Notes under the pieces: generated by a model
What the model was told of the DNA's origin: nothing
Databases searched by the model: none
What the model saw: only the letters and a program-made list of their open reading frames with translations
Made by a program: the position numbers and the translations under genes
Shown here: positions 1-64,000 of the stretch, one piece after another
How the letters are laid out: each line of letters begins with the position of its first letter
How positions within the stretch are numbered: position 1 is the stretch's first letter
Source of the DNA: a virus
IMG/VR virus record: IMGVR_UViG_3300025778_000010
Coordinates: 1-64,000 of that record
Length of the DNA: 64,000 nucleotides
Reading direction: 5' to 3' (one strand)

Positions 1-524
1 TAAGCTTCTGTAGGAGGATATTTTCTACATACAAAATACCTGTAATTATTTGAATCTGTACTATCTGATCCAGTTACCCCAGTTGTTGTGGTATTTGCAG
101 TAATTGTTCCAACAACATATAGTCCGTCATATATTGAACTAGTTAAAGTTTCTTGTGCATAATTTATTAAACTTCCCGAATCATATGTTGTAGTACCACC
201 AGTTCCAGGCGTTGAGTTGCTGCTTGTTCCAAATGTGTAAGAGTATGAAGATATTGTATAGCCGTTTCTATTCCATGTTCCTTTTTGTAAATAAACTGTA
301 CTACCAGTATTTAAGGTGTAGCCAGAAGGTTGGTTATTGCCTGCAGAATCTAATGATATATAAGGTGCCGTTGTTGTATAAGGACCAGCTTTTGGCCAAA
401 ATAATGTCCATACTGAGCCTATTTTTACATAAGCATATTTTACAACTTTCCAAACAGTTCCTTGTTTAACAAAAAGATTAGTTAATGGCTTCCAGGTGCT
501 TCCCTGTTTTACAAACATGCCCAT
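1..524 (-). CDS. Tail/virion protein, N-terminal part (runs off the window)
   Basis: The frame is open from an ATG at 524 to the window edge, giving 174 codons with no stop. The start directly abuts the stop of the large fibre gene upstream (TAAATG), so translation is probably coupled. The N-terminus carries three copies of (F/Y)VKxGxxW at residues 4-11, 18-25 and 32-39. This short aromatic repeat is common at the start of phage tail-tip and fibre proteins. The remainder is Ser/Thr/Gly/Tyr-rich and looks like a beta-structured virion segment. No catalytic motif is visible. The function is inferred from position at the end of the tail operon. A second ATG two codons in (518) is an alternative start. 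Confidence 0.6.
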   Translation of the reverse strand, partial: MGMFVKQGSTWKPLTNLFVKQGTVWKVVKYAYVKIGSVWTLFWPKAGPYTTTAPYISLDSAGNNQPSGYTLNTGSTVYLQKGTWNRNGYTISSYSYTFGTSSNSTPGTGGTTTYDSGSLINYAQETLTSSIYDGLYVVGTITANTTTTGVTGSDSTDSNNYRYFVCRKYPPTEA

Positions 525-3500
525 TTAAATTTGTACCCAAAAATCTCCACTAAAACCTGTGCCAGTAGAACCTACAGGTGAATGATTTCCATAATATACA
601 GCAAATCCAGTTACCGCATCTCCACCAATCATTTGAGTGTTTCCGTAAGTTTGATTTTGTGGTGCATACTGAATAACTCTTGTAAATGGAGAATAAGAAC
701 TTGAAATGCTTGAAAGTCTTGTATCATCTCCGTACACGCTTAAACCATTAATATGAAGACCGCTTTGACTTAAAGATAATGTTTGTGTTTGTGGTTGACT
801 ATGATAATTTCCATCTGAACCTACATAATACCCTGATGGAATAGTTGTGGTCATATAAATTGGATTTCCACTTCCTGCATATTGAATATAAGTATTTGCT
901 TCACCTAAAATAAATGAGCCATCAGCATTATTAAAATAATAACCTGGCAGAGATGAGGTGGTTGATCCTGTTGCTGACGCACTAGATTTTAAAACACCAT
1001 TAATTATTGCACCCGTTGCGGTAAGAGTTCCTTTATGATCTACTGTAAAGTTTGGATTACCTGTTAGTCCTGCTTGAATTGCATAACCTGTTGGTATTCC
1101 TCCTGTACCGCCTGCTGCTGTAGCAGCAGCACTTAATGTAACGCCGTATCCATTATTATCTCCTGCAAGAACATTAATTGTTTTTGCACTTGCATCTAAA
1201 GTAATTTTTCCATTACCTGATTGTATTGTTGAATCTTGAACAATCCATCCCGTGCCTTCTGACGTTCCTAAAAGTGCTGCATTTGTTTGAAATGTAAAGC
1301 CAGTTGTTCTTCCATTTAAAGTAAATGGAATTGGTTTAGATACAATCCATGTTGTAATATTGTGTGATGTATCATAAGCAAAAAGTCCACCATATATTGA
1401 ACGACTTAATTGATCTGTAAATCCTCCGCCACGAATCTGAACACTTGATCCTGTTGTTTGTGTTGCTGCTGTTGTTCCATCTGCAAGCGTTCCAAATGCT
1501 GAAAAAATTCCATTTGAAGTCATATTAATATTAGAATCAAATGTTGAAGGCAAGCTTACATTTAAAGTACCAGTTATTGTTGCATTTGAAGCAGTTACCG
1601 ATCCATCACCTTTAACTGTAAATGTTCCTGATCCTGCACTTATAAGGGTGTCGGTAGATATTCCCGTACCATAAATACTAATTTTTCTTGCTACAACAGC
1701 ACCTTGAGGAGTTACTGAAAAGTTTGCAAGAGCGTCTCCACCACTTGTTGATGATCCCGCCCAAAACGAATACGTGCCCGTTGCAGACATTCCAACATAA
1801 TTAGATGCTGAATTTAAAGTATTTTGAATTGAACTTGATCCAATTACCCAATCTGCAATTTTTGCATTTGTTGTTTCAAAAGTATAACCGCTTGCACCTG
1901 GATTTGTAATAATTGCTGTGCTTGCTGCAGTGCTTGATGCTGATCCGTAGTCAAATGCAAATATTCCTGAATAAGCAGATGAACCGTCAGGACCTTTATT
2001 ACCTGAAGGTCCTAAAACTATTCTTGACCCTGTTGTTGCTGATGCACCTACATAAATTGCACCACCTGAGCCAATTTGAACAGAATTAGAAATAACGCTT
2101 TGTGCAGGATTAATTGGATTTGCTATATAAGAATATGTTGGGTAAGAGTTATTAGTTCTAAATCCGCCGTATGTATAATAAGCTACAACTATGTATAAAG
2201 AGTTAGTGTAAAGAGTATTATAAACAGAAGCTGGTCCAACTCCTGAATATACCAAAGATTGCATATGATAGTTTCCAGTTGCGGAGGAAAGAAAGTATGG
2301 AGTTAATGTACCGCTTGAATTATAATATGAAAGACTTAAACTATATTGTTGTGTTCCAGAATTATAAGTAATTGCGGATACAAAAACGTTTGCACTTGAT
2401 GGCAAATTAGAGCCAGTAATTTGATAACCAAAATATTGAGTTGGATCTGTTGCTGAAGGTATTGACATTCCGCCACCTTCATAAGTTAAATTATTTACCA
2501 CAAGTGTGCTTGTACCTGATCCAGATACGTATGTGGCATCTATGTAATCTGGTGGATCTAAAACAGAAATTAAAAATGTTGGATTTTGATAAAATTGATA
2601 AACTTCTCCATAATCGGCACCTGTTGTACCTAAGCTAAAATTAACTCCATATCCATCTACAGTATTAACTATTGATGCTGTTGGAGTTACTCCCGCCAAA
2701 GTATTTGTTTGTGAGAATGTAGCAATATCTATTGTTGTAGTACTTGGAACATTTTGTTGAGAAGTTGTATATACGTGAGCTTGAAAAGAAATGTAATATT
2801 GCCCAAAATACCCTAACAGTTGTTGTTGATTAATTGTAAAAGTAGTTGCCCCAGAAACCAAAGGTTTAGTAAATACACCAAAAATAGTTGTACTTGCATT
2901 ACCATTAATAACTGGGACAAGACTTACATTTATATTTGACCCAGGATTACTAGATGCTTGTGCAAATGTAATTACAACATTATTACCACTCCATGCAGCG
3001 GTTGCAGATGTTACGTTATTTGGTGCAGTTAAATTACTTGGGTTTAAAGCATCTGGAGTAACATCAACATAATTTGATGCTGGAGATTGCCCACCAGATT
3101 TTGATTGTGCATAAGCACGAACCCAACGATGATTTCCGTCTGCTGCCAAAATTGTTTCTGTATTAGTTATTGTGTAAGGACCTGCTTGATTCCAAATTGA
3201 TGTTTTTGCAGTATCCTCTGCTTGAACTTGAGACAAAGTATCATTACTAATAAATTCTTGAATTATTACATCATAAAAATCCGAATATGTTTGTAAAGTT
3301 GCAAAATTTGTAATTGTTACTGTATAAGAAGCGACTGAATGAGATACTGTAATAACTGGTGCTGGAAGATCACAGACATATGAAAAAGTATTAGACTGAA
3401 CATATCCATTTGTAAATTGTGCTGCAAAAGTTGCAATTTCAATTTGGGTAAATATAGTAAGGTTTGAAAGTCCTGTATAAGAAAGCTGCGAAGGATTAAT

Positions 3501-3971
3501 TGTTAAAGATTGAGAAGAACTTGATTTATTTAAAGACTCTGGAGAAAAAGTTTGTAGCGGAATCCATGAGCTTGTGTTTGGGTTATAAACTTGAATAATA
3601 AATGAAGAAAAATAATAGTTTGCTAAGTCTGTTGTATCAAATGTAAAAGTTGTAACAATGTTATCTCCAGAGTAATTAGCTGTAAGATTTGTTACTTGTA
3701 ATGGAGCATTTGCTTGAGTTACATTTCCCCCACCACCGCTATTACCGCTGCCAGGGCTTGAAGGCAAATTTATACTTGCAGATGCTGAAGACGATAATGC
3801 ACTTAATGAAATAGATTGTAAATTAAAATTATTTAAAGTTTGAATTTCAGCATTACTTTTTGAAAAAGCATTTGCTAAAGCAAGTGGTGTTTTTAAACGT
3901 GGGTCACCTGCAGGAATAAAAAGCGTTGGCTTTTTAGGAGCTGCATTATCAGATTTTGGCGTTGACTGCAT
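525..3971 (-). CDS. Large tail fibre / host-recognition protein (1148 aa)
   Basis: Low-complexity Ser/Thr/Asn/Gly-rich protein typical of the distal tail. After an N-terminal segment of about 90 residues there are at least two fibronectin-III-like beta-sandwiches: PLQVTNLTANYSGDN at about residue 90 and a related APNNVTSATAAWSGNN segment at about residue 317. The C-terminal half alternates short strands with repeats of the GTFTVKGDGSVTASNATI kind, as in central fibre (J-like) proteins, where they form beta-helical or stem segments. It lies downstream of the hub and lectin-like genes in the same operon, which fits a receptor-binding role. No enzymatic residues were recognised. The specific receptor cannot be inferred. 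Confidence 0.65.
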   Translation of the reverse strand: MQSTPKSDNAAPKKPTLFIPAGDPRLKTPLALANAFSKSNAEIQTLNNFNLQSISLSALSSSASASINLPSSPGSGNSGGGGNVTQANAPLQVTNLTANYSGDNIVTTFTFDTTDLANYYFSSFIIQVYNPNTSSWIPLQTFSPESLNKSSSSQSLTINPSQLSYTGLSNLTIFTQIEIATFAAQFTNGYVQSNTFSYVCDLPAPVITVSHSVASYTVTITNFATLQTYSDFYDVIIQEFISNDTLSQVQAEDTAKTSIWNQAGPYTITNTETILAADGNHRWVRAYAQSKSGGQSPASNYVDVTPDALNPSNLTAPNNVTSATAAWSGNNVVITFAQASSNPGSNINVSLVPVINGNASTTIFGVFTKPLVSGATTFTINQQQLLGYFGQYYISFQAHVYTTSQQNVPSTTTIDIATFSQTNTLAGVTPTASIVNTVDGYGVNFSLGTTGADYGEVYQFYQNPTFLISVLDPPDYIDATYVSGSGTSTLVVNNLTYEGGGMSIPSATDPTQYFGYQITGSNLPSSANVFVSAITYNSGTQQYSLSLSYYNSSGTLTPYFLSSATGNYHMQSLVYSGVGPASVYNTLYTNSLYIVVAYYTYGGFRTNNSYPTYSYIANPINPAQSVISNSVQIGSGGAIYVGASATTGSRIVLGPSGNKGPDGSSAYSGIFAFDYGSASSTAASTAIITNPGASGYTFETTNAKIADWVIGSSSIQNTLNSASNYVGMSATGTYSFWAGSSTSGGDALANFSVTPQGAVVARKISIYGTGISTDTLISAGSGTFTVKGDGSVTASNATITGTLNVSLPSTFDSNINMTSNGIFSAFGTLADGTTAATQTTGSSVQIRGGGFTDQLSRSIYGGLFAYDTSHNITTWIVSKPIPFTLNGRTTGFTFQTNAALLGTSEGTGWIVQDSTIQSGNGKITLDASAKTINVLAGDNNGYGVTLSAAATAAGGTGGIPTGYAIQAGLTGNPNFTVDHKGTLTATGAIINGVLKSSASATGSTTSSLPGYYFNNADGSFILGEANTYIQYAGSGNPIYMTTTIPSGYYVGSDGNYHSQPQTQTLSLSQSGLHINGLSVYGDDTRLSSISSSYSPFTRVIQYAPQNQTYGNTQMIGGDAVTGFAVYYGNHSPVGSTGTGFSGDFWVQI

Positions 3972-3983
3972 TTATCCCTCCCA

Positions 3984-4481
3984 CTATGATGATCTTGGAC
4001 CGATTGCCATCCAATTAATATAAACGGTTCCAGTGACAAGTTTTGCTGTTCCAGTTCTATAAAGTCTATAATAAAATCCTGTTGCATTTACGTTATAAAC
4101 TTGAATAACAAGGTCATCTAGTGTAGTGCCCACTACTCCGCTTGGGGGGTTTCCTGTAAAAATTGTTGCAGTTACAATAGGGGTATCAGAAAAAGAATTT
4201 GTTCCTGTGTTTGAATCAGCAAAAGTAACAGACCCATAATAAACCGTAGGTGTATTGGAGTTGTCTGGTGTATAAGATGATGCACGACCAAAAATAATAG
4301 CTTGTGAGGCAGGGTCGTACTGATGTGCGTATTGTGTTGCTGACCACGTAATGGAACTGGTTATGCCAAAATTATTAGTAATAGATGCAAGACTATCGCT
4401 ATGTTGATTTACAACATTAATAACTTGGTGCCAGGCAGCCAAATCAATGATATTTGGATCTGAAATCTTAATATACGCCAT
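3984..4481 (-). CDS. H-type-lectin-like minor tail protein
   Basis: 165 residues. The C-terminal half reads like an H-type lectin (Helix pomatia agglutinin family). It has a strand ending FSDTPIVTATIFTG, then a segment with VYNVNATGFYYRLYR, then the closing strand VYINWMAIG, which matches the family's typical W-x-A-x-G ending. The first 45 residues are helical and probably trimerise or anchor the protein. H-type lectins are carbohydrate-binding hexamers, so binding to host-surface glycan is the likely role. This is an inference; the sugar-contacting residues were not checked. An AGAGG ribosome site and a TGG-TATAAT promoter lie just upstream. The neighbours are the large hub protein and the large fibre. 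Confidence 0.55.
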   Translation of the reverse strand: MAYIKISDPNIIDLAAWHQVINVVNQHSDSLASITNNFGITSSITWSATQYAHQYDPASQAIIFGRASSYTPDNSNTPTVYYGSVTFADSNTGTNSFSDTPIVTATIFTGNPPSGVVGTTLDDLVIQVYNVNATGFYYRLYRTGTAKLVTGTVYINWMAIGPRSS

Positions 4482-4509
4482 TTATTAACCTCTTCTTATT
4501 TATATATAA

Positions 4510-4518
4510 ATTATACCA
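4510..4518 (-). promoter_or_regulatory. Extended -10 promoter TGGTATAAT
   Basis: On the minus strand TGG-TATAAT lies about 30 bases upstream of the lectin-like gene start, inside the short gap after the hub gene. There is no good -35. It belongs to a family of TGN-TATAAT sites placed ahead of many leftward genes in this window. Confidence 0.5.
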
Positions 4519-4531
4519 TTTTTGAGCCATT

Positions 4532-7500
4532 TTAGTAAGATACCCCCTTGTCAATTTGATTAAGGACTAATGTGGTTTTAAGTCCCTGATTAAATGCTTG
4601 GGAAACTGAATGTACGGCATATTTTTGTTGATTAATTTTAGACAAAGAATAATTAATTGTTATAACATCTCCTACTTGAATTAAAGGGTTGCCAAATAAT
4701 TGTATAGTTGTATCTTTTGCAAACCCGTCAAATCCTTTAGCCATTAATGATATAAGTTTATTAGCTGATTCGGCAGATTGAATCCATGAAGAGTCTACCT
4801 GTGCAACTTCTGTAGCATTTGACGGATCAGTTACAACCTGTAAAACTTGAGGGTCAGCGGGACCAACAATTTCATGAGTCCAAATAGTAAATCTTGAATC
4901 AACATTAATGTTTGAGTCTGGCTTATGAGCTAAATAAATCATTTGATTTTTATTGTTTGTTATAGCCATTTTTGCTCTAAAACCTGTATTTAAAACTGTT
5001 GAAAAAGACAACCCATATTCATCAATAACTTGTTGTTGCTTATATGCTTGATCATAAACTTCTGTTCCAGGGTAGTACTGTAATAAATAACCTCCCCAAT
5101 AACTATCTGATGTTACTGCTGCAGGATTAGAATATTGAAGATCATAAACATTAACACCCACAATCTCTGGATTTGTTTGCATTATATAACTTCTATATTT
5201 ATTAAAAATATTTTCTTTTTGGACGATTGCATTTAAAAATTCTCTATCTTGATACCAATAATTTACACTACGCTCCCAAAGAATTTTTTCGTTAGCATAA
5301 ATTTCTCTTAAGTTTGCAGGAACTACAGTTGAAGAAACGCCCCCAGATACGGTTTGACTTCCTGCAATACCAAATGGGTATGTTGATGTGCAAAAACCAA
5401 AATATTTATTAGTTGTGTTAAATCCTGTTGAGCTTAATACAACATTTTTTCTTAAGCCAGTAGATGAGTTTTTATCTGTGGCTTTCCAGTTTGGTGTAAG
5501 TAAGGGGGTAGTTACTGTAGCAGGAACTTGAAACCCTGTTACTAAACAATTATTTAAAAATACTTTAATTAATTGACCGCTGTCTTCTCCTGTTGAGTTT
5601 GTAGCATCTGTTCCGTCTGAAGTCCAATGTACTACTCTTAAATTAAATACATTATCAGATACAGTTGTATAACTTACAGCTCCTTTAGAACTTGTTTGTT
5701 TTGAAAAAACTTGTTGATTATTTAAAATAAGATTGTTAACTGTTCCTGTTACATCAGCCCAGGCGATCTGGGTTAAAGTTCCTGAAATAATCTTTGAGAT
5801 AGAAATTAAATATGTATATACAGGAGGGTTATATACAGTATAGAATGGTCCTGCTGTTTTATTGTTAATGGTATTAAATTGTACCAACTCAACAAAATAT
5901 CCGTCAGATGTTGATCCGTTATTGTTAAAAAACAGTCCTGCAGTTGCCATTTGCTGGTTTGTTAAATCAAACTTAACGGAATATGTGTGGTAACCAACAT
6001 CTTGTTGAGATGGGTATACCAAACATTTTGTAGCTGATGGAGCAGATACTGCAAGTTTAGTTATAGTGGGAAGAGGTGCTGTTGCTGTAACAACTGAAGT
6101 TCTTGTTGTTCCAGTAGACATGACGTTACTTGAATTAATTGATGCTTCTAGTAAACCTTTTGAACTTGCTGATGATGCAAGAGAATGTGCTTTAGGAACT
6201 GTACCAAATAAACCTCTTTGTACATTTGTTACTCTACCCGTTGGTTGAACCAATATATCGTAGTCTGAGGATACTGTGGCTTGCCCCCCAGAAACATAAG
6301 AACTGGTGGTTACACCGCTTACTGTAAATGTTGAAGATGTTGCAGATAAAATTTTACCCGTGCCATTGTATCCTGCGGGAATAACACCTACAACAGAAAC
6401 TTTTTGTCCTGTTTGAAAAGAATTATTTGCAGTAAATGTAATAGTTGAACCGTTCCCAGAAGCACCTGTAATTTGAGAATAATTTGAGGATAAAAGTCCA
6501 ACAGAATATTTTTTAATAAAACGATTTACTTCTGCATTTAACTCTATATCATTTTTAACAGAAACATATGTAGAGTTTGATTGATTGGAATATTGAGATA
6601 ATTTATATTCTTTATATACAAATGATACAAGTTCATCCTCAATTACCGCATAGCCATTATTGCTTAAAGTAAATGTATGGAATAAATCAAGAAGATCGTT
6701 TGTATTAATTGTGTAAGCATTATCTGTTTCTGCCATATTAGAATATAAATAATTAAATCCTACAGAGTCTGCCGTTTCTTGTGACCACATAATGTCATTT
6801 GATGTTGTTAAAACATATGAAGGACTATTTCTAGCACTTGGATCAGTTGCATTTTGCATGGCCAATGTTTGTTTAATTTTTGGAACTTGATATCTTAAAG
6901 AAAGTTTTCCAGGCTTTGCTTTATTTAGAACTGTATATCCACCTTGTAAAATTGATGAATCAGATATAGTAATATTTGAGCTTTTAGTATTAAGAATTTG
7001 TGAAAGGCTTTTAAATCTCATAATGCCATATTCATCAATATATGCACCAATTTGATATGCTAAGAATATCTCTGATAGTACATCTACTATTGTTGAATCC
7101 CGCCCGTTTGCATAAAAATAGGAAAGATCAAGTGGGGTCGTATAATCGCTACAAACATCATATAGTGAGTCAGCATCATAATCGCTAAATCCAGATAGCT
7201 CTAATATGTTTGATATAACATCAAATACTGGCTTTAAATTGGCAGCGTAGTCGGATACGGGGGTTGTTTGAAGATATCTGGTAATATCATAAGCGGTGAT
7301 TTTAACATCTTTAATATCTGTTTCATCCCAAGAATCTGAATAAAATACTCCCCCAGGGATATATGTGCCTGTTGATCCATTTGGTTGAACAAAGTTGTTT
7401 GCAGTAGAATCAAAATAAGATTTTAATGTCCAACCAGTATAAAACTTAATATTTTTTCTAAGCATGTTAGATAATACATTTGTAGACAAATTACTTTGAC

Positions 7501-8908
7501 TTGAAAAAATAGGTACAAAACCATTACTTAAAGCAATTGGAATAGCAGAAAGATTAATTGTGGCGTCATCTGCGTTAATTGAAGAAATTGGCACAAAATT
7601 GTTTTTAGAATCTAAAGATTTATTAATTGTAACATCTTTTACAAAATCTGTTAAATCAATCTCTAATCTTGGAGAAACCTCAATTAATTGCATTCTTGAT
7701 AAATCAGAAGTAAAGTTTGAATTACTATATCCTGAAAAATCTGTTGTTGCAGTTGACGAAAGTTGTTGAACAGAGATCCAGTTAACTGTAGTGTATGTTG
7801 TTAAGGCACCTGATGAATTAAACTTTGGCATAGTAGTCCAACGAGTTTTGGTCCAAGCAGACCCATTCCAGTACAGGGTGACTACGCCATTTATATACCC
7901 GTCTGCATTTGCTACAGGAGTAATTGTTGTTGATCCGTCTACTATGACTGCAGAGCCATTAATATATAAAGAAAATTGAGGGTAACTCATCAATGTATTA
8001 AATTTAATTACAATTTTATTTACATTAATATTTTGCGAATACAATGCAGCTATTTGTTGGCTTGATGTATCAGAAACAAAATATTTATATGTTGCCATTT
8101 CGTTTGGCAATGAATTTTTGTACAAAGGAACTGGCTGTTTTGCCATTGTAAATGATGGTGATTGAGATATTGCACTTACAGGTGAATATGCTGATCCTGC
8201 ATATCCATTCAAAATATTAGATGAACGATTAATTTTTCTAAAAGTAGAAGGCACTGGAGCATTTGAATTACCAGTTGTTACATAAGATTCGCCTGGTCTA
8301 AAATAAGTAAATGCACTATCTGTTGGCCATAGCGAGTGATACTGATAGTCAAAAAATGTTGTTGCAAAAAATTGCGGAGGAGTAAAGTAAACGGTTGTTG
8401 CTGTAGAATCCGAGTTTAAAGAGTTAGCAGAAATTGTATAGTTAAGCGTTGTAATAGTATCTGATGAATTATAGCCACCAATATATGTTTCAAGCTTTGT
8501 CCATCCGTATGAATTTGTTTCTATATATGATGAACCGTACTGTGTATTTGACTGACCTTTTCCATACCCATTAATTGATATTGGTAAATTATTATTAGTT
8601 TTAAAATAAATAACAACTTTATAAGCTGGAGAGCTTAAACCTGAAGCTGTATATACTACATTGCCCGAAGCTGTTCTATTTCCTGCAGCTAGTGTAAAAC
8701 TATTTACACTAAACCCAGGAAGCTGGCTGTCAATCCCTCCTGTTGTAATTGATCCTGATTGAAGTGTTGGATTAACAGGAGTACCGCTACCCGCTACAGT
8801 AATGTATGGAGCATTAAATAAATTATGATTCCATTCAGCAGAAATTACTGGCTGAAGTTCAATAGAATTTGAGTTTAAAAAAATATTTGAGTTGACATTA
8901 GATAGCAT
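4532..8908 (-). CDS. Baseplate-hub-like large minor tail protein (1458 aa)
   Basis: Largest protein after the tape measure and second gene downstream of it, the position of the tail-tip hub (gp27-like) or minor tail protein in siphoviruses. The N-terminal third is Ser/Asn-rich with carbohydrate-module-like beta segments. A central region from about residue 415 (RLEIDLTDFVKDVTINKSLD, then DVKITAYDITRYLQTTPVS) resembles the hub core of actinophage minor tail proteins. A C-terminal part, QLFGNPLIQVGDVITINYS, is also typical of hub barrels. An inserted adhesin-like block (FTANNSFQTGQKVSVVGV) recurs in other large structural proteins. It starts one base inside the upstream gene's end. No peptidase motif was identified. 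Confidence 0.65.
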   Translation of the reverse strand: MLSNVNSNIFLNSNSIELQPVISAEWNHNLFNAPYITVAGSGTPVNPTLQSGSITTGGIDSQLPGFSVNSFTLAAGNRTASGNVVYTASGLSSPAYKVVIYFKTNNNLPISINGYGKGQSNTQYGSSYIETNSYGWTKLETYIGGYNSSDTITTLNYTISANSLNSDSTATTVYFTPPQFFATTFFDYQYHSLWPTDSAFTYFRPGESYVTTGNSNAPVPSTFRKINRSSNILNGYAGSAYSPVSAISQSPSFTMAKQPVPLYKNSLPNEMATYKYFVSDTSSQQIAALYSQNINVNKIVIKFNTLMSYPQFSLYINGSAVIVDGSTTITPVANADGYINGVVTLYWNGSAWTKTRWTTMPKFNSSGALTTYTTVNWISVQQLSSTATTDFSGYSNSNFTSDLSRMQLIEVSPRLEIDLTDFVKDVTINKSLDSKNNFVPISSINADDATINLSAIPIALSNGFVPIFSSQSNLSTNVLSNMLRKNIKFYTGWTLKSYFDSTANNFVQPNGSTGTYIPGGVFYSDSWDETDIKDVKITAYDITRYLQTTPVSDYAANLKPVFDVISNILELSGFSDYDADSLYDVCSDYTTPLDLSYFYANGRDSTIVDVLSEIFLAYQIGAYIDEYGIMRFKSLSQILNTKSSNITISDSSILQGGYTVLNKAKPGKLSLRYQVPKIKQTLAMQNATDPSARNSPSYVLTTSNDIMWSQETADSVGFNYLYSNMAETDNAYTINTNDLLDLFHTFTLSNNGYAVIEDELVSFVYKEYKLSQYSNQSNSTYVSVKNDIELNAEVNRFIKKYSVGLLSSNYSQITGASGNGSTITFTANNSFQTGQKVSVVGVIPAGYNGTGKILSATSSTFTVSGVTTSSYVSGGQATVSSDYDILVQPTGRVTNVQRGLFGTVPKAHSLASSASSKGLLEASINSSNVMSTGTTRTSVVTATAPLPTITKLAVSAPSATKCLVYPSQQDVGYHTYSVKFDLTNQQMATAGLFFNNNGSTSDGYFVELVQFNTINNKTAGPFYTVYNPPVYTYLISISKIISGTLTQIAWADVTGTVNNLILNNQQVFSKQTSSKGAVSYTTVSDNVFNLRVVHWTSDGTDATNSTGEDSGQLIKVFLNNCLVTGFQVPATVTTPLLTPNWKATDKNSSTGLRKNVVLSSTGFNTTNKYFGFCTSTYPFGIAGSQTVSGGVSSTVVPANLREIYANEKILWERSVNYWYQDREFLNAIVQKENIFNKYRSYIMQTNPEIVGVNVYDLQYSNPAAVTSDSYWGGYLLQYYPGTEVYDQAYKQQQVIDEYGLSFSTVLNTGFRAKMAITNNKNQMIYLAHKPDSNINVDSRFTIWTHEIVGPADPQVLQVVTDPSNATEVAQVDSSWIQSAESANKLISLMAKGFDGFAKDTTIQLFGNPLIQVGDVITINYSLSKINQQKYAVHSVSQAFNQGLKTTLVLNQIDKGVSY

Positions 8909-9426
8909 TAGATCTCCGTAAATTCCGCTGTTAGATTTACGTAGTCAAACCCTGACCTTCTTTTTGTGACATCATATGTAAATGTTGTCATAAATGCATT
9001 ATAAACTTGACCTGTTGTACCTTTAGAATCAACATAACTATTTGCAAGCGGAATTGAATTTGTTTGCGGTGTATCAAGAGCATACATTAATTTAACATAA
9101 ATTGGATTAAATGAATTACCTTCATAAAAAGCTTTTAACCACGCAGCACCATAGGATCCGCTACTGTAGTCTACAAGATTTGAATCTTGTGTTGGAAAGT
9201 CTTTCCATTCAATTTTAATAACAAATTTACGGGCTACAATAAATTTTCTTAATGTTCCATTAGCCATTCTATCTGTAGATTCAACCAAAGTATATGTAAC
9301 ATTAATTGGTTGGCGATTATGATCTGAAAGCTTGTACCAAACCATATTTTCAGGTATTGTTGTAGCAACGCCATTTGAGTCAAAACCTAGTGATATTTGA
9401 ACTCCTTGTGGAATCGAATATGTCAT
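8908..9426 (-). CDS. Distal tail / minor tail protein (172 aa)
   Basis: Small beta-rich protein placed between the tape measure and the hub, the usual slot of the distal tail protein (Dit) or first minor tail protein. The visible C-terminal signature is KRRSGFDYVNLTAEFTEI, a form common in actinophage minor tail proteins that join the tail tube to the tip. The start overlaps the tape-measure stop by four bases (ATGA) and the stop overlaps the hub start, so all three are translationally coupled. The role is inferred mainly from position; no fold was demonstrated. Confidence 0.55.
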   Translation of the reverse strand: MTYSIPQGVQISLGFDSNGVATTIPENMVWYKLSDHNRQPINVTYTLVESTDRMANGTLRKFIVARKFVIKIEWKDFPTQDSNLVDYSSGSYGAAWLKAFYEGNSFNPIYVKLMYALDTPQTNSIPLANSYVDSKGTTGQVYNAFMTTFTYDVTKRRSGFDYVNLTAEFTEI

Positions 9427-12400
9427 TTAACAAGCCCCCCAGTAATTTTTTGGCTTGCTCCGTGTGGTACCGTTGGTGCTTGTGGTTTTTTAGTACTTAC
9501 GCCCATGCCATTTGTTTGAGTTTTAGCTTTTGCAATCGCATCTAATGTTCCAGACTGTGCGCCCTTTGCAACTGCTGCTGCAATTGATACAGGGTTATCT
9601 AAACCGCTAATAGCAATACTATTCTGTACAGTAATTGTACCAGTTCCTGATGCATTACTTGCAAGTCTAGCAAGATTAGCAGTTTTAGATACTGAAGAAT
9701 CAATGTTGTGGCTTTGATTAGCAATAGCATCATTTAAATCAGCAAGAGCTTGTGAGAATTGATCTGCCCTTAATTGAATGCTATCAATAGTATTTTGCAT
9801 TTGATTTTCTTTTGTAGTTGTAGCAAAATCAATACCTAATGCTGTTGCTGCTTGACCTGCTTCAGCAGCTCCCAAATAATTACCACTCATTAAAGCAGTT
9901 TTTTGATCTTGCATTAAACTAAAACGTTTATTTTCATAATCAAGAATTCTTTGAGCTTCTGTAGCTTGTTGTTTATAAATTTTAAGTTGTTCGTTTAGAC
10001 CTTTAGTAACAATATTTTCATCTCTTACTCTTGCTTCAAGAACTTTTTTAATTGCCGTTTGAGCGGAAGACGGTGTAAATGATGTTGGTGTACTTGAACT
10101 GCTTCCTGGAGGTGGTGTAGATCCTCCATTAGCTGCAGACTGTGCAATTGCAATTGCATCTTTATATTTGTTATAAAGATCAGTAATTCCAGAATCTCCT
10201 TTTGCTAAAGCTGCTGCTACTTGATCTTGAGTAACAAGTGAGCTTGTTAATAATGCCCCAGCTTTAATTAAATCTAAAGTCGTTCCATTTCCTTTTCTAA
10301 GCTTATCTGTATAAACAGAAAGTCCTGGAGCTTGTTTATTTAAGTTGTTTGCAAAAGCTTGGTAAACTTGATCAGTATTAATTGTTTTTAAAGCTAAATC
10401 TTTATTTGCACCTGACATTTGAGTAATAACGTTTGTAACATTTTTTGCACCACTATTAGCTAAATTATTTAAGCTAGAAACAAGTCCGTCTACCGCTGCT
10501 TGAGTTTGTTGGAATCCCGCATCTCCTGCTTTTTGTCCTGATCCTGCATTAGCAATACCTTTTGCAAAAGCATCACTAGCTCCGCCTCTAACTCCTGAAG
10601 GAATAGATGTTGATCTTACTCCAATACCTTTAGCATATTGTTGTTGTGCTAAACCTATTTGGCTAATAAACGCAGTTCCCGCATCTGCACCTATATTTTT
10701 TAATGCTGCATTTGTTTGAGCAATAACAATTGGGGATGTTCCTGCAGCTAACATTAAGGAATTGGCATTTTGTAAAGCTTGAGATTGAGTATATCCTGCA
10801 GCAATATCAGAACTATATCTTTTTTGCATTTCAAATTTAACGCCATTTGCATCTTGGCTTCCTAAGTTTTTAATATAATCTTTTGTCATTTGATCTGAAG
10901 CATTTAAATATGCTTGGGTTAAAGCATCTACTGCTGCTTTGTTATCTGAAACAGATTTAATATGCTTATCTAATCCGTCTGTGGTTTTTGAAAAATCATA
11001 ACTTGACAATGGCTTAAAGCTAATTCCAAAAGCTTGATTAGCGACTGCTGTTGTTTGGAAACTTTGTGTTAATGCATTTGTACTAATTCTTGCACTTTCT
11101 GATGCTTTTTTAAATATATCAACTAATCCTGTTACAGCTAATCCAAGTCCAGCTCCCGCCCCTAAGCTCATGCCAGGTATGAATGAAGCGATCATTGCTC
11201 CAGTTGTGGCTGCATCAATACCGCTTTTTACTGCTCCGCCTACTCCAGTTGATGGTAACACAGCATTTGCAGCCATTTGAGCACCAAATAAACCTATGCC
11301 ACTAGCTGGTCCACCACTTGTAACCTTAGATAATGTTCTGCCCAAAAAGCCTTTAATTCCAGTTGCTGCTTTTTCTTCTACAATAGGCATTGATCCAAGT
11401 GTCTCTTCTGCACCCTTGGCTATTGAAGTTTCTGCATTTTTTGCAACATTTACCGCAATTGCTTGACCTGCTGCTGCAGTAGCTTCATCTACTGATGCAC
11501 TATAAGAAGCACTTCTTGCATATGGAGAATAACCATTTTCTTTTAATGTAGGGTTTCTATTTACTGTTCTAACCTTATTACCACTTTTTCTTGCAACATC
11601 TTCGCCTGCGTACATAACTTGTGAACCATTACCCATTGTAAGTTCACCGCTTGCAAGACCTTCATTAATTACTGATGTTGGAATTTGTAATCTTGCTTGA
11701 CCAATTTGAGTTGCAGCTACGGCCATAGCTCTAGCAACTTGACCTTCTGCTGTTGCTAACTCTTTATTTGCAGCAATAACTTCCGTTGTTGCTTGGCTAA
11801 GAATTCCGTCAGTAACTTTTTGTTCTTCTGTAGCTGTTGCAATCTCAACTGCTCTAGCACCAATTTGTTTTTCTAAATTATTTGTTGCTGCAACAATTAC
11901 TGGATCTGTTATATTTGCTCCGCCTTGACCAACTGAAAATAATGTTTTGTTTGTGCGGGAGTTCCATTGTGCAATAAATTTATCAATTTCAACTCCACCT
12001 TCTTTAAGTGCTTGGTTTATGCCAGAAGGCAGCTCTGCAATTAAATTAGAAACTCCACTAATATAAGGTGCAAATCTAGCTTGAACTTCTGGGCCAAACA
12101 TTGCCATGGCTGCTTGTGCCCCAGCAGAACCTGGTTCAAATGCGGTTACTAAGTGAGATCTTTCTAATCCTTGTTCTTTCATTCCCAAACCATTTGCTAT
12201 TCCAGCAACAGAAGGAATCCCACCAGGTGCACCAGCGTTCATCGCTGCTACCATTTCTGTAAGACTCTTAGTTAAATCTTGAACTGCTCTATCTAATACT
12301 GTTGCTGCATCTGCATCGCCCAACATTTTATCTTGGAATAATTGTGCTGCATTCTTAGATGCAATTAATTCTGGAGTTAAATATTCTTTAAGGCTTTTTG

Positions 12401-14129
12401 TTCCTGTAATTAAATTTTTAAGTGCAAAACCACCTTTTAAAACATAACCAGCAAAGTTAGCCATTAAACCAGTAAGCATGATAACTGGACCAGAGAGTGC
12501 AACACCTGCTGCTAAAATGCCAAACAACATCTTTAGTGGACCTGGAAGTCCTTCAAATACTTTAGAAATTTTATTTGCAAAATTAAGCAATACTGTTCCA
12601 ATTTTAACAATTTGTTGACCAACTGGGTATAAATCTGCCTTAAAAGTATTAAGTGCAATTTGCCACTGGGCTGTTGGTGATGATGTCGCTTGCTTCATTT
12701 CTTGGTTTGCAAGATCTTGAAGTGCAGAAGATGTTGCACCAGCGACTTTAATAGCATTGGCAGTTTGAGAGCCTGTTCTATTAAAGTTTTCAAGCAATGC
12801 TGAAATTCTTGAGAATTGATATTTACCAAATAATTTTTCAATTAGTTGTTCTCTAACAAGTGGAGAAAGATTTTTTAATGATGCTTGTAAAGCTTCAATC
12901 ATTTGAACTGGACCGCCTGCATTTTTTAAAGCACTTACATTAATACCAAATTTTGCAAACTCCTTTGTTGCTGCAGAAGTTGGAGCAATAATAGATGCGA
13001 ATGCAGATTTAAGTGCGTTAGCAGCTTGTGCTGCAGGAACACCTGCTTCTTTCATGGCAAGAATCATAACAGCAGTATCTTTATAGCTTCCTCCAAGCTG
13101 ATCAATAATTGGACCAACTTTACTTTCTGATTCAATTAAGTCAGTCATAGAAAGAGATGTTTGCTTCTGAATAGATGCAAAATAGTTAACAGCATCAGCA
13201 AGTTGAGTTTGATTTAATTTATAAACATTTGAAAGACCAATAACACCACGTGTTGCTACATCTTGTGTTAGGTTTCCAAGTTTTGCAAGTCTTACTGTTT
13301 GTTCTGTGGCTGTAGTAAGATCAGAACCCATTTTGCCCATAGCAGCAAATGATGAGGCAACGCCTATTGTAAATTCTTGAGCAATACCTGTTGTAGCAGC
13401 CATTTTTCTTCCAAGATCCAAAACTTGGTTAGAAATTTGATCAATTGAATTTTGGCTTGGAGGAGTTAATCCTTCTCCGTATACTTTTTGTAATTGAGTT
13501 AATGCACCATTTGTAGCATCAAAAGCCTTAACTGCATTAGATGCAAATATTGTCAATGGTACAGACATACCTACAGTTAATTGACGACCCGCCCACTGCG
13601 TATTTTTACCCCAGTTAATAAGAGACTGAGTTCCTTTATCAACAGCAATGTTATATAAATTTTGATAATTAGCTGCTATTTTAGTAGCATCAGCAACTGC
13701 ATTAATTTGTGTGGGCGTATAAACTGAAAAAACGCCTTGTTTGCCAGGCTGTTGCATGATTATTGAATTTTGTAATTTTGTTTGTTCTACGGCCAAAGCC
13801 TTCATTGATGTTACTGCTTGGCTAGATTGGTTTTTAATAATATTAAAATAATCAGTAAGCTTTAATTTTCCTGTTGTTAAAGCATTACCAAAATTATCTG
13901 TTTCTGTTTTTAATTTAACAGTTTGCTCTGTAAATTGCCCAGAGGCAACCATGGCATTTTTAAAATTAGTATTTAAATTATTTAATTGATTGCTAAGATC
14001 TGATGTAAGAGAAGTACCTGCAAGTGATTTTTGTAATGCAGCAACTTGTGTTTTAAGTGCAGTAAGTTTAGCGTTAATATCGCTAAAATCGCCAAGTCCA
14101 ACTATATTTAATTCAATATTAGCAGACAT
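9423..14129 (-). CDS. Tape measure protein (1568 aa)
   Basis: Long, Ala/Gln/Lys-rich, largely helical protein directly after the tail chaperone pair. The N-terminal 100 residues form a coiled-coil. Residues of about 180-420 match the TP901 phage tail tape-measure core: a TTGIAQEFTIGVASSFAAMG stretch, then MKEAGVPAAQAANALKSAFA. Two hydrophobic zones follow, at about 515-560 (LKMLFGILAAGVALSG) and 950-1010 (IASFIPGMSLGAGAGLGLAV). Such segments are thought to enter the host membrane during DNA delivery. The C-terminus returns to coiled-coil. Its length should set the tail length, suggesting a long siphoviral tail. The start codon overlaps the chaperone stop (TAATG). Confidence 0.92.
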   Translation of the reverse strand: MSANIELNIVGLGDFSDINAKLTALKTQVAALQKSLAGTSLTSDLSNQLNNLNTNFKNAMVASGQFTEQTVKLKTETDNFGNALTTGKLKLTDYFNIIKNQSSQAVTSMKALAVEQTKLQNSIIMQQPGKQGVFSVYTPTQINAVADATKIAANYQNLYNIAVDKGTQSLINWGKNTQWAGRQLTVGMSVPLTIFASNAVKAFDATNGALTQLQKVYGEGLTPPSQNSIDQISNQVLDLGRKMAATTGIAQEFTIGVASSFAAMGKMGSDLTTATEQTVRLAKLGNLTQDVATRGVIGLSNVYKLNQTQLADAVNYFASIQKQTSLSMTDLIESESKVGPIIDQLGGSYKDTAVMILAMKEAGVPAAQAANALKSAFASIIAPTSAATKEFAKFGINVSALKNAGGPVQMIEALQASLKNLSPLVREQLIEKLFGKYQFSRISALLENFNRTGSQTANAIKVAGATSSALQDLANQEMKQATSSPTAQWQIALNTFKADLYPVGQQIVKIGTVLLNFANKISKVFEGLPGPLKMLFGILAAGVALSGPVIMLTGLMANFAGYVLKGGFALKNLITGTKSLKEYLTPELIASKNAAQLFQDKMLGDADAATVLDRAVQDLTKSLTEMVAAMNAGAPGGIPSVAGIANGLGMKEQGLERSHLVTAFEPGSAGAQAAMAMFGPEVQARFAPYISGVSNLIAELPSGINQALKEGGVEIDKFIAQWNSRTNKTLFSVGQGGANITDPVIVAATNNLEKQIGARAVEIATATEEQKVTDGILSQATTEVIAANKELATAEGQVARAMAVAATQIGQARLQIPTSVINEGLASGELTMGNGSQVMYAGEDVARKSGNKVRTVNRNPTLKENGYSPYARSASYSASVDEATAAAGQAIAVNVAKNAETSIAKGAEETLGSMPIVEEKAATGIKGFLGRTLSKVTSGGPASGIGLFGAQMAANAVLPSTGVGGAVKSGIDAATTGAMIASFIPGMSLGAGAGLGLAVTGLVDIFKKASESARISTNALTQSFQTTAVANQAFGISFKPLSSYDFSKTTDGLDKHIKSVSDNKAAVDALTQAYLNASDQMTKDYIKNLGSQDANGVKFEMQKRYSSDIAAGYTQSQALQNANSLMLAAGTSPIVIAQTNAALKNIGADAGTAFISQIGLAQQQYAKGIGVRSTSIPSGVRGGASDAFAKGIANAGSGQKAGDAGFQQTQAAVDGLVSSLNNLANSGAKNVTNVITQMSGANKDLALKTINTDQVYQAFANNLNKQAPGLSVYTDKLRKGNGTTLDLIKAGALLTSSLVTQDQVAAALAKGDSGITDLYNKYKDAIAIAQSAANGGSTPPPGSSSSTPTSFTPSSAQTAIKKVLEARVRDENIVTKGLNEQLKIYKQQATEAQRILDYENKRFSLMQDQKTALMSGNYLGAAEAGQAATALGIDFATTTKENQMQNTIDSIQLRADQFSQALADLNDAIANQSHNIDSSVSKTANLARLASNASGTGTITVQNSIAISGLDNPVSIAAAVAKGAQSGTLDAIAKAKTQTNGMGVSTKKPQAPTVPHGASQKITGGLVK

Positions 14130-14443
14130 TACTCACCCCCAAATTGCATAAATGCTAAACCTTCTCCTGCTCCGAACCCTTCCTCTGTTGCATGATAACC
14201 AGAGTTCATTGTAATATCTGGTGCTTCTTCATCTTCTGCATCAAGGTCAATTCCTTGAATTGCTGCAAGGAATTTTCTGTGTTCGTTAACCTGTTTCCTT
14301 TGAACTTCTAGCAAAGCTGTAAGTTCTTCAAGAGACAAATTACTTTCTAGCTCGTCAAAGTTTTTCCAATGACCAAGCAAGAAAACTTCGGACTCTAAGG
14401 AGCGAAGATCTAGTTCGTCCCAACTAGAGCTGCTCCCAGAAGG
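14129..14443 (-). CDS. Tail assembly chaperone, T-part made by -1 frameshift (GT fusion 14129..14742)
   Basis: Frame lacking its own good start. It is open from the slippery site to a stop at 14129 and encodes about 104 residues beginning PSGSSSSWDELDL, followed by a helical region and an acidic tail. If ribosomes slip -1 at 14443-14449 after residue 100 of the upstream protein, a 204-residue fusion results. This is the classic lambda G/GT arrangement immediately ahead of the tape measure, which the chaperone coats during tail assembly. Downstream, TAATG couples it to the tape measure. An internal TTG at 14380 could be annotated as a start, but reading continuity upstream of it argues for frameshift expression. 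Confidence 0.8.
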   Translation of the reverse strand, partial: PSGSSSSWDELDLRSLESEVFLLGHWKNFDELESNLSLEELTALLEVQRKQVNEHRKFLAAIQGIDLDAEDEEAPDITMNSGYHATEEGFGAGEGLAFMQFGGE

Positions 14444-14742
14444 TTTGGGTCTGTGAGCTTTAGACCGCCTGCAACTTCAAGAATTTTCATCATAGTAGGA
14501 ACTTCAATTAACTCTTCAAATTTATCTTTATCTGAAGCAAGTTCTGGTCGTGTTGTTTCCAAGCAAACCATGGCTCCTTTAATAAAGAAATCCATTGCTT
14601 CTTGTTCTGAAGCGTTATCTGCGTCCATGCCTTGTATAATAGTCATAAATTTTCTTAATTGTTTAATAGGTAATGGCTTGAGGGTAATCGTTGTACCATC
14701 AGCTAATTCAATTTCTACTACATCATATACTGTTGTTGCCAA
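14410..14742 (-). CDS. Tail assembly chaperone, G-part (110 aa)
   Basis: Zero-frame tail chaperone. The N-terminus is YDVVEIELADGTTITLKPLP, with a helical core and the ending LKLTDPNLLGAALVGTN. This is the size and position of lambda gpG-type proteins between the major tail protein and the tape measure. The start is TTG at 14742, supported by an AGAGGAG ribosome site eight bases upstream; no in-frame ATG fits. A TGG-TATAAT promoter and a hairpin separate it from the major tail protein gene, so the chaperone and tape measure can be expressed at a different level from the tail tube. Most ribosomes should finish here, and a minority shift into the T-part. Confidence 0.8.
   Translation of the reverse strand: MATTVYDVVEIELADGTTITLKPLPIKQLRKFMTIIQGMDADNASEQEAMDFFIKGAMVCLETTRPELASDKDKFEELIEVPTMMKILEVAGGLKLTDPNLLGAALVGTN
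14443..14449 (-). promoter_or_regulatory. -1 ribosomal frameshift slippery site CCCAAAC
   Basis: On the minus strand the heptamer reads C CCA AAC in the chaperone's own frame, the canonical X-XXY-YYZ form. It lies ten codons before the zero-frame stop at 14410-14412. The -1 frame is open through it into the T-part, which runs to the tape measure. Confidence 0.75.
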
Positions 14743-14769
14743 TTAATAGCTCCTCTGTTTGTTAGTTAA

Positions 14770-14778
14770 ATTATACCA
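14770..14778 (-). promoter_or_regulatory. Extended -10 promoter TGGTATAAT
   Basis: Minus-strand TGG-TATAAT about 27 bases upstream of the TTG start of the chaperone. TTGTTT lies 16 bases further upstream as a weak -35. It sits just downstream of the hairpin that ends the major-tail transcript. Confidence 0.5.
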
Positions 14779-14800
14779 ATAAAATCAGTATAAACAAATT

Positions 14801-14829
14801 CAAGACCCCGCCATTTCTGACGGGGCTTG
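14801..14829 (-). terminator. Hairpin after the major tail protein gene
   Basis: Inverted repeat CAAGACCCCG / CGGGGCTTG with a short loop, in the gap between major tail protein and chaperone. The minus strand is followed by a moderately T-rich stretch, so it may be a partial terminator or mRNA-stabilising stem. Confidence 0.55.
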
Positions 14830-14862
14830 AAATTTTATATTAAGTTGTATATTAAGTTATAT

Positions 14863-15612
14863 TTAGATTGTGCCGTATACTCGGTCAATTACAACGCCGT
14901 ATTCTGCACCTGCGTATGATGCGTCAGCATCATCTGGGAGACAACGGAAGTTGATTGGGAATACAGTAGCAGCATCACGCTTTAAAGCATGCATTGTTGT
15001 ATCAATTTGAACAACACGACGAGCAATGTAAACACGCTCTTTTTGCTTAAGATCTGAGGTATGTGGAAGACCTGTTGATCCACCTGCACCTGCAGACTGT
15101 GATGGATCGTATTGTGATCCGATTTGACGTGAGGCAGAACCTACGAAAACAACTGTACGCTCAACAGGAGTATCTCCTACTGCACCTGCAACTAAGTTAA
15201 GGGTTGCTGTAGATGAACCTGTATTGTTCAAAGTATAAACTGTTGAACCTGCTGAAGTTGTAACATAATCTGATTGTCCCCATGAGACGTTAAGATTTTC
15301 AAGAGTTCCTTCTGCAAGTTCTGTCTTAAGCATAACCTTGAGAGTTTGCTTGAATAGACGAGCTGCATCAAGAAGCTGGTCAACCAAAATTTCACCGTAT
15401 ACTGGTTCGTATGAAACTTCAAGTCCAGCAGATGTAAAACCTACTTGACGAAAATCTGATCCTGCATTAAGTTGAGCATTAGCTGAAGAGCCTGCTGCAA
15501 CAATATTGCTTGAAATGTAACTTGGTGTTGTTAGTGGTCGGTTTGCACCATTCTTGTTAGAGATGTATAGGTTTGCTGCACCGACGATAACGTTTCTAGT
15601 ACTTGTAGCCAT
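14863..15612 (-). CDS. Major tail (tube) protein (249 aa)
   Basis: Located just upstream of the chaperones with its own promoter and ribosome site. The sequence has a regular beta-rich composition. The segment ARLFKQTLKVMLKTELAEG, then NVSWGQ, closely resembles actinophage major tail subunits. The N-terminus begins with a tube-like strand (NVIVGAANLYISN). A 19-base leader, AATAAGGTGGTGAAATAAA, precedes the start and is identical to that of the major capsid gene, consistent with matched high translation of the two most abundant virion proteins. GC-richer third positions than the fibre genes are visible here, as in the capsid gene. Assignment rests on position and resemblance. Confidence 0.8.
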   Translation of the reverse strand: MATSTRNVIVGAANLYISNKNGANRPLTTPSYISSNIVAAGSSANAQLNAGSDFRQVGFTSAGLEVSYEPVYGEILVDQLLDAARLFKQTLKVMLKTELAEGTLENLNVSWGQSDYVTTSAGSTVYTLNNTGSSTATLNLVAGAVGDTPVERTVVFVGSASRQIGSQYDPSQSAGAGGSTGLPHTSDLKQKERVYIARRVVQIDTTMHALKRDAATVFPINFRCLPDDADASYAGAEYGVVIDRVYGTI

Positions 15613-15678
15613 TTATTTATTTCACCACCTTATTTATTTTAAAATTAACAAAGATGACAATTTACTTCCTCGGGATTA

Positions 15679-15687
15679 ATCATAGCA
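15679..15687 (-). promoter_or_regulatory. Extended -10 promoter TGCTATGAT (major tail gene)
   Basis: Minus-strand TGC-TATGAT about 65 bases upstream of the major tail start, between the tail-terminator stop and the conserved 19-base leader. The -35 region is poor (TTTGTT at about 17). Confidence 0.45.
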
Positions 15688-15709
15688 TTAATTAGATATA
15701 AAACAAACT

Positions 15710-16225
15710 TTAGATATATCTGCCAGTAAGAGGATCGGTTTGACGAGTATAAGCGTAATGAAATGTTAGCATTCCAGTCATAAATCCACCTTCTGTTTGA
15801 AATGGTTGGATTGGGTCAGCTGATTCAAGATGAAACCATAGAAAGGTAAATGGACTTGTTGGGTTTACCTCTAAATTAATATCTTTTGCAGAAAGATCAT
15901 ATCTACGAACTAAATCAATTAAAAAGTTAATAATTGTTTGGACTTCTTCTGATGAGGTAGATGTTATCTCTAGGGTCATAGATTCTTCAGAGATCCACCA
16001 TTGAACTCCCCGACTTTTTTGAATAACATCATAAATAATGTATGTTTTAGCTGGCAGCAAATTGTTAAATTCTGGAACCTGTTGAGCAGGAATAATTGGG
16101 ATTAAAGGCGTAGTAAATCCATCTGCAATATATGAATTTAAATTAATTAATTTAGCATTAACTAACTCTTGCAATATTGCTTTTCTTACGTCATAGGACG
16201 CAACTCTTGTGTAATCTGCTGTCAT
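15710..16225 (-). CDS. Tail terminator protein (171 aa)
   Basis: Alpha/beta protein immediately upstream of the major tail gene, the standard slot of the tail terminator that caps the tube and joins it to the neck. Visible features are KTYIIYDVIQKSRGVQWWIS, then EVQTIINFLIDLVRRYD, then FTFLWFHLESADPIQP. This is the strand-helix-strand order of the gpU/terminator fold. The C-terminus (FHYAYTRQTDPLTGRYI) is typical of actinophage relatives. The start overlaps the previous gene's stop by four bases (ATGA). The name is inferred mainly from position. Confidence 0.65.
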   Translation of the reverse strand: MTADYTRVASYDVRKAILQELVNAKLINLNSYIADGFTTPLIPIIPAQQVPEFNNLLPAKTYIIYDVIQKSRGVQWWISEESMTLEITSTSSEEVQTIINFLIDLVRRYDLSAKDINLEVNPTSPFTFLWFHLESADPIQPFQTEGGFMTGMLTFHYAYTRQTDPLTGRYI

Positions 16226-16944
16226 TTGATTGCTGTTACTCCCTTAGAATATTCTTCTGAAACTGCTTTAACTACGCTTCTAACACCCGTAACACCTATC
16301 CTGTTATTTGCAGTCAAAGCTAAAGATACATCATTAACTATTTTCTCATATAACCCTGACGAATTCATAATTGAATCGGCATTTGTTGTATACCACTCAA
16401 CCATAAAGTTGTAAAAAGAGTTTTTTGTTTGCATACCGCCTGGATTGTTAATTGTAATAACAGTTCCTGGCTTTATAAATACTTGTCCCTCTGATCCCAA
16501 AAATGTTAAAATTTTACTAGATTGAATAGTTACTGGTCTTCCTTCTTCCATAACTTGAGCTTTATATCTAAATACACTTTGTGATGTAACAGATTTTCCT
16601 GTGGGTCCAGGAATTTGAAGCTCTGGGTTTACTGGTACAGGAACCCTAGATAAATTAAAATTTGTGTTTATATCTAAAACGCCATTTAAAATACTTGCTC
16701 TTTCAATAACAAAAAGTCTAGCGTTTGGATTACCTAATCCGCCCCATTCATAAACGTGATGCATTCTTTTTGGGTTTTGTACAGCAAACCTATCTACTGC
16801 AAGTGCAAATCTTTCACCTGTTATTGTAAACACAGCTTTTGCTATTTCTTGCAAGACTGTAGGTCGTGAAAGTTCTTTGGCACTATTAACAACTTCTTCT
16901 ACACGGCTAATTAAATTATTAGCATTAATGTTCAGTGTTATCAT
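16222..16944 (-). CDS. Head-tail joining / HK97 gp10-like protein (240 aa)
   Basis: Placed between the stopper and the tail terminator. It starts with a helical stretch (LISRVEEVVNSAKELS), then an ARLFVIERASILNG segment, strands, and an ending with two helices. This recalls the head-tail joining or minor capsid proteins of actinophages in the HK97-gp10 position. The start at 16944 (MITLNINANN) is preferred over an upstream ATG at 16998. The longer form would overlap the preceding gene by 74 bases instead of 20 and adds an unrelated Lys/Phe-rich leader. Function is by synteny only. Confidence 0.55.
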   Translation of the reverse strand: MITLNINANNLISRVEEVVNSAKELSRPTVLQEIAKAVFTITGERFALAVDRFAVQNPKRMHHVYEWGGLGNPNARLFVIERASILNGVLDINTNFNLSRVPVPVNPELQIPGPTGKSVTSQSVFRYKAQVMEEGRPVTIQSSKILTFLGSEGQVFIKPGTVITINNPGGMQTKNSFYNFMVEWYTTNADSIMNSSGLYEKIVNDVSLALTANNRIGVTGVRSVVKAVSEEYSKGVTAIK

Positions 16945-17374
16945 TGCTTTGTACTGGAACCCTTTGTAGAACTGCTTCAAAATAAGAAACTTTGCCAAAC
17001 GGATCTAATACTGGATGTGAAGAAAATATTTCAAAAATAGAGTCTGGCTCACCGTATCTGTCAAGCTCAATAAAAACTTGTTGACCATCGCTTGAGCGAA
17101 TATCATTTAATCTCCAACGCTTACTAAGTAACTCTAAAGATTTTACACGAAGTTGAAGTTTTTCTGCATACCCGCCGTAAGAGCCTTTGTCAAATTGTTT
17201 GCTATCTCCTCTGGTTGAAGCTCCGCCAGATTTAATTGGTTCTACTTTACAAGGAATAGTTTTACTATAAACCCATTCTCTTGTAATAGCACCAGTGTCT
17301 GGGTTTTGAGCATTTTGCTGAACCCAAACTTCTGCTGACATGTTCATAATAGAACTCATAAATGAATTAAACAT
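16925..17374 (-). CDS. Head-tail stopper-like connector (149 aa)
   Basis: Small beta-rich protein between the adaptor and the gp10-like gene. Features include EVWVQQNAQNPDTGAITREW near the start and LELLSKRWRLNDIRSSDG later, a pattern of head-closure (SPP1 gp16-like) proteins: a barrel with an extended loop. It overlaps the previous gene by one base and the next by 20, so expression is coupled. There is a possible weak ribosome site inside the adaptor end. Assigned from gene order (adaptor, stopper, gp10-like, terminator). Confidence 0.55.
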   Translation of the reverse strand: MFNSFMSSIMNMSAEVWVQQNAQNPDTGAITREWVYSKTIPCKVEPIKSGGASTRGDSKQFDKGSYGGYAEKLQLRVKSLELLSKRWRLNDIRSSDGQQVFIELDRYGEPDSIFEIFSSHPVLDPFGKVSYFEAVLQRVPVQSNDNTEH

Positions 17375-18324
17375 TAGATAATTACAATATTAACGTGACG
17401 GTATTGGTCCAAGATATTATCTACGGTTACATTACCAGTTCCGTTAAACGCTCCCTTTGCCATTTCAAATGAAATCTCACTAAGATCAACTTTTTGTAAG
17501 TACTTGTTTCTCCAGTTAAAGTCATTTGCTAAGATATCATTAATTAAAAGCATTGTTGCAATTTTAATGTCATCTGGCACATACTTGTACCCAATTTGAC
17601 CTTGAAATTTGTATCTTGCATTATCTTGAAAACGTCCGTAATAAAGGACTGCTGGATCTACGTTATTGTCGTATCTTACATCCCAGCCTTGATCATAAAT
17701 TCTTACTGCAAATCCTGTTTGTGTAATTTCAAGAGGGAAACCAAATGTGTTGACATAAGGAGTAACAGTGTTATCAATAACAAGAATATCGTTCTCCCAT
17801 ACCTTGTCAATTGTAAGCATTCTTTCAGTAAATTGTAGTGCATCTGAGCCTTTACCAAACATTTCTTGGCTTCCATAGTAGCACCAAAACTTTTGTCCTG
17901 TGTACCCGTCTACAATTGTTCGTGCAACTTTTTCAGCTGCAATAATTTTATTTTCATCTTGATAATTTAACTCTGAAGGAGTTGATCCATACTGAAAGAA
18001 ATCAATAACATCTGAAGGCGTAGCATATACGCTATCTACAGAATAATATTCATTTTGTGTTGCAGAAACTCCGTTAACAATATATGTCCAGCGTAGCTCT
18101 AATACTCTATTAATGTTGGTAATAGCAGGTGTCAGCAAGTAAGAATATATTCCAGAGGGTACCTCGTCAACTGGTGTGCAATTTTCATAACCAATAATTG
18201 GTGCAGAATCATTATCTGCGTCATAGATTGCTAAGGTTGGCAGGGAGTCTGCTTGTGATAATATGCCACTGTTAAAGACATTTAGAAGAACCTTGGCTTC
18301 TTGATTTCTGGTTATGTTTTGCAC
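17374..18324 (-). CDS. Head-tail adaptor / connector (316 aa)
   Basis: Follows the capsid gene and the SAP-like gene. The central helical region (TPSDVIDFFQYGSTPSELNY, then EKVARTIVDGYTGQKFW) resembles the helical head-completion core of gp15/gp6-type adaptors, which sit under the portal. Flanking beta segments extend it beyond the usual 100-150 residues. The N-terminal 100 residues form an Ig-like strand series (GIYSYLLTPAITNINRVLEL). Such a fusion is common in actinophages. The assignment is positional with modest sequence support. Confidence 0.6.
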   Translation of the reverse strand: MQNITRNQEAKVLLNVFNSGILSQADSLPTLAIYDADNDSAPIIGYENCTPVDEVPSGIYSYLLTPAITNINRVLELRWTYIVNGVSATQNEYYSVDSVYATPSDVIDFFQYGSTPSELNYQDENKIIAAEKVARTIVDGYTGQKFWCYYGSQEMFGKGSDALQFTERMLTIDKVWENDILVIDNTVTPYVNTFGFPLEITQTGFAVRIYDQGWDVRYDNNVDPAVLYYGRFQDNARYKFQGQIGYKYVPDDIKIATMLLINDILANDFNWRNKYLQKVDLSEISFEMAKGAFNGTGNVTVDNILDQYRHVNIVII

Positions 18325-18334
18325 TTATTGCCTC

Positions 18335-18733
18335 CTAAGCGTAAAACTCCTGAGCTTCTCTAGGAGTTGCTAATCTGAATCCATCTTGATGGTCAAAAAT
18401 AGCTTGAGCTTCTGATTCGGACATTGCCACGAATGGGTGCTCTCTGGTAAATGTATAGTTCATTGTATTGTAAGAGTGATTATCTCTTTCCATCTTAACA
18501 AGAACTGACTTTGTTGTCTTCATGATCCTTTGTTCTCTTTTCTTCTTTTCAAGCTCAGAGATTTCAATATCTTGCTTTTCAACATTAGTAAACTTTTGAT
18601 ACATATCATATGAGATTCCTTCTTCTTGAAGGACTGCAATGATTTCTGGTTTTGTCTTATATTCCTCTGAATCAATACCAAAAGCTTCTGCTGCTTTTCT
18701 TAATTCTGCGATTTTTAGATCTGTAAATGACAT
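18335..18733 (-). CDS. SAP/HeH-like protein next to the capsid gene (132 aa)
   Basis: The start at 18733 has a GAAAGG ribosome site eight bases upstream. An ATG at 18751 lies inside that site and is unlikely. The N-terminus forms a helix-extension-helix of SAP/HeH type (LKIAELRKAAEAFGIDSEEY, then KPEIIAVLQEEG), a small nucleic-acid or protein binding fold often found next to phage capsid genes. A charged coiled-coil (ELEKKKREQRIM) and a C-terminal domain ending EAQAIFDHQDGFRLATPREA follow. That ending resembles domains found on phage head-associated proteins. The exact role is unknown; it may be a head decoration, or link capsid and DNA. Confidence 0.6.
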   Translation of the reverse strand: MSFTDLKIAELRKAAEAFGIDSEEYKTKPEIIAVLQEEGISYDMYQKFTNVEKQDIEISELEKKKREQRIMKTTKSVLVKMERDNHSYNTMNYTFTREHPFVAMSESEAQAIFDHQDGFRLATPREAQEFYA

Positions 18734-18755
18734 TTTTATACCTTTCGTCATGTTA

Positions 18756-18764
18756 ATTATATCA
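18756..18764 (-). promoter_or_regulatory. Extended -10 promoter TGATATAAT
   Basis: Minus-strand TGA-TATAAT about 23 bases upstream of the SAP-like gene start and just after the capsid-gene hairpin. It would restart transcription for the connector genes. Confidence 0.45.
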
Positions 18765-18773
18765 GATAATGAC

Positions 18774-18801
18774 TAAGGGCAGGATTTGACTCCCGCCCTT
18801 A
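18774..18801 (-). terminator. Hairpin after the major capsid gene
   Basis: TAAGGGC / GCCCTTA inverted repeat with a 14-base loop, placed between capsid stop and the next gene. The minus strand lacks a strong T-run afterwards, so it may be a leaky terminator or processing site that enriches capsid mRNA. Confidence 0.45.
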
Positions 18802-18820
18802 ATCTTGCAACTAATTAATA

Positions 18821-19951
18821 TTAGTATGTATTTCCGTTTACGCCACCTGTAACGTTTGCACCGTTTGTAACGGAACCGAACGCACCTGAAGCAACAGAAC
18901 CAGCAACCTTGACGTTCTTCACGATAACGTGAGCGTCATAGTTTTCCATTTGTGCACCAACACGGATGAAAAGTGTATATTCGATTGTATCCTTCTTTGG
19001 TTGGAACAAACGATACACAGTTACATCACGCTTAATACCAATGATAAAGTTCTGTGGGAATGTTAAGTGTACATCGCCATGATAGCCTGTAGCACCGCTG
19101 TAATCTCCTGCAACGGTTTCTGTGATCAACGGAACGTTGATAACTGGAATACCAAATGCGTATGGAGTTACAGAACCTGGACCACCATCGTTAGCAGCGA
19201 CATCACCACGAATGATACCTGAAGCGATATCAAATGGGTTGAAGCCAGAGCTTGTCATAGCGGTTAGGTTGTACAAGTAATCTTGTACCAAGTTCGATCC
19301 TGTGAAGAAACGAAGTTGATTACGGCGTTGCTTGTACTTACGTGGGAGTGTCTTGATTGCAAGGTTGAATACAGCCTTGTCAAGTCCAACACCTTGTGCA
19401 TCAACAACGTGTGCGTTGTCGAGAGCGAGCTGACGGAATCCCTTAAATGCAGAAAGAAGACCAGATCCAGTACCAGTACCATTGATTAGAACATCCTCAA
19501 TGTCGTTACCAGCTTGGGTAGCCATCAAACGTGCAATGTGATCTTCTAGATCTGGACCCTCAACGTTGTCCTCTAGGGACTCTGATGAAAGTTCCCAGTC
19601 AAGACGCAACTTGCGTGTTGTTAGAGAGATCTTGTTAAATGTTGCAGCAGCAGATGCGAAACCTGCTCCTGTTGAGTTAGTATAATCACGTGGATTATCT
19701 TCTTGTGCAACTGTCATGATACGTTGTCCAACTGCAACACGATCAATTTCGGTTGTGTTTGAACGCATACGAATTGTACGAGCTGCCTTAGCTAGGATTG
19801 TCGCATCCCACATGTAATCCAAGAAGCGATTAGCTTGATCTGGATATAGAAGACCGTTACCTGAAAGGGTAGCAGAATCTGTAGAAGCGTTGACTGCTGA
19901 GGAACCGAGGTTCGTAGTATCAATTACTTTTTGTAGAAGTTCATTACTCAT
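18821..19951 (-). CDS. Major capsid protein, HK97 fold (376 aa)
   Basis: Begins with a short delta-like helical arm. The order then fits an HK97 capsid: an E-loop-like strand region (RSNTTEIDRVAVGQRIMTVA), then KLRLDWELSSESLEDNVEG, a spine helix (LEDHIARLMATQAGNDIEDV), and a P-domain ending IKRDVTVYRLFQPKKDTIEY. It directly follows the protease/scaffold gene as in HK97-type heads. Its base composition is noticeably less AT-rich than the fibre genes, as expected of a highly expressed protein. It shares a 19-base ribosome-binding leader with the major tail gene. A C-terminal Gly/Asn/Val-rich tail (residues about 350-376) may be surface exposed. Confidence 0.9.
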   Translation of the reverse strand: MSNELLQKVIDTTNLGSSAVNASTDSATLSGNGLLYPDQANRFLDYMWDATILAKAARTIRMRSNTTEIDRVAVGQRIMTVAQEDNPRDYTNSTGAGFASAAATFNKISLTTRKLRLDWELSSESLEDNVEGPDLEDHIARLMATQAGNDIEDVLINGTGTGSGLLSAFKGFRQLALDNAHVVDAQGVGLDKAVFNLAIKTLPRKYKQRRNQLRFFTGSNLVQDYLYNLTAMTSSGFNPFDIASGIIRGDVAANDGGPGSVTPYAFGIPVINVPLITETVAGDYSGATGYHGDVHLTFPQNFIIGIKRDVTVYRLFQPKKDTIEYTLFIRVGAQMENYDAHVIVKNVKVAGSVASGAFGSVTNGANVTGGVNGNTY

Positions 19952-19985
19952 TTTTTTATTTCACCACCTTATTTTTTTTATAGAT

Positions 19986-20480
19986 TTATTTTGTTATGCT
20001 TGATAACCCGAGGAAGGTTCCTTGCCATAGACTTTTTTGTATCTTTGTTTCTTCCAATGATCCATTAAGGTCACTGGACTTCTTAACTGCGGTTGCGGAT
20101 TCAAATCCTTTTAGCTGATGATCAACATAGTCAATCTTGCTATACATGTCCGTTACCGACTTTTGTAGTGCATCGTACTTCTCTGTTAAATCAGAGATTG
20201 CCTTTTGAATACCTGATGTTGTTTCCTCAAACATCTTGGTAACTGCTAGTACTGCATCATTATTTTCATTTAAATTCTTTGATAGAGATTCTCCAAGGAA
20301 GCTCTTAAGGTCATTGACCATCTTCTCAAAGTCAATTGTATCTTCAACCTCTGAAATAGTTACAGCTTTTTCAATTGATTCCCCAGCATCAACTGATGCT
20401 ACTTCTTCAACTACCGCAACTTCTTCGGCTGGAGCTTCTGCAACAACTTCATTAGTTGTTACTTCTGTATCTTCTGCCAT
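19986..20480 (-). CDS. Nested scaffold protein from internal start (164 aa)
   Basis: Inside the protease gene, AAGGAGG followed by TAATGAA and an in-frame ATG at 20480 is the best ribosome-binding site in the neighbourhood. The resulting protein begins MAEDTEVTTNEVV, is acidic for about 60 residues and then coiled-coil to the end. This mirrors the lambda C/Nu3 arrangement, in which the scaffold is produced in excess from the same frame as the protease. Seen in the sequence: ribosome site, start and coiled-coil. Inferred: that it is actually made. Confidence 0.6.
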   Translation of the reverse strand: MAEDTEVTTNEVVAEAPAEEVAVVEEVASVDAGESIEKAVTISEVEDTIDFEKMVNDLKSFLGESLSKNLNENNDAVLAVTKMFEETTSGIQKAISDLTEKYDALQKSVTDMYSKIDYVDHQLKGFESATAVKKSSDLNGSLEETKIQKSLWQGTFLGLSSITK

Positions 20481-21350
20481 TTCATTACCTCCTTCAGCTT
20501 TCTTGATTTTTTGTCCATCATTGAACAAAACCTTTTGTTTTTCATTTTGATCAGGATAAAGATTGATTCCAACTGTGCTATCAATTACATTACCACTTGC
20601 ACCAGGGGCAGCAGTTTCTGTTGCTTCATGTGCAGCTGTTGGTGCATCATCTTTTTTAAAATATGAATCAATAACTTTTTCAATTGATTCAAACTTTTCT
20701 GAATCAGATTGTTCTACCCAACCAATTGTTGACATACTGTCTCCACAAACAACACAACTTTTTGTTGTTGCTGTTGATGTTGATGCAACTTCATCTGTTG
20801 CACACCAGAATACATTTTCTGTTGGAGTATTTTCTGCCATTTTTTGAATAGAAAAAATATTTGCAAGTGGGTTTGCTGGAGAATCTACAAGTGATAGTTC
20901 ATGCAAATCATAATCATGAATAACTCTTCTTGTATCTTCTTCTCCGTCTACCTTTTCCATCTTTGCATCATTGATGTTACCACCAATTGAAAATCCGCCG
21001 TATGTTCCATCCAAGCACTTCTCCCATGCATCGGGTGCACCTTTAGAGATATATGCCGTTACATAAATTCCATTATACTTTTTGCCTGTTGACTTATCAA
21101 AAAATGAATCTTCTTTAAAATTAATCATTTTTCCAACAGCACTTGGTCCGTGCATCTCACGGATATTTCCTCTAAATCTTTCAAAGGCTTTCTTGCTTGC
21201 TTCTGCTGTTACAACATCCCCATGATGATCAACGTTATCTAATGAAGCAAATCCTGACACAGTTCTTTTTTCCTTATTGACTTTTGCAATAGGAAAGGCA
21301 AGAGTCATTGTTGACTCGCTATTTTGCCAATAAGTTTTTTGAATGTCCAT
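19986..21350 (-). CDS. Prohead protease fused to scaffold domain (454 aa)
   Basis: N-terminal 170 residues are a U35/XkdF-type capsid maturation protease. VSGFASLDNVDHHGDVVT at 31-48 holds the Asp/His-Gly-Asp motif, a His in EMHG at 67, a candidate Ser in GGFSIGG at 121, and ELSLVDSPANPLA at 151-163. A Cys pair (CVVCG, about residue 198) sits in the linker. The C-terminal 250 residues are acidic then coiled-coil (VNDLKSFLGESL, then ISDLTEKYDALQKSVTDMYS), the hallmark of a scaffold. It should cleave scaffold and capsid during head maturation. A perfect internal ribosome site makes a separate scaffold likely (next entry). Confidence 0.85.
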   Translation of the reverse strand: MDIQKTYWQNSESTMTLAFPIAKVNKEKRTVSGFASLDNVDHHGDVVTAEASKKAFERFRGNIREMHGPSAVGKMINFKEDSFFDKSTGKKYNGIYVTAYISKGAPDAWEKCLDGTYGGFSIGGNINDAKMEKVDGEEDTRRVIHDYDLHELSLVDSPANPLANIFSIQKMAENTPTENVFWCATDEVASTSTATTKSCVVCGDSMSTIGWVEQSDSEKFESIEKVIDSYFKKDDAPTAAHEATETAAPGASGNVIDSTVGINLYPDQNEKQKVLFNDGQKIKKAEGGNEMAEDTEVTTNEVVAEAPAEEVAVVEEVASVDAGESIEKAVTISEVEDTIDFEKMVNDLKSFLGESLSKNLNENNDAVLAVTKMFEETTSGIQKAISDLTEKYDALQKSVTDMYSKIDYVDHQLKGFESATAVKKSSDLNGSLEETKIQKSLWQGTFLGLSSITK

Positions 21351-21391
21351 ATGTAAATAAATAGTATCAGTTTTTATGAATAAAACATAAT

Positions 21392-21733
21392 TTAACTAAT
21401 ATTTTTTTCTTCTTTTGGAACAATTTTGACGTTCTGAAATTGTTGATTTTGTGGGTTTCCTGGGATTGTAAATTGAGGAGGAACCCCTTTGTCCCCATCA
21501 TTTATGTTATTAACATAGGGGGTTTCTATATGAGATTGTGGCATTACATTGGGAGATGCTGTTGAATTATGTGATACTAGACCGCCAGTTATAAACCCGC
21601 CAAATGTATACCAAAGGGTTGCTGCATCATGGGCAAAACCACGGCATGCCCACGGGATACCCGCTGATATCATGGCTATACCAAGCTGTTTAGCGTCCCC
21701 AATATTAAATTTAAAGTGATGATGTAGATTCAT
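21392..21733 (-). CDS. Holin-like small membrane protein (113 aa)
   Basis: The start overlaps the endolysin stop by four bases (ATGA). The first 55 residues hold two hydrophobic stretches (LGIAMISAGIPWACRG and AATLWYTFGGFITGGLVS). The rest is polar, Pro/Asn/Gln-rich and ends with charged residues. The layout (hydrophobic N-terminal part, polar C-terminal tail, coupled to the endolysin) fits a holin or lysis regulator, but no family signature was recognised. An His-rich start (NLHHHFKFN) is unusual. Other possibilities are a virion membrane-interacting protein or an antiholin. Confidence 0.5.
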   Translation of the reverse strand: MNLHHHFKFNIGDAKQLGIAMISAGIPWACRGFAHDAATLWYTFGGFITGGLVSHNSTASPNVMPQSHIETPYVNNINDGDKGVPPQFTIPGNPQNQQFQNVKIVPKEEKNIS

Positions 21734-22590
21734 AATGATCCCTTTAAAGTATCATAAACTATTTGGGGTACTTGTCCTGCTTTTACTATAATACCCGCTT
21801 TTTTATCAAATATAACAAGTGCTGCCTGTGTTTGAGTATTCATTGTTCCCGTAGCATATTTTGCTACAAGTAAGCCTTTTTTAACTAAAGCTTTTTGAAC
21901 TGTTAATACTGCATCATTAGTTTGACCTAATGTAAAAGAATTTGATGTTGATGGAAATGGTGGAGCATAAAATGCAGTGGGTGTAGGTGTCGGAGTTGCT
22001 GTTGAATTATTAGCAGTGCCAGTATGTGACATTCCAAGTGCTCCTGCAACTCCTGTTCCAACAGTAGCAACTGTTGCCGTTGCTTTTTTACTTGTAGCAA
22101 TAGATTTTGTTGGTTGAACAGTTACTGGATATTTAGGTCTTACAATTGCCATAACATAAAGATATGGACGATGTTCCCTATAACATCCTCCGCCATTTGC
22201 AGCAGATTTTCCTGTTGAATCACTAGTATTAAAACCAATTGTAGTTAATCCATCGGCACTTGCTGCCTCAACAATTTCTACATGTTCTGCAACACCTGTT
22301 CCCCATGAAAAGAAAACAAGATCACCAGGTTGTGCTTGATATTTATTTACAACTAAGCCTTGACGTTGAAACCAATTTAATCCTGCAGGACAATATGCAA
22401 AACCTTTTTGAGTTTGAGCTGCAACAAGATTTGATAATCCAACTTGCCCAAAACACCAACTGATTCCCATTGCACAATAACTTGCGTTTGGAATGCCATA
22501 CCATATTCCGTATGGGTTTTCATTCATAGGTCCTTCAATAAAACCTATTTGACTTCTAGCAACATTTAATACATCAAGTGGCGTTGCCAT
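21730..22590 (-). CDS. Endolysin: CHAP amidase/endopeptidase plus peptidoglycan-binding domain (286 aa)
   Basis: Residues 1-155 form a CHAP/NlpC-P60 cysteine hydrolase. The nucleophile is Cys39 in ASYCAMGISW, His103 lies in AEHVEIVE, and there is a polar residue near Asn121. A linker rich in Thr/Ala/Pro follows. The C-terminal 65 residues (FTLGQTNDAVLTVQKALVKK, then TGTMNTQTQAALVIFDKKAG) are a PG_binding_1 repeat that anchors to the cell wall. It would cut peptidoglycan at lysis. It is coupled to the holin-like gene. It lies between portal and protease rather than in a separate lysis module, so it is expressed with head genes; a virion-associated role is also possible. Confidence 0.88.
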   Translation of the reverse strand: MATPLDVLNVARSQIGFIEGPMNENPYGIWYGIPNASYCAMGISWCFGQVGLSNLVAAQTQKGFAYCPAGLNWFQRQGLVVNKYQAQPGDLVFFSWGTGVAEHVEIVEAASADGLTTIGFNTSDSTGKSAANGGGCYREHRPYLYVMAIVRPKYPVTVQPTKSIATSKKATATVATVGTGVAGALGMSHTGTANNSTATPTPTPTAFYAPPFPSTSNSFTLGQTNDAVLTVQKALVKKGLLVAKYATGTMNTQTQAALVIFDKKAGIIVKAGQVPQIVYDTLKGSL

Positions 22591-22593
22591 TTA

Positions 22594-24177
22594 TTAATCC
22601 TGTTGTCTTCCCTCTCCTTGTGGGTTACGTCCAGTACCCATCTTGTCAGGAGCATTTAATGTTCTATCTTGACTACGTGTTTTATTTCCACTTGCATCAG
22701 ATGCTGCATCTTGTGCTGCTTTAGGATTAATAATAAGCACTGCATCACCGCCTTCAAGCGGTGCCATGCCACGACGAGCACGAACTTCGTTAGGAGTAAT
22801 AACTTGATCCTTAAGATAACGATCATCAATGCGTGATTGTGTTTCTTCGTCTGTAAGTGCAAGTTCATTAAATCTAAGAACAAATGCGTCTGTAAATTCT
22901 TTAATAATCAAGTTAATCTTAAACTCAAGCTCTTCTTGACGTGGACGACATACTTGTTCTTTAAATGTTTTGTCAGCATCTTTAGCATTTGCCAAAGAAA
23001 CATTTGCAGGCATACCAAGCTTTGATACTGGTACACGGTGGGCCAAAAGAATACGGTCTCTATTTTCAATAGCATAGTTTTTAAATGAAGAATCTTGAAC
23101 TCCAGCTTCAATAGGTTTCATATCAAACTCTACACGACCTTGTTCACCATCAGATGGTAGAGGAATGTAAAGGGTTCTGTGATTTCTTCCACGCAGTCCT
23201 GTTTGGAAAAATTCAAGCAACTTACGCTCAGAATCAGCTGTAAGCTTTGCACCCTTTACAGTAATAATATAACGTGGTACCGCTTTATTTTCAAAGTAAT
23301 CTAAATTAAATCTTTGTGCAAATTCATCGCCTGCTACAGCATTTTTTGCTGCAAGGATATCTGGTACGCCATAATAGGTGTTTGATGGAGTAAATACTTT
23401 AAAATGAATTACTTCATTTGGCTGTGGATCTGTACCAATTTGATCAGGAGTTTCTGTGTCTCCAAAATTTCTAAAAAATGTATAACGGTTATAAACAACT
23501 TGTACAAAGCCATCACGGTGACGACGAATACGCATAGTGGTTGTAGGAATATGTCCAAGATAACCAATTTTTCCTGTTGATGTACGTCCTACTTCAAGAT
23601 AAGCATTTCCTGTTGACTCAAGATCAATAAAAACTTTTTTCATATTTTCAATAAATGAATCATCTGAGTTCATTGATTCAAGATAATTACGCAACTCTTC
23701 TTTTGCTTGCTCTAACTTGTTACGCAATTTATCAAGTTTTTTTGGGTTATCCATAACCTCTTCAATTTTAGATGTTGTGTTCCAAGTATTATCAAACTTG
23801 TACCCCAAACCAACCACGTTTGCTGCTTTAGCATTTACTGCAGAGTGATGATATGGAGATACATCATAAAGTTGTGCTAGATAAAGCATATTGTATGGAG
23901 GTTGAACAATTTGAAATAATGAATATCCTGTTAAATCTAATGGGTCAAGCTTTTTAGATTTAGCATCTTGAATACCAGTAAAGGATTTTTCTAGTCTTGA
24001 AGCATTTCTTCTAAAGTTTGCACTTAATCCTTCTGACTTTTTAATCTCTTCCCATGGCTGTGAAAATGGATCAGGAAATTCTTGTTCTCTTTTTCTAAAA
24101 ATGCCAAGATCAGCATCTGAGGTAATCTGTACCTCATCGCCTTCATCATCATTCATAATTGTTACATTGTGTTCCAT
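22594..24177 (-). CDS. Portal protein (527 aa)
   Basis: Located upstream of protease and capsid genes. The N-terminal part has YNMLYLAQLYDVSPYHHSAV and a helical clip region. HFKVFTPSNTYYGVPDILAA and RDRILLAHRVPVSKLGM are conserved phrases of SPP1/HK97-type portals. The C-terminal region includes a helical crown (EFKINLIIKEFTDAFVLRFN) and an acidic/Gln-rich tail. Twelve copies would form the DNA entry ring, bound by terminase and later by the adaptor. The start is one base after the stop of the small gene upstream (TAAT-ATG), so coupled. No terminase gene lies next to it within the window, which is unusual. Confidence 0.88.
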   Translation of the reverse strand: MEHNVTIMNDDEGDEVQITSDADLGIFRKREQEFPDPFSQPWEEIKKSEGLSANFRRNASRLEKSFTGIQDAKSKKLDPLDLTGYSLFQIVQPPYNMLYLAQLYDVSPYHHSAVNAKAANVVGLGYKFDNTWNTTSKIEEVMDNPKKLDKLRNKLEQAKEELRNYLESMNSDDSFIENMKKVFIDLESTGNAYLEVGRTSTGKIGYLGHIPTTTMRIRRHRDGFVQVVYNRYTFFRNFGDTETPDQIGTDPQPNEVIHFKVFTPSNTYYGVPDILAAKNAVAGDEFAQRFNLDYFENKAVPRYIITVKGAKLTADSERKLLEFFQTGLRGRNHRTLYIPLPSDGEQGRVEFDMKPIEAGVQDSSFKNYAIENRDRILLAHRVPVSKLGMPANVSLANAKDADKTFKEQVCRPRQEELEFKINLIIKEFTDAFVLRFNELALTDEETQSRIDDRYLKDQVITPNEVRARRGMAPLEGGDAVLIINPKAAQDAASDASGNKTRSQDRTLNAPDKMGTGRNPQGEGRQQD

Positions 24178-24178
24178 A

Positions 24179-24517
24179 TTAACCTAACTCCATCTCCCGC
24201 ATTTCTTTAACGTATTCCATCATTGCTGGTAAATCTTGAGGGTCTGGAACTAAACCTAATTCTGCCCGAGATTTTTGTTCTTCTAATTCTTCATCGGTAA
24301 CGGGTCTGTGACCAGAAAAGAACAGGGGCTGACCTTCATCTAAATCATATTCTTTTGCCGCTTTTTTTAATTTATTAATTTGCCTGATGTCTCCACGCAT
24401 TGAAGGAATGCTTAAATAAGCTCCTTCTTCGTCTCTTACAACAGAACCGTCTGGCATCTGCCAAACATACATGCCCCAATTAACTTCATCAACTGGTGTT
24501 ACTTTCATCTTACCCAT
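24179..24517 (-). CDS. Conserved small acidic protein upstream of portal (112 aa)
   Basis: Not recognised as a named family. The sequence opens with a Trp/Met-rich beta part (NWGMYVWQMPDGSVVRDEEG), then a helical middle (QINKLKKAAKEYDLDEGQPL) and an acidic end (PAMMEYVKEMREMELG). A similar small gene is common next to portal genes of actinophages, so a packaging or head role is plausible. A TGG-TATTAT promoter element lies six bases before the ATG, which would give a leaderless or nearly leaderless transcript. It is the first gene of the morphogenesis run. Confidence 0.55.
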   Translation of the reverse strand: MGKMKVTPVDEVNWGMYVWQMPDGSVVRDEEGAYLSIPSMRGDIRQINKLKKAAKEYDLDEGQPLFFSGHRPVTDEELEEQKSRAELGLVPDPQDLPAMMEYVKEMREMELG

Positions 24518-24523
24518 ATGCTT

Positions 24524-24532
24524 ATAATACCA
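24524..24532 (-). promoter_or_regulatory. Extended -10 promoter TGGTATTAT for the portal operon
   Basis: Minus-strand TGG-TATTAT whose last base is only six bases from the ATG at 24517. The expected transcription start is therefore at, or next to, the start codon (leaderless). Confidence 0.5.
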
Positions 24533-24584
24533 TTTCTACTAGGTAAAGCCTAAATATTGAACAGTTACCTGCCAAAATTACTTA

Positions 24585-25313
24585 CTATCTATATCTTTTT
24601 GGTACCCAAAGATGCTTTTTATAATACCCAACAATGTATTTTTTCTTTCTTTCCATTGCCCAATGTGCACTTTGTTGCAGATCTTTGTTTACTTTACTTT
24701 CCCATTCAGCTCTTTTAACTGGAAGTACATGCATATATGGCGTACCCGCTGGGATTATCCCTTCAAAACCTTCTTTAATGTGAAATGTGACGTTTCCAGC
24801 ACCCCAGTATTGATCTGTATCCATAATTCCTGAAACTGTCGTAAAAGGTAAATCTGTTCGATTTAAGGGGTGTGTAAAAAGAGTAGACCAACCTTTTGGC
24901 GTTTTTACACCCCAATGCATATTCCAAGAAAAGTGTGCGTTGTAATGCCCTGGTGGTGTAGGATATTGTTCTACATGTCTAACAGCTAAAGGCGATAGCG
25001 TATCTGGCCTCCAAGTTAATTGTGGAATACCTCTGACATTTTTAACAACAATATCACACCAAGTTACATAATGGTAGCCACCTGTTAGTGCATCTAAATA
25101 AACCATGCAGTGTTTTAGAGATGCATTTACACTTTTATTATCTAATGGACCTAAAACAAGTTCATCTCCTCTATGATATTTTGGCATTTTTTTCCAAAAA
25201 TCAGGAACATTTTTAATTGCTGAAACAGGACCGTCAACTATCTGAAATACGTCTTCTGTCCAAGGATAGAATTCAATTAACTGTTTTTGATCTTTATTTT
25301 TTTTACCAAACAT
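24585..25313 (-). CDS. DUF6065-like protein of unknown function (242 aa)
   Basis: The protein opens with a charged leader, then QLIEFYPWTEDVFQIVDGPV and NVPDFWKKMPKYHRGDE, then LKHCMVYLDALTGGYHYVTW. The order of 'FYPW', 'P-x-FWKKMP' and 'KxCM-x-YLDAxTxGY' resembles DUF6065, a family seen in phages and bacteria without assigned function. The C-terminus is Lys/Arg/Trp-rich (KKKYIVGYYKKHLWVPKRYR). It overlaps the downstream end of the GlcNAc-transferase-like gene by 11 bases and is co-transcribed with it. It may act with that enzyme in modification of a virion or host glycan, but this is only contextual. Confidence 0.5.
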   Translation of the reverse strand: MFGKKNKDQKQLIEFYPWTEDVFQIVDGPVSAIKNVPDFWKKMPKYHRGDELVLGPLDNKSVNASLKHCMVYLDALTGGYHYVTWCDIVVKNVRGIPQLTWRPDTLSPLAVRHVEQYPTPPGHYNAHFSWNMHWGVKTPKGWSTLFTHPLNRTDLPFTTVSGIMDTDQYWGAGNVTFHIKEGFEGIIPAGTPYMHVLPVKRAEWESKVNKDLQQSAHWAMERKKKYIVGYYKKHLWVPKRYR

Positions 25314-26322
25314 TATAACTTCTTTCTAAATCATAAATATGCCTTGCTCTAGTATATTCGGCTTTATCAGTTTTGGCAAATTGCTCCATTTGCTCATAAA
25401 ATAATTTATAATTAATTCCTGATACTTCTTCATAATCATCTAAATCTTGTTGAGATGGGGCACCCCATTTACCTAAAACTTTACCCGTCAAAAGATCTTT
25501 ATTTCTTAAAAGCCCTTCTATTGCAAGATGATAAAATGTTACGTTATTTTTATCTTTTACAGAAAGCATGTTTCTCCAGGAATTTTCAGGCATAGTTTTA
25601 TTATGCATGGCTCTTGTCCACATTGTGTCTTCTTTGATTGCAAAAAATTGATAACCTCTAGTCCAAGATCTCATAGCAGTTATATTTTCTTCATGGTATT
25701 TAATTTTTACATCAAAAGGAATTTCTTCAAGATACGTGCCTTTTGTAAAAAGAAAATTTGCTGCAATTAAATATTGCTCATGATAAAAAGTTTTAAAATT
25801 TATTTTTTGAGGATGTGGTGTTGGTAATCCAGTGTTGGCAAAAATATCTTCATTAATCTCTCTAAAAGTCATGCCCCAAGGTTCTATATCAGACATATCT
25901 TTTTTATCATCTTGATTTAAAATATTGCCAAAATCGTCTTTTGACCAAGTTGGTACAAGAGTTGTTATAATGGGTTTATAAAAAAGTTTATTTAATTCTT
26001 CATGCCTTTTAATAAGTATTGTATCCCAATTACTTTTAAATATTGTATGAGCATCTATTTGTAAATAGTAATCTTCGTCTTCATATAAAGACGCAACAAT
26101 TTTTCTTGATTGCCCAGTGCCTAATCCTATTGAATAATCTGATTTAACATATTTAACATTTGGATACATTGATATATCTGGAAAGTTGCCGTCAGTATAA
26201 TGTAACAATATTCCAAAATGAACATTTTCTGGGTACTTTGCATTACTTAAAGCTGTTGTAATTGTTAAATCAATATCTTCTTCATTATAAGCTGGAAAAC
26301 CAATAAAAATAGTTTTTTTCAT
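25303..26322 (-). CDS. GlcNAc-transferase-like glycosyltransferase (339 aa)
   Basis: N-terminal IFIGFPAYNEEDIDLTITTA is a Rossmann-like sugar-nucleotide start. YYLQIDAHTIFKSNWDTIL at about residue 89 is the DxH variant of the metal-binding DXD motif, typical of the Skp1-GlcNAc transferase-like family (PF11397). Also visible are RKIVASLYEDED and EEISGINYK-type helical ends. These enzymes transfer GlcNAc to hydroxyl groups on proteins. In this phage the target may be a Ser/Thr-rich virion protein, such as the neighbouring PASTA/Hint protein ending ten bases upstream, or a host glycan. The family assignment is fairly secure; the substrate is not. Confidence 0.65.
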   Translation of the reverse strand: MKKTIFIGFPAYNEEDIDLTITTALSNAKYPENVHFGILLHYTDGNFPDISMYPNVKYVKSDYSIGLGTGQSRKIVASLYEDEDYYLQIDAHTIFKSNWDTILIKRHEELNKLFYKPIITTLVPTWSKDDFGNILNQDDKKDMSDIEPWGMTFREINEDIFANTGLPTPHPQKINFKTFYHEQYLIAANFLFTKGTYLEEIPFDVKIKYHEENITAMRSWTRGYQFFAIKEDTMWTRAMHNKTMPENSWRNMLSVKDKNNVTFYHLAIEGLLRNKDLLTGKVLGKWGAPSQQDLDDYEEVSGINYKLFYEQMEQFAKTDKAEYTRARHIYDLERSYNVW

Positions 26323-26331
26323 ATAAAAACC

Positions 26332-28539
26332 TTATTGTTTTGTTGGTGGTCGGTAATTATGAACTAAAATATCATCTGCGTAATAAAGGTGATCTGGGCC
26401 AGTTTCTAGTGTAACTACCATAGTCATCTTGCTGTCATAAGTTATAGTATTAATTGGTATAATGCTGTTATCTTGAAAAGACATTAAGTTATCTTTTACT
26501 TTTAAATCTTGTGCTTGTAAAAATTGCCACTCGCCATTTCTTTCTACAAATACATAATGTTCCCATGTTATTTTTAAAAATTCATTAATTGTATAATACC
26601 CCTGATTAATTCTATGCTTAACTGATTTAACAAATGTTGTAATTGGAACAATTCCTTCTAAAGTTTTTGTTGACCAAACAGACGCTGGTGACCAATCTTG
26701 TGGATCTTCAGTTTGAGGATAGTTTGGAATATAAGCAGTATCTAGCTCCATCCCAACTTTTAATCTTTCAATTTCAACAGAACTTCCATTAGAGAGTCTT
26801 ATCATTGTTCCATAAGCTAAACACCCTCCCCCTCCAACACCCACTCCAACACCAACACCCACTCCAACACCCACTCCAACACCAACACCCACTCCAACAC
26901 CCACTCCAACACCAACTGGTGGATTAAAGAAACAATAATATGGTGAGACACCCACTCCAACACCCACTCCAACACCAACTGGTGGATTAAAGAAACAATA
27001 ATATGGTGAGACACCCACTCCAACGCCCACTCCAACACCAACACCCACTCCAACGCCTACTGGCACTGGTATAACAGTTAATGTAGCAGCAGATAATAGC
27101 GGAACTTCTCCATCAAAAGCTTGAATTGCATATGTTCCATATGATGAAGGTGCAGTAAAAGATGCATTTAATGCACCAAAAATTGTTTGATTTACTCCAT
27201 TAACAGAAATATTTGTAAGTGGTTGGGGTCCACTAATATTTAGTGTAACTGTTCCATTTGGATATGCAGTATAAGAAGTTGAACCTATGCTATCTTGTTG
27301 TGCTGGGCTTACACCTACACCAACTCCTACGCCAACACCAACTGGTGAGACACCAACAGGGGCGGAAGCCGAATAAGAGTAATAGCTTACATTTACTGCT
27401 GTTCCACCTGTTACGACTGTTCCTGGATTAACTGATTGTGAAAAAACATATTGATCTTGACTTGAATTTGAAGTTGTTTGAGATGTTGTTGTTCCTAATA
27501 CTAAACCTACTTGAGTTAAAGCATTTTGAGCATTATTTAAAGTTAATCCCACAATATTTGGAACAGTAGCTGTTGGAGGTGTATAAATAATTAAAGTTAA
27601 AGTAATTGCTAAAATATTAATATAAGGGCCAGGTAGGGGTGATTGGCTTAATACATAACCACCTAAAGCATTGTATGGTTGATATTGTGATTGTGTAGAA
27701 GAAATTACAGATGTATAAACTGTAAGACCTAAAGATTGTAGTTGATTATAAGCAGTATTATAATCTAATGTTGTTACATTTGGTATTACAACTGTTGTGC
27801 CAGTTATTGTTAAAGTTGTTGGTTGTGAAGTAATTAAATTATTATTAACATCATAAGCGGTTACAGTAATGTTTGCTACCCCTGGCACGGTTGCTGCAAA
27901 ATTAGTCGTTCCTGTATAAGATATTGCAGTTTGTACATTTTTAGAAAAATCTTGAAAAAATATTTTATAATATGAAGCAGCATTAAATGTATTCCAAGAT
28001 ACTGTAACATTTAAACCCGAACCTTGCACTGCTACTGGATAAAGATAATATTGTGTTACAGAACTACCACTTGTGCCATACGATTGAGATATGAATTGAA
28101 CGGTAGACGGAGGAAGAGCAGTTTGTGCAATAAAAGGTGAAGTTTTATTTAAAGCAATATTAATATACTGACTAATATAAGCATCTGTAGTTGAAATTGA
28201 TGATTCTACAGAACTTGTAGATTGTGCTTGTGCTTGAACACTATTAATATCTTGCACATTAATTTGAGCAATAATAGAATTAGTTAAATAATTAAAACCT
28301 TGATTATAAAAACTATTTGCTTGTGTAGGGCTATTTGCTGACGAAATTAATGAAAAAAGATATTGTGCTTGTACAGCATTATTTAAAGAAATATTATAAG
28401 TATTTGTTTGATCAGGTATATTAGTTAATTGTGCTGCTGTACCAGGAACAAGGTTATTTGCTGAAATTACGCCATTAGATCTGGGATCATTTGTCGCATT
28501 ACCCGTTGCTGGGTATTGTGAAAAATCATTTACTGCCAC
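26332..28539 (-). CDS. PASTA/(VG)n/Hint autoprocessing structural protein (735 aa)
   Basis: Domain order: N-terminal virion-like region (1-150), Fn3-like sandwich (about 162-247), two PASTA repeats (about 249-319, 'IPNVTTLDYNTAYNQLQSLG'; about 323-387, 'VPNIVGLTLNNAQNALTQVG'), a second sandwich (about 420-488), a Val-Gly repeat tract (about 490-572) interrupted twice by SPYYCFFNPP, then a Hint domain (573-728). The Hint part starts at Cys573 after GGGG, has block B as ITWEHYVFV (His661), and ends LVHN (727-728) followed by Tyr and only six more residues. This is an intein-like, endonuclease-free domain likely to cleave or transfer the N-terminal part. PASTA repeats usually bind peptidoglycan. 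A cell-wall-binding tail protein that is self-processed is inferred. Confidence 0.7.
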   Translation of the reverse strand: MAVNDFSQYPATGNATNDPRSNGVISANNLVPGTAAQLTNIPDQTNTYNISLNNAVQAQYLFSLISSANSPTQANSFYNQGFNYLTNSIIAQINVQDINSVQAQAQSTSSVESSISTTDAYISQYINIALNKTSPFIAQTALPPSTVQFISQSYGTSGSSVTQYYLYPVAVQGSGLNVTVSWNTFNAASYYKIFFQDFSKNVQTAISYTGTTNFAATVPGVANITVTAYDVNNNLITSQPTTLTITGTTVVIPNVTTLDYNTAYNQLQSLGLTVYTSVISSTQSQYQPYNALGGYVLSQSPLPGPYINILAITLTLIIYTPPTATVPNIVGLTLNNAQNALTQVGLVLGTTTSQTTSNSSQDQYVFSQSVNPGTVVTGGTAVNVSYYSYSASAPVGVSPVGVGVGVGVGVSPAQQDSIGSTSYTAYPNGTVTLNISGPQPLTNISVNGVNQTIFGALNASFTAPSSYGTYAIQAFDGEVPLLSAATLTVIPVPVGVGVGVGVGVGVGVGVSPYYCFFNPPVGVGVGVGVGVSPYYCFFNPPVGVGVGVGVGVGVGVGVGVGVGVGVGVGGGGCLAYGTMIRLSNGSSVEIERLKVGMELDTAYIPNYPQTEDPQDWSPASVWSTKTLEGIVPITTFVKSVKHRINQGYYTINEFLKITWEHYVFVERNGEWQFLQAQDLKVKDNLMSFQDNSIIPINTITYDSKMTMVVTLETGPDHLYYADDILVHNYRPPTKQ
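26816..27060 (-). repeat. Coding minisatellite encoding (Val-Gly)n
   Basis: Tandem hexamer/dodecamer repeats of the ACACCCACTCCA type on the plus strand, read as Val-Gly on the minus strand. A longer unit containing the SPYYCFFNPP-coding segment is duplicated almost exactly (about 26,920-26,960 and 26,980-27,020). A shorter copy of the same repeat occurs near 27,312-27,350. This is replication-slippage-prone DNA. Confidence 0.9.
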
Positions 28540-28546
28540 GATACTA

Positions 28547-28873
28547 CTACGAATTCACTCCGCTAATAGTTACATTTAATCCATTTGTTATGTTAGCAAG
28601 ACTATACAAAGAGTCGCCTACATAGCAAACTAGCGATAAATTAAATGCAGAGGTTGTATTAGCTGGCACAACCACATTGCCGTATATTAAGTTTGAAAGA
28701 CTTCCAACTTGTTGCCCCGAAGGAATTAAATATAAACTAAAGTTTAAGTTACCATTAGTTACATTTGTAATAAGAATTTGTTTTACAATAGAATTAGAGC
28801 CAAATGTATAAAGGTTTGTTGGCTGTGTTGTTAAGGCCGTTGGCCCTACAAATCTGTTTAGCGAATATGCCAT
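28547..28873 (-). CDS. Small beta-sandwich virion protein (108 aa)
   Basis: Compact all-beta protein, related in layout to the 105-residue protein at 33825..34142. Both start MA, contain LYTFGSNSIVKQILITNVTN or the equivalent YTVPAGETDVITSVTINNST, and end with a Val/Ser strand after a 'GDSL/GDSIQ' segment. The family appears beside fibres in aquatic phages and may cap, decorate or trimerise fibres. No catalytic features. It sits eight bases upstream of the PASTA/Hint gene, so it is probably co-expressed. Confidence 0.5.
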   Translation of the reverse strand: MAYSLNRFVGPTALTTQPTNLYTFGSNSIVKQILITNVTNGNLNFSLYLIPSGQQVGSLSNLIYGNVVVPANTTSAFNLSLVCYVGDSLYSLANITNGLNVTISGVNS

Positions 28874-28876
28874 TTT

Positions 28877-29605
28877 TTACCCCGTAATAGACCATTTAGA
28901 AATCAATGTTTGCTCAAGTTGTAGAATTTCATAAGGTGTTAAAACACGGTTATACAGAAGAAATTCTCCTAAATTAAATTGACCGTATGATGTTAAATAA
29001 CGGCCTAAAGCTTGTCCACTCATACCAGATAAAGATCCGCCAGAAGAGGATTGTCCTACAACAACACCATTTCTTCTTACAATTCTTTGGTTATTTACGG
29101 TATTATAAGTAATTCCATAAATCTCTGGTTGTCCTGCAGATACTGTATTTACAACAGTCTGGGTATCATCCCCACCAAATACTAGTTTAAAAGTATTTGA
29201 AGCAGCATATCCAGCAGCTAGGTTGCTTCTTGTTGCTGCACCCTGACCACCAAAAACGTATGAAGGTGATGATGGAGTCTTTGTTGCAACAAAATAGATT
29301 GTAAATGAAGATGCATTTAAAAATGAAAGTGTTTGATCTGAAAATGTCATAAATGAAGAGGTTCCGTTAAATGCTACGGAAGGCAATCCATTAATAGATG
29401 AAGGAGTAAATACAGGTTGATTTGCTTGTGTTGCTTGAGTAAAATTTCTTCCATTTACAGAACGATCTTTCCAAACGCTTACGTATTGAGTTCCTCCTGA
29501 AGGAACTACAGTAATGTCTGTAGTAGCAGTAGCATCAAGCCAAATTTGTTGACCAAGAATCGTATAGCGGGACTTTCTAAAAATAGACCTTTGATTACTT
29601 AGCAT
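28877..29605 (-). CDS. LamG/concanavalin-like lectin domain protein (242 aa)
   Basis: A jelly-roll lectin-like fold is suggested by QQIWLDATATTDITV, then VSVWKDRSVNGRNFTQAT, LPSVAFNGTSSFMTFSDQTL, SFTIYFVATK, and the terminal FNLGEFLLYNRVLTPYEILQ. This last phrase is the hallmark ending of LamG-3 and concanavalin-like domains. Such domains bind carbohydrates or protein surfaces, and here should serve in adsorption. It overlaps the next upstream gene by 11 bases. It forms a cassette with the 104-residue assembly-like protein and the 511-residue adhesin. Confidence 0.65.
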   Translation of the reverse strand: MLSNQRSIFRKSRYTILGQQIWLDATATTDITVVPSGGTQYVSVWKDRSVNGRNFTQATQANQPVFTPSSINGLPSVAFNGTSSFMTFSDQTLSFLNASSFTIYFVATKTPSSPSYVFGGQGAATRSNLAAGYAASNTFKLVFGGDDTQTVVNTVSAGQPEIYGITYNTVNNQRIVRRNGVVVGQSSSGGSLSGMSGQALGRYLTSYGQFNLGEFLLYNRVLTPYEILQLEQTLISKWSITG

Positions 29606-29909
29606 TCTTCTTACCCCCGCTTAATAAAGCATCAGATTTAATTGAATCTGCATATTCAGTAGCTTCAGATTCTGTATAATCAACAACTTTAACTCCATAA
29701 ATTTTTGTATCTTTACCAATATAAGGATCACATGGAACAACTTTTTGCTTTGTTTCATCATGATCAAGAGTCATAATAACTTCTTGAGCATTTGCAAACT
29801 TTAACCATTCTGGATCTACTCCAGTTTGTGGAAAGCTTACATTTGGAAACACTTGGGCTAAGGTGCCAAATTTATCAATTTTTGCATCCTTAATAGTTGC
29901 GTATATCAT
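29595..29909 (-). CDS. Small fibre-associated protein, possibly assembly factor (104 aa)
   Basis: Begins MIYATIKDAKIDKFGTLAQV and continues with FPNVSFPQTGVDPEWLKFAN, a pattern seen in small proteins encoded next to fibre genes (tail fibre assembly-like N-terminal domain). The C-terminus is Lys/Ala-rich. It follows the 511-residue adhesin by four bases, as the 134-residue protein follows the paralogous adhesin and the 169-residue chaperone-like protein follows its own group. A trimerisation-chaperone role is inferred from that repeated placement. Confidence 0.45.
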   Translation of the reverse strand: MIYATIKDAKIDKFGTLAQVFPNVSFPQTGVDPEWLKFANAQEVIMTLDHDETKQKVVPCDPYIGKDTKIYGVKVVDYTESEATEYADSIKSDALLSGGKKNAK

Positions 29910-29912
29910 TGA

Positions 29913-31448
29913 TTATCCGTTCGTCCAGTGCTCAGGAGAAATTAATCCTGGATAGTTAGTTGATGTATATCTTGTATCAAACATATAAAGTTGAGTTGGA
30001 GGACTTGTAAGTGCCATAGACGCACCATTTGCTATTGTATTTTGTGCCCAGTCCTTACCATTTAAATACCAGCCACCGACATCTTGAATCCAAAATCTTG
30101 AACCAACGTTACCGTCTGAGTTTTGATCTGCAGTATTAAACAAGAACTTATCTTGCTTAAATGGTGCAAGCTGTCCTCCACTACCCGTACCTTGATATTG
30201 TACTGTGTAGTAATATGCTGGGTTTGCAGTATTAGAAATAATACCAATCAAACCGCATCCATAGTAGTAGTATGGTGAATATGCTGCAACCCATTGATTA
30301 TCCCAAGTTTGAACGTGACGTTGGCCATACTGGCTACCTGAGTCAATTCCGTATGAGGTTGTTGTTCCCTGTGCGTTTAATGTTGTCATTGTTCCTGCAG
30401 TTCCTGCAGTTGTTACAACTGGAGCAAAATATCCGTAACGCATCTCGGTTGATGGTGTAAATCTTGACAAACCAACTTGTCCATTATCACAAGGAATAAC
30501 TGTCATGCGATAACGAGATTCTGTATAAGATGTTGAGTTGGTTGTTTGCCATTGAAAATCGTTATATGTGTAATAAACACCAGATGCGGTAGATAAAGGT
30601 GTACCAGCAGCTTTAGCTTCTGCCATAAAGTTATAAAGAACACCAGTAGGCAAGTTTGTGTCATATAAAGATCTGTTAGCATTTGTATTACGCCAAATAT
30701 GCATGCGGTAATTATTGTTATTATCTTTACCTTCAAGCATTACTAATGTGCGGGTTCTATCATTGTATCCAATTGATCCGTATCCATTACCGCCATACCA
30801 GGTGGCAAATAAGGAGTTGTTAATTGAATAGCCTTCATAGCCTGCCATTCCTCCAAATGGAAAAATATAAACGTTAGAATCAGATGTATACAAAGACCAT
30901 TTTTGTCTAATTCCTGATGCACCAATCATAACTCCAAAACGAGCATATGCACTTGCAAGTCCATCTTGTTGTTTTCCATAAGGTGCGTTGTTTCCAGCAT
31001 TAACCATACCTGGAACTGTTACTAACCAGTTTCCTTCTGCTTGATGGAATGGAGTTGCGTTAACCCAATAGTTTGTAACACCACCTGAACCAAAGTTTGA
31101 TGTTGTATAGTTTTGACCAGTGTACGCTTGACCAATTTCTGAGTTAGTTGTTAATGCTCCACCGTCAATAGGTTGCATATCATTGTCATAAATTGTGTAG
31201 CCAGGCGTGTTTTGGTAGTTAGAAAAATTTGCAAATGTTGGTAGTGGTTCTACCTGTGGCAATGACGATACTTGTGCTTGAACAGCTGCAAGGTTTGTAA
31301 TGGATGCACTAATACCTGAAGTTGTTGCAGATGAAGTTAAAATGCTAAGAATATTAGCATTTGTATTTAAAGCTGCAGTCATTTGTAGCTGTTGGTTTGT
31401 ATCTTGACCTGGTAGGTACAAAAATGTTGCACTTGATGAAATTGCCAT
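29913..31448 (-). CDS. Tail adhesin, paralog A (511 aa)
   Basis: Ser/Asn/Tyr-rich structural protein. The N-terminal 70 residues are helical (about 20-65). The rest is a beta-rich adhesin with motifs GYNDRTRTLVMLEGKDNNNN and NYRMHIWRNTN, then QWQTTNSTSYTESRYRMTVI and VGSRFWIQD. The paralog at 32315..33799 shares these in the same order (GYNERTSTLVALEAKDGNNN, NYRMHIWVNTS), so one arose by duplication. Homologous styles occur in cyanophage and other aquatic phage fibres. A receptor-binding role is inferred; no enzymatic motif was noticed. Confidence 0.65.
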   Translation of the reverse strand: MAISSSATFLYLPGQDTNQQLQMTAALNTNANILSILTSSATTSGISASITNLAAVQAQVSSLPQVEPLPTFANFSNYQNTPGYTIYDNDMQPIDGGALTTNSEIGQAYTGQNYTTSNFGSGGVTNYWVNATPFHQAEGNWLVTVPGMVNAGNNAPYGKQQDGLASAYARFGVMIGASGIRQKWSLYTSDSNVYIFPFGGMAGYEGYSINNSLFATWYGGNGYGSIGYNDRTRTLVMLEGKDNNNNYRMHIWRNTNANRSLYDTNLPTGVLYNFMAEAKAAGTPLSTASGVYYTYNDFQWQTTNSTSYTESRYRMTVIPCDNGQVGLSRFTPSTEMRYGYFAPVVTTAGTAGTMTTLNAQGTTTSYGIDSGSQYGQRHVQTWDNQWVAAYSPYYYYGCGLIGIISNTANPAYYYTVQYQGTGSGGQLAPFKQDKFLFNTADQNSDGNVGSRFWIQDVGGWYLNGKDWAQNTIANGASMALTSPPTQLYMFDTRYTSTNYPGLISPEHWTNG

Positions 31449-31461
31449 TTTATTTAATCTC

Positions 31462-31911
31462 CTAGATTGTTAAATCAGCAAAGGCGTATCCGCCATATAC
31501 TGTTGTTCCACCATTTCTAGTGTAAAAGTTTAATACTGTTGTGTTAAGTGAAAGAACTGGTGCAGTATTTGAAGCTCCGCCACCGTCCCAAATAATTGAA
31601 GCAGGCCACGTGATCGTATATGAACCACCTGACTTAATTTCTACCTGCCAAAACTGACCGTTTGAAATACCGTTGTAAGTTGCTGGTGCAGTGTTTGAAA
31701 AAGCAATTGTAATATTACCTGCTGCAGTTAAAGAAAAAAGATTTGCTGTAGAAAGGTTTAATGTTGCAGTACCTGAAGATACTGTTCCAAGTGCCGTATA
31801 AGCAGATGGAATATTGTAATATCCATTACCCTGCCCATTTAAAGGTGCCTGAATATAAGTTGTTGTCCAAAGAGCTGGAACAATTGCATCAGGCGACATT
31901 GTAACGCCCAT
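31462..31911 (-). CDS. Beta-sandwich fibre segment protein (149 aa)
   Basis: Small protein with an AGGAGG ribosome site upstream of ATG 31911. Its strand pattern (LFSLTAAGNITIAFSNTAPA, then QFWQVEIKSGGSYTITWPAS, ending NFYTRNGGTTVYGGY) closely parallels the 133-residue protein at 39856..40257. Both have the 'NGGxYT-I/L-T' turn and a 'T-x-NGGTT-x-x-G' ending common in fibre tips. It lies between adhesin A and the 134-residue protein. It may be a fibre-tip or adapter subunit. Confidence 0.5.
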   Translation of the reverse strand: MGVTMSPDAIVPALWTTTYIQAPLNGQGNGYYNIPSAYTALGTVSSGTATLNLSTANLFSLTAAGNITIAFSNTAPATYNGISNGQFWQVEIKSGGSYTITWPASIIWDGGGASNTAPVLSLNTTVLNFYTRNGGTTVYGGYAFADLTI

Positions 31912-31913
31912 TA

Positions 31914-32318
31914 TTATTTACCTCCTGCTACAGCTGCTGCTGGAGTTGCTGTAAATTCTGGTGTTAAAGTTGCAGCAAACTTATTATGCTCTGGGTCAAG
32001 AGATGGCTCAGCAAGTGTTGCTTCTGGAACTGGGTCTCCTGGTTTATGATCATCTGGTGCAACCCATCCTAGTGGTGGAGGTGGAGTTAATGGTGCTGGG
32101 TTTCCTTCATGATCTGTCCAATTAAGTGCTGTATGAATAGCATTAATGTGATCTTGAACTTGAACCTGCTCATCACTAATTCCGTTGTATTTGTCTACAA
32201 CTTTTCCATCTTTTAATTCAAAGCGATGTGGGAGAGAGGATTCAAAAGGTGCTTCGTACTCTCCCGACTCACTAAAGCTTCCCGCAAAGCCTTCGCCTGC
32301 AAAATGCATTTTTTTCAT
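31914..32318 (-). CDS. Small adhesin-associated protein (134 aa)
   Basis: The start at 32318 is chosen because ATGA overlaps the adhesin B stop and a GGAG site precedes it; an ATG further upstream lies inside adhesin B. The sequence starts MKKMHFAGEGFAGSFSESGE. It has an acidic/His-rich middle (QVQVQDHINAIHTALNWTDH), a Pro-rich segment and an Ala-rich tail. Not recognised as a family. Its place directly after adhesin B parallels the small proteins after other adhesins, suggesting an assembly or linker role. Confidence 0.5.
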   Translation of the reverse strand: MKKMHFAGEGFAGSFSESGEYEAPFESSLPHRFELKDGKVVDKYNGISDEQVQVQDHINAIHTALNWTDHEGNPAPLTPPPPLGWVAPDDHKPGDPVPEATLAEPSLDPEHNKFAATLTPEFTATPAAAVAGGK

Positions 32319-33799
32319 CGTATTTCTCCTCTTCTCCAGTGTGCTACTGGTACTAAGTGTGGATAGTTTGTGCTTGTATACCAAGTATCAAATAATCCGT
32401 ATTGTTGATTTGCTGTTAAGTTAATTGTTCCTCCATTGGTAATTGTACCACTTGTAACACGTCCGTAGGTTTTTGCACCTTCTGGATCAATTACATAAAG
32501 TCTCATACCAATGTTACCGTCTGAGTTTTCAATAGAACGGTTAAACATAAATTTGTTTGATTTAAATGGAACTAACTGCTGGCCATTACCAGTGTCGCCA
32601 TTTTGTCCAATAAAGTAATTACGTGGGTCACGGGAATCAATAAAATAAACATTCATTCCAGAACCGTAGTAGTAATATGCATTGTATGCTGCTACCCAGT
32701 TATTATCCCAAGTAATTTGATGACGCATACCGTATTTGTTTCCATTATCAATTCCATACGATGTTGTTAAAGAAATTGTGTTTAGCTGGGTTAAAGTTGA
32801 TGATGATGGTGTGTAGTAAGCATAAGCTGATACGTTTGAAGGCACCATTCTTGCAAGACCAACAATGTTGTTATCACCAGGAATAACACGCATACGATAA
32901 CGAGATTCGTTATAGTTTTGAGATGAGTTTGCTTGCCATTGGAAATCATAATAGTTGTAAGATCTTCCAGAACCACCAAGCTTTGCTTGTGAAAGGAAAA
33001 GATTTAAAGTTCCAACGTGATAATTTGCATCATTTAATGAAATAGAAGTGTTTACCCAAATGTGCATACGATAGTTATTGTTACCATCTTTTGCTTCAAG
33101 AGCAACAAGGGTAGAGGTTCTTTCATTATAACCAATCATTCCATAGGTTGTTCCGCCATACCAAGTAGAATAAGAACCGCTGTTAATACCAACTTGTTCC
33201 ATAAATCCAAAAGCACCTCTTGTAGCAACAGCTAAAGTAGTACCATTTAGGTAAAGAGAAATTTTTTGTCTTTTACCTGATGTTCCAACTACAACACCAT
33301 AGAAAGGCATATAAGATTCTTGAGCATCTGGGTTTTTATGATAATAGCCATAGTTAGCGTTTGAAATATTAAACATCCAATGGCCGTCTGCTTGGTTAAA
33401 TGGTGTTGCACCTGCCCAATAGCTTGTCCAGCCATTTGAACCAATATTACCATTTGTATAGTTGTTACCTGTCCAAGTTGAATGCATTTCTGCGTTTGTA
33501 TCATATTCTGCAGAACCAGAATATCTCATATTTGAATCCCAAATAGAAGCATATGGTTGGTTGTTAAAGTTTGAATATGTTCCAAAATATGGATAAGGTT
33601 CTGATGAAGGTAATGCTGAAAGGCTTGCACCAAGTGCAGCAATATTTGTATTTAATGTGGCAGGAGAACCAGCTAAAGCAAAGTTTGAGATAATCTGAGC
33701 AATTGTAGCATTGCTATTAATTGCAGCATTTAAATTTGCTTGTGCGTTGGCATCAATACCTGGTAATACGATTTGAAATGTACTATTAACTACAGCCAT
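32315..33799 (-). CDS. Tail adhesin, paralog B (494 aa)
   Basis: Paralog of the 511-residue adhesin A. Shared blocks include TWYGGTTYGMIGYNERTSTL, LEAKDGNNNYRMHIWVNT, YDFQWQANSSQNYNESRYRM, RHQITWDNNWVAAYNAYYYY and a C-terminal DTWYTSTNYPHLVPVAHW. The N-terminal helical region differs more, as expected if anchoring differs. Tyr/Trp/Asn clusters are typical of carbohydrate-contacting adhesins. The stop overlaps the start of the 134-residue gene. Two copies in one genome suggest a branched tail or alternative receptor specificities. Confidence 0.65.
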   Translation of the reverse strand: MAVVNSTFQIVLPGIDANAQANLNAAINSNATIAQIISNFALAGSPATLNTNIAALGASLSALPSSEPYPYFGTYSNFNNQPYASIWDSNMRYSGSAEYDTNAEMHSTWTGNNYTNGNIGSNGWTSYWAGATPFNQADGHWMFNISNANYGYYHKNPDAQESYMPFYGVVVGTSGKRQKISLYLNGTTLAVATRGAFGFMEQVGINSGSYSTWYGGTTYGMIGYNERTSTLVALEAKDGNNNYRMHIWVNTSISLNDANYHVGTLNLFLSQAKLGGSGRSYNYYDFQWQANSSQNYNESRYRMRVIPGDNNIVGLARMVPSNVSAYAYYTPSSSTLTQLNTISLTTSYGIDNGNKYGMRHQITWDNNWVAAYNAYYYYGSGMNVYFIDSRDPRNYFIGQNGDTGNGQQLVPFKSNKFMFNRSIENSDGNIGMRLYVIDPEGAKTYGRVTSGTITNGGTINLTANQQYGLFDTWYTSTNYPHLVPVAHWRRGEIR

Positions 33800-33824
33800 T
33801 TATTTGTTCCCCTTTAAATTAAAA

Positions 33825-34142
33825 TCAAGATGATGTTACTTTTACACCAGAAACAAACACTGTTACTGATGAAGCTGCGGTAGCTGAAAGCTGAATTGAA
33901 TCTCCTGCATTCATTACCTGCTTAAAATCAAGGACCATAATCTGGCGAGGTGCTAGATCAAGATTCTGATAAAAACCAACGCCAGCAATAGACATTGTTG
34001 TCTGAAGTGCTCCGTTAGTTGAATTATTAATTGTTACAGATGTAATAACATCTGTTTCACCTGCTGGTACAGTATAAACTGTTCCGAGTGAAGTTCCGAG
34101 TGTTCCAGCATAAAATCTAGCTGGTAAGCTTACGACTGCCAT
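33825..34142 (-). CDS. Small beta-sandwich virion protein, paralog (105 aa)
   Basis: All-beta protein with TVYTVPAGETDVITSVTINN and ARQIMVLDFKQVMNAGDSIQ, layouts typical of small fibre-associated sandwiches in aquatic phages. Related to the 108-residue protein at 28547..28873. It begins the cassette containing adhesin B and its partner. Function not known; decoration or fibre-collar protein is likely. There is no catalytic residue pattern. Confidence 0.5.
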   Translation of the reverse strand: MAVVSLPARFYAGTLGTSLGTVYTVPAGETDVITSVTINNSTNGALQTTMSIAGVGFYQNLDLAPRQIMVLDFKQVMNAGDSIQLSATAASSVTVFVSGVKVTSS

Positions 34143-34145
34143 TTT

Positions 34146-34478
34146 TTAAAATACCCCCATGTTTGCGTATAGTGTGTAATTTGAAACTGCGGTATTTACA
34201 TTTGAAATAGCTGCAGTACCTGCTGTATTAACAGCAGAAATTTGTGTTGCTCCCGCAGAGGTAACTGCGGTAATTTGACCAGTTCCCGCATTTTGTACAT
34301 TCAGGATTGATGTATTGGTAGCACCAAGTACATCATTAACGCCTAAAAGATTTCCTAATGATTCTAAAGATTTTGCAAGAAACACAATGTCTTGTGCTAC
34401 AAGCGTTGTACTTTGAAGAGCATCAATTTTTGATTTTACAATAGCTACTTCTGAGCCAAGTGTTGAATAGTCTGTCAT
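34146..34478 (-). CDS. Fibre-anchor-like helical protein (110 aa)
   Basis: N-terminal DYSTLGSEVAIVKSKIDALQ and LAKSLESLGNLLGVNDVLGA match the first 60 residues of the 223-residue protein at 40257..40928 (DYTSLGSETRTIQNRIDALQ, LGVNDVVGATN). The rest is a short Ala/Val/Asn-rich coiled repeat (GATQISAVNTAG), ending with a free C-terminus. Probably a coiled-coil anchor or collar of a fibre. Two extended -10 elements lie within 80 bases upstream, making it the first gene of the leftward adhesin block. Confidence 0.5.
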   Translation of the reverse strand: MTDYSTLGSEVAIVKSKIDALQSTTLVAQDIVFLAKSLESLGNLLGVNDVLGATNTSILNVQNAGTGQITAVTSAGATQISAVNTAGTAAISNVNTAVSNYTLYANMGVF

Positions 34479-34499
34479 GTTTGGTCCACCTCTTTGATT

Positions 34500-34508
34500 A
34501 TTGTATCA
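34500..34508 (-). promoter_or_regulatory. Extended -10 promoter TGATACAAT
   Basis: Minus-strand TGA-TACAAT about 20 bases upstream of the 110-residue gene start; a second TGC-TATAAT follows at 34553. Confidence 0.45.
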
Positions 34509-34552
34509 GCAAATCTTAAAAAGTAATAATATATAGACCGCTAACTTCATTA

Positions 34553-34561
34553 ATTATAGCA
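34553..34561 (-). promoter_or_regulatory. Extended -10 promoter TGCTATAAT
   Basis: Minus-strand TGC-TATAAT in the gap after the DUF401-like gene (stop at 34569), pointing into the adhesin block. Together with the TGATACAAT site 50 bases downstream it separates the metabolic-type cassette from the adhesin genes. Confidence 0.45.
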
Positions 34562-34568
34562 TTAAATT

Positions 34569-35480
34569 CTATAAACCAGTAGTTAGGGTGTGGATAAAAC
34601 CAACCATTACTACTACTCCACAAATTGCAGCCAATGTCCTATAATAGTCTTTCCAAACCGCCCCAAAATACCTTTGCCCTAAAAGCATGCATTTATGGAG
34701 TGGTGACAACATATAGCCAGACCAGCCAATTGCAAACAAGACTGGCAAATAGGTGATGCCAAAAATTGATGCTGTAAGAGCCACAACTCCAGTAAATTTT
34801 TCGCTGCTTCCAAAGGCCCAGCTCATAAAAAATACTAAAAGAAGTATTGGGAACAACAGAACGTGCTTATCTGTATTAGCTAACAAATGATCAAAAAACC
34901 CTGAGTTATAATAAATTATATTGCCAATAATATCCAGAGCTAGTACAAAAAGTACTGTAAAAATTCCTTCTTTAAGATATTTGATTCCATCTAAATTTTG
35001 ACGTTCTCTATGGCCTCGAACAACAATATCTACATCTTCTTCTTTAACTACCCAAAAATCATAAACTAAACTACAAATAATTGCTGCTGTAAGAATTGGC
35101 CAAATACGTCCAAAAAAACTCCAATACCCAATATGTAATGCAGCCATAGGTAATATAACTGATGCTTCTAATGGGGACCAAAAATAAAAATGATGTGCAT
35201 TTAGATAATCAACAATAGCAAATTTTTTACGTTTATTTGGATCTTCTGGTGCAATAGTTCTTAGTACCCCGCCAGAAATAACTGTCCTACCGTTAATTGG
35301 CATTACAGCGGTAGTTGCAGAAGTTAATACCATGACCGCTCTTTTTGATTTAATTCTATTTGCTAACCAACCAAAAACTGGTTGAAAGACATCATATTTT
35401 GTAGCATAATATGAAAGTACAAGAACAAACGCTAATGCTGCAACATATTGCCAATCTGTTAATAAATAACTAAGTGTCAT
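34569..35480 (-). CDS. DUF401-like polytopic membrane protein (303 aa)
   Basis: At least six hydrophobic segments (YVAALAFVLVLSYYA at about 12; PILTAAIICSLVYDFW at about 127; FTVLFVLALDIIGNIIYY; VLLFPILLLVFFMSWAFG; VVALTASIFGITYLPVLFA; LAAICGVVVMVGFIHTL). Two phrases resemble DUF401 transporters: SATTAVMPINGRTVISGGV (equivalent of the family's first 'P-x-P/N-G-x-x-x-S' loop) and WSGYMLSPLHKCMLLGQRYF (family 'G-x-x-L-SP-x-H-x-C-L'). DUF401 belongs to the ion-transporter superfamily and its substrate is unknown. It is shorter than typical family members (about 400), so may be reduced. Overlaps the upstream gene by four bases. A transporter in a fibre region is very unusual. Confidence 0.5.
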   Translation of the reverse strand: MTLSYLLTDWQYVAALAFVLVLSYYATKYDVFQPVFGWLANRIKSKRAVMVLTSATTAVMPINGRTVISGGVLRTIAPEDPNKRKKFAIVDYLNAHHFYFWSPLEASVILPMAALHIGYWSFFGRIWPILTAAIICSLVYDFWVVKEEDVDIVVRGHRERQNLDGIKYLKEGIFTVLFVLALDIIGNIIYYNSGFFDHLLANTDKHVLLFPILLLVFFMSWAFGSSEKFTGVVALTASIFGITYLPVLFAIGWSGYMLSPLHKCMLLGQRYFGAVWKDYYRTLAAICGVVVMVGFIHTLTTGL

Positions 35481-37120
35481 TTTTCAACTACCAATACATA
35501 TATGCCATTCCACCAATCTTTTTCAGATTCAGTAGAATTTAGGACTTTCTTTGAATATAAAACCTTAAGGTTAGATTTTACTATTCCTTCATTTGCTCCC
35601 GCCACAACATTAGTTCCGTTAGCATCATCAAATATCATTATAGCGTTTTTAGCAAAAGATTGTGAATAATATAAGACAGCTTTTGCTGTAGTTTCTTGAT
35701 CATGTGGTCCGTCATAAAAAAACAAATCAATATTTTTAATTAAAGATAAATTTACATCAAACAAATCTGTATTACATACAAAAATTTTGTTTTCTCCAGC
35801 ATATGGCTTGATGTTTTTTTTAAATTCTTCTAAACTATTAATATTTGGAGTTAATATATCTAATCTTTCAGGTTGTGGTGCAATTTCCCATTTATCAACA
35901 AAATAAGCATTTAATTTATTATCTTTAAGGGCTGAAGCTGCGGTAGCACCTAAATATGATCCTACCTCTAAATAATTACTTGATTCTTTTGCTAAAGAGT
36001 TAATTAAAGATTGCACTCTTGAACTTGTTAACCCTGGAACATCAATATCAAGGTCCACATTTACAGAATCAACTAATTGATTAATTACAAGAGTAACTTT
36101 ATCATTTTGTTTTTCTGGATATTTAGCTTTAATAATTTTGTCACAAAATCCACAATCCCAGCAATCAAACTTGCAGTTTTTAATTTTATTACGCCATACA
36201 TTAATGGGTTTATCAACAAGATTTGTCTCTTCAATAAAATCGTTAAAGCCATCAAAAAGTATTGGTTCGTTTGCCACATACTTTTTAATAATATCCATAG
36301 TCTCACGAAGCCTTACATGAGACTCTCGCCCATGCATCTTAATTACATCAATTCCTAAATTATCCAAAAATTCCTGCCAATCTTCACGCCATGGTGGAAA
36401 ATTAGCTACCTTAAGGGATGTAGCAGCATCTTCTTTTTGCCATTTAGGGCATGATACACGACTTATTGGATCATTAAAATATTGTGGTCCTTCTGAACGG
36501 GTATTATTAAATTGATAATGCTCATCCATCATAATACAACCGCCATAGCAGCCTTCATTTGCAAGTAAAGATAGTTTAACGCCATATTTTTCTTTAGCTT
36601 TTTTAAATCTTAAAAGCTTTTCATGATCTCTCATAAGATCTCTGTCAAGATTAATATAATCAAATCCTGCTTTAGATAACTTTTCAATATCTCTAGGTTC
36701 TGATACATTTCTAAGAATTGTATTTTTTACAAACAACTTTGGGAATTTAGATTTAATTTGTCCCGTTGACATCCAGTGGGTGTGAGGAATTGTAGCTGAT
36801 CTAATACCTGCATCATATAAAGGCTTAAAGTTTTTAATCCATAGGTCTAAGTTATCTTGTGAGGGCCTTACCTCTATATTGTTAAAAACTGCTGATGCGG
36901 TTACACCAGTAAATTCTTGAATATTTAAAGCTAGATCAATTAAATATTTATGATCTTCTTCTCCACCAATAAAATTATCCCCCATAGCATCTTGTGTAAA
37001 TGGGGGTATTCGGCAGGTAAAATAAAAATCATAGATAACATGATTGTACTCTTTAAGGAATAAGATAAATTCCTCAAGCTTATCTGGAGCAAGCTTGGGG
37101 TTTAAAGGAACACTAAACAT
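35477..37120 (-). CDS. U32-like protein fused to a class I methyltransferase (547 aa)
   Basis: Residues 1-330 resemble peptidase family U32, whose members (UbiU/UbiV, TrhP/RlhA type) bind a 4Fe-4S cluster and help hydroxylate small molecules or RNA. FDYINLDRDLMRDHEKLL is followed by LLANEGCYGGC (Cys191, Cys195) and HYQFNN, then Cys224, then a tight CKFDCWDCGFC cluster (Cys316, 320, 323, 326). Residues 380-547 form a SAM methyltransferase of the Methyltransf_24 kind: NYLEVGSYLGATAASAL (motif I) and DLFFYDGPHDQETTAKAVLY. The fusion could couple oxidation and methylation on one substrate, as U32 plus methyltransferase partners do for wobble uridines in tRNA. That function is speculation; the domains are moderately secure. 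Confidence 0.6.
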   Translation of the reverse strand: MFSVPLNPKLAPDKLEEFILFLKEYNHVIYDFYFTCRIPPFTQDAMGDNFIGGEEDHKYLIDLALNIQEFTGVTASAVFNNIEVRPSQDNLDLWIKNFKPLYDAGIRSATIPHTHWMSTGQIKSKFPKLFVKNTILRNVSEPRDIEKLSKAGFDYINLDRDLMRDHEKLLRFKKAKEKYGVKLSLLANEGCYGGCIMMDEHYQFNNTRSEGPQYFNDPISRVSCPKWQKEDAATSLKVANFPPWREDWQEFLDNLGIDVIKMHGRESHVRLRETMDIIKKYVANEPILFDGFNDFIEETNLVDKPINVWRNKIKNCKFDCWDCGFCDKIIKAKYPEKQNDKVTLVINQLVDSVNVDLDIDVPGLTSSRVQSLINSLAKESSNYLEVGSYLGATAASALKDNKLNAYFVDKWEIAPQPERLDILTPNINSLEEFKKNIKPYAGENKIFVCNTDLFDVNLSLIKNIDLFFYDGPHDQETTAKAVLYYSQSFAKNAIMIFDDANGTNVVAGANEGIVKSNLKVLYSKKVLNSTESEKDWWNGIYVLVVEK

Positions 37121-37681
37121 TTATAAATCTATCTTTGCTTCTTTTTCAGGGTACTTTTGAATACCAAAATTATAATGCATTAAATCAGATGTCTCTTCCA
37201 TATCTTTGCACTCGTCAATTCTTTCTTGCATACCTTTTTTTCTTGCATAAAGATCTTCTAAGGAAAGGTATCCCATTTCTGCTTTAAAAATATCTGGAGT
37301 ACCTAAAAACATGTAAAGTTTGTTATTATAATATTTATTTAACATACAATGCATGATAGCTTTTTCAAATAAATGAGCATTATATTTATCTTCTTCTGTA
37401 AGCGTATATCTTAATTTTTCGCCAACTTGCTCTAATTTATCTTTATCTGTTTGATCATATTGATTGGTGTCTGGCCTTACATTAAAATAACCTTTTCTAC
37501 GTCCAGCAAACTTATAAGCTAAAGCTACTTTTTCTGGAATCACCATGCACTCTGGCAGAGTATCTCTGTAAACAATAAATTCTTCTGTTCTTCCAATAAG
37601 AAAACCTGCATATTGACCAATTTCTTCAATAAAACCTTTTCTTTCATTTACTAAAGAATGCTCATAAATAAAATAAATCAT
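37121..37681 (-). CDS. Unknown protein of the U32 cassette (186 aa)
   Basis: The start at 37681 lies one base after the stop of the 244-residue gene. An upstream ATG would add 15 residues inside that gene. The N-terminus (MIYFIYEHSLVNERKGFIEE) includes a strand and helix. Also visible are RKGYFNVRPDTNQYDQTDKD and a helical C-terminal half (LEDLYARKKGMQERIDECKD). Not recognised. Translation is coupled to its neighbours on both sides, so it likely works with the U32-methyltransferase protein. It could be a partner or substrate-binding subunit; no catalytic motif is evident. Confidence 0.5.
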   Translation of the reverse strand: MIYFIYEHSLVNERKGFIEEIGQYAGFLIGRTEEFIVYRDTLPECMVIPEKVALAYKFAGRRKGYFNVRPDTNQYDQTDKDKLEQVGEKLRYTLTEEDKYNAHLFEKAIMHCMLNKYYNNKLYMFLGTPDIFKAEMGYLSLEDLYARKKGMQERIDECKDMEETSDLMHYNFGIQKYPEKEAKIDL

Positions 37682-37682
37682 T

Positions 37683-38417
37683 TTATAAATCCAATTCTGC
37701 CCAACCAGCTTTATCTGAACTTTCAAGTTCTAACTTATTCATAACATCTTTTTGTACTAATTCAAGTGTTTTTTGAGTAATAATTGTTTTTTCAACAGCA
37801 TTTTCTAATGCTTTCATTCTTACTTCTTCTGGAAGTTGATAGATAGCTTCAAGATTACCACCATTAATTCTTCCATAGAACATTAAATCATAAGCAGCTT
37901 GACCGCCAAGGCGGGTTGCCCAAAGTTCTGCCTCTAAACGCTCTTCTTCATCATAATCACCAATAATGTCTATATAACGTCTGCCATCTGGCATTTTGCC
38001 TTCTTCAGATTCATTAAACTTAGTAATTAAAGCCATATATTTATCACGTTCTTCGTAAACCATTGTAACTAAATTTTTTGTATTGTAAATAGATCTTTCT
38101 TTTTCACGAATTGTAATATTATGAATTTTCTTTTGAGCAGGAGAATCTGTTTTTTCTAATAATTCTTTTTCTAATTCTACTTCTGCTTGCAATTTTTCAA
38201 TTTTAAATTCATATTCAACAATATTATCTTCTCTTGATTTTAATTCAAGAAGAAATTGTCTTAGCTTTCCAAAATTGCTATATTGTGCTCCTCCAACAAA
38301 GTTATCAATCTTAAATGTTGGAACGCCCCAATTTCTATTTACTGCATATAAAAGCATATCTCTTTGTTCTTTTGAATAGCCGTCAACACGACTTGTAATA
38401 TCGTTAATATATCTCAT
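37683..38417 (-). CDS. Unknown coiled-coil protein of the U32 cassette (244 aa)
   Basis: First gene of a coupled four-gene cassette, 15 bases after a fibre gene. It has a strongly charged coiled-coil from about residue 60 to 160 (EYEFKIEKLQAEVELEKELL, then REKERSIYNTKNLVTMVYEE). An N-terminal helix (DGYSKEQRDMLLYAVNRNWG) and a C-terminal helical region ending EKTIITQKTLELVQKDVM follow. No known domain recognised. Similar long helical proteins occur in aquatic myo- and siphoviruses as accessory genes. The gene could form the scaffold of the complex, but this is inference. Confidence 0.5.
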   Translation of the reverse strand: MRYINDITSRVDGYSKEQRDMLLYAVNRNWGVPTFKIDNFVGGAQYSNFGKLRQFLLELKSREDNIVEYEFKIEKLQAEVELEKELLEKTDSPAQKKIHNITIREKERSIYNTKNLVTMVYEERDKYMALITKFNESEEGKMPDGRRYIDIIGDYDEEERLEAELWATRLGGQAAYDLMFYGRINGGNLEAIYQLPEEVRMKALENAVEKTIITQKTLELVQKDVMNKLELESSDKAGWAELDL

Positions 38418-38432
38418 TAATTTATCTTTCTT

Positions 38433-39350
38433 TTATGATCGTTGTGAGTTGTATGCAGAACTTCTGCCTGCGGGTCCTTGAGGTTGCATTGAAGATCCGC
38501 CCTCGTACCCTGAATCTGTTATATAGCTATAACGCCAAGCTCTTCTGTTTTGTGATCCATCGTAATTACCCATGCAGTATTGATGGTCTTGACCCATATC
38601 AAAGTTTTCTTCTCCGCAGTTACCAATTGGTTTTGAAACGTTACCTACGTTTGTTTCTGTTGCAACTGACCAACGACGTAAATAATAGCCTCCATTATAA
38701 CCTCCTTCATTACCTGCATAAAGGTAATTTAATTTAGAGGAAATACCTTTTTGTTGACCCCAATATCCACAAACGCTTGATTGTGATTGTGTTTCTGTTG
38801 CAAAAACAAATTTCATACCAATATTATTGTCTGCCCATGTATAACCAACATATTCATGATAAAAAGATGAACCACCCGAACCACCAGTAGTGTTTGAATA
38901 AGCATTTGACAAAGATGTTTGCCAAGTTGCATTTATCATATTAAATTTTACGATAGTTGTTGAAACATTTGCATTACCGTAAGCAAATTGTTGTTCTTTT
39001 TGCATAAATACACCTGAATTACCCAGTGAAACTGGAGCTGAAGCAGCAGTTGAGCCAACTTCTGTTCTCATATTAAACTGCATTACTGCTGGATCTGAAC
39101 CACCTACACCATTATTAGCTTTTGTAATCCAAGCTACGTTGTCATTGGCAAATCCTCCTGGATAACCCGTAGCTGCTGTAAGCACATCTCCTAAAGAAAC
39201 TGGAGTATCATTTGAGTGTAAATATCTATTTACATTTTTCCAAGGTGAGCTATTTTGGTATCCAGAGTGAACATACCCTGTTGTGATAACAGTTCTTAAT
39301 AAAAAACTTACTCTTGGATTATTGTGAATAGTACTTTGTGGAAATGGCAT
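38433..39350 (-). CDS. Tail fibre protein, cyanophage-like adhesin (305 aa)
   Basis: Gly/Asn/Tyr/Ser-rich structural protein with adhesin motifs AYSNTTGGSGGSSFYHEYVG and CMGNYDGSQNRRAWRYSYIT. The ending is Gln/Pro/Gly-rich (SSMQPQGPAGRSSAYNSQRS). Style resembles phage fibre tips of aquatic phages. It is followed by the four-gene cassette and preceded by a chaperone-like gene (overlapping at 39350) and a small sandwich protein. The N-terminal 60 residues likely connect to the preceding fibre elements. Receptor unknown. Confidence 0.6.
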   Translation of the reverse strand: MPFPQSTIHNNPRVSFLLRTVITTGYVHSGYQNSSPWKNVNRYLHSNDTPVSLGDVLTAATGYPGGFANDNVAWITKANNGVGGSDPAVMQFNMRTEVGSTAASAPVSLGNSGVFMQKEQQFAYGNANVSTTIVKFNMINATWQTSLSNAYSNTTGGSGGSSFYHEYVGYTWADNNIGMKFVFATETQSQSSVCGYWGQQKGISSKLNYLYAGNEGGYNGGYYLRRWSVATETNVGNVSKPIGNCGEENFDMGQDHQYCMGNYDGSQNRRAWRYSYITDSGYEGGSSMQPQGPAGRSSAYNSQRS

Positions 39351-39859
39351 TATGAACTCACAATGTAGCTTAATTTAACCCCTTGAACGTTAAGAGAAGG
39401 ATATTTTACGTCAAATGGATCAGCAATATTATCTGGCAAATCTCTTAAAGCTTGGCGATATTCAATAATTTTTTGTTGATCTTCTGCAGAAAATTTAGAA
39501 AAATAATCTGAAAGTACAAGATAGTCTGTTTCCTTAATCATATTATTTCTATTATATCTAATAGCATTAATTTGAGTATTAACTGATTCTAATTTTTCAT
39601 CATCAGTCATGTCAACTGCAACAACATGTGATGTTGGAACATTATTTTCAACAACTGTTACATACTCTAATTTTTGATTTTTTGGATCATATCCAGGTAA
39701 TGTTGGGTTAGATACAACTGGTTTCCAATCATCAAAACCAATTACATGTTCTTCATTAATATCTGCTGGAAATAGCGTTGATGGATAAAGAGATCTGAAT
39801 TCATATTCAGAAATAACTTGACCCAAAGAACCATCTGAGTTAATTTTTGCAAAGTTCAT
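39350..39859 (-). CDS. Tail fibre assembly chaperone-like protein (169 aa)
   Basis: The start at 39859 makes an ATGA overlap with the preceding stop; an ATG 33 bases earlier would sit inside that gene. C-terminal region INAIRYNRNNMIKETDYLVL, then DQQKIIEYRQALRDLPDNI, is a clear match in style to the phage tail assembly chaperone family of the PF16778 type ('R-x-x-RN-x-x-x-x-x-TD-x-x-x-L'). The N-terminal half is a beta domain (AKINSDGSLGQVISEYEFRS). It lies between a sandwich protein and the 305-residue fibre, so it probably helps trimerise that fibre. Confidence 0.65.
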   Translation of the reverse strand: MNFAKINSDGSLGQVISEYEFRSLYPSTLFPADINEEHVIGFDDWKPVVSNPTLPGYDPKNQKLEYVTVVENNVPTSHVVAVDMTDDEKLESVNTQINAIRYNRNNMIKETDYLVLSDYFSKFSAEDQQKIIEYRQALRDLPDNIADPFDVKYPSLNVQGVKLSYIVSS

Positions 39860-40257
39860 CGTGTATCCTTCATTACTATATTGCCTCTCCAAGTTGTACC
39901 ATTATCATAACTTACAAATGTTAATGTGTCAACTCCTGTGCTTGTTAGTGTTGGTGGGGTTGCTGATGGATATTTTGAACCCGCAAATGTTAATGTATAC
40001 TGTCCTCCATTTGTAATGGATATTGAAAATGATACTGTACCTGAAGATGGAACGTTAATTGGGGTTAATGTAATTGAAGCTCCTGCTGTAAAAGTAAAAT
40101 CATTATATTGAGAAAGATCTAGGTTTGTATTAGTTGTTAAAGTTCCAAGATCTTGTCTCTTTGTATTATAACCAGCAAGTGTAAATGTGTTTGCTGTTAA
40201 ACCTGTAACAGTTGCACCTGTAAAACTGGCATTAATTACATCTGATAAATTTGTCAT
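39856..40257 (-). CDS. Beta-sandwich fibre segment protein (133 aa)
   Basis: TAATG coupling with the upstream gene fixes the start at 40257, five codons after an alternative ATG. Strand pattern TFTAGASITLTPINVPSSGT, then SISITNGGQYTLTFAGSKYP and TFVSYDNGTTWRGNIVM. It has the same layout as the 149-residue protein at 31462..31911. The 'D-NGTTW-x-G' ending is common at fibre tips. Role inferred as small adhesin or collar protein. Confidence 0.5.
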   Translation of the reverse strand: MTNLSDVINASFTGATVTGLTANTFTLAGYNTKRQDLGTLTTNTNLDLSQYNDFTFTAGASITLTPINVPSSGTVSFSISITNGGQYTLTFAGSKYPSATPPTLTSTGVDTLTFVSYDNGTTWRGNIVMKDTR

Positions 40258-40928
40258 TAGAATACTCTCCATCCATATGTGGAGTTAGAGTAAATAAATC
40301 TTTTACCCGCTCCATTTACGTTAAAGTTAAATGTTGTTATTGAACCTTGAATAATACCACCTGCACCTGCAGTAACAGTAAATGGAGTTGATGCTGATGT
40401 TCCTGCAGCATCTACAATAATAACTTCTGCTCCAATTGATGGGGCAGAAGGTAGAGTAATTGTAAGTCCTGAAGCTGGAACCACAAAATATCTATCTCCA
40501 TTTACAGCAAGTTTATTTGCAGTAATAATTTGCCATGGATTATAGGAAGCTAAAGCTGAAACTGCAGCAGATGCTGAGTTTGCTGTTGCTGCAATATTAG
40601 AAGAAACTGATTCAAGAGAAGCAATGCGACCATTGTGGTTTGTATAAAGAATATTTAAAGCATTGTATTGGCTTGATAGTGATGATACAGCAGAACCATT
40701 TGATGTTCCATTTACAACGTTAATTGTTGAAGCTCCTGCAGCTGCTACTTGAGCAATTCCCGCATTTGTTGCACCAACAACGTCATTAACACCCAAAGAT
40801 GTTCCTAAAATTTGCAAAGCTTCAGAAAGATAAAGAATATCTATAGCAGCAATAGTGCTACCTTGTAAAGCATCAATTCTGTTTTGAATAGTTCTAGTTT
40901 CACTACCCAGCGATGTATAGTCTGTCAC
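40257..40928 (-). CDS. Fibre anchor and beta-tip protein (223 aa)
   Basis: N-terminal 60 residues match the 110-residue anchor protein at 34146..34478 (DYTSLGSETRTIQNRIDALQ, LGVNDVVGATN). A long coiled part (LSSQYNALNILYTNHNGRIA) follows. A C-terminal beta domain ends GGIIQGSITTFNFNVNGAGK, then FIYSNSTYGWRVF. This is typical of short fibres with an Ala/Ser-rich stem and globular tip. Sharing the anchor implies both proteins dock at the same site. Coupled to the next gene by TAATG. Confidence 0.55.
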   Translation of the reverse strand: MTDYTSLGSETRTIQNRIDALQGSTIAAIDILYLSEALQILGTSLGVNDVVGATNAGIAQVAAAGASTINVVNGTSNGSAVSSLSSQYNALNILYTNHNGRIASLESVSSNIAATANSASAAVSALASYNPWQIITANKLAVNGDRYFVVPASGLTITLPSAPSIGAEVIIVDAAGTSASTPFTVTAGAGGIIQGSITTFNFNVNGAGKRFIYSNSTYGWRVF

Positions 40929-40940
40929 TTTATCTCCTTA

Positions 40941-43900
40941 TTATGCTTGTGCTTCAGTCCAAGACAAACGAGCCAAAATATTAGCCGATGTCAAACCAAT
41001 GTTTGTTGCTGTAATTGTAAGAATATCTGGTCCATTAGGAAATGCTGGCCACGCTTGGTTTCCATTACCTGAAAGAATTGATGTTCCTAAATCTCTAACT
41101 TGTGAAAGATCAAATACGGTAGAGTTATAAGCTGTACCACCGCCGTTATCTGAGTAGAAAGCAAACGCCTGATCTCCGCCAGAAACTGTAGTTATTGGGC
41201 TGGTAACTGGAACGCCAGTTACACCCGTATTATCATGGTAAATAACTTGTGCAAGTGAACCTGCACCTACACGAAGTAATTCCCAATCGTTAGGAATTGT
41301 TACGCCTGTTGGAAATGATGCTGGGTTATGAAGTCCCTGAATTAAGAATTGTCCTTGAGCAAGCACACCAACAGATGATAGCTTTAATTGCATGGTATTA
41401 ATAAGTTCACGAATACCATAGTTTCTTCCAATACCATTATCTACTGAAGGAGCAATACGAATTGAAATAAGTGGGTATGCTCTTTGTACGTTACCAAAAC
41501 TTTGTGTTACAACACCTGCAGGTGTAACAATAGAAGAAGGTAATGTAGATGTATTTGAAATTGTATAAGTAATATTTTGACCTGAAGAAGAAATAACGTT
41601 AAATGTTCCGTTATAAGTTGTATTTTCAGTTACAATTGCAGATGTTGAGCTAACTGAAGTAGATACCACGTTAACTGCTGCTTTATTATAAGTAAATGTT
41701 GTAGATGATGGAGCAGATGTAATTGTATATGTTCCATTAAATGTTGTATCAACACCTGAAACTGTTACTGTTTGTCCCGCAACAAGGTTGTGAGCACCAG
41801 AGGTAGTAAGTGTTGCAACTGTTGATGTTAAAGATTTATTTACAATTTGAGCAACTGTATTAACACCAGAAACTGTTATATTGTATCCAGCTTGGATGTT
41901 GTTTGTTCCTGATAATGTTAAAGTTGCAGTTCCTCCTGTTGCAGACTTAGATGCTACAGAACCTGTTACAGAACCAGAACCTGGAACCTGCATAAAGCGT
42001 TGCATACCTGCTGTAAACAAAAAGTTTTTATCGTCATCAAAACGTCCATCCATAATAACAGATGAACCCCAGTGGCTAATTACTGGTGCACAAGTATTTG
42101 TAATTGTTTGTACTGATACTTGAGCGTTACCTGTTCCATTTTGAATAGATGAATCTGGAATAAATGCAACGTTAGCTGATGTAGCAGACAATGTTGTTGC
42201 AACACCAGAAATGTAAGTTGTCATAGGTTGTCTGCGGTTAATATTAACTGCGTACCCACCTGCTGATGATACATAAGATGTATTTGTAATTGTATAAGAA
42301 CAAATTTCAGTATTTTGATCATCTTTAATAATCAAATATCCTGATGTTGGCCAATATTGAATGTTATCTACATACATAACAATTTCTGTAGGGTTAAGTG
42401 TAGAGCCTACAACTGCAGATCCGCCTGAAACTAAACGGGCATTAAAGAATGGTGAGTTAATAGCCTCATAACGTGCAGGTAAGTTACCTGAACGCATATA
42501 AGCTTCTGTATTAATGTTATTGTTAGCCATTTTGTGGCAATAAAGAATATTTCCTTCTGTAGTACGGAAACCAAAACGAATAAATCCTGCACCATACCAT
42601 GTATAGTCAATATAAACCATCTGCATCTTTGATGGGTCAAGTGTATATTGTGATGGACCTGTTCCATCCATTCTATCTACGTTCCACTGAGTTTGTGGGA
42701 CACGAATTTCTTGAGTTAAAATATAACGACAGTTAGCATTTGTTGAACCTTTATATGATGGAGAAATTTTCATTGTTGTATCGTTATTAATTTCAATAAC
42801 AGTATAGTTGGCACCTTTAATAACAATTTGGTTTCCAACCACAAGCTGCTTACGGAATCTTGTTCCTGTTCCTGTTACAACGTTAGAATACTGTGTAACA
42901 GCAACTTGTCCGTAAAGTTCTTTCTTTGAAAAACGACGAACTACATATAAGTATTGTCCATCGTATTCAAAAAAGAATCCATTTTGATCATTATATAGTC
43001 CGCAACGAGTTGCTGCACCTGTCCAAGAAAGAGCGGTAATCTTTGTATCAATACCGCCTGGCTGAGCATCTGTTGCAAGCATATTTTGTGTTAAATTCAT
43101 TACATAAGTAAAAGAATTTGGCCCTGTTACTGTTGCTACAGTAAATGAACCATTCCATGGGTTGTAAGAACCTGCGGTAGTTAAACCTTCAACCAAAATT
43201 GTGGCACCTGGTTGTAATCCGTGTGCTTGAATTGTAGTTGTTGTAACTGTTACGTTACCAGCTAGGTAGTTGGCTGCTTGAATTGAGTCAATATCATATG
43301 TTGGTGTAAATTTAGCACCAGTTGAAAATTGAATTGCTTTACCTGCTTGATAACGGAAATTACGTCGAGTTTGACGAATAACACGGGTTCCACATACGTT
43401 ATCTTGTGTTGAAAGAATTACACCACCATCAAATGGACGGTGTTGAACGAATCCGTTTGGCTTAGCATATAAACCAGTATTTGTTGTAGTAACAGGATTT
43501 GTAATTGTTTGATTTGCATAAAATTTAAACGTTGTTGGATTTGGAACGTTAATAATTCTATATTGACCTTGAATAGTACATGCTGCATTTTGATTACCAA
43601 TAAGAATTGGTTGTCCTGGAAGCAATCCATGTGCTGTTGGAGTAATTACAGTAATTGTAGAATTTGCTGCACCGTCTGAAAATGCTGTCCATGCATTAAG
43701 GCCAGCGGTTGTAGTGCCTCCTGGGATGTGAGCAGAATCATAAATTCCACCACCCGAAACGTTTGTTAAAGTTCCATCTTTAATTGAACCTGAAACAACT
43801 CCAGAGGCTTTGTACGTAAAGGTATATCCATCTGCAGAAACAGATGCTACTGGGTAAGTTCCTTCAGCAAGAGTATTTGTAGCTTCTTGTATAGAGATAA

Positions 43901-44453
43901 TATCTCCTACGTTTAAGTTTGATTGTGGGAAAGAAACAACGCAAGTAATTAATGAATATGGTGCTGAGCCATCTCCAGTAATAGAAACTAAATCAAAAGA
44001 GTTACCACCTGTTGATTTAGCAAAAAATGATGGGTAATTAGCAGCAAGAACTAATGCTTCCCATTTAGAACCTTGAATACCATATTCAAAGTCAGTATCA
44101 ATAAGAGACTGAGGTGCTGCTACACGCAACTTATTAACTGGATCAAGAAGTGTTTCTGTAAATGTCATTACTTCTGCTTCTTCATCAACAATAATGGCAA
44201 GTGAATCAGTTGACGACATAGCAGAACAATTGTATTTAAGATTAATGGTTGTTGTTGGAGTGTTTGTTGAACCACCAGTAATAGTAAAAGAGTTTGCATT
44301 TAATGTATTATCTGCAAAATTATAGATTACTGTGCCACGTGTAGTGTTAGTAATCAACATTAATCTATCTTGTCTAACAATACGAGGAATTACAATCGTA
44401 TTTGTTGCTGGATTAAAGGTGTAGTATACCTTTTCAATCATTCTTCTTGCCAT
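40941..44453 (-). CDS. Large virion structural protein, cyanophage-type (1170 aa)
   Basis: Very long beta-rich protein. The N-terminus (YTFNPATNTIVIPRIVRQDR) is followed by APQSLIDTDFEYGIQGSKWE, a phrase characteristic of large structural proteins in T4-like cyanophages. Repeats of short Ig-like domains follow, such as QATNTLAEGTYPVASV, NAACTIQGQYRIINVPNPTT and ITVSGVNTVAQIV. Late in the protein lie segments with NGIGRNYGIRELINTMQLKL. Probably a tail fibre or baseplate-associated structure. It lies between collagen-like and anchor genes. The relationship to cyanophage proteins suggests horizontal exchange among aquatic phages. Confidence 0.65.
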   Translation of the reverse strand: MARRMIEKVYYTFNPATNTIVIPRIVRQDRLMLITNTTRGTVIYNFADNTLNANSFTITGGSTNTPTTTINLKYNCSAMSSTDSLAIIVDEEAEVMTFTETLLDPVNKLRVAAPQSLIDTDFEYGIQGSKWEALVLAANYPSFFAKSTGGNSFDLVSITGDGSAPYSLITCVVSFPQSNLNVGDIISIQEATNTLAEGTYPVASVSADGYTFTYKASGVVSGSIKDGTLTNVSGGGIYDSAHIPGGTTTAGLNAWTAFSDGAANSTITVITPTAHGLLPGQPILIGNQNAACTIQGQYRIINVPNPTTFKFYANQTITNPVTTTNTGLYAKPNGFVQHRPFDGGVILSTQDNVCGTRVIRQTRRNFRYQAGKAIQFSTGAKFTPTYDIDSIQAANYLAGNVTVTTTTIQAHGLQPGATILVEGLTTAGSYNPWNGSFTVATVTGPNSFTYVMNLTQNMLATDAQPGGIDTKITALSWTGAATRCGLYNDQNGFFFEYDGQYLYVVRRFSKKELYGQVAVTQYSNVVTGTGTRFRKQLVVGNQIVIKGANYTVIEINNDTTMKISPSYKGSTNANCRYILTQEIRVPQTQWNVDRMDGTGPSQYTLDPSKMQMVYIDYTWYGAGFIRFGFRTTEGNILYCHKMANNNINTEAYMRSGNLPARYEAINSPFFNARLVSGGSAVVGSTLNPTEIVMYVDNIQYWPTSGYLIIKDDQNTEICSYTITNTSYVSSAGGYAVNINRRQPMTTYISGVATTLSATSANVAFIPDSSIQNGTGNAQVSVQTITNTCAPVISHWGSSVIMDGRFDDDKNFLFTAGMQRFMQVPGSGSVTGSVASKSATGGTATLTLSGTNNIQAGYNITVSGVNTVAQIVNKSLTSTVATLTTSGAHNLVAGQTVTVSGVDTTFNGTYTITSAPSSTTFTYNKAAVNVVSTSVSSTSAIVTENTTYNGTFNVISSSGQNITYTISNTSTLPSSIVTPAGVVTQSFGNVQRAYPLISIRIAPSVDNGIGRNYGIRELINTMQLKLSSVGVLAQGQFLIQGLHNPASFPTGVTIPNDWELLRVGAGSLAQVIYHDNTGVTGVPVTSPITTVSGGDQAFAFYSDNGGGTAYNSTVFDLSQVRDLGTSILSGNGNQAWPAFPNGPDILTITATNIGLTSANILARLSWTEAQA

Positions 44454-44465
44454 TTTATATCTCCT

Positions 44466-45083
44466 TTAAAATAAGTAGCTGCTTGCTGCAAACTTACTTG
44501 TTAATTGTGATTGTGTTAAGGTACTTGTGTATTTTGGATACCAAATTCCTAAATTTAATTGTGCATCATTTGCATACAACTGCATTGCTGCATATGTTGA
44601 GTTTGCTAATGCACTTCCTGAAGGTCCCGTTGGGCCAGTCGCACCAGTTGCACCTTGTGAACCTGTTGGTCCTTTAAGATTTCCCTGCAATGTCCATGTA
44701 GGTGTAGGTGTTGCACTATATTGAAAATAATTTCCTGTTGTTGTATTTAAATATGTATCTAATGCTGCTGGCGATGCTGGATTTGTTCCAACTACTGGGT
44801 CAGCGATTCCTGTATAAGCATATGAGCCACGTTGTCCCGCAACACCCTGTGGTCCTTGTGAACCAGCTGCACCCGCTGGAATTGAAAAATTAAGAACTGC
44901 AGCTGAAGCAGTTCCAGAGTTTGTGACTGATGCATTTTGTCCTGATGCAAGAGTTGTTGTTGTTCCAATTGCAATTGTTGCAGAGGAACCCGCTGGTCCT
45001 GTTGGACCTGTTGGGCCTTGTGCACCTGGTTGTGAGCCAGCAACGACTACCCAAGCACTACCGTTCCAATATTTTAAAGACAT
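44466..45083 (-). CDS. Collagen-like fibre protein (205 aa)
   Basis: Starts MSLKYWNGSAWVVVAGSQPG, then Gly-X-Y triplets (QGPTGPTGPAG, residues about 22-32; AGSQGPQGVAGQRGS at about 72; KGPTGSQGATGATGPTGPSG at about 138). Collagen-like stems form trimers in phage fibres. A globular C-terminal part (AMQLYANDAQLNLGIWYPKY) ends with SYLF. A TGA-TATAAT promoter lies about 25 bases upstream. Associated with other fibre genes; probably a thin fibre. Confidence 0.7.
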   Translation of the reverse strand: MSLKYWNGSAWVVVAGSQPGAQGPTGPTGPAGSSATIAIGTTTTLASGQNASVTNSGTASAAVLNFSIPAGAAGSQGPQGVAGQRGSYAYTGIADPVVGTNPASPAALDTYLNTTTGNYFQYSATPTPTWTLQGNLKGPTGSQGATGATGPTGPSGSALANSTYAAMQLYANDAQLNLGIWYPKYTSTLTQSQLTSKFAASSYLF

Positions 45084-45107
45084 TTATTACATCACACTCC
45101 TTTTAGA

Positions 45108-45116
45108 ATTATATCA
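45108..45116 (-). promoter_or_regulatory. Extended -10 promoter TGATATAAT
   Basis: Minus-strand TGA-TATAAT about 25 bases upstream of the collagen-like gene, inside the 55-base gap after the 267-residue gene. An AAGGAG ribosome site lies between it and the start. Confidence 0.5.
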
Positions 45117-45138
45117 CCTTAAGCTTAAAAACCTAATA

Positions 45139-45942
45139 TTATACTAAACCTGCTGACATCCATTCTAATGCTGAATTATCTAAGTTTTTTAAACTTAGGT
45201 TATATGCAAAATTTGCTGTTTGATTAACTGAATCTAACAAGTAGTTAGCGTCAGAAATTGTTGAAAGTCCCACCCAGTTTCCATTATATGCATAATAAAC
45301 TTTTCCAAACTGTGCTTCTTGAACAATTCTGCCAGGGACTGTTGAAGGGTCTGGAAAATTAGAAAATGTTGTATAAATCTGAGCATATTGAGCTACATTA
45401 GTTGTATCTGTTGGATCTGCCCAAAACTCATAAATAGTAGGATCTGGAGCAGTTGTAGCAATAGTAACAGCATTATTGCTTGTAATATCATTACTTGCCC
45501 AAAACTCTCCAACATATGGATTTGTTGGTGCAACCGATGAAGTATAAAATAATGCTCCACCATAATCTGATGGGTCTGCCCACAATTGATATTGTGTTGG
45601 GTCTGGAGCAGATCCTGCTCCTTGATACAAAAGGTTTGGTGGGATTGTAGATTGATCATCTGTAACAATCCACATATCTCCAACAAGAGGTTGAGCTGGA
45701 GCATTTGTTTTTGACCCTATAACAAAATATTGATTATTAACAATTGAATTACCTTGATAATTAACAAATATTTGTCCAGTTCCACCGCCACCGCCTGAAC
45801 CTGAACCTAAATCTTGCCAATATGTTGTATACCCACGAAATTTATTTGTAGTTGTATTAAAATAAACTTGACCAGGAAGTCCCACAGATGGATCGGTAGT
45901 TAAACGAGCTACTTGCAAAGCTGTTAAATATGATTTAGCCAA
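45139..45942 (-). CDS. Tail fibre protein (267 aa)
   Basis: N-terminal AKSYLTALQVARLTTDPSVG, then LPGQVYFNTTTNKFRGYTTY, is a fibre start also echoed in the 804-residue protein (LYFSTTANNNRGALYQSYW). A poly-Gly linker (SGSGGGGGTG) and repeats of 'PDPTxYxxWADPxD' (at about 112 and 167) follow. The C-terminus has a helical end (ANFAYNLSLKNLDNSALEWM). No enzymatic motifs. Co-transcribed with the next fibre (15-base gap). Likely a thin fibre or baseplate element. Confidence 0.6.
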   Translation of the reverse strand: MAKSYLTALQVARLTTDPSVGLPGQVYFNTTTNKFRGYTTYWQDLGSGSGGGGGTGQIFVNYQGNSIVNNQYFVIGSKTNAPAQPLVGDMWIVTDDQSTIPPNLLYQGAGSAPDPTQYQLWADPSDYGGALFYTSSVAPTNPYVGEFWASNDITSNNAVTIATTAPDPTIYEFWADPTDTTNVAQYAQIYTTFSNFPDPSTVPGRIVQEAQFGKVYYAYNGNWVGLSTISDANYLLDSVNQTANFAYNLSLKNLDNSALEWMSAGLV

Positions 45943-45956
45943 GTGGGACTCCTAAA

Positions 45957-48371
45957 TTATCCAGTAATTACTACGTTGTAAAGAATTCCTGTTGATGGAG
46001 CAGATGCAAATCCAATTGTTACCGTATTTGTATCTTTGTGAGTAATATCTACTTCAACTTCAGCCCATTGAGTATCTGGTGATGCTGAAGCTTGATAAAC
46101 AGCAACTGTAACATCTCTTGTTGATAAGTTATGAACAATATCAAAGCTAGATGCTGAGTTATTACCCGTAATTGTAGCAGATAGTTTTTGGATTCCATAT
46201 GTTCTTGCTCCACCGCTAACACCTGTTGCAGTTTGTGAAACCGTATCAGATGAAAGAATAATGTTATTGCTTGAAATTGCAAGACCAGTTCCAACATTTA
46301 CCTTTAATCCGCTATTTGTTGTTGACAAACCACCTGCGGGATTAAGATTTAATTGAAGTGTTCCGTTGTAAAGGGAAAGACCTGAATTACTTGTAGGTCC
46401 CGTGCTTGTTGTGTCAGAAGAAGAACCTAATGATACTGAAACTTGTGAACCAACAACCAAAATACCATTTCCAGCTGTAATTGTTCCAGAACCAGAGAAC
46501 TGTGTCCAGTTAATTGGATCAGTTCCAATAACAATAGATTGTTTGTTTCCTGTTCCTTGGGTGTTCATTACCCAACCAGTGTTATTTTGTGTTGGTACTG
46601 TTACATACTCGCTTGTGTTTACAGCAACGAATACTAAGTCTCCAGGTGCTACTTGTCCAGCAATATGGTTATCTGAATCTACTGCACGAGTAAGTACCCA
46701 CTTGCTTGAAGAACTACCAGTATTTGTTACAACATAAATACCGTTCCATGTTGCATTTGTTTCATTCTTAATAAGAACACGATCATATTGATCTGGTGTG
46801 TAATTATCAATTGTAAATACACCGTTAATTCCAGATGTAAGTGTTGCACCTACACCGTAACCTCCGCCATTATCAGCTGTTCCAGCAGTATAAACTACTG
46901 TTCCATAAGTTGATCCTAATGGTGCTGTGGTTGCTGCCTCTACTGCATCGTGTGAGTTAAATCCTGTTCCTAAGTTATCAACATATTGCTTTGTAGCAAC
47001 TTGTAGAGCTTGACTTGGATCTGCAGAAACATATACTTGAGCAAATGTTGGTGTAGCTGTTGATCTAATATCTTGAGCTGTATCAAGAGTAATTGAACCG
47101 CTGCCATTTGTAATTGTTACGCCATTTGTTGCACCTTGTGAAAGTGTAGCAACTGCATAAGTTCCATCTGCTTTACCGATTAAAATCTTTCCTGATGTAG
47201 GAGTTGTTGAGGTACCTGTGCCACCTTGTCCAACTGAAAGAGCTGTTGTTAAACCTGAAAGGCTTGTAATACTTGAGTTAGCTCCAGATTCTGCTGCACC
47301 CAAGTTAGTACGTGCACCAGCTGCTGTTGTTGCTCCAGTACCGCCATTTGTAACACTAAGAGCATTTGTTAAGCTAAGTGTTGGAATTGTTACTGTTCCA
47401 GTAAATGTTGGAGATGCAAGTCTTGCAACAGATGCAGGAATATCAGCATCTACAAGAGACCTAAATGTTGGTGTTGCATCTGAACCAGTTGCTGGGCCAG
47501 CAAAAACTGTATTCTTTGCTTGAGTATTAAGTGTTGCTGTAAGTGTTCCAGTTGTTGTTACTGGTGAATTACTTACTGTAAAGATTGATGGGAGTGACAA
47601 AGCAACGCTTGTAACACCTGTATTAGCAATAGTTAATGTATCGCCAAGATTTGTTGTTACAGTTGATGTACCACCATTTACAGAAATTCCAGTTCCTGGG
47701 GTTACTGTAATTGAAGGGTGTACAAGTGCTGAGTTAGGAATATTTGTAAATGTATTTGTTGATCCTGACAAAGATTTATTTGTAAATGTTTGTGTTGAAT
47801 CAAGATCAGCAATTGTATGTGTTCCTGAGTTGTAATAAGCCTTAAATCCTGCTGTTGAATCTAACCAAATATCACCAGCTACTGGTGCAGTTGGTGCAGA
47901 TGTTGCAACTGGAATATTAATTGATGCTCCACCTGTAGTTGAAGCAGTAAATGTTGACTTACCGCCTGTTACAGTAAGAGTTCCGCCCAATGTTGTTGCT
48001 GAACCGTTTGGTACAGCCAATGATCCTGGTAATGTAAGAGCAGAGGCAAGAGAAATAGTAACTGTATTTGTGGCATTAGATACAACTACTTGATTGCTTG
48101 TTCCTGCTACTGTTACGGCTCCAGTAAAGTTGTTTACAGAGCTTACTGTATTGTAGGTAGAGCTAATTTGCTCCCAAGCATAAGTTGCTGGGGTTGTTGG
48201 GTAGTTTGACCAATATGATTGGTAAAGGGCACCACGATTGTTGTTTGCGGTGGTGCTAAAGTATAGTTGACCTGCATTATAAATTGATGGTGCAGATGAT
48301 GCTGAATGGATTACAGCATTTAATAGCTGATTTCCTTTAAGATTAATATTTGTTAAAAACGTTTTTGCCAT
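45957..48371 (-). CDS. Large tail fibre protein with TNLGA repeats (804 aa)
   Basis: Ser/Thr/Gly-rich fibre. The repeat-like phrase ALSVTNGGTGATTAAGARTN (then LGAAESGAN) is the hallmark stem motif of lambda Stf/T4-type long fibres. Many short repeats 'SGSTNTF', 'TLTVTGG' precede it. Later, FNSHDAVEAATTAPLGST and TLTSGINGVFTIDNYTPDQY mark a globular region also seen in aquatic phage fibres. The C-terminus (NTVTIGFASAPSTGILYNVV) is a beta tip. It probably forms a long side fibre. It starts the fibre block with the 184-residue protein upstream. Confidence 0.7.
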   Translation of the reverse strand: MAKTFLTNINLKGNQLLNAVIHSASSAPSIYNAGQLYFSTTANNNRGALYQSYWSNYPTTPATYAWEQISSTYNTVSSVNNFTGAVTVAGTSNQVVVSNATNTVTISLASALTLPGSLAVPNGSATTLGGTLTVTGGKSTFTASTTGGASINIPVATSAPTAPVAGDIWLDSTAGFKAYYNSGTHTIADLDSTQTFTNKSLSGSTNTFTNIPNSALVHPSITVTPGTGISVNGGTSTVTTNLGDTLTIANTGVTSVALSLPSIFTVSNSPVTTTGTLTATLNTQAKNTVFAGPATGSDATPTFRSLVDADIPASVARLASPTFTGTVTIPTLSLTNALSVTNGGTGATTAAGARTNLGAAESGANSSITSLSGLTTALSVGQGGTGTSTTPTSGKILIGKADGTYAVATLSQGATNGVTITNGSGSITLDTAQDIRSTATPTFAQVYVSADPSQALQVATKQYVDNLGTGFNSHDAVEAATTAPLGSTYGTVVYTAGTADNGGGYGVGATLTSGINGVFTIDNYTPDQYDRVLIKNETNATWNGIYVVTNTGSSSSKWVLTRAVDSDNHIAGQVAPGDLVFVAVNTSEYVTVPTQNNTGWVMNTQGTGNKQSIVIGTDPINWTQFSGSGTITAGNGILVVGSQVSVSLGSSSDTTSTGPTSNSGLSLYNGTLQLNLNPAGGLSTTNSGLKVNVGTGLAISSNNIILSSDTVSQTATGVSGGARTYGIQKLSATITGNNSASSFDIVHNLSTRDVTVAVYQASASPDTQWAEVEVDITHKDTNTVTIGFASAPSTGILYNVVITG

Positions 48372-48393
48372 GTTTTGTTACTCTCCCTTTTGA

Positions 48394-48948
48394 TTATGAT
48401 AAATACGCATAGCCTGATACAGGTGTATTGAAATCTAATTCAATATTATTTGCATCAATTTGCGTGATATCACATTCTAAATTATTCTGACCATAATCCG
48501 TGACTTGCACATTTGGGCGATAATGCAGGTTATGGTTTATATGCCAGGTCGTGCTGTTTGTTTGCTGCTCGTAAATATAAGAAAAATTTGATGGATTTAC
48601 AAGAACTTGTCCTGCATTCCATGAGTCACCTAGTTTTGTATAAACAGTATTGTTTGACGAATCAATAAAAATATCACTAGGATATCCTATTGTGTTTGAT
48701 GGTGTAGTTGTTCCAATGTAGATCTGTTGTCCACCAATTGGAAAATTTGGTGTTCCCCAGCCATTTTGGGTTTTTGGCCCATAAAATTGTTTTGAAGCAG
48801 AATCAATATAGTAATCACCAACAACTCCTAAAGTTGAGCTTGGTGTACCAACATTACTATAAATAATGCTTCCACGAGGACCTTGGACTCCTGTAGAAGA
48901 AATGTTAGCAATGTTATCTTGTTTGATAACTGTTACATTTTCTGCCAT
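48394..48948 (-). CDS. Short fibre/baseplate protein (184 aa)
   Basis: N-terminus VIKQDNIANISSTGVQGPRG, then repeats of a short beta unit (VGDYYIDSASKQFYGPKTQN; YPSDIFIDSSNNTVYTKLGD) typical of fibre stems. C-terminus WHINHNLHYRPNVQVTDYGQ and IELDFNTPVSGYAYLS, a tip motif shared by many phage fibres. Overlaps the upstream 116-residue gene by TAATG. Probably a baseplate-attached short fibre. Confidence 0.6.
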   Translation of the reverse strand: MAENVTVIKQDNIANISSTGVQGPRGSIIYSNVGTPSSTLGVVGDYYIDSASKQFYGPKTQNGWGTPNFPIGGQQIYIGTTTPSNTIGYPSDIFIDSSNNTVYTKLGDSWNAGQVLVNPSNFSYIYEQQTNSTTWHINHNLHYRPNVQVTDYGQNNLECDITQIDANNIELDFNTPVSGYAYLS

Positions 48949-49298
48949 TACATAATCACCCCTGGTTCAACTAAAAGCCAACCTTGAAGAATTGTTTGAG
49001 CAATTCCACCACTGCTGGTAAGTTGTATTTGATAAGCACTTCTTGGAAGAACAAAGTTTTTTGTCATTGAAGGTGGTAGATTAATTTGAATGATACCTGA
49101 TTGAAGATTTGGAATTGTAATTCCACTTCCAATTATTCCCGTTGCACAAACAATTTTACCGCCTGGCTTATCTCTTACTTCAATAGTTGCGGTATATCCA
49201 GTTAAATCAATAGGAATATTATTTGAGTCTGTATAGGTAATACTCAAAGTGAATGAATCACCCTGAATAACATTATAGTTGACTTCTTTTTGATTCAC
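48948..49298 (-). CDS. BppU-like N-terminal domain protein (116 aa)
   Basis: Matches the N-terminal beta domain of phage baseplate upper proteins: YNVIQGDSFTLSITYTDSNN, IPIDLTGYTATIEVRDKPGG and a strand ending ILQGWLLVEPGVI. Such domains attach fibres to the baseplate. The start is taken at GTG 49298, preceded by AGAGGTG with good spacing; a GTG two codons upstream (49304) is too close to the ribosome site. A TGC-TATAAT promoter about 35 bases upstream makes this the first gene of the large leftward fibre operon. Confidence 0.6.
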   Translation of the reverse strand: MNQKEVNYNVIQGDSFTLSITYTDSNNIPIDLTGYTATIEVRDKPGGKIVCATGIIGSGITIPNLQSGIIQINLPPSMTKNFVLPRSAYQIQLTSSGGIAQTILQGWLLVEPGVIM

Positions 49299-49332
49299 GG
49301 ACACACCTCTATATTAAAGTATTTCAGTATTG

Positions 49333-49341
49333 ATTATAGCA
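49333..49341 (-). promoter_or_regulatory. Extended -10 promoter TGCTATAAT
   Basis: Minus-strand TGC-TATAAT between the reductase terminator and the BppU-like gene; likely start of the fibre operon. Confidence 0.5.
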
Positions 49342-49361
49342 TTTTAATTTGTTAATTCATA

Positions 49362-49405
49362 GAAAAACCCCTGCCACGTATTCGCCGTAGAAACAGGGGT
49401 TCTTA
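49362..49405 (-). terminator. Intrinsic terminator after ribonucleotide reductase
   Basis: Eight-base stem AACCCCTG / CAGGGGTT (49366-49373 with 49394-49401). On the minus strand it is followed by a run of T. It ends the reductase transcript 13 bases after the stop codon. Confidence 0.85.
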
Positions 49406-49417
49406 AATTAAATTATA

Positions 49418-51352
49418 TCAGTTTTGACCAATATCAACAATTTCACATTCTCCAGATACGCAAGCTAATGCTTGTGTCCCTGTAGTACTATCTTCAAGTT
49501 CATACATTGACAAAGCAGCCCAATTAATTGATTTTGGCATCTTTGCAACCATTTCTTCATATGCAGCCTTATTAACTTCTTGATAAGGAGCTTGTACATA
49601 AGTATGTTCTGAATATGGCAAAAATGAAATTCCTGAGCATTCATCAAAATGCTTGTACACCCAAGCACCTACTTCCATCCACTCATCTTCTTTTACAGAA
49701 ATTGTTACAGATGGCTTATGTTCGCACCAATGGCGTTGGTAAACAAGCCAAATTTCAAGTTGTTCTAATGCTGAAACTTTATCTCTTGTAATAGCATTTT
49801 TTGGTGCTTTTACTGGAAATGAAAATACAGTAGTAGCGTCTGGTTTCATTACATCATCTTCTGCAGGAATACCTGAATCTTGTAAGAACTGGGTGATAGG
49901 ATCTTTCTTGTCACCACGAACTGTGCGAATATAATACTCTGAATGCCATGCATGCATTCCTGAAGACACCCCGACCAATTGAGATACTGTGCCCGAAGGC
50001 TTAACGCAAGTAATTGCTGCTGAGGCGGGAATCCCAATTTTCTCTGCCTCTTCAATATTTGTTGTAACTGCATATTCACGAAGTCTGCTTAAAACATCTC
50101 CGAGTTTATCTAATCCTTCTTGTCCAGAAAAGAACTTATGTCCAAACTGTCCAGTAAGAGAAACTCCTAATAAACGCTCTTCTTCTGTATTGTCTTTCCA
50201 AATTTTACGAATGTACTTAAAGTCTGTAAGAGTTGATTGCCATGTCCCAAGAATTGTTGCAAGACGGACTTTATTAGCAACATCTTCAACTGTATCTTTT
50301 TCACGAAGTACGACTTCTGAAAGATTACAAAACTGGTAAGGACGTAAAATAATTTCTGAGCAAGGGTTAGTTCCATAGTGAATATCTGCACTACGTCTTC
50401 CGTACTTTGCTGCTTGAGCTTGGGCTGCTGCCACATTGTAGATACCTCTTTCGCCCGACTTTGAATCATATAAAGACTTCCATTCTGAAATAAATTGTGC
50501 CATCTCTGGTTTGCGAGAATAAGCAACAGAGTTATTTGATAAAGCACGTTGGGCATTTGATTCCCACCAGTTACCAGCTTTTGCTGCTGCCATTTCAATA
50601 TCATTAATATTAGAAAGAGAAATTAATGCTGAACGACGAACTCCTCCAACAACTACAACTTCTCCAATTTTACACATTATGTCATGAGCTTCAATTGGCT
50701 TAAGTTGACGACCAAGTGCTCCTTTAAAAACTTTAATTGTAAAATCAAAAAGATTAACTAATGGTTGTGGTCCTGAAGATCTTCCTCCCATTGTCTTTAA
50801 GCGAGCACCTGAAGGACGAACTTTACTTATATCAACTTGAGGAATATGTCCTGCCCATAAAAGTCCAAGGAGTTCACGATAAGCTTTAGCCCAACCTTCT
50901 TTTGAATCACTAACAATAATTGTTGTGTTTGATTTGTCTAATGTTTCTGGAAGAACGGGGAGTTTATTAACATATTTATATTCAACAGAAAAACCAACAC
51001 CAGTGCCACACATAAGAATATACATTGCTTCATCAAATGATCTAGGATTATCAACTGGAATAAATGAACAATTATATCCAGCAACATTTTCTCTTTCTAG
51101 TGCTGGACCAGCAGTCATAATAGAACGCATAGATGGCATTACATTACGATTAAATACTGCATCACGTAACTCTGCAACAATCTTTGGGTCAGGAGAATAA
51201 TTATTATTTTCTTTTAACTTTGAGACCATAAAGTTAAAGTAACGATCTACTGTTTCACCCCATGTCTCACGACGATTTTCGTGTTCTAACCATCTTGCAT
51301 ATCGAGATAAAGCAATAAAATTTTCATATGGATTTTCGATAGTATTAGACAT
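49418..51352 (-). CDS. nrdJ: Adenosylcobalamin-dependent (class II) ribonucleoside-triphosphate reductase (644 aa)
   Basis: Monomeric class II enzyme related to the Lactobacillus leichmannii type: reduces ribonucleoside triphosphates to deoxy forms using B12. Visible: Cys95 in GYNCSFIPV, the catalytic loop NPCSEIILRPYQFCNLSE (Cys331, Glu333, Cys342), with spacing Cys331 to Cys342 equal to Cys408 to Cys419 of the leichmannii enzyme. VKPSGTVSQLVGVSSGMH, a substrate-binding Ser/Gly segment, is also present. A C-terminal Cys pair (ACVSGECEI) serves thiol exchange with thioredoxin-like partners. It provides dNTPs without needing oxygen or a radical subunit. Its own promoter, an AGGAG site and a strong terminator make it a single-gene unit. 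The B12 must come from the host or surroundings. Confidence 0.93.
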   Translation of the reverse strand: MSNTIENPYENFIALSRYARWLEHENRRETWGETVDRYFNFMVSKLKENNNYSPDPKIVAELRDAVFNRNVMPSMRSIMTAGPALERENVAGYNCSFIPVDNPRSFDEAMYILMCGTGVGFSVEYKYVNKLPVLPETLDKSNTTIIVSDSKEGWAKAYRELLGLLWAGHIPQVDISKVRPSGARLKTMGGRSSGPQPLVNLFDFTIKVFKGALGRQLKPIEAHDIMCKIGEVVVVGGVRRSALISLSNINDIEMAAAKAGNWWESNAQRALSNNSVAYSRKPEMAQFISEWKSLYDSKSGERGIYNVAAAQAQAAKYGRRSADIHYGTNPCSEIILRPYQFCNLSEVVLREKDTVEDVANKVRLATILGTWQSTLTDFKYIRKIWKDNTEEERLLGVSLTGQFGHKFFSGQEGLDKLGDVLSRLREYAVTTNIEEAEKIGIPASAAITCVKPSGTVSQLVGVSSGMHAWHSEYYIRTVRGDKKDPITQFLQDSGIPAEDDVMKPDATTVFSFPVKAPKNAITRDKVSALEQLEIWLVYQRHWCEHKPSVTISVKEDEWMEVGAWVYKHFDECSGISFLPYSEHTYVQAPYQEVNKAAYEEMVAKMPKSINWAALSMYELEDSTTGTQALACVSGECEIVDIGQN

Positions 51353-51385
51353 TGGTTCTCCTAGTTAGATTGAATTTAGAACTTA

Positions 51386-51394
51386 ATTGTAGCA
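51386..51394 (-). promoter_or_regulatory. Extended -10 promoter TGCTACAAT for nrdJ
   Basis: Minus-strand ATG-TGC-TACAAT about 35 bases upstream of the reductase start. The same ten bases (TGTGCTACAAT) precede the cupin/JmjC gene at 56226. Confidence 0.5.
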
Positions 51395-51401
51395 CATTTT
51401 T

Positions 51402-52406
51402 TTAATTGAAATATTGCTTTTCAATTTCTTGAAGCCTTTTAATAGCTGGCTTAGAAACTTTTTCCCAGTTGTAATCTTTATGAATTAAAAATGCATTTTT
51501 ATAAGTTTGTTCTGCATATTTTTCATAATTTTTTACAACATCTTTCATGTAAAATTTTAAATCATCATATTTTGGTTTTAACATAGAGCCAGGGTGAGTT
51601 TGTTGCCAAGGAGATGGGTGCCAATCTGAATCTAATGGCATAATGATAAATCTTTTATATGTTGCCCAGCCTTCGGTGCAGATAGTTGGCATTCCTGAAG
51701 CCATTGATTGTAAAGGGTTAAAACCAAAACCTTCTCCCCAAGATGGATAAACAAATACATCACATAAATCGTATAGACCTTTCATTTGTTCTACCGATAA
51801 AAATGATTCAATAATTTTAATATTTTTATAAAATGCATTTGGTGAACCAATTACTGCTTTTGTAACTGGGTCAAAAATTTTTGTTGTATTTAAATTGCTG
51901 CATTTTAAAACAAGCTCGTAATTTGGATCATCGCCATATAGTTCAATAAAAGCGTTGACTACTGATTGAGCATCTTTTCGAACTGCTGGCTCACCAATAT
52001 GTAAAAATCTAAAAGGGCGGGAAGGATCTAAAACTCTTTTCTTAGGAATCCATTCATCTTCAATACCATGCTCATATACAAATACAGGAGTTGTAGTTTT
52101 AGATCTATATATTTGAGCTACCCATTCAGATGTTGCCCAAATTTCATTACACACTTTATTAAAAATATGATCCCAGCCAACATAAAGATCTGTTGATTCC
52201 CATGGGGTGTATCCGATTTTAAATTGATTTAATCCAAATTTATAATCTTGTGGTTGAGAAAATGCTATACCAATATTTGGTTTTGCAGAATTAATTAAAC
52301 ATTCAATTCCATTTTTAGTAAATTCATTATATACGTGAAATGATGCTTCACCATAGCCTACATTGCGATCCATATACTCTGGAGCACCAGTAAAAGATAC
52401 TTTCAT
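51402..52406 (-). CDS. GT4 family glycosyltransferase (334 aa)
   Basis: Start at 52406 (MKVSFTGAPEYMDRNVGYGE) with AGGAAAT ribosome site; the ATG 33 bases upstream lies in the promoter region. The C-terminal Rossmann domain has RFLHIGEPAVRKDAQSVVNA and VYPSWGEGFGFNPLQSMASG, the E-x7-E motif of retaining GT4 enzymes. N-terminal part (GYTPWESTDLYVGWDHIFNK) is typical of phage enzymes of this group. It transfers a sugar from a nucleotide donor, perhaps onto phage DNA, virion proteins or the host wall. Divergent from the transglycosylase gene. Confidence 0.8.
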   Translation of the reverse strand: MKVSFTGAPEYMDRNVGYGEASFHVYNEFTKNGIECLINSAKPNIGIAFSQPQDYKFGLNQFKIGYTPWESTDLYVGWDHIFNKVCNEIWATSEWVAQIYRSKTTTPVFVYEHGIEDEWIPKKRVLDPSRPFRFLHIGEPAVRKDAQSVVNAFIELYGDDPNYELVLKCSNLNTTKIFDPVTKAVIGSPNAFYKNIKIIESFLSVEQMKGLYDLCDVFVYPSWGEGFGFNPLQSMASGMPTICTEGWATYKRFIIMPLDSDWHPSPWQQTHPGSMLKPKYDDLKFYMKDVVKNYEKYAEQTYKNAFLIHKDYNWEKVSKPAIKRLQEIEKQYFN

Positions 52407-52418
52407 TGATTTCCTGAC

Positions 52419-52447
52419 TTGTTTTTCCCAGTATATCATGATACGAT
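52419..52447 (+). promoter_or_regulatory. Candidate promoter TTGTTT-N17-TACGAT
   Basis: TTGTTT (52419-52424) and TACGAT (52442-52447) with the optimal 17-base spacing, 34 bases upstream of the transglycosylase start in the divergent gap. Pattern fit only. Confidence 0.4.
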
Positions 52448-52481
52448 AGATTTTACTACTCTTTCCTCAAGGAGGTTCAAA

Positions 52482-53165
52482 ATGAACAATGAGAACAAAA
52501 CAAGGATAAGAACAGCATGGGTAATGATTGGTGTGAGTATTATCACAATGATTTTTGGCATCAATCCCGCACATGCAGCACAAATGCAAGAAGCAATAGT
52601 GTATAATAAAAATATATTATATATTAATAAATATACTAATTTAGTTAATATTAAAAATATTATTAATATAGATATATTAAATAATAATAAAGAAAAAAAC
52701 AGTAACACAGATTATTTAATTAATGATCTGTCTTCTGGAAAAACTTTTTTAATGCCCGCTTATAGCATCAAGCTAAATTTAAATCAAAGAGTAGATCAGC
52801 GAGTAATAATTTCAAGACTAGCAAATGCAATCAAGTCAGTGGAAACTGGCGGGGTTAACGCATATTATCGCAAGTCTTATTCCAGTAGTGCATGTGGTGC
52901 CTATCAGTACATGCAAGATACGTGGAACAACTTTATGGGATATAAGAGTGCATGCGATGCACCAGAATGGGTACAGGATCAACGTATGATTGCCGAACTA
53001 AAATCGTCATATAAAACTTACGGTTCTTGGCCCGCTGCCGTCGCAGCCCATCTTTGCCCATCAAGGGCGGGCAATGTAAAGACTTGGTTCAAACCAGTAC
53101 CAGGCAATCCTACTGTCTTCCAATACGTCTCAAGTATTTTTCAACAGGCAAATATCGCATTCTGA
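52482..53165 (+). CDS. Secreted lytic transglycosylase (227 aa)
   Basis: Start at 52482 has a perfect AAGGAGG eight bases upstream. Residues 1-33 are a signal peptide (RIRTAWVMIGVSIITMIFGI, cleavage after AHA). An Asn/Ile/Lys-rich linker (about 40-80) is extremely AT-rich and may be a low-complexity spacer. The C-terminal domain is transglycosylase-like: Glu121 in KSVETGG, then ACGAYQYMQDTW and a Cys pair (138, 158). It cleaves glycan strands of peptidoglycan outside the membrane, like actinobacterial resuscitation or lysis factors. Being secreted by the infected cell, it may help lysis, superinfection exclusion or wall remodelling. Stop overlaps the next start (TGATG). Confidence 0.75.
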   Translation: MNNENKTRIRTAWVMIGVSIITMIFGINPAHAAQMQEAIVYNKNILYINKYTNLVNIKNIINIDILNNNKEKNSNTDYLINDLSSGKTFLMPAYSIKLNLNQRVDQRVIISRLANAIKSVETGGVNAYYRKSYSSSACGAYQYMQDTWNNFMGYKSACDAPEWVQDQRMIAELKSSYKTYGSWPAAVAAHLCPSRAGNVKTWFKPVPGNPTVFQYVSSIFQQANIAF

Positions 53166-53401
53166 TGAAGATACAAGTCTTTTCTCAGTATTACAATTTG
53201 GCTAGGGCAGGCAAAGTTAAACCTTTGTACTGCCCTAATCATCAAAGTGAGTATGCTCACAACGATGGGTACCTTTATTGGCTAGTTCACAAAATGGTAA
53301 GTGAAGATATCGTGTTATACTGTACAGCATGTGGGTATGAACAAAAAGCAGGCCTACAACTTTACGAAAACATTTTAAAGGAGATAGTCAATGTCACATG
53401 A
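53165..53401 (+). CDS. Small zinc-ribbon-like protein (78 aa)
   Basis: The start at 53165 shares TGATG with the transglycosylase stop. Two metal-ligand pairs are visible: CPNHQSEYAH (Cys-x2-His) and CTACGYEQ (Cys-x2-Cys). This suggests a small zinc-binding fold with a Tyr-rich middle (HNDGYLYWLVHKM). Not recognised as a named family. Co-transcribed with the secreted transglycosylase and the NlpC/P60-like protein. Its role is unknown. Confidence 0.55.
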   Translation: MKIQVFSQYYNLARAGKVKPLYCPNHQSEYAHNDGYLYWLVHKMVSEDIVLYCTACGYEQKAGLQLYENILKEIVNVT

Positions 53402-53870
53402 ACCAGTTGTTGGAGATTACTTTGTAGTACATACTACAGGTTGGGCAGCAAAGTTAATTCAATTAGGTACATGGTCTAAATGGAATCATGCTGGAATCTA
53501 TATTGGCGATGGCAAAATTATTGAGGCCCGTCCGACGGGAGTTTCAATTCAAAATCTTTCAAAGTATGATGGCAAGCCACTTATGTGGAGCGATGAACCA
53601 TCTTTAACAGAAGATCAAAGACATAATATTGTAGAATTTGCAAAACATTTTGAACATTTTAAATATGGCGTTTGGTCAATTATTGCTCTTGGCTTTAAGT
53701 GCCTTGGAATTAGCTTATTTCCTGCTGTAAAGAGAGCTGAAGCTGAGAATAGCGTTATCTGCTCACAACTAGTAGCCTGGACCTATTCGCACGTAGGAAT
53801 TAAGCTTTCAGTTAAACAACATGCTTTAGTAACACCTAAAGATTTGGCCGAACGATTGAGCCGAAAGTAG
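53391..53870 (+). CDS. NlpC/P60-like (YiiX type) cysteine hydrolase (159 aa)
   Basis: Permuted NlpC/P60 signature of the YiiX/YebB family: GDYFVVHTTGWAAKLIQLGT, then SKWNHAGIYIGDGKIIEARP with the conserved His in NHAGIYIG, and the Cys in VICSQLVAWTYSHVG. Family members act on acylated or peptide substrates and some are viral or bacterial wall enzymes. Located after a secreted transglycosylase, so a wall-related role is inferred, although no signal peptide is present. An AAAGGAG ribosome site precedes ATG 53391, inside the end of the previous gene. Confidence 0.65.
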   Translation: MSHEPVVGDYFVVHTTGWAAKLIQLGTWSKWNHAGIYIGDGKIIEARPTGVSIQNLSKYDGKPLMWSDEPSLTEDQRHNIVEFAKHFEHFKYGVWSIIALGFKCLGISLFPAVKRAEAENSVICSQLVAWTYSHVGIKLSVKQHALVTPKDLAERLSRK

Positions 53871-53876
53871 GATCTC

Positions 53877-54389
53877 ATGGATTTTCTACCTATAGTTGAA
53901 GGTAGGTCCTGCGGGGACTGTACAAAATGCTGTGAAGGGCATTTGAGGGCTGATATCAACCTAAAAGATGGAACCCCTACAGTCTGGATGGGTATAGATG
54001 AGGTTGGTCGTAAACCTTGTGCATTTGTAAAAGTTGGAGAAGGATGCACAGTATATGAAAAGCGTCCTGATAGCCCTTGTGCAATATTTAGATGCGACTG
54101 GTTAACAAATCCCGATATGCCTGAATCATTTAAACCGTCAAGAAGTAATTCTATATTTACTACTCGGTCAGTACGTGGAGTTCAATACACAAAATTGATT
54201 GAGGCGGGACGGAAACTGGATTCAGAAGTACTATCTTGGGCATTTGAGTATTATATGGGCAATGCACTCAATTTTTCTTGGAATGTGCTCGAAAATATTT
54301 TTTGGCTCGGATCAGAAGAATTTAATAATATGATGGAAGAAGATTATCCTTTGCTGGCTAATCCTGGACATGGCAAAGATTCGCATTGA
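53877..54389 (+). CDS. YkgJ-like CxxCxxCC metal-binding protein (170 aa)
   Basis: N-terminal SCGDCTKCCEGHLRA gives the Cys12-x2-Cys15-x2-Cys18-Cys19 motif of YkgJ zinc/iron-chelating proteins. Further Cys in RKPCAFVKVGEGCTVYEKRP and SPCAIFRCDW complete the usual eight-Cys set. The C-terminal 60 residues are a helical Trp/Phe-rich extension. The family chelates a metal or Fe-S cluster; function is unknown. Starts seven bases after the previous stop. Sits in a rightward operon with unknown small genes. Confidence 0.7.
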   Translation: MDFLPIVEGRSCGDCTKCCEGHLRADINLKDGTPTVWMGIDEVGRKPCAFVKVGEGCTVYEKRPDSPCAIFRCDWLTNPDMPESFKPSRSNSIFTTRSVRGVQYTKLIEAGRKLDSEVLSWAFEYYMGNALNFSWNVLENIFWLGSEEFNNMMEEDYPLLANPGHGKDSH

Positions 54390-54615
54390 AAGAGCTTATA
54401 TCGAGCCTCATGACAAGTATGAAGATAATTTTGCCATTACTTTAGAGATAAAAGATGGAAAAGATTTAATTTTGGTGGGGAAGATAGATTTGGATAATCC
54501 CAAGCCTTGGCTATATACTATGAATAACGAAGATAATGATCTAGTGATCAATAATTCGGCGGGAATGGAAGCCAACAAATGGGATTATATAACCAAGGAG
54601 ATATTAGGTGGGTAA
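54370..54615 (+). CDS. Unknown small acidic protein (81 aa)
   Basis: Overlaps the YkgJ-like gene by 20 bases. Sequence RIERAYIEPHDKYEDNFAIT, then KDLILVGKIDLDNPKPWLYT, suggests a small beta-sheet protein. The following gene begins within its end (GTG at 54608). No known family, no signal peptide. Conserved order suggests it belongs to the same operon. Confidence 0.5.
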   Translation: MAKIRIERAYIEPHDKYEDNFAITLEIKDGKDLILVGKIDLDNPKPWLYTMNNEDNDLVINNSAGMEANKWDYITKEILGG

Positions 54616-54841
54616 TTTGGGGGAAGAGATTATAAACCAGGAAGCCTTTGATATATTAGTTAATATGAGAGAGCTATTAGGGGCTATATTTATTCAAAGC
54701 CAGAGGAATTATGATATGTTGTCCATTATTGCTGATAAGCTAGGTGCTGATGCTACTGCTTTGACTAAATTGCACGAATCTGGACAGATTCTAGCTCCCG
54801 CCCCATCTTTTGTATTTGAAGAAGATGAAGAAAATGCCTAA
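54608..54841 (+). CDS. Unknown small helical protein (77 aa)
   Basis: GTG start inside the previous gene's last codons; a TTG at 54617 is an alternative. Helical: NQEAFDILVNMRELLGAIFI, then YDMLSIIADKLGADATALTK, and an acidic Phe-rich tail (SFVFEEDEENA). Small helical proteins of this shape are common at the end of actinophage operons. Followed by a convergent leftward gene. No function recognised. Confidence 0.5.
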   Translation: MGNLGEEIINQEAFDILVNMRELLGAIFIQSQRNYDMLSIIADKLGADATALTKLHESGQILAPAPSFVFEEDEENA

Positions 54842-54861
54842 AAGATATTTTTTAAAACACG

Positions 54862-55023
54862 CTAAGCAGATACACTATCGTGATCTGCCTCGTTTTCAGA
54901 AGATCTCATCTTTTGAACGCATGATAAACAAAATCGCAAAGTTTTTCCATCTTTAATACTTAAAAATCTAGCTTTAAAATAACCACATCTGTTACAATTA
55001 TTTGTTTCTTGAGATAAAGTCAT
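54862..55023 (-). CDS. Small zinc ribbon protein (53 aa)
   Basis: Leftward gene starting at an ATG inside the last 26 bases of deoC (55023). It encodes a compact zinc ribbon: CNRCGYFKARFLS, then TLRFCLSC, with Cys10/13 and Cys32/35 19 residues apart. The tail is Glu/Asp/Ser-rich. Two good CxxC pairs in such a short frame make it very likely real. It ends 21 bases from the convergent rightward gene. Probably a nucleic-acid or protein binding adaptor. Confidence 0.6.
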   Translation of the reverse strand: MTLSQETNNCNRCGYFKARFLSIKDGKTLRFCLSCVQKMRSSENEADHDSVSA

Positions 55024-55666
55024 TTAAGATAGCCTCCGTTGCTGTTAATCCAAATCTTGTAGCTCCTGCATCATATAATTCTAGTAAATAATCTAAACTT
55101 CTGATCTTCCCCGCAGCTTTTACCTCTACTTTTTCAGATACCGACTCTTTCATGAGCTTAATATGCTCAACTTTAGCACCTTCAGGAGCATATCCTGTTG
55201 AAGTTTTCACAAAATTAGCTCCAGCTTGCTCAGATAACCAGCATCCTTGCTCAATTTCTTCATCTGTAAGGTATGCAGTCTCTAAAATTACCTTTAAAGG
55301 TCTCATTTCTACTGCTTGCTTTACAGTTTCAATGTCTTTTACCACCACATCATACTGTTTTGACTTCAATGCAGCGATATTTAAGACCATATCAAACTCA
55401 TCTGCTCCATGCATTACCGCAATTTTAGCTTCTAACATCTTTACTTCATGAGTATTATAGCCAAAAGGAAATCCAATGACTGTTCCAATTTGTAAACTAC
55501 TCGATTGACTGAGATTTTTTGCAAATTGTACATGTGTTGGTCTTACCATTGCTAATTTTACACCATATCTTAAGGCCAAATTAATGCCTTCTGCAATTTC
55601 ATACTCAGTTAAAGTAGGTTGTAGCAATGAATGGTCAATCATATTTGCTAATTGTGTGTAATTCAA
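54998..55666 (-). CDS. deoC: Deoxyribose-phosphate aldolase (222 aa)
   Basis: DeoC class I aldolase, normal length. LAMVRPTHVQFAKNLSQSSS and VIGFPFGYNTHEVKMLEAKI precede the sheet. ADEFDMVLNIAALKS contains Asp92, and NFVKTSTGYAPEGAKVEHI contains the Schiff-base Lys154. Lys183 in VKAAGKIRSLDYLLELYDAG is the second Lys. The enzyme splits deoxyribose-5-phosphate into glyceraldehyde-3-phosphate and acetaldehyde, linking host DNA breakdown to central carbon. It overlaps the zinc ribbon at its 3' end and starts next to the cupin gene stop (TAAT-TG region), forming a leftward operon of three genes. Confidence 0.9.
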   Translation of the reverse strand: MNYTQLANMIDHSLLQPTLTEYEIAEGINLALRYGVKLAMVRPTHVQFAKNLSQSSSLQIGTVIGFPFGYNTHEVKMLEAKIAVMHGADEFDMVLNIAALKSKQYDVVVKDIETVKQAVEMRPLKVILETAYLTDEEIEQGCWLSEQAGANFVKTSTGYAPEGAKVEHIKLMKESVSEKVEVKAAGKIRSLDYLLELYDAGATRFGLTATEAILNDFISRNK

Positions 55667-56218
55667 TTAATATCTTTCTAATGTAGTAGGATTTAAGTTC
55701 TTAATTTGGTCATTTGACCAACCAGTATAAATCATACCAGCTCGGGGAGCTTCTAATGTAATAACTCCATGTTTCCATCCTTCAGGAATATAGATTACAT
55801 CTCCTGGTTCCATAATATACTTAACTTCCTTGCCATTTTCTATAACTGTCCATAATGCTTTTCCTATGCAATTCCAGTGAATTTGCTTACCAGGATCAAC
55901 ATGCATAAAAAGTCCCGACCCATGCTCTGTTGTTTGAGAATAGATCATTACTGGTTCGTTCCAAAGATAGAGTCCAAAAGCTTTGAGCATTGCATCCTCA
56001 AATTCTTTAAACCCATTAAAGGCATAAAGCATAGGAAGCTTTTCTCCAGTGTAGTAAATTGTCAAAAATTCATTTTCTTTTCTAAGCTTACTTTTTGGTA
56101 CCATCTGACTGCTTTTTACAAAAGTTTCAAAATTAGGCACAACAGGAAAAGCGTTCTTAAAATGAACAACTTTGTCGTCTTCTAATCTTGCTTGTTTCAT
56201 TCTTTCTATAAAACTCAT
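55667..56218 (-). CDS. Cupin/JmjC-like protein (183 aa)
   Basis: JmjC/cupin-like double-stranded beta-helix: GSGLFMHVDPGKQIHWNCIG holds the His106-x-Asp108 pair. A facial triad is completed by His150 in IPEGWKHGVITLE. The approach motif EPGDVIYIPEGW is typical of JmjC-type Fe(II)/2-oxoglutarate oxygenases and related hydroxylases. Substrate is unknown; similar phage proteins may hydroxylate host or virion proteins or nucleic acid. Its start is seven bases downstream of a TGC-TACAAT element, so the mRNA is probably leaderless. Divergent from the small-gene block. Confidence 0.65.
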   Translation of the reverse strand: MSFIERMKQARLEDDKVVHFKNAFPVVPNFETFVKSSQMVPKSKLRKENEFLTIYYTGEKLPMLYAFNGFKEFEDAMLKAFGLYLWNEPVMIYSQTTEHGSGLFMHVDPGKQIHWNCIGKALWTVIENGKEVKYIMEPGDVIYIPEGWKHGVITLEAPRAGMIYTGWSNDQIKNLNPTTLERY

Positions 56219-56225
56219 ATGCTAT

Positions 56226-56234
56226 ATTGTAGCA
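56226..56234 (-). promoter_or_regulatory. Extended -10 promoter TGCTACAAT, leaderless
   Basis: Minus-strand TGC-TACAAT with only seven bases between the hexamer and the ATG at 56218, so transcription should start at the start codon. Confidence 0.5.
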
Positions 56235-56454
56235 CATTTCCACCAATTTTTTACAATGTAACGTGTATCACACTAAATTAGATTTGATCAAAATGTTAAT
56301 GGATTTTTAAAATGCATGATTCACTTTTAAAAACAAAAAATCAAATTTGAATAGTGCGCCCGAAATGTCCAAATTGCCCTGGTATGTACCCTAAAGATGT
56401 GGTCTATCTCACAAAGTTTTTTTAAAAGATGTCCGATTTGTACGCATTTTGGAG

Positions 56455-56483
56455 TTGAAAATGTCAGTGGTGTGTGTTATAGT
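56455..56483 (+). promoter_or_regulatory. Promoter TTGAAA-N17-TATAGT with TGTCAG element
   Basis: TTGAAA (56455-56460) and TATAGT (56478-56483) with 17-base spacing. TGTCAG lies ten bases upstream of the -10 and TGT directly precedes it. First of nine copies of this arrangement. Confidence 0.65.
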
Positions 56484-56539
56484 TACACTATAAGAAATTA
56501 ACAAAGGTTGTTAGTTTAACTTAAAGAAAGGAAGTCAAA

Positions 56540-56764
56540 ATGACTTCACTAAATAACTACTATAATGAAATCCGTATGGATATTGCTAAAGATTTTGGTC
56601 TAGAGGCAGGTGGCTATGCTCCCCGCCCTAAGTTAATGCCTATCACTATCGCTCAGCGTATTAACGCTAAGTATCCTAGTGTAGATAATGGCTCTCGTTG
56701 GGGTCAGCCTAATCCAAAGGCTATCCTAATCGCTAAGCGTTATCACGCTCTGTTTGTGGCGTAA
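56540..56764 (+). CDS. Small basic protein, first gene of the early block (74 aa)
   Basis: Start with GAAAGGAAG ribosome site. Sequence MTSLNNYYNEIRMDIAKDFG, then PKLMPITIAQRINAKYPSVD and KAILIAKRYHALFVA. Helical, basic, no known family recognised. The presence of two helix-rich segments separated by Pro/Gly resembles small DNA-binding or host-takeover proteins, but this is only compositional. Base composition is less AT-rich than the leftward fibre genes. Confidence 0.6.
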   Translation: MTSLNNYYNEIRMDIAKDFGLEAGGYAPRPKLMPITIAQRINAKYPSVDNGSRWGQPNPKAILIAKRYHALFVA

Positions 56765-56791
56765 GTCACAATCACGGCACGGCGTGTCGAG

Positions 56792-56820
56792 TTGATTTTG
56801 TCAGCCCTATCTGATAGACT
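56792..56820 (+). promoter_or_regulatory. Promoter TTGATT-N17-TAGACT with GGCGTGTCG element
   Basis: GGCGTGTCGAG (56781-56791) directly abuts TTGATT; 17 bases on, TAGACT (56815-56820). TGTCAG at 56799 is ten bases upstream of the -10, preceded by T. The 5' region after the -10 (CTTCCAGTCATA then AAATTAAATAAAGA) is nearly repeated after the promoter at 58376. Confidence 0.65.
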
Positions 56821-56975
56821 TCCAGTCATACAAATTAAATAAAGAAAAATCCTAGTTGAGCCTCTGAGCCTTAGCAAATAATCCGAAAGGTGAGCCTAAG
56901 CAAATAAGAGCAAATAACACTAGGCAAGGAAAGATAGATAAAAGGTTTATCTATAAAAAAAGAAAGGTGACTAAT

Positions 56976-57122
56976 ATGTCATACTCATTCGATAATAATA
57001 ATAAAGACCGTTGGTCAGAACTAGCAGACAATTATCAATCAATGCTAGATGAACTAGCAGAATCAGAATCAGAATCTGTATTTATCCCCGTACCTGCGTT
57101 TGATGTAGACGAGGTGCTCTAA
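56976..57122 (+). CDS. Small acidic protein (48 aa)
   Basis: ATG with an AAAGAAAGGTGAC ribosome site; MSYSFDNNNKDRWSELADNY, then QSMLDELAESESESVFIPV and a C-terminus FDVDEVL. Very acidic and probably helical. The following gene overlaps it as TAATG. Preceded by a 211-base leader with promoter and a 7-bp AGATAAA/TTTATCT hairpin. Function unknown; acidic small proteins of phages often mimic DNA to inhibit host enzymes. Confidence 0.55.
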   Translation: MSYSFDNNNKDRWSELADNYQSMLDELAESESESVFIPVPAFDVDEVL

Positions 57123-57226
57123 TGACTATAAATAGTTTAACTCTCATTTCACTATTGCTAGTGTCGTACCTATCTGCTAAACTACTAACCGATAAAGAAT
57201 GGGGAAAGAATAAAAATGAAAACTAA
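57122..57226 (+). CDS. Single-pass membrane peptide (34 aa)
   Basis: TAATG overlap with the preceding gene. MTINSLTLISLLLVSYLSAK has a 15-residue hydrophobic stretch, then KLLTDKEWGKNKNEN, a charged tail. Overlaps the secreted-peptide gene by 11 bases. A small membrane peptide, perhaps modifying host membrane behaviour. The coupling on both sides supports it being real. Confidence 0.45.
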   Translation: MTINSLTLISLLLVSYLSAKLLTDKEWGKNKNEN

Positions 57227-57422
57227 GATTATCGTACTAGGATTAGCACTCGCTCTAATTCCCGCCGTTGCTAACGCTCGTGGCACAAGCCATCATTCTT
57301 ATAGCCTGTCTAGTGTAGGTCGCTACACTTATCACTATCACAAGCCTAGCCATATCTATTGCCCATATCAAGGCTGTAAAAAATCGTTCTCTAGTTTCAC
57401 TAGCACTAGTGGCGGAAACTAA
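57216..57422 (+). CDS. Secreted small protein with signal peptide (68 aa)
   Basis: Residues 1-21 form a signal peptide (KTKIIVLGLALALIPAVANA, cleavage after ANA). The mature protein has SHHSYSLSSVGRYTYHYHK and a CPYQGCKKSFSS segment with Cys-x4-Cys. The pattern His/Tyr-rich then Cys pair recalls small metal-binding secreted proteins such as YHYH-type or zinc-finger-like. Role on the outside of the host is not known. A promoter overlaps its stop. Confidence 0.6.
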   Translation: MKTKIIVLGLALALIPAVANARGTSHHSYSLSSVGRYTYHYHKPSHIYCPYQGCKKSFSSFTSTSGGN

Positions 57423-57444
57423 TGTCAGTGGTCTATGGTAGACT
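57422..57444 (+). promoter_or_regulatory. Promoter ATGTCAG-N10-TAGACT
   Basis: TGTCAG (57423-57428), ten bases, TAGACT (57439-57444), with TGG just before the -10. Located at the stop of the secreted-protein gene and 36 bases upstream of the next. Confidence 0.6.
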
Positions 57445-57479
57445 ACTATTAACAACAACAAGAAAAGGAAAATAAATAA

Positions 57480-57644
57480 ATGACAATCGAAAATCGTACT
57501 TACCAAATCGGTGACCTATTCACCACACAACGCTCAAAGGTAACAGGAACAATTAAGGAAATTGTAAATGTAAAGCCTAACCAATCTCGTGTGAAGTTGG
57601 AAGTTGACGGCAAAGACCGCTGGACAACTGTCACAATCAAGTAA
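57480..57644 (+). CDS. Small beta-rich protein, paralog 1 (54 aa)
   Basis: GAAAAGGAAAA ribosome site, ATG 57480. Sequence TYQIGDLFTTQRSKVTGTIK, then SRVKLEVDGKDRWTTVTIK. The 56-residue protein downstream shares the layout TYQIGDLFTT, 'VTG-x-I', 'RV-x-L' and a closing basic strand. Small SH3-like or translation-like barrels begin this way (DLF-TT, VTG-x-I); function unknown. Confidence 0.6.
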   Translation: MTIENRTYQIGDLFTTQRSKVTGTIKEIVNVKPNQSRVKLEVDGKDRWTTVTIK

Positions 57645-57645
57645 A

Positions 57646-57664
57646 GTTTAGCAAATCGCTAAAC
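57646..57664 (+). repeat. Small hairpin after paralog 1
   Basis: GTTTAGC (57646-57652), five-base loop, GCTAAAC (57658-57664), immediately after the stop of the 54-residue gene. No T-run follows, so a processing or pausing stem is more likely than a strong terminator. Confidence 0.4.
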
Positions 57665-57723
57665 GACCTGAGCAAGTCGGAAAAAGGCTCAACTAATACC
57701 CAACAAAGAAAAGGAAAAAAAGA

Positions 57724-57894
57724 ATGACACTACACGGATACACTTATCAAATCGGAGATTTATTCACCACATCAAAGACAGGCGTAACTGGACGAATTAA
57801 CTCGTTCTCTCCTGTATCAAATAAAGTAACTCGTGTTGGTCTAACTTTAGCAAATGGCTCAAAGCGTATTGCTATGGTAAAGACAACGAAGTAA
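57724..57894 (+). CDS. Small beta-rich protein, paralog 2 (56 aa)
   Basis: GAAAAGGAAAA ribosome site, ATG 57724. Sequence GYTYQIGDLFTTSKTGVTGR, then TRVGLTLANGSKRIAMVKTT. The paralog upstream differs mainly in the middle loop. Tandem duplication of small genes suggests a fast-evolving function such as anti-defence or regulation. No named domain was recognised. Confidence 0.6.
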   Translation: MTLHGYTYQIGDLFTTSKTGVTGRINSFSPVSNKVTRVGLTLANGSKRIAMVKTTK

Positions 57895-57907
57895 AAATAA
57901 AATAAGT

Positions 57908-57947
57908 TTAGGCGGGACTGCACACTAATAACGACACTCCCGCCTAA
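57908..57947 (+). terminator. Hairpin TTAGGCGGGA / TCCCGCCTAA
   Basis: Ten-base perfect stem with a 20-base loop between two genes. A short AATTCAC follows instead of a T-run, so may be a partial terminator. Confidence 0.45.
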
Positions 57948-57975
57948 TTCACAAAACACGAAAGGAAAACTAATT

Positions 57976-58158
57976 ATGTCAATGTCACGCAAGGACTATG
58001 TTTCAACCGCTGAAATTATTAATTCTTATGCTTCAGAAATTAAACTCGAAGTGCTAGAAGATCTAGTAAATGATTTCATCGAAATGTTCGCATCAGATAA
58101 CGAGCGATTCAATAGCGATAGATTTTGGGACGAGTGTTTTAAAAACACAAATCACTAA
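57976..58158 (+). CDS. Small acidic helical protein (60 aa)
   Basis: GAAAGGAAAAC ribosome site before ATG 57976. MSMSRKDYVSTAEIINSYAS, then EVLEDLVNDFIEMFASDNER and FDSDR-type end ('RFNSDRFWDECFKNTNH'). Helical and acidic; similar small proteins occur across actinophages without assigned function. Ends at a strong terminator. Confidence 0.6.
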   Translation: MSMSRKDYVSTAEIINSYASEIKLEVLEDLVNDFIEMFASDNERFNSDRFWDECFKNTNH

Positions 58159-58172
58159 ATAAAAATAAAAGC

Positions 58173-58207
58173 TTAGGCGTAGCAAAATTGCTACGCCTAA
58201 TTTTATT
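58173..58207 (+). terminator. Intrinsic terminator
   Basis: Thirteen-base stem (TTAGGCGTAGCAA with TTGCTACGCCTAA) with a two- to four-base loop, followed by TTTTATT. It ends the transcript from the 57-58 kb genes. Confidence 0.85.
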
Positions 58208-58225
58208 AAAAAATAAAAAAAAATA

Positions 58226-58267
58226 ACGGCGTGTCGGCTTGACAAAGCCGAGCCGAGGGGCTGGCCC
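58226..58267 (+). repeat. Composite repeat copy: ACGGCGTGTCGGCTTGACA-N17-TGGCCC
   Basis: Contains CGTGTCG (58230-58236), TTGACA (58239-58244) and, exactly 17 bases on, TGGCCC (58262-58267). The same spacing is found at 61551 and 62928. GGGGCTGGCCC occupies the place of a -10 box. Confidence 0.7.
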
Positions 58268-58314
58268 AAAAAATCGGACATTTACGGCATTTAAGACATT
58301 CGATATACACAGAT

Positions 58315-58335
58315 TTATCCACAAGCTGTGGATTA
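58315..58335. other. Inverted pair of DnaA boxes
   Basis: TTATCCACA (58315-58323, perfect bacterial consensus) followed after three bases by TGTGGATTA (58327-58335, one mismatch from the reverse consensus). Flanked by AT-rich DNA. Possible phage origin using host DnaA. Confidence 0.5.
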
Positions 58336-58375
58336 TTGTTCATCTTAAATTAACCTAAAACTTACGGCGTGTCGC

Positions 58376-58404
58376 TTGATTTTTTCGATTTTATCTGATA
58401 AACT
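58376..58404 (+). promoter_or_regulatory. Promoter TTGATT-N17-TAAACT with GGCGTGTCG element
   Basis: ACGGCGTGTCGC (58364-58375) directly before TTGATT; then 17 bases and TAAACT (58399-58404). It lacks TGTCAG (TTTCGA at that place). Downstream CTTCCAGTTATA nearly repeats the region after the promoter at 56792. Confidence 0.6.
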
Positions 58405-58562
58405 TCCAGTTATAAAATTAAATAAAGATATAAAAAATGTGATGTACTTCACAAAGTACACGCTCCAAATATTGAGACTACTCCCCAGTATACTCGATAG
58501 TAGCGAAAAAGTATGTTAAACTAGCGATAGTTAAACAGTTAAAAAAGAAAGGTGGTCATAAA

Positions 58563-58862
58563 ATGGCTACACTAGAAGTAAAAGTAAATGATAGTTTTGT
58601 TCCGCTTGAGTATGCTCCAAGCGATGTAAAGATTTCTCTTGAGTGGGCGTTAATGAATAATGCTCCAATGGTAGTAAAATCCACTACCCCCGCCGTTGTT
58701 CGTGTTTGCAAAGTTTGCGAATATGCACACGAAGGTTTGTATTGCACAAATTGTTTCACGGGTGAGCGTGTAAATTGCTCCCCTGCTGGCAAGTTTAATA
58801 AATGGTCAAAAGTGATGCGAATCACACCAACTACTTGCAACAAATCTCGGCGTGTCGCCTAG
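58563..58862 (+). CDS. Zinc-finger small protein (99 aa)
   Basis: AAAGAAAGGTGG ribosome site. N-terminal beta part MATLEVKVNDSFVPLEYAPS, then zinc finger CKVCEYAHEGLYCTNC (Cys-x2-Cys, Cys-x2-Cys) and a basic C-terminus (CNKSRRVA). Probably nucleic-acid or protein binding. A promoter with TGTCAG lies across its stop codon. Not recognised as a named family. Confidence 0.6.
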   Translation: MATLEVKVNDSFVPLEYAPSDVKISLEWALMNNAPMVVKSTTPAVVRVCKVCEYAHEGLYCTNCFTGERVNCSPAGKFNKWSKVMRITPTTCNKSRRVA

Positions 58863-58865
58863 ATA

Positions 58866-58888
58866 ATGTCAGTATAATCTGATATAAT
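58866..58888 (+). promoter_or_regulatory. Promoter ATGTCAG-N10-TATAAT
   Basis: TGTCAG (58867-58872), ten bases, TATAAT (58883-58888) with TGA before it. GGCGTGTCG (58849-58857) lies just upstream inside the previous gene's end. Start of the next gene is 35 bases on. Confidence 0.65.
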
Positions 58889-58922
58889 TCCAACTATCAA
58901 CAAAAAGAAAGGTGGCAACTTA

Positions 58923-59147
58923 ATGCTAATCTCAGAAGCCTTAGAAGGCAAATATGTAAAGTCCTCAAAAGGACAAGGCATAATCCAATATGCAGATTTC
59001 CGAAAGGATATGCACCACTCTACCCCTGAGGGTTATCTTGCTTATGCTTGCAAGGTTCGCCCTACTTATAACCCTGAAGTGCATAAGTTTATTCCAGAAG
59101 ATTTCTGGACAACAATTTATGTCGGATTGGATAGTGAATTACTATGA
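58923..59147 (+). CDS. Small unknown protein (74 aa)
   Basis: AAGAAAGGTGG ribosome site. Sequence LISEALEGKYVKSSKGQGII, then ADFRKDMHHSTPEGYLAYAC and VGLDSELL end. A small beta-rich protein; its stop overlaps the next start (ATGA). No family recognised. Confidence 0.55.
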   Translation: MLISEALEGKYVKSSKGQGIIQYADFRKDMHHSTPEGYLAYACKVRPTYNPEVHKFIPEDFWTTIYVGLDSELL

Positions 59148-59350
59148 CAATTAAAATTGGTGGGCTAGGGCAGACAATTTCTGCCTATTGCCCAGTATGC
59201 TCTCAAAAGATGACCCATATGTGTATCGCTACACTTGGAACGGGTAAAACAATTCGCTATGAGTGGCAATGCCAGCCTTGCGAATTATCTCTAAAGTCTG
59301 ACTCAACAGGCTATGCTCATCTACTCACAGAAATGGCTTACTATGTCTGA
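59144..59350 (+). CDS. Zinc-ribbon small protein (68 aa)
   Basis: ATGA overlap with the preceding gene. Zinc ribbon with CPVCSQKMTHMC at 16-27 and CQPCELSL near 43 (two CxxC pairs). Compact and basic, so a nucleic-acid binding role is likely. The next gene starts within its last codons. Confidence 0.6.
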   Translation: MTIKIGGLGQTISAYCPVCSQKMTHMCIATLGTGKTIRYEWQCQPCELSLKSDSTGYAHLLTEMAYYV

Positions 59351-59459
59351 TAAAATTTTCATATGTGATGAATGTGATACCCTTGCCACAATGTCAGTGC
59401 AAGGTGATACAATAACTATAAATAAATGTAAGTGCTTAACTTTAGAATGGAGCAACTAA
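59343..59459 (+). CDS. Small zinc-binding protein (38 aa)
   Basis: Starts inside the end of the 68-residue gene (TATGTCTGA) and ends as TAATG with the next. CDECDTLATMSV and CKCLTLEWSN contain Cys-x2-Cys and Cys-x-Cys. The codons for T-M-S-V lie within a TGTCAG promoter, so this gene carries the control element for its downstream neighbour. Confidence 0.5.
   Translation: MSDKIFICDECDTLATMSVQGDTITINKCKCLTLEWSN
59391..59413 (+). promoter_or_regulatory. Promoter ATGTCAG-N10-TACAAT inside a small gene
   Basis: TGTCAG (59392-59397), ten bases, TACAAT (59408-59413) with TGA before it. Lies in the coding sequence of the 38-residue gene, 46 bases before the next start. Confidence 0.5.
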
Positions 59460-59665
59460 TGTACAAAATTACAACAACCTATGACGGAAATCCCGTCCCA
59501 CACTCTATTCACTCTTATGCTGATGCACTTGATGCGTTTGACTCGTTTGGTCGTTGCACCGATTGGGGATTTGCAGATGAATATGCAACCTACAATTTAA
59601 CTTTACCTGATGGAAAAATGTACACAAAGATTTTTTATCGTAGCGGAAAAGTTGGTGGAAAGTAA
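59459..59665 (+). CDS. Small unknown protein (68 aa)
   Basis: Start at 59459 by TAATG coupling (an in-frame ATG at 59447 and a CTT-region start are inside the previous gene). Sequence MYKITTTYDGNPVPHSIHSY, then DAFDSFGRCTDWGFADEYAT and a closing basic strand. Beta/alpha with a Tyr/Phe-rich core, no family recognised. Overlaps the next ATG. Confidence 0.55.
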   Translation: MYKITTTYDGNPVPHSIHSYADALDAFDSFGRCTDWGFADEYATYNLTLPDGKMYTKIFYRSGKVGGK

Positions 59666-59745
59666 TGGCAACAACAATTCACCTTGGCGGAATAGAATCA
59701 GAATGTGAGAAGTGTCGTGAAATTGCGGGAGAAAATAATGAATAA
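59665..59745 (+). CDS. Small CxxC peptide (26 aa)
   Basis: TAATG overlap with the previous gene. Encodes a 26-residue peptide ending ECEKCREIAGENNE, with one Cys-x2-Cys pair that could bind metal as a dimer. Ends inside the next gene's start (ATGAATAA). Too short for certainty; coupling on both sides supports it. Confidence 0.4.
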   Translation: MATTIHLGGIESECEKCREIAGENNE

Positions 59746-59848
59746 AGTAAATCGTGTTCAAGAGTTGCGGAGATCAAATGCTGCAACTCCAATTCGTAAC
59801 AAGAAAAAATATACACGTAAAAATAAATATAAAAATAAATTTGAATAA
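59738..59848 (+). CDS. Small basic peptide (36 aa)
   Basis: ATG at 59738 inside the previous gene end. MNKVNRVQELRRSNAATPIR, then NKKKYTRKNKYKNKF, strongly basic. This small protein type (NAATPIRNKKKY) is a common feature of actinophage early regions, likely nucleic-acid binding. Ends the first string of coupled genes. Confidence 0.55.
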   Translation: MNKVNRVQELRRSNAATPIRNKKKYTRKNKYKNKFE

Positions 59849-59872
59849 ATATTTATAACATTGCATAGCTAT

Positions 59873-59920
59873 GCGACACGCCCGAGTGCGGCTGGCCCCT
59901 GTCAACTCGACACGCCGATT
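59873..59920 (-). repeat. Composite repeat copy, opposite orientation
   Basis: Two CGACACG copies (59874-59880, 59908-59914) flank GGCTGGCCCC. GTCAACTCGACACGCCG is the reverse complement of CGGCGTGTCGAGTTGAC. Followed by ATTACGGGGTGTGATTTTAA, nearly repeated at 61,597. Confidence 0.65.
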
Positions 59921-59968
59921 ACGGGGTGTGATTTTAATCTCCCAAATACTGGCGGGTACAACTAGATA

Positions 59969-59991
59969 ATGTCAGTGGGTTCTGCTATACT
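59969..59991 (+). promoter_or_regulatory. Promoter ATGTCAG-N10-TATACT
   Basis: TGTCAG (59970-59975), ten bases, TATACT (59986-59991) with TGC before it. Preceded by CTAGATA as at 58866. Drives the next gene 30 bases on. Confidence 0.65.
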
Positions 59992-60021
59992 TCCGATATC
60001 AAGAAAAGAAAGGGGCATTAA

Positions 60022-60249
60022 ATGTCTACTGTTGCCACATATTGCAAAGATTGCAATAAGCGTTTATCTGATATTTCAGTATATGACGCTCCCTATACTT
60101 CCGATTCTACTTGCTGGGAGTGTATCTTCAAGTCCTGCGATAACTGCTATGGTCAAGGAATTACTGGATGGGTATCTCCAGATGGTGATTTTGATTTTGA
60201 TTATTGCGAGTGCAACCCACTTTGCCTAACACTAGAAGAGGTCAAATAA
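60022..60249 (+). CDS. Cys-rich zinc-binding small protein (75 aa)
   Basis: GAAAGGGGC ribosome site. Many Cys residues (CKDCNKR, CWECIFKSCDNCYGQG, CECNPLC) in zinc-ribbon arrangement, with Asp/Phe-rich segment (PDGDFDFDYC). It is likely a multi-zinc small protein, perhaps binding nucleic acid. The start of the next gene overlaps the stop (TAATG). Confidence 0.6.
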   Translation: MSTVATYCKDCNKRLSDISVYDAPYTSDSTCWECIFKSCDNCYGQGITGWVSPDGDFDFDYCECNPLCLTLEEVK

Positions 60250-60440
60250 TGACTAATGAAACTATTTTTGAAGTAGCCTGCCTATACTATGAAGTATGCG
60301 GTACAAGCGAAGTATTCTACTCTGAAGAAGAGTATGATATCTATGGCGATGATTATGTCTGCCCTGAGTGCTATTATCAGATGGCGGAAATGGAGTCTGA
60401 TTCCTTCCCGCTATCTTTAGAATATGATGAGGGGGAATAA
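60249..60440 (+). CDS. Small acidic zinc-binding protein (63 aa)
   Basis: Start 60249 by TAATG coupling; MTNETIFEVACLYYEVCGTS, then DDYVCPECYYQMAEMESDS and an acidic end. Three or four Cys including CPEC suggest a rubredoxin/zinc-ribbon half site. Highly acidic. Followed by another coupled gene. Confidence 0.55.
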   Translation: MTNETIFEVACLYYEVCGTSEVFYSEEEYDIYGDDYVCPECYYQMAEMESDSFPLSLEYDEGE

Positions 60441-60574
60441 TGTCTGACAAGTCTGCTCAAGATCTATTTAATGAAATGGATACCCTTTGGGATAATTTCA
60501 AGAAAGCCACATGGCAAATGTCAGTGGTGCCTGCTACAATAACATCCTTAACCCAACCAAAGAATGGAAACTAA
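60440..60574 (+). CDS. Small protein carrying a promoter in its end (44 aa)
   Basis: TAATG coupling with the previous gene. MSDKSAQDLFNEMDTLWDNF, then KKATWQMSVVPATITSLTQP. The MSVV-PATI codons are the TGTCAG-N10-TACAAT promoter. Gene content is conserved in style, ending NGN just before the next start. Confidence 0.45.
   Translation: MSDKSAQDLFNEMDTLWDNFKKATWQMSVVPATITSLTQPKNGN
60518..60540 (+). promoter_or_regulatory. Promoter ATGTCAG-N10-TACAAT inside a small gene
   Basis: TGTCAG (60519-60524), ten bases, TACAAT (60535-60540) with TGC before it, 35 bases upstream of the DUF4192-like gene start. Almost the same sequence as the promoter at 63221. Confidence 0.65.
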
Positions 60575-60575
60575 C

Positions 60576-61049
60576 ATGACAACAACCCTAACCCGTGGCG
60601 AAGCCAAAGATACAATTGATTTCGCAATTGAACAATTTATCAACGAGATTGAAGTCTCTGATGATATGCTATTAACGATTACCTATGCCGTAAATAATGA
60701 CTTGCAGATTCGTGATTACTTCCTTGGGCTCCCGTCCGATTATGGTATGCAGGTATGCGTTGATTTTGTCAACTATCTTTCACGAGTAACTAATGCACGA
60801 GAAGGATATGCATATGACACAATTTCTGCAATGTATCATATTGAACAAGGCAACACAGACTTGGCTAAGTCTCTGCTAGAAATTGCAGAAAAAAATAATC
60901 CTGATTATAATCTCATGAAACTTGCGAAGAGAATTCTTTCAGCAGGTTGGCCAGGTTCCGAATTAACTAGAATGCGTAATGAATTGCATTCTTCAGTTGT
61001 GGATACTATCACCGAAGAGCCAAATATTTTAATTGAAGAGGTGGCGTAA
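60576..61049 (+). CDS. DUF4192-like protein (157 aa)
   Basis: Resembles the C-terminal half of actinobacterial DUF4192 proteins: LLTITYAVNNDLQIRDYFLG, then AREGYAYDTISAMYHIEQGN, LAKSLLEIAEKNNPDYNLMK and AKRILSAGWPGSELT. This family is largely limited to Actinobacteria and their phages and supports such a host. Function is unknown. The start at 60576 (MTTTLTRGEAKD) is chosen over 60564, which lies in the ribosome site. Overlaps the next gene (TAATG). Confidence 0.55.
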   Translation: MTTTLTRGEAKDTIDFAIEQFINEIEVSDDMLLTITYAVNNDLQIRDYFLGLPSDYGMQVCVDFVNYLSRVTNAREGYAYDTISAMYHIEQGNTDLAKSLLEIAEKNNPDYNLMKLAKRILSAGWPGSELTRMRNELHSSVVDTITEEPNILIEEVA

Positions 61050-61207
61050 TGTCAGCACCATATGCAACAATTAACGGCGTTGAGGTTCATGAGGACCTCA
61101 ACGGCTATGCCGTGGTCATGAAGAATGGCAAGGTAATTAAAAAGTATACCAACTCAAGAGAAGACGCATTAGGCAAAGCAATGCACTATGCACAGGAGAT
61201 TAAATAA
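61049..61207 (+). CDS. Small unknown protein (52 aa)
   Basis: TAATG coupling. MSAPYATINGVEVHEDLNGY, then AVVMKNGKVIKKYTNSREDA. Strand-turn-strand followed by a helix (LGKAMHYAQEIK). Similar short proteins with 'G-x-V-I-K-K-Y' are common in actinophages; function not known. The next gene starts one base later. Confidence 0.5.
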   Translation: MSAPYATINGVEVHEDLNGYAVVMKNGKVIKKYTNSREDALGKAMHYAQEIK

Positions 61208-61423
61208 ATGGCAAAGCATCCACCAGTCAACAGTGCACAATGGCATTCTGTATTTGCAGATGATCAATGCAAAATTTATCAAGACGGTAACGATGATATT
61301 TTTTTCAAGGTCATGATCAAGGGCCAACGTGTTAAATATTTTTATAATGAAACAGCTCATAGCGACGTTGCACGTTACTGCAGCGACGAGCTTGGAATTA
61401 GCTATTGGTCCGTATTAAATTAA
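61208..61423 (+). CDS. Small unknown protein (71 aa)
   Basis: Start directly after the previous stop. AQWHSVFADDQCKIYQDGND, then FFKVMIKGQRVKYFYNETAH, CSDELGISYWSVLN end. Beta/alpha with two Cys and Trp. Unknown. Part of the same coupled set. Confidence 0.5.
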   Translation: MAKHPPVNSAQWHSVFADDQCKIYQDGNDDIFFKVMIKGQRVKYFYNETAHSDVARYCSDELGISYWSVLN

Positions 61424-61445
61424 TTTAACTTGGGTGGGGAATAAA

Positions 61446-61535
61446 ATGCAAGCGGTAGCATATGTATTGGTCTATGGATCTGCATTCGCTATCGCATGCA
61501 TTTTTTATTTTATATTTTCTAAAAAAGATTTTTAA
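61446..61535 (+). CDS. Small membrane peptide (29 aa)
   Basis: GGTGGGG ribosome site. MQAVAYVLVYGSAFAIACIF, then YFIFSKKDF: one 22-residue hydrophobic span with a short charged tail. Small membrane peptide, possibly a lysis, exclusion or regulatory factor. Short length keeps confidence moderate. Confidence 0.45.
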   Translation: MQAVAYVLVYGSAFAIACIFYFIFSKKDF

Positions 61536-61537
61536 AT

Positions 61538-61610
61538 GCGGTGTGTCGAGTTGACAACCGTTGATTTTTGGGCTGGCCCGTCAAGCCGACACGCCGTTTA
61601 CGGGGCGTGA
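61538..61610. repeat. Composite repeat copy, complete palindromic form
   Basis: GCGGTGTGTCGAGTTGACA, 17 bases from TTGACA (61551-61556) to TGGCCC (61574-61579), then GTCAAGCCGACACGCCG (61580-61596) as the inverted arm. Followed by TTTACGGGGCGTGATTTTAA. The arms could form a long stem with GGGCTGGCCC in the loop. Confidence 0.75.
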
Positions 61611-61691
61611 TTTTAATCACATGGAATGGGCGGGGACAAAACGGACATATCAGACAAATCATTATTTAACTTAGGCTTTACGGGTAGACAG

Positions 61692-61714
61692 ATGTCAGCC
61701 TTATCTGCTAGAAT
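61692..61714 (+). promoter_or_regulatory. Promoter ATGTCAG-N10-TAGAAT
   Basis: TGTCAG (61693-61698), ten bases, TAGAAT (61709-61714) with TGC before it. A TAGACA -35-like hexamer (61685-61690) is at 18 bases from the -10. Drives the DUF932 gene 31 bases on. Confidence 0.65.
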
Positions 61715-61745
61715 AGGCATACATTAACAGAAAGAAGGAAAAAAT

Positions 61746-62786
61746 ATGACTAACCCAATGTCACAGGTTCATCGCTCAGAAGTTGAGGATGGTTCTGTAT
61801 CTCTTGCTGTATCACTTCGCACAAATCCTGCATGGCACTCTTTTGCTAACAAGGTATTTGCTAAGGATGAGCAAGTCACAACCGCACAAATGCTAGATGC
61901 TGCTAAACTCTCAAATTGGAATGTTTCTCTTGAGTCTGTTTCAGATTTATTGCCAGACAACTATGATTCTGTTAGCGAGAATTTTTTGGTTGTTCGTGAT
62001 AACCCTTACACAGCAGGACAAAAAGATGTTCTCTCAGTTGTAGGCTCACGCTATAAGGCTGTTCAGAATGAAGAACTCTTTTCTTTTGCAGATAACCTAC
62101 ATGATGGAAACCCTGATGTAAATTGGGAAAGTGCAGGTTCTCTAAAGAATGGTCGTGTTGTATTTGGCACAATGTCAATTCCCCGCACTATGGTTCTTGA
62201 CCCTAATGGTGCTAATGACACTACCAATCTTTATCTCGTAGTTTACACTTCACACGATGGTTCAGTTGCGGTTCAATCTGCAATTACCCCTGTTCGTGTT
62301 ATGTGTCAAAACACTCTTAATTTCGCTATGCGTAAGGCTAAGCAATCTTTCAAGATTCGCCACACTCAGACAGTAGATGGAAAAATTGCTGCTGCTCGTG
62401 AGACTCTAGGTCTAACTCTTGCGTACATGGATGAATTCGAAACACAAGCAAAAGAACTTTTCTCTCGTGAAGTGACAAATGCTAAGTTTAGCGAAATCAT
62501 TAACAAGATGTATCCTAAGCCAGAGGCAGATGTTAAGGGTTCAATCAAGAAGTGGGAAAACAAGGTTGTTCTGCTTGATGACCTTTACCATAACTCTCCT
62601 ACTAATGCTAATATCAAGGGTACAGCATGGGGCGTTGTAAATGCTCTAACCGAACGCCTTGATTACTATCGCACAGCCCGCAAGGGAAACAGCGATTCGC
62701 TAATGGCAGGTGCAAGCGGATTTGACCCTGTTATCACAGCAGAAAAAAATAAAATTGTTAAGCAGGTTCTTGCACTTACCGCTTAA
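61746..62786 (+). CDS. DUF932 / phage-plasmid-like protein (346 aa)
   Basis: Matches TIGR03299/DUF932: SLAVSLRTNPAWHSFANKVF start, then VLSVVGSRYKAVQNEELFSF, GSLKNGRVVFGTMSIP, NTLNFAMRKAKQSFKIRHT and C-terminal TAWGVVNALTERLDYYRTAR. The family is found in phages and plasmids and has no settled function (perhaps replication or anti-restriction). GAAAGAAGGAAA ribosome site. Base composition is less AT-rich than the leftward operon. It ends at a GAAA-tetraloop hairpin. Confidence 0.85.
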   Translation: MTNPMSQVHRSEVEDGSVSLAVSLRTNPAWHSFANKVFAKDEQVTTAQMLDAAKLSNWNVSLESVSDLLPDNYDSVSENFLVVRDNPYTAGQKDVLSVVGSRYKAVQNEELFSFADNLHDGNPDVNWESAGSLKNGRVVFGTMSIPRTMVLDPNGANDTTNLYLVVYTSHDGSVAVQSAITPVRVMCQNTLNFAMRKAKQSFKIRHTQTVDGKIAAARETLGLTLAYMDEFETQAKELFSREVTNAKFSEIINKMYPKPEADVKGSIKKWENKVVLLDDLYHNSPTNANIKGTAWGVVNALTERLDYYRTARKGNSDSLMAGASGFDPVITAEKNKIVKQVLALTA

Positions 62787-62792
62787 TAAATT

Positions 62793-62814
62793 GTGAGGGG
62801 CGAAAGCCCCTCAC
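62793..62814 (+). terminator. GAAA-tetraloop hairpin after DUF932
   Basis: Nine-base stem GTGAGGGGC with its complement, closed by a GAAA loop; the run after is CTCTCTTG rather than a pure T-run. Terminator or 3'-end stabiliser before the tRNA. Confidence 0.7.
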
Positions 62815-62821
62815 CTCTCTT

Positions 62822-62895
62822 GATTCCATAGATCAATTGGTTAGATCGCTACCCTGTCACGGTAGAGGTTGCGGGTTCAAGTCCCGTTGGAATCG
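62822..62895 (+). tRNA. tRNA-Asp (GTC)
   Basis: Complete cloverleaf: acceptor GATTCCA / TGGAATC, D-stem GATC / GATC, anticodon stem CTACC / GGTAG with loop CTGTCAC (anticodon GTC, Asp), T-arm GCGGG-TTCAAGT-CCCGT, discriminator G. No encoded CCA. 74 bases. Only tRNA seen; possible codon supply or former integration site. Confidence 0.9.
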
Positions 62896-62913
62896 CAAAG
62901 TTTAAATGGTCAT

Positions 62914-62956
62914 CACGGCGTGTCGAGTTGACAAAACAGCTGGGGCGGGCTGGCCC
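62914..62956 (+). repeat. Composite repeat copy: ACGGCGTGTCGAGTTGACA-N17-TGGCCC
   Basis: CGTGTCG (62919-62925), TTGACA (62928-62933), 17 bases, TGGCCC (62951-62956). Followed by TTTACGGATGTGATTATAA and a later ATGTCCGATTTGT. Lies just after tRNA-Asp. Confidence 0.7.
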
Positions 62957-63045
62957 CATAAAATCCATAATGTCAAGTCTTTACGGATGTGATTATAAAC
63001 ACATTTACGGATGACCGATATGTCCGATTTGTCTGCGTGTCTAAA

Positions 63046-63074
63046 TTGATTACTCATGGGTAACTTGCTATAAT
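63046..63074 (+). promoter_or_regulatory. Promoter TTGATT-N17-TATAAT, leaderless
   Basis: TTGATT (63046-63051), 17 bases, TATAAT (63069-63074) with TGC before it. The ATG at 63083 is only eight bases from the -10, so transcription begins at or next to the start codon. Confidence 0.6.
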
Positions 63075-63082
63075 ACTCACCT

Positions 63083-63724
63083 ATGGAAAATGTAAAAGAA
63101 ACTTGGTTCAAATGGGATTATGTATGCCCAAATTGCGATGCACATATTGAGATGACTATTAAATCTAATGGTCATCCACATAGCGAGATTTGTTCTAAAT
63201 GCTATGAGCGTCTAACTCTGATGTCAGTGGTAGATGCTACAATATACCCAACTCAAAAGAAAGAAGAACAAACTATGGAAACAACAATCGCTGAACTTTA
63301 TAACCCAAATATGTTGGTTACATATAAGAAGATTACTGATGGTAATACTGAATATATTACTGATAAGGTAACTGATATTGAGTGGGCTCTTGCTCAATCC
63401 CGCCGTAACTATGAGAGCCTTACAGAGCAACAAAATAATTGGTATCTCAAAGAGTCAAAACTACGCACTTTGCTAAATGATGTATTTCACGATTCAGAAG
63501 ACCAAGACACACTTGAAAAAATTGCTGATATTTTTGATGTTCCACTAACTAAGGAAATCGAAGTAACCGCTTGGGTCAATGTCAATATGACTATCGAAGT
63601 TGATATGCGTGAAGGCGAATATGATGTTGAAGACCTTGTTCGCAATAATCTCACAGTAGATGCCTATGGTGGAGAAATCACAGTTCACGACTTTGATGTA
63701 GACCGAGTAGAGGAGCAATACTAA
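63083..63724 (+). CDS. Zinc-finger protein read through into a second domain (213 aa)
   Basis: Start ATG placed for a leaderless mRNA. Residues 1-45 hold a zinc finger: CPNCDAHIEMTIKSNG, then CSKCYERLT. Then MSVVDATIYPTQKKEEQ, coded by a TGTCAG promoter, leads straight into METTIAELYNPNMLVTYKKI and a C-terminal beta domain rich in acidic residues (TVHDFDVDRVEEQY). The N-terminal module looks like separate small zinc proteins elsewhere; a stop codon would be expected at the promoter, as in the 44-residue gene. It could therefore be a natural fusion of two neighbours. Stop overlaps the next start (TAATG). Confidence 0.6.
   Translation: MENVKETWFKWDYVCPNCDAHIEMTIKSNGHPHSEICSKCYERLTLMSVVDATIYPTQKKEEQTMETTIAELYNPNMLVTYKKITDGNTEYITDKVTDIEWALAQSRRNYESLTEQQNNWYLKESKLRTLLNDVFHDSEDQDTLEKIADIFDVPLTKEIEVTAWVNVNMTIEVDMREGEYDVEDLVRNNLTVDAYGGEITVHDFDVDRVEEQY
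63221..63243 (+). promoter_or_regulatory. Promoter ATGTCAG-N10-TACAAT inside the 63083 gene
   Basis: TGTCAG (63222-63227), ten bases, TACAAT (63238-63243) with TGC before it. Lies in frame in the coding sequence of the zinc-finger part. An AAAGAAAGAAG site and ATG follow at 63275. Confidence 0.65.
63275..63724 (+). CDS. Internal start product of the 63083 gene (149 aa)
   Basis: ATG 63275 with a purine-rich AAAGAAAGAAG upstream and its own promoter 32 bases before. The product begins METTIAELYNPNMLV and comprises the helical and acidic beta domains without the zinc finger. Helices LAQSRRNYESLTEQQNNWYL and EDQDTLEKIADIFDVPLTKE lie in the centre. Similar proteins in actinophages are often free-standing, which supports this start. 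Function unknown. Confidence 0.55.
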   Translation: METTIAELYNPNMLVTYKKITDGNTEYITDKVTDIEWALAQSRRNYESLTEQQNNWYLKESKLRTLLNDVFHDSEDQDTLEKIADIFDVPLTKEIEVTAWVNVNMTIEVDMREGEYDVEDLVRNNLTVDAYGGEITVHDFDVDRVEEQY

Positions 63725-63996
63725 TGGCAGTAGCAGTTATTGAAGTCCCGTCCCCTGCTCGTATGGCGAACGGGATTAGCAAATGCCTAACCGCTGGAAT
63801 TGAATATGAGATGCTGGGTGGGATGCAGGTAGAGATTACTTGTGCTGATGAGATGAAGTTAGCTAGAATAATTACAGCCTTTGGCGGTAAAATCCTAAGT
63901 GCTTTTAATCATAAACCAATCACACCAGATGCCCCTAAGCACGAAGTCCAATATGCTAGGACACATAGACCAATTCAGACACGCCGAAAGAATTGA
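63724..63996 (+). CDS. Small basic protein (90 aa)
   Basis: TAATG coupling. AVAVIEVPSPARMANGISKC, then GIEYEMLGGMQVEITCADEM, a helix and a basic C-terminus (RTHRPIQTRRKN). A short alpha/beta fold; no family was recognised. Its stop codon lies just after an AGACACGCCG repeat element (63978-63986 region), so another control region begins at the window end. Confidence 0.5.
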   Translation: MAVAVIEVPSPARMANGISKCLTAGIEYEMLGGMQVEITCADEMKLARIITAFGGKILSAFNHKPITPDAPKHEVQYARTHRPIQTRRKN

Positions 63997-64000
63997 CATA

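Follow-up and report, generated by a model that had tools for sequence, protein, structure and literature searches.

The DNA analysed here (the window) is a 64 kb stretch of a 108,356-base IMG/VR virus record, and the portal (phrog_12), head protease and tape-measure genes within it mark a tailed phage of the lambda/HK97 type. Its fibre region contains two anchor genes, and between them lies a closely packed set of minus-strand genes. A first-pass annotation had picked out the last four of these, here called A, B, C and D, as a coupled metabolic cassette. The four open reading frames and their neighbours are as follows:

40257..40928, minus strand: anchor gene 1 (anc1), the fixed upstream border of an exchangeable slot
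39856..40272, minus strand: TF, a small tail-fibre-like protein (phrog_9017 tail fibre, 2.3e-9), the first gene of the exchanged unit
39350..39892, minus strand: APC, a tail-fibre assembly chaperone (PF16778 Phage_tail_APC, 39.7 bits against a cut-off of 26.6)
38433..39350, minus strand: F, a predicted Kelch beta-propeller adhesin (phrog_1417; tip domain of cyanophage T4-GC 351)
37683..38417, minus strand: A, a helical protein (phrog_1409 = T4-GC 353, 4.8e-27), an obligate, co-diverging partner of F
37121..37681, minus strand: B, a short member of the T4-GC 352 family, its central helical segment lost
36086..37120, minus strand: N-terminal domain of C, a predicted U32-like (beta/alpha)8 barrel (AlphaFold2, Foldseek, seven invariant cysteines)
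35477..36040, minus strand: C-terminal domain of C, a Methyltransf_24 O-methyltransferase (PF13578); the whole of C spans 35477-37120
34569..35480, minus strand: D, a DUF401-like membrane protein (PF04165), an accessory of the unit
34146..34478, minus strand: anchor gene 2 (anc2), the downstream border of the slot, where the next fibre unit starts

The tight linkage claimed for A to D is present in full: one base separates the stop of A from the ATG of B, B and C abut, and C and D share a 4-nt ATGA overlap. We place the start of B at the ATG at 37681, as a longer open reading frame beginning with TTG would overlap A. The coupling does not begin at A, however. F (38433-39350) ends 15 nt upstream of A, TF and APC follow one another with overlaps upstream of F, and the packing runs on to the anchor gene at 40257, so that F, APC and TF belong to the same fibre-tip unit, which is larger than the four genes first described and has these as its distal part. 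G+C content is 29-31% in A, B and C, compared with 36% for the window. The two anchor genes are related, as had been proposed, since a single (anc1) profile matches both those at 40257 and 34146 (1e-86 and 7.5e-32, respectively), and each of them heads its own fibre unit. The presence of non-structural genes within the fibre region was likewise borne out.

Comparison across 67 loci of the window's own lineage, seeded on the anchor gene, indicates what is exchanged in the slot between anc1 and anc2. It holds TF-APC-F-A-B-C-D in 23 loci and an alternative tip in the other 44. Unit-bearing slots measure 5.8-6.5 kb and include D in 23/23, while the alternative slots consist of 1.3-1.9 kb made up of a tip and a small second gene, with F, A, C and D in 0/44. 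Well-supported branches in a tree of the structural protein flanking the slot upstream force at least five independent changes of state. The order anc1-TF-APC-F is conserved across loci, and on the anc2 side the order anc-g33825-TF is kept in both states of the slot. Among 30 phage records, the unit was accompanied by a T4-type portal in 10 and by a lambda-type portal in 8, never by both. The unit is gained or lost as one piece and has a role in host recognition. The idea of an inserted island thus stands insofar as the block between the anchors swaps as a unit, but its borders had been drawn too narrowly, leaving out the adhesin; and a metabolic cassette of four genes set between adhesins is not what is exchanged, as the unit includes the Kelch adhesin F and chaperone genes.

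The link between F, A and C holds well beyond these loci. In a set of 50,697 phage records, C, A and the tip domain of F match 123, 123 and 123, and these three sets agree in their breakdown by organism and host, the comparison having been made on totals and breakdown. A full-length F query matched 139 phage records, the extra ones among the matches listed covering the N-terminal anchor only; in the two anchor-only matches that we inspected, P-SSM7 and S-CAM22, another tip follows the anchor and neither A nor C is present. In IMG/VR, where the seeds favour closer relatives, F and A accompany C in 61/61 C-seeded loci with 4.5 kb of sequence upstream, and A and C accompany F in 41/41 F-seeded loci with 4.5 kb downstream; the B family is found in 58/61 of the C loci. 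A coupled block co-inherited exactly with a Kelch adhesin is therefore firmly supported. With regard to the four genes as a set, A, B and C were never met away from F in the tested loci, but D occurs singly and in unrelated contexts. Furthermore, an auxiliary metabolic cassette would be of cellular origin and independent of structural genes, whereas C was found only on viral contigs and two MAG fragments and, in the tested loci, always with F.

F is predicted to be a six-bladed Kelch propeller. Its AlphaFold2 model (pLDDT 87.3) is an all-beta fold of some 24 strands and matches the Kelch domains of Keap1 (Foldseek E 1e-13, TM 0.72-0.80), six four-stranded blades of the model lying over the solved Kelch domains. 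No Pfam Kelch match was obtained for the F sequence, and its best viral match is a cyanophage 'sericin 1-like' protein. A C-terminal motif, G.SSGxCxWRD, is conserved in 210/213 F sequences. We considered this tail as a recognition signal for modification, a candidate that was weakened because the motif probably is the strand completing the propeller, and may be no more than this. The tail tryptophan is found in 26/33 F copies from loci with a halogenase and 194/303 from loci without one, a comparison confounded by ancestry to which we give no weight. Searching the PDB by sequence with C, A, B, D and F gave no meaningful match.

A and B have no Pfam match. By homology, A corresponds to T4-GC 353 and C to T4-GC 354, two hypothetical cyanomyovirus clusters. 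B has no direct phage match, but intermediates in IMG/VR join it through a graded alignment to GC 352, the main difference being the lost central helical segment, and this gradation rules out B as an unrelated protein. Judged by their sequence distances, F, A and B diverge fast and jointly: the correlation with F is 0.88 for A and 0.84 for B, the F, A and B correlations all fall within 0.84-0.88, and mean identities are 37, 33 and 24% for F, A and B, respectively. C is slow, with a mean identity of 58%, and D is only loosely tied to the rest (distance correlations 0.41-0.54).

C corresponds to phrog_1458, and its N-terminal half is also covered by phrog_36869. The AlphaFold2 model (mean pLDDT 85.5) shows eight alternating strands and helices followed by a Rossmann domain, in agreement with the first reading, in which C joins a U32-like part to a methyltransferase. 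Among TIM-barrel chains, the best-scoring match to the barrel is 5d88, the U32 protein Mk0906 (Foldseek prob 1.00, E 6.3e-6, TMt 0.59), with unrelated aldolase barrels scoring close behind. The predicted fold is thus of the U32 type; sequence comparison did not extend this to family membership. PF01136 (U32) gave no match to C at E <= 1, nor did it in the genomes with C fragments (0/2), and hhalign of C against 26 U32 sequences returned probabilities of 5-25%, which are not significant. We therefore retain only the label 'U32-like'. Like the U32 proteins UbiU, UbiV, TrhP and RlhA, C has a (beta/alpha)8 barrel, with its first cysteine pair after strand 7 and a KxxGR-type motif at strand 8. Unlike them, it carries a fused O-methyltransferase and a cysteine set of the form CX3C + C + CX3CX2CX2C in place of the U32 4Fe-4S pattern CX6CX15CX3/4C (PMC6747719). 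All seven cysteines (C191, C195, C224, C316, C320, C323 and C326) are kept in 87/87 homologues, and the N-terminal domain is probably an iron-sulphur enzyme.

The second half of C matches Methyltransf_24 (PF13578) with 35.2 bits against a cut-off of 26.3, and its Foldseek neighbours are the O-methyltransferases TomG, COMT and TrmR (5zw3). It contains the motifs EVGSYLG, FYDGPHD and DDAN, and residues G387, G391, D470, D498, D499 and N501, belonging to the SAM and acidic motifs, are conserved. That the seven cysteines and the SAM and metal motifs are kept in at least 97% of homologues points to catalysis, and we infer that C binds an iron-sulphur cluster, hydroxylates and O-methylates. A host origin of C found little in its favour, as a survey across some 85,000 species genomes of bacteria and archaea yielded just two contigs, both MAG fragments.

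The assignment of D as DUF401-like was confirmed, its PF04165 score of 41 bits lying above the gathering cut-off of 24; the TIGR00529 equivalog cut-off was not reached (38.7 against 378.4). A simple scan found about five hydrophobic segments. D-seeded loci have C within 10 kb in 28/78 cases, and D is also found alone in unrelated contexts, with several D loci adjoining outer-membrane barrel genes and some having GT2 glycosyltransferases nearby. The D of the window matches 9 phage records, against 123 with C. Being frequent elsewhere, D is ruled out as an obligate part; in this lineage it accompanies the unit as an accessory and does not define it.

Related loci contain further enzymes, of kinds typical for chemistry on aromatic or peptide substrates. 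Some relatives add a Trp halogenase (PF04820) and 2OG oxygenases, and a radical SAM protein lies directly before C in at least 25 loci, in which C is usually split, with barrel protein and methyltransferase protein encoded by separate genes. The unit in the window lacks all three, carrying neither a halogenase nor a 2OG oxygenase nor a radical SAM gene. As regards peptide maturation of the RiPP type, radical SAM and halogenase partners occur in relatives, but a short precursor peptide was not seen.

An enzyme that modifies either the adhesin or its receptor accounts for the linkage better than general metabolism does. We propose a Kelch adhesin with dedicated enzymes that most likely modify F itself, a reading that is quite plausible and still falls short of probable. 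U32 enzymes are O2-independent hydroxylases that use a 4Fe-4S cluster (PMC6747719), and TrhP followed by TrmR, a U32 protein and an O-methyltransferase, hydroxylate and then methylate tRNA to give 5-methoxyuridine (PMC6599085); this precedent underlies our proposal that a residue of F is hydroxylated and then O-methylated. The U32-like iron-sulphur barrel of C would most likely hydroxylate an aromatic side chain, and the fused O-methyltransferase would then cap the new hydroxyl. We infer that the substrate is F, which would be modified ahead of assembly, giving a finished tip with chemistry outside the genetic code. F could not be used without its dedicated partners; A and B would be fast co-diverging helpers, possibly adaptors or chaperones; and D would be a membrane accessory of the IT-transporter type, possibly supplying a precursor. 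In related loci, radical SAM enzymes, the Trp halogenase or 2OG oxygenases would carry this modification further, and there is precedent for a flavin halogenase that acts on a ribosomal peptide (PMC10858898). That a slowly evolving C is tied to a fast F suggests a conserved feature of F, and not changing receptors, as the target of C. Several points weigh against the proposal: sequence comparison does not place C significantly among U32 proteins, its cysteine spacing departs from theirs, the conserved tail of F may have a structural role only, and the window's unit lacks the enzymes that relatives add. In the open-licence literature, we found no description of fibre-tip modification by enzymes of this kind.

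The strongest alternative is that C alters the receptor of F, or a precursor of it, on the infected cell, as in seroconversion, so that progeny and sister phages do not stick to the producing cell or to debris, with D helping to move a group across the membrane. Tailspike-linked seroconversion is established in P22-like phages. Receptor modification predicts the same linkage as modification of F and fits it equally, since genes that alter a receptor would be expected to swap with the adhesin, as observed; moreover, D is a membrane protein which elsewhere adjoins outer-membrane barrel genes, and the glycosyltransferases near it in some loci would suit such a role. We nevertheless consider it unlikely. 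Receptors vary by host, yet C evolves slowly in viruses infecting many different hosts, in contrast to the fast F; a Trp halogenase and radical SAM enzymes would be unusual for glycans; the D of the window is found in so few of the phage records compared with C; and A and B are left unexplained.

Alternatively, A, B and C could be components of the Kelch tip in the virion or factors for its assembly; A and B would act as chaperones or adaptors, and C would be a chaperone or a structural protein in which an enzyme fold has been retained. Chaperones commonly travel with fibre tips, A and B co-diverge with F, and the genes lie in a late, structural position. However, the near-invariance of the cysteines and of the SAM and metal motifs of C, and the existence of loci where it is split in two next to a radical SAM enzyme, speak against this, and we regard it as distinctly unlikely. 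Biosynthesis or scavenging of a small molecule, whether as auxiliary metabolism or as a secondary metabolite, has been the interpretation given to a similar cyanophage cluster (Iyer et al., 2021; PMC7824862), and the content of halogenase, 2OG oxygenase, methyltransferase and transporter would agree with it. A metabolite pathway needs no single adhesin fold, though, whereas the unit is all-or-none in the slot (23 against 44) and the F, A and C counts agree at 123/123/123; together with the near-absence of C from the species genomes, this makes the small-molecule reading highly improbable. Barely credible is RNA modification, with C a fused analogue of TrhP-TrmR that makes tRNA 5-methoxyuridine and aids phage translation: those two enzymes perform exactly such chemistry (PMC6599085) and TrmR (5zw3) is among the fold matches of C, but the strict link to an adhesin tip is left unexplained, the sole tRNA in the window is a tRNA-Asp (anticodon gtc), and the cysteine pattern of C is unlike that of TrhP.

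Several known systems resemble parts of the unit. The closest are the cyanomyovirus clusters T4-GC 351-354, listed as hypothetical by Sullivan et al. (2010), which occur in the order F-352-353-354 in P-HM2, Syn19, S-H25 and P-RSM1 and for which we found no published function. The window differs in that its phage is of the siphovirus type, B follows A and is truncated, and D is attached. B. subtilis TrhP and TrmR likewise pair a hydroxylase with an O-methyltransferase, but as separate proteins that act on tRNA and have no link to an adhesin. In cassettes of the T4 gp37/38 and Mu S/U type, a tip and its helpers likewise swap as a block; what sets the present unit apart is an enzyme that is obligate and, for this lineage, also a membrane protein. 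Finally, the cyanophage halogenase/2OG clusters (Iyer et al., 2021; VirX1 of Syn10) have the same enzyme types in or near fibre regions; they were formerly taken to serve metabolite production or capsule decoration, and neither a Kelch adhesin nor C was noted in connection with them.

In summary, our analysis suggests that the host-binding protein of some phages is finished by chemical modification. More tentatively than for the window itself, we put forward a class of Kelch propeller adhesins that would be built up post-translationally by obligately linked redox and methyl-transfer enzymes, with phages of different orders swapping tip and chemistry together. If C modifies F, phage host recognition would use non-genetic side-chain chemistry, the four long-hypothetical cyanophage clusters T4-GC 351-354 would gain a function, and the halogenases and many 2OG oxygenases found beside cyanophage fibre genes may be explained. 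If the substrate is instead the receptor, the strict linkage of adhesin and enzyme across unrelated phage types would offer a new way to approach host range and the control of superinfection.

A radical SAM enzyme with additional, conserved cysteines is encoded immediately upstream of C, the U32-like barrel/O-methyltransferase fusion protein, in more than 25 viral loci. Among the three listed here, C is present as two separate proteins in L217 and L220 and is unsplit in L056.

L217, 4847-5845: radical SAM enzyme beside C
L056, 7983-9017: radical SAM enzyme beside C
L220, 6957-7979: radical SAM enzyme beside C

C or D, the DUF401-like membrane protein, is adjoined in 31 of the 87 relatives by a member of a ~230-aa family with the signature 'PARxFVPDWYK' and no Pfam match; the window phage encodes its homologue well away from the A-B-C-D cassette.

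24585-25313, minus strand: homologue of the ~230-aa family (1e-65)

The viral C gene was also found on two marine MAG contigs, PBPE01000072.1 (L090) and DANB01000001.1 (L089), labeled Dehalococcoidia and Euryarchaeota, which are probably phage contigs binned together with hosts.

Other gene content was seen in two further phages. No C was seen in the Syn9 region, which carries a tandem pair of Trp halogenases and several 2OG oxygenases, and S-SM1, without T4-GC 351-354 (the clusters of F, B, A and C), has a series of 2OG oxygenases and genes named 'denV' in the corresponding slot.

Syn9 (L095, L096), record positions 32965-36070: halogenase/2OG region, adjoining virion fibre genes
S-SM1 (L094), record positions 33496-36678: slot equivalent to T4-GC 351-354

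The window's next fibre unit encodes two paralogous adhesin-like proteins (45% identity). Similar-looking homologues occupy the slot between the two anchor genes as its alternative tip in certain relatives, L338 being one example.

29913-31448, minus strand: adhesin-like protein
32315-33799, minus strand: adhesin-like protein

In phages that lack the adhesin unit (loci L099, L100, L107, L136 and L166), an outer-membrane beta-barrel gene (OMP_b-brl / KdgM-like) comes directly after D, an arrangement that suggests a separate inner/outer membrane pair borne by phages.

Follow-up and report, generated by a model that had tools for sequence, protein, structure and literature searches.

What does a phage do with a single protein that joins a Cys-rich barrel to a methyltransferase, and on what would such a protein act? 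The question is raised by an open reading frame at 35477-37120 (minus strand) of the window, the 64,000-nucleotide stretch of viral DNA analysed here. ORF calling and translation show that the frame is complete, begins with ATG and encodes 547 aa, with an N-terminal 7-Cys U32-related barrel and a C-terminal methyltransferase. In the PHROG search, phrog_1458 matched residues 46-547 (E = 1.8e-161) and phrog_36869 spanned residues 2-338. The earlier note had read the two halves as one chain, and homologues confirm it: the barrel-methyltransferase fusion was full length in ∼150 phage sequences retrieved, and 121 of the 123 phage records that carry the gene (among 50,697 searched; identity below 60%) matched it over at least 80% of its length. 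The fusion is therefore not a chance reading frame. The 123 carriers are all named as Synechococcus, Prochlorococcus or cyanophage, and cyanophage records call the family T4-GC 354, which is the same as phrog_1458. Hundreds of IMG/VR contigs also contain family members. One cyanophage record (P-SSM3, NC_021559, 114207-115858) has homologous DNA without an annotated gene, possibly a broken or missed gene.

Outside phage genomes, our search found no plasmid homologues, and the wider archaeal phylum gave no credible match to the phage-type gene. Two matches came from MAGs titled Euryarchaeota (L085) and Dehalococcoidia (L086). We rejected archaea or Dehalococcoidia as the source of the full phage-type gene because both of these gene-carrying contigs look like phage contigs. 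L086 appears identical to a viral contig, L113, in length and match position, and contamination is likely.

We examined the fold of the N-terminal half by structure prediction. Residues 1-340 (36101-37120, minus strand) are assigned to a U32-related TIM barrel with a Cys-rich end on the basis of AlphaFold2, a match to 5d88 and a bridge to PF01136. The AlphaFold2 models had a mean pLDDT of 83.5 for the whole protein and 78.1 for residues 1-345 (pTM 0.79). They contain an eight-stranded TIM barrel with the first Cys pair after strand 7, the Cys region being their least confident part. In VIA-align the best solved match of the full model was the U32 protein Mk0906 (5d88; Z 17.6, rmsd 3.0, 219 aligned); the domain model gave Z 17.0, rmsd 3.3 and 225 aligned against the same structure, with MTHFR as the next family at Z 14.5. 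Other TIM barrels ranked below 5d88 and were rejected as the best fold, although Foldseek alone placed an MTHFR chain first by a small margin. On these models, the N-terminal half is predicted to have a U32-type TIM barrel. A radical SAM barrel was also rejected, since PF04055 did not match the phage protein and the model has the conserved Cys after strand 7, not after the first barrel strand.

Sequence comparison reached the U32 proteins by a longer route. The phage protein itself gave no match to the PF01136 (Peptidase_U32) model, and nothing relevant was found when the barrel was compared with Pfam, NCBIfam and PDB sequences as a single sequence or as profiles A2 and A5; matches to a botulinum-like light chain and to a zinc finger were dismissed as chance. 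The HMM comparison to UbiU, TrhP and RlhA that the earlier note had proposed was unconvincing when made directly, as hhalign of the phage profile against single proteins gave 31.6 for the TatD control vs. 30.8 for TrhP. It succeeded through bacterial relatives. A profile of the phage domain found six genes in five genomes that we infer to be of Chloroflexota type (1e-26 to 1e-30), and a combined profile found more divergent 7-Cys genes in other genomes of the same class. These divergent relatives carry the phage signature NEGCLYKCPF...C...CX3CX2CX2C and exceed the PF01136 cut-off, down to E = 1.2e-15. In hhalign, the phage profile matched them at 4e-17, and they in turn matched a U32 profile (TrhP, UbiU, RlhA, UbiV and others) at 1e-16. 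Adding the relatives linked to reductive dehalogenase (rdhA) genes to the phage profile brought ten U32 proteins to the top ranks. The distant U32 homology of the phage barrel is thus established only through bacterial intermediates that link both families.

Single residues and the phylogeny agree with this placement. Residues 261-265 (KMHGR; 36326-36340, minus strand) occupy the place of the U32 motif KIEGR in hhalign. K261, G264 and R265 are invariant in 59 of 59 phage and bacterial sequences, as are N80, C191, C195, H201, C224 and W244. In the ML tree the phage clade (100/99) stands beside the first bacterial set (100/98) and apart from canonical U32, with long-branch warnings. Judged by sequences and models, the phage barrel is a U32 scaffold that forms its own 7-Cys branch within the U32 superfamily. 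The case that would have contradicted a U32-like reading, a plain aldolase barrel with no Fe-S ligands, was not found. That reading stands as distant homology, supported by structure and the bacterial bridge, and does not extend to a PF01136 match, to the Cys spacing or to the essential Glu.

All eight Cys listed in the earlier note (36, 191, 195, 224, 316, 320, 323, and 326) are present at those positions. When full-length phage homologues were reduced to 70 non-redundant sequences, seven of them (191, 195, 224, 316, 320, 323, and 326) were invariant (70/70), while residue 36 was C in 55, S in 13 and A in 1, so that Cys36 is not a conserved ligand. Cys191 and Cys195 (NEGCxxxC; 36536-36550, minus strand) together with Cys224 (36449-36451, minus strand) make up a three-Cys site that is invariant in 70 phage and 19 bacterial sequences. 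The second site, Cys316, 320, 323 and 326 (CX3CX2CX2C; 36143-36175, minus strand), is present in the 70 phage sequences and in 18 of the 19 bacterial relatives, which accordingly keep all seven Cys. The exception (L271, 292-1371) retains the three-Cys site and has lost all four C-terminal Cys, its remaining sequence being in frame. The loss of the last four Cys alone suggests two separable sites, CX3CX28C and CX3CX2CX2C. Both are putative Fe-S cluster sites.

This pattern differs from the four-Cys motif of U32 proteins, CX6CX15CX3/4C, for which UbiU and UbiV variants are also given (PMC6747719). Comparison of the invariant Cys showed neither the canonical motif nor the UbiU/UbiV variants in the phage protein. 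Of the proposal that the Cys occupy U32-like places, what holds is that the first Cys falls at about the U32 barrel place in the profile alignment; the spacing is unlike that of U32. A Glu eight residues before the first Cys is essential in TrhP (E162, C170) and RlhA (E161, C169) (PMC6599085). The corresponding residue 183 of the phage protein is Leu, and the bacterial 7-Cys relatives are likewise without Glu at this position.

Such differences could mean that the barrel performs another Fe-S chemistry, for example a radical, sulfur-transfer or rearrangement reaction on a peptide, with the methyltransferase acting on the product or on an ordinary side chain. A three-Cys site with a separate four-Cys site and the absence of the essential Glu would both fit this explanation, as would the fact that few U32 members have known functions. 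We consider it unlikely, given that the characterised U32 proteins are described with hydroxylations only (PMC6747719; PMC6599085) and that the methyltransferase is of the O-methyltransferase type.

The C-terminal half, residues 355-547 (35480-36058, minus strand), was assigned from PF13578, TrmR and fold matches to the class I SAM methyltransferases, as a predicted metal-dependent O-methyltransferase type. Pfam Methyltransf_24 (PF13578) matched residues 384-499 above the cut-off (E = 2.5e-8). The match contains the sequence YLEVGSYLGATA, which had been read as methyltransferase motif I and proved to be a genuine SAM motif I. In the phage alignment G387, G391, D409, D470, D498, D499, N501 and the terminal WWNG are invariant and E385 is nearly so. 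When the methyltransferase profile was compared with all PDB sequences, the only significant match was Bacillus subtilis TrmR (5zw3, E = 1.7e-4), a weak match (domain i-Evalue 0.0023) from which orthology is not assignable. By structure, this half ranks among many metal-dependent O-methyltransferases, the folds of which match at Z 15-17 (TomG, 17.1; TrmR, 15.7). Asp470 (35711-35713, minus strand), found in 69 of the 69 sequences with a residue at that position and aligned near a TrmR Asp, and Asp498 and Asp499 (35624-35629, minus strand), invariant and aligned with the TrmR Asp-Asn, are the predicted metal ligands. The invariant set is Asp-Asp-Asp, vs. Asp-Asp-Asn in cation-dependent O-methyltransferases, a class in which ligands of the Asp/Asn kind hold the metal (PMC6543040).

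In B. subtilis, TrmR methylates a hydroxyl on tRNA U34, and the trmR operon also encodes two U32 proteins, TrhP1 and TrhP2, which take part in forming that hydroxyl (PMC6599085). Because the phage domain matches TrmR, and TrmR works after U32 proteins, a sequence of hydroxylation and then O-methylation is plausible, and this link is the strongest argument for it. The type of the C-terminal half fits the earlier idea that a partner methyltransferase methylates the new hydroxyl. From sequence, models and analogy, we lean toward a combined hydroxylase and O-methyltransferase chemistry for the phage enzyme.

The same two components also occur together in bacteria. In the nearest bacterial set (18 kb loci, L189-L194) all six 7-Cys genes lie close to reductive dehalogenase genes, identified by PF13486 in two cases and by similarity in the others, and three of the six adjoin an O-methyltransferase gene of another family, PF00891. 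A 7-Cys barrel is thus paired with an O-methyltransferase twice, fused to it in phages and adjacent to it in bacteria. The literature searched offers no explanation for 7-Cys genes near reductive dehalogenases. A second cellular subgroup (L267, L269, L270, L273, and neighbours) lies in apparently fatty-acid-type loci, where FabF-, FabG- and PlsX-like neighbours were judged by sequence only. In two loci of different subgroups, a DAHP synthase gene of the shikimate pathway lies near the 7-Cys gene (L189, 7237-8052; L265, 2003-2875; 61% identical). Its proximity would fit a need for prephenate and may be chance.

In the window, the enzyme gene is the last of a same-strand cassette in which the genes are nearly in contact. 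Directly upstream is a 201-aa protein (37121-37726, minus strand), which belongs to neighbour cluster 3 and holds the T4-GC 353 position. It is preceded by a 244-aa protein (37683-38417, minus strand; phrog_1409, E = 4.8e-27) at the T4-GC 352 position and by a 305-aa fibre-like protein (38433-39350, minus strand; phrog_1417, E = 8.4e-44) at the T4-GC 351 position, called "fibre-like" because of where it lies, its PHROG neighbours and a record name, "sericin-like". The gene upstream of the fibre-like gene carries the tail assembly chaperone domain PF16778. This arrangement is widely conserved. In 137 of 153 contigs the gene immediately before the enzyme encodes a small protein of cluster 3 or 2, and in 138 of 153 (longest-ORF calls) the enzyme gene overlaps its upstream neighbour or is separated from it by ≤5 bases. 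The third gene upstream belongs to the fibre-like cluster in 120 of 132. Annotations of Syn33, P-HM2 and P-SSM4 give this four-gene order as T4-GC 351 to 354; in S-RIM14 the genes of the cassette lie several kb from one another. For the fibre-like protein, 123 phage records were matched, and their breakdown by name (77, 38, and 8) equals that of the enzyme. Co-occurrence was compared by totals and by this breakdown, and among the matches listed, 15 of 15 carry the enzyme.

The genes of the cassette differ in conservation. Median identity was 60% for the enzyme barrel, 36% for the methyltransferase and 32% for the fibre-like sequence, which retains a few positions near its C-terminus (GEE....G.......G.Y.G.QN). 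This pattern would be expected if an enzyme that stays constant met variable partners at one shared site. Linkage of two genes is no proof that the product of one acts on that of the other. As evidence of timing we discarded the T4-type late promoter TATAAATA, which is no commoner than chance. Directly downstream of the enzyme gene, at 34569-35480, the window encodes a membrane protein that matches DUF401 (PF04165) and, weakly, citrate-transporter-like families; a DUF401 gene is found near the enzyme gene in ∼60 contigs. Many marine relatives (L238-L240, L100, and L109) have genes for 2OG-Fe(II) oxygenases, which are O2-dependent hydroxylases, a few genes downstream of the enzyme.

Judged by its sequence, the window phage does not belong to the cyanomyoviruses. 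Its major capsid protein and the counterparts in Streptomyces phages (Faust and TunaTartare, for example) are 57% identical, making the capsid Streptomyces-siphophage-like, and it also encodes a long tape measure protein, a portal protein and a ribonucleotide reductase. The large protein encoded at 26332-28539 has long (VG)n repeats and, at its end, a Hint/intein-type-looking domain (CLAYGTMIRL ... YYADDILVHN), which is unusual for a structural gene region. Since the capsid is Streptomyces-like, yet the cassette occurs in 123 cyanophage records, the cassette is shared between unrelated tailed phages; their hosts, as far as these can be inferred, probably belong to different phyla. A T4-type neck gene was found in ∼460 records with cyanophage-type names, which, set against 123, places the enzyme-fibre pair in roughly a quarter of them. 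The enzyme gene moves with the fibre gene and is therefore more likely to serve the fibre than translation.

We propose that the gene belongs to a mobile phage fibre cassette and encodes its bifunctional modification enzyme. The 7-Cys barrel at the N-terminus would most likely bind Fe-S clusters and hydroxylate a target without O2, perhaps using prephenate as TrhP and RlhA do, after which the fused metal-dependent methyltransferase would cap the new hydroxyl to give a methoxy group. The target would most likely be the fibre-like protein of the same cassette. Among the three substrates named in the earlier note (tRNA, nucleotide, and peptide), the cassette context favours the last, a peptide or protein. 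The chemistry and the fibre target taken together are a tentative proposal, which we judge possible and short of probable. Somewhat more doubtful is the full account, in which a mobile cassette is common to unrelated phages that infect cyanobacteria and, probably, actinobacteria, and its U32-type Fe-S hydroxylase-O-methyltransferase would methoxylate the fibre protein.

The enzyme might instead act on a small molecule or glycan. Its methoxylated product, be it a metabolite, a sugar or a lipid, would then be attached to the fibre or change the surface of the host. UbiU-UbiV act on a quinone precursor, which they hydroxylate (PMC6747719), many enzymes that resemble the methyltransferase in structure, TomG, SpnH and MycF among them, have small molecules or sugars as substrates, the window phage has glycosyltransferase genes, and bacterial relatives lie in fatty-acid or dehalogenase loci. 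The conserved cassette, however, is without a glycosyl- or acyltransferase, and the co-occurrence partner is a protein gene; a substrate of this kind seems improbable to us.

RNA modification would follow the precedent of TrhP and TrmR, with U34 of a host tRNA converted to ho5U and then mo5U, or another RNA base hydroxylated and methylated, so as to tune translation during infection. The nearest biochemically known pair of such composition does act on tRNA, TrmR alone among PDB sequences significantly matches the methyltransferase domain, and both TrhO-TrmR fusions and a trmR-trhP1-trhP2 operon have been described (PMC6599085). The TrmR match is weak, however, and other O-methyltransferases match equally well by structure; the phage protein has no identified RNA-binding extension. 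The gene ends a conserved, overlapping fibre-like cassette and does not lie beside tRNAs or early genes, and for this reason an RNA substrate is less supported. Among the tRNAs detected along the 108 kb record (Asp-gtc, Arg-tct, Leu-taa, Gly-gcc, Gln-ttg, Asn-gtt, and one unclear), there is no member of the set that bears xo5U34 in E. coli. With the gene tied to the cassette and the phage's detected tRNAs outside this set, a tRNA or nucleotide substrate found no support, and we regard RNA modification as quite unlikely, although host tRNAs are conceivable targets. A structural protein or fibre-assembly chaperone with inactive enzyme halves would suit a gene that sits among structural genes and is very improbable, as the SAM motif, the predicted metal ligands and seven Cys are invariant while other cassette proteins vary widely.

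If methoxylation of the fibre protein is correct, phage virions would carry a post-translational modification that is new, and a U32-type enzyme would for the first time have a protein as its substrate. Chemical decoration of phage fibres might then play a part in host recognition. A chemistry would be connected with a large and so far unnamed phage gene family, and this widespread family would offer a self-contained two-step enzyme that is open to test.

TrhP, RlhA and UbiU-UbiV carry out O2-independent hydroxylation of tRNA, rRNA and a quinone precursor, respectively; to our knowledge, most relatives of these U32 hydroxylases are unexplained. The phage barrel is likewise modelled as a U32-type TIM scaffold with Cys after strand 7, and has N80 and KxxGR at U32 positions. 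It differs in the Cys pattern, the missing Glu, the fused methyltransferase and the lack of a PF01136 match. Among phages, the T4-GC 354/phrog_1458 proteins of Kyanoviridae are of the same family over the full length (43-45% identity) and lie in the same cassette, but their carriers are T4-like myoviruses, unlike the window phage, and in the records examined they are annotated only as hypothetical protein. The nearest cellular relatives, the Chloroflexota 7-Cys U32 proteins, have the same seven Cys and the same barrel; they are without the fused methyltransferase, and their context is reductive dehalogenase or fatty-acid genes, not fibre genes. TrmR (YrrM), the sole significant PDB sequence match, shares the Asp metal-ligand positions with the phage domain. 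The similarity is weak: the phage domain is a Methyltransf_24 (PF13578), has Asp-Asp where TrmR has Asp-Asn, and is not conserved as Lys at the general-base Lys position of the TrmR class (YDGPH). TrmR acts after U32 proteins encoded in its own operon, whereas the phage enzyme fuses barrel and methyltransferase in one chain.

Follow-up and report, generated by a model that had tools for sequence, protein, structure and literature searches.

The nine-letter word GGCGTGTCG (the nonamer), which recurs in a viral genome, is by its conservation and spacing a real promoter part that is common to hundreds of related viruses. It is probably the duplex-DNA site at which a sequence-specific regulator of transcription, in all likelihood an activator, works on phage promoters of the sigma-A/PafBC type. 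The nonamer is conserved and clustered, it is held at a fixed spacing from its core promoter with one substitution pattern, and the combined architecture is restricted to viruses. We infer that a protein binds the nonamer, that it would activate rather than repress and would originate from the phage, and that the promoters would depend on PafBC.

The + strand block and its repeats

The window, the stretch of 64,000 nucleotides that was analysed, comprises the initial 64 kb of a viral record of 108,356 bp. The terminase of the phage shared 65% identity with that of Streptomyces phage Gilson, and further genes encoded RecA, RuvC, primase, DnaB and ribonucleotide reductase. A WhiB gene was located at 76639-76812 on the - strand; WhiB-like proteins are known from actinobacteria only (PMC6282962), and therefore an actinobacterial host is inferred. 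Most genes lie on the - strand. The exception is a block at approx. 52.4-67.2 kb, where the genes, small ones for the most part, are on the + strand, and the array of nonamers and promoters is located within this block. Among the matches listed, the family matches of the phage genes suggested neither a repressor nor an integrase.

The first-pass annotation had listed eight occurrences of CGTGTCG on either strand, and all eight were exact (0.87 expected; none of 100 shuffles reached eight). They are the only ones in the 108,356-bp genome and all fall within 56.8-62.9 kb. TTGACA-N17-TGGCCC occurred exactly three times as annotated, at 58239, 61551 and 62928, always inside GGCTGGCCC. The inverted repeat at 61538-61596 and the inverted arrangement at 59873-59920 were also found as claimed, and the copies at 56792 and 58376 indeed lie on promoters (TTGATT-N17-TAGACT and TTGATT-N17-TAAACT, respectively). 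What had been missed was a TGTCAG at -28..-23, present in the promoter at 56792 and in eight more + strand promoters (56462..63222), as well as a near copy of the nonamer, TGCGTGTCT, upstream of TTGATT-N17-TATAAT. GTGATTnTAA, earlier taken for a word of the element, is instead part of a separate palindromic Crp-like site. The features of the block are given below; class B denotes non-promoter copies.

56462..56483, + strand: PafBC-type promoter TGTCAGTG-N8-TATAGT
56781..56820, + strand: promoter with nonamer; GGCGTGTCG 56781-56789, -35 TTGATT 56792-56797, -26 TGTCAG 56799-56804, -10 TAGACT 56815-56820; same architecture found in relatives
57423..57444, + strand: PafBC-type promoter TGTCAGTG-N8-TAGACT
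58228..58267, + strand: class B copy; GGCGTGTCG 58228-58236, TTGACA 58239-58244, TGGCCC 58262-58267
58315..58335, no strand: DnaA-box-like pair, TTATCCACA 58315-58323 facing TGTGGATTA 58327-58335
58366..58404, + strand: promoter with nonamer; GGCGTGTCG 58366-58374, TTGATT 58376, N17, TAAACT; -26 element degenerate
58849..58888, + strand: promoter with nonamer; nonamer 58849-58857, -26 TGTCAG 58867, -10 TATAAT 58883-58888
59392..59413, + strand: PafBC-type promoter TGTCAGTG-N8-TACAAT
59874..59882, - strand: nonamer copy of the TCGGGCGTGTCG type
59900..59916, - strand: class B copy GGCGTGTCGAGTTGACA
59970..59991, + strand: PafBC-type promoter TGTCAGTG-N8-TATACT
60519..60540, + strand: PafBC-type promoter TGTCAGTG-N8-TACAAT
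61540..61595, + strand: palindromic class B copy, GGTGTGTCG-AG-TTGACA ... GTCAAG-C-CGACACGCC, TGGCCC 61574-61579; footprint present in DUF932 orthologues
61606..61621, no strand: Crp/GlxR-like palindrome around GTGATTTTAATCAC 61607-61620; kept upstream of DUF932 in relatives
61693..61714, + strand: PafBC-type promoter TGTCAG-N10-TAGAAT, belonging to the DUF932 gene at 61746
62917..62956, + strand: class B copy after tRNA-Asp; GGCGTGTCG, TTGACA 62928-62933, TGGCCC 62951-62956
63034..63074, + strand: near copy TGCGTGTCT 63034-63042 and sigma-A-type promoter TTGATT-N17-TATAAT
63222..63243, + strand: PafBC-type promoter TGTCAGTG-N8-TACAAT

Core promoters and register of the nonamer

Judged by their motifs, the phage core promoters agree with the PafBC/RecA-NDp DNA-damage promoter of actinobacteria, both in sequence and in spacing; the published RecA-NDp motif is tTGTCRgtg-8 nt-TannnT (PMC5656591). 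A count of TGTCRG-N7-TGnTAnnnT over 2.44 Mb gave 863 cases with this spacer, and no other spacer exceeded 16; in the independent loci described below the corresponding figures were 253 and at most 2. Six exact TGTCRGTG-N8-TAnnnT occurred within 56.4-63.3 kb, all on the + strand. Shared with the PafBC-dependent promoters are TGTCRG(TG) at -28..-21 (the TG in part of the phage promoters), N8 and TAnnnT at -12..-7. The phage promoters differ in forming arrays that would drive phage genes, in their strong extended -10 (TGn), in frequent divergence after TGTCRG and in the upstream nonamer that some carry. The R of TGTCRG was A in 85% and G in 14% of 439 promoters of relatives, and the TG right after TGTCRG was only partly conserved (in 34% of the promoters that carry the nonamer and 45% of those that do not). 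Orthologues of the DUF932 gene were gathered by protein similarity; a PafBC-type promoter was present in 66 of their 69 distinct upstream regions, in most cases 45-95 nt ahead of the start, and their loci contained 463 nonamers in 1.04 Mb vs 3 control words. The alignment of these upstream regions showed that TTGACA and nonamer arms, a TGTGAT-TT-ATCACA palindrome, CGGACAT..CGGACAAAT and, after these, the promoter are conserved as an array.

PafBC is activated by ssDNA; it binds the -26 element and inserts itself between the DNA and domain 4 of sigma-A (PMC11804915). No WYL gene was found in record G000 or in 24 related records, thus PafBC would have to be that of the host; a phage-encoded PafBC/WYL protein or WhiA was rejected, as none was found in the phages. 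The core promoters are of the predicted sigma-A type (TTGACT-N17-TAnnnT) or PafBC/RecA-NDp type (-26 TGTCRG and extended -10), and transcription is therefore probably carried out by the host sigma-A RNA polymerase, aided by PafBC. The ssDNA-activated host PafBC would act at the -26 element where this is present. That the promoters copy a DNA-damage promoter suggests that these viruses may read the DNA-damage alarm of their host. More tentatively, a large freshwater lineage of actinobacterial phages might drive a gene block by combining PafBC-promoter mimics with a phage-specific activator at GGCGTGTCG, coupling expression to the ssDNA of infection. If so, the ssDNA signal behind the damage response of actinobacteria would be sensed by these phages too. 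In our search of the open literature we came across no phage described as using promoters of the PafBC type.

The nonamer, with up to two mismatches, was present on 110 of 599 PafBC-type promoters. Since most of them lack it, it would be an accessory part. When a gap of 0-30 nt was allowed between the nonamer and TGTCAG, followed by N10-TAnnnT, 72 of the 124 nonredundant cases had a gap of 9 nt and 20 had one of 8 nt (92 of 124 together). Because the first loci had been fetched by the nonamer-TGTCAG pattern itself, the register test was repeated on 101 loci fetched by a leader-RNA motif only, with the nonamer not in the query. These independent loci contained 193 nonamers vs 0-1 control words. 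In them GGCGTGTCG-N2-TTGAC-N18-TAnnnT was counted 39 times at N2, and no other spacing gave more than a single case; over all loci the counts were 68 and at most 7. The second architecture in relatives was GGCGTGTCG-N8/9-TGTCRG-N7-TGnTAnnnT. Both promoter types fix the spacing of the nonamer, which thus covers approx. -46..-38, against the -35. Relative to the -26 element its position peaked at -18 (46 cases) and -59 (11), and at -26 in the inverted orientation (21), and virtually no nonamers were detected within the core promoter or directly downstream of it. As far as spacing can tell, a register of this kind is what an activator site would have.

The tolerated form of the nonamer was GGYGTGTYn, usually with [T/A]AC in front. 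G2, G4 and G6 were invariant and T5 and T7 nearly so, while T was tolerated at C3 and at C8, as were several substitutions at G9. This tolerance was nearly equal at the promoter copies and at the TTGACA-linked copies. One factor therefore most likely reads both types of copy, and the same tolerance in both contexts points to recognition of duplex DNA by a protein. Operator, one of three readings offered by the first-pass annotation, is the best fit, considering the fixed position by the -35 in many promoters and the single substitution pattern. An alternative-polymerase promoter, the second, is not supported, since the nonamer accompanies ordinary -35/-10 or -26/extended -10 boxes and replaces neither.

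Class-II activator sites, such as those of CRP class II, lambda cI or CII, are centred near -41.5. The nonamer resembles them in its fixed register against the -35 and its activator-like distribution, but its sequence differs and its half-site is often single and asymmetric. The predicted factor would dock at -46..-38, touching the -35 region, within one gene block of a WhiB-encoding actinobacterial phage lineage, and is a candidate class-II activator.

A repressor using the nonamer as its operator to shut off early promoters would also account for a site that adjoins the -35 and for several copies per gene block, some of them palindromic. We consider this unlikely: the sites lie at -46, -54, -87 or further upstream, almost none covers the -10 or the start, and the family matches listed offer no repressor or integrase candidate. 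Stoperators of the mycobacteriophage L5 type are short asymmetric intergenic repeats dispersed through a phage genome. The nonamer is a repeat of this kind too, but it differs in sequence, is tied to promoters at one register and has no recognised repressor.

Distribution and the putative regulator

Several nonamers were found in 29 of 30 whole viral records of the lineage, mostly within a few kb; control words were nearly absent from these records. A scan of 2.9 million viral contigs for GGCGTGTCGAGTTGACA gave 34 matches with varied flanks; two looser patterns were also scanned over viral contigs, and the loci taken from these are the matches listed. In 84,980 GTDB cell genomes the nonamer with the -26 architecture was matched twice, each time on a short contig with phage-like genes (4.2 and 3.6 kb) that had been binned from lake metagenomes. 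With the distribution restricted to viruses, a phage-encoded factor would be more likely than one of the host.

Phages of Nanopelagicales are available as isolates (PMC10202952). Seven cultivated relatives among actinophages were inspected, namely Wofford and Forrest (Streptomyces), NiceHouse (Rhodococcus), CloverMinnie (Gordonia), Abba (Arthrobacter), Dropshot (Microbacterium) and Vincenzo (Mycobacterium). In the regions read, no TGTCRG-N7-TGnTA promoters were detected, and nonamers were limited to Abba (one) and Dropshot (five). A blastn search of the intergenic region against phage isolates gave nothing convincing, and our literature search returned no recognised regulatory motif matching the nonamer. 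As a simple marker at the sequence level, the motif pair could identify a phage lineage that is widespread and uncultured; it would also give the search for the regulator of this lineage a defined target.

Two related records were poor in nonamers: G036 has the promoters and no nonamer, G035 two scattered nonamers and no such promoter. The nonamer and the -26 promoter are therefore separable. When gene content was compared with these two records, no DNA-binding family appeared among ten candidates; the whole block of early genes differs in this comparison. Among the phage proteins, none in which a DNA-binding domain could be recognised was found to track the nonamer.

WhiB is present in both G036 and G035, so that it does not explain the nonamer, and this bears on the reading of the nonamer as a site of WhiA (GACAC, reverse complement GTGTC), in which host WhiA and a host or phage WhiB would activate on sigma-A. 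WhiB proteins act together with sigma-A and WhiA (PMC6282962), the GTGTC within GGC[GTGTC]G is the reverse complement of the WhiA core (PMC3781837), and WhiB is encoded by this phage and by 21 of 30 related records. However, the phage motif is longer and otherwise constrained. Conservation reaches beyond GTGTC, the upstream GGY being conserved to roughly the same degree as the core, in which T is accepted at C8. In addition, G036 has a WhiB homologue without the nonamer, and in cell genomes the combined architecture was confined to phage-like contigs. We therefore regard WhiA as improbable.

Non-promoter copies

Out of 118 nonredundant GGCGTGTCG-NN-TTGAC copies, 9 passed a loose -10 filter and 7 of these were clear promoters by eye; the remaining copies had no -10. 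The 300 nt that follow each copy contained a TGTCRG promoter in 77 of the 118 cases, a strict DnaA-like box (TTATCCACA) in 39 and a Crp-like palindrome in 43, and none of these in shuffles. Some copies are palindromes with TGTCAAG-N-CGACACGCC arms. By these criteria the TTGACA-N17-TGGCCC copies are non-promoter copies of the nonamer site, partly palindromic and mostly upstream of PafBC-type promoters. Those lacking a -10 would be extra copies of the same site, mostly placed upstream together with the Crp-like and DnaA-like sites.

The copies in relatives were neither absent nor randomly placed, either of which would have spoken against the first-pass annotation, but its spacing of 17 bp between TTGACA and TGGCCC was not conserved: 1 of 97 copies had it, and [GC]CCC was commonest after 11-13 nt. 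TGGCCC as a pseudo -10 was rejected on this ground.

Many non-promoter copies folded better than chance (mean z -1.8, 45% below -2 vs shuffles), which a plain operator would not need. The NN before TTGACA paired downstream in 34 copies, vs a permuted mean of 17 and maximum of 26, and TTGACA...TGTCAA arm pairs numbered 165 vs approx. 42 expected. Structured RNA elements acting after transcription, as attenuators or terminators, would produce such folding. The third annotated reading, a stem-loop, holds to this extent for the non-promoter copies only; the promoter copies, which precede their own start, hardly fold (mean z -0.6) and have the same substitution pattern. RNAalifold, applied to 25 class B copies, found no covarying helix, and only 24 of 99 copies were located close behind a gene end (control 12.5%). 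In an Rfam covariance-model search of the region tRNA alone reached the gathering score, with no match at or near the nonamer copies. An RNA element is thus, like WhiA, an improbable explanation, and the duplex-DNA site is preferred. Replication-origin iterons are the least probable of all: DnaA-like boxes follow the copies as counted above and direct arrays at 43 and 49 bp spacing recur, but the register to the -35/-10 boxes is fixed, the copies are spread over several promoters, and one exact DnaA box lies near the nonamers in this genome.

Leader RNA following the promoter at 56799

56850-56935: structured leader RNA downstream of the promoter at 56799

The leader RNA consists of helices (CCTAGT/ACTAGG; CTC/GAG or CTGT/ACAG; CTTAG/CTAAG), between which a recurring internal loop, TGAGC/CAAATAA, was found. 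In a pattern scan of viral contigs the same leader was common to many loci among the matches listed, for example loci L253, L260 and L243. Among the 62 distinct leaders in those listed matches, the variable base pair was T-A in 36 and A-T in 26, and T-T or A-A in none (0/62). No match for the leader RNA was detected in Rfam.

Crp/GlxR-like palindromes and the CGGACAT word

Palindromes of the TGTGA-N6-TCACA type:
58438-58453, Crp/GlxR-like
61607-61620, Crp/GlxR-like
62989-63002, Crp/GlxR-like

Such a palindrome was present downstream of 43 of the 118 nonredundant nonamer-TTGACA copies, and relatives conserve it ahead of their DUF932 genes. A further word, CGGACAT-N2/3-CGGACAAATGT, is likewise conserved. 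It was observed at 61635-61660 and 63012-63033, and the DUF932 upstream regions of relatives also carry it, positioned after the Crp-like site and before the promoter.

Small genes of the block

A very basic 36-residue peptide, MNKVNRVQELRRSNAATPIRNKKKYTRKNKYKNKFE, is encoded at 59738-59848, its gene ending just before the nonamer pair 59874-59916. The peptide corresponds to phrog_11957, of unknown function, and is kept in relatives rich in nonamers. The same block contains a tandem pair of small genes, 57480-57644 and 57724-57894 (about 54-56 aa each, TYQIGDLFTT...), which are apparently paralogues.
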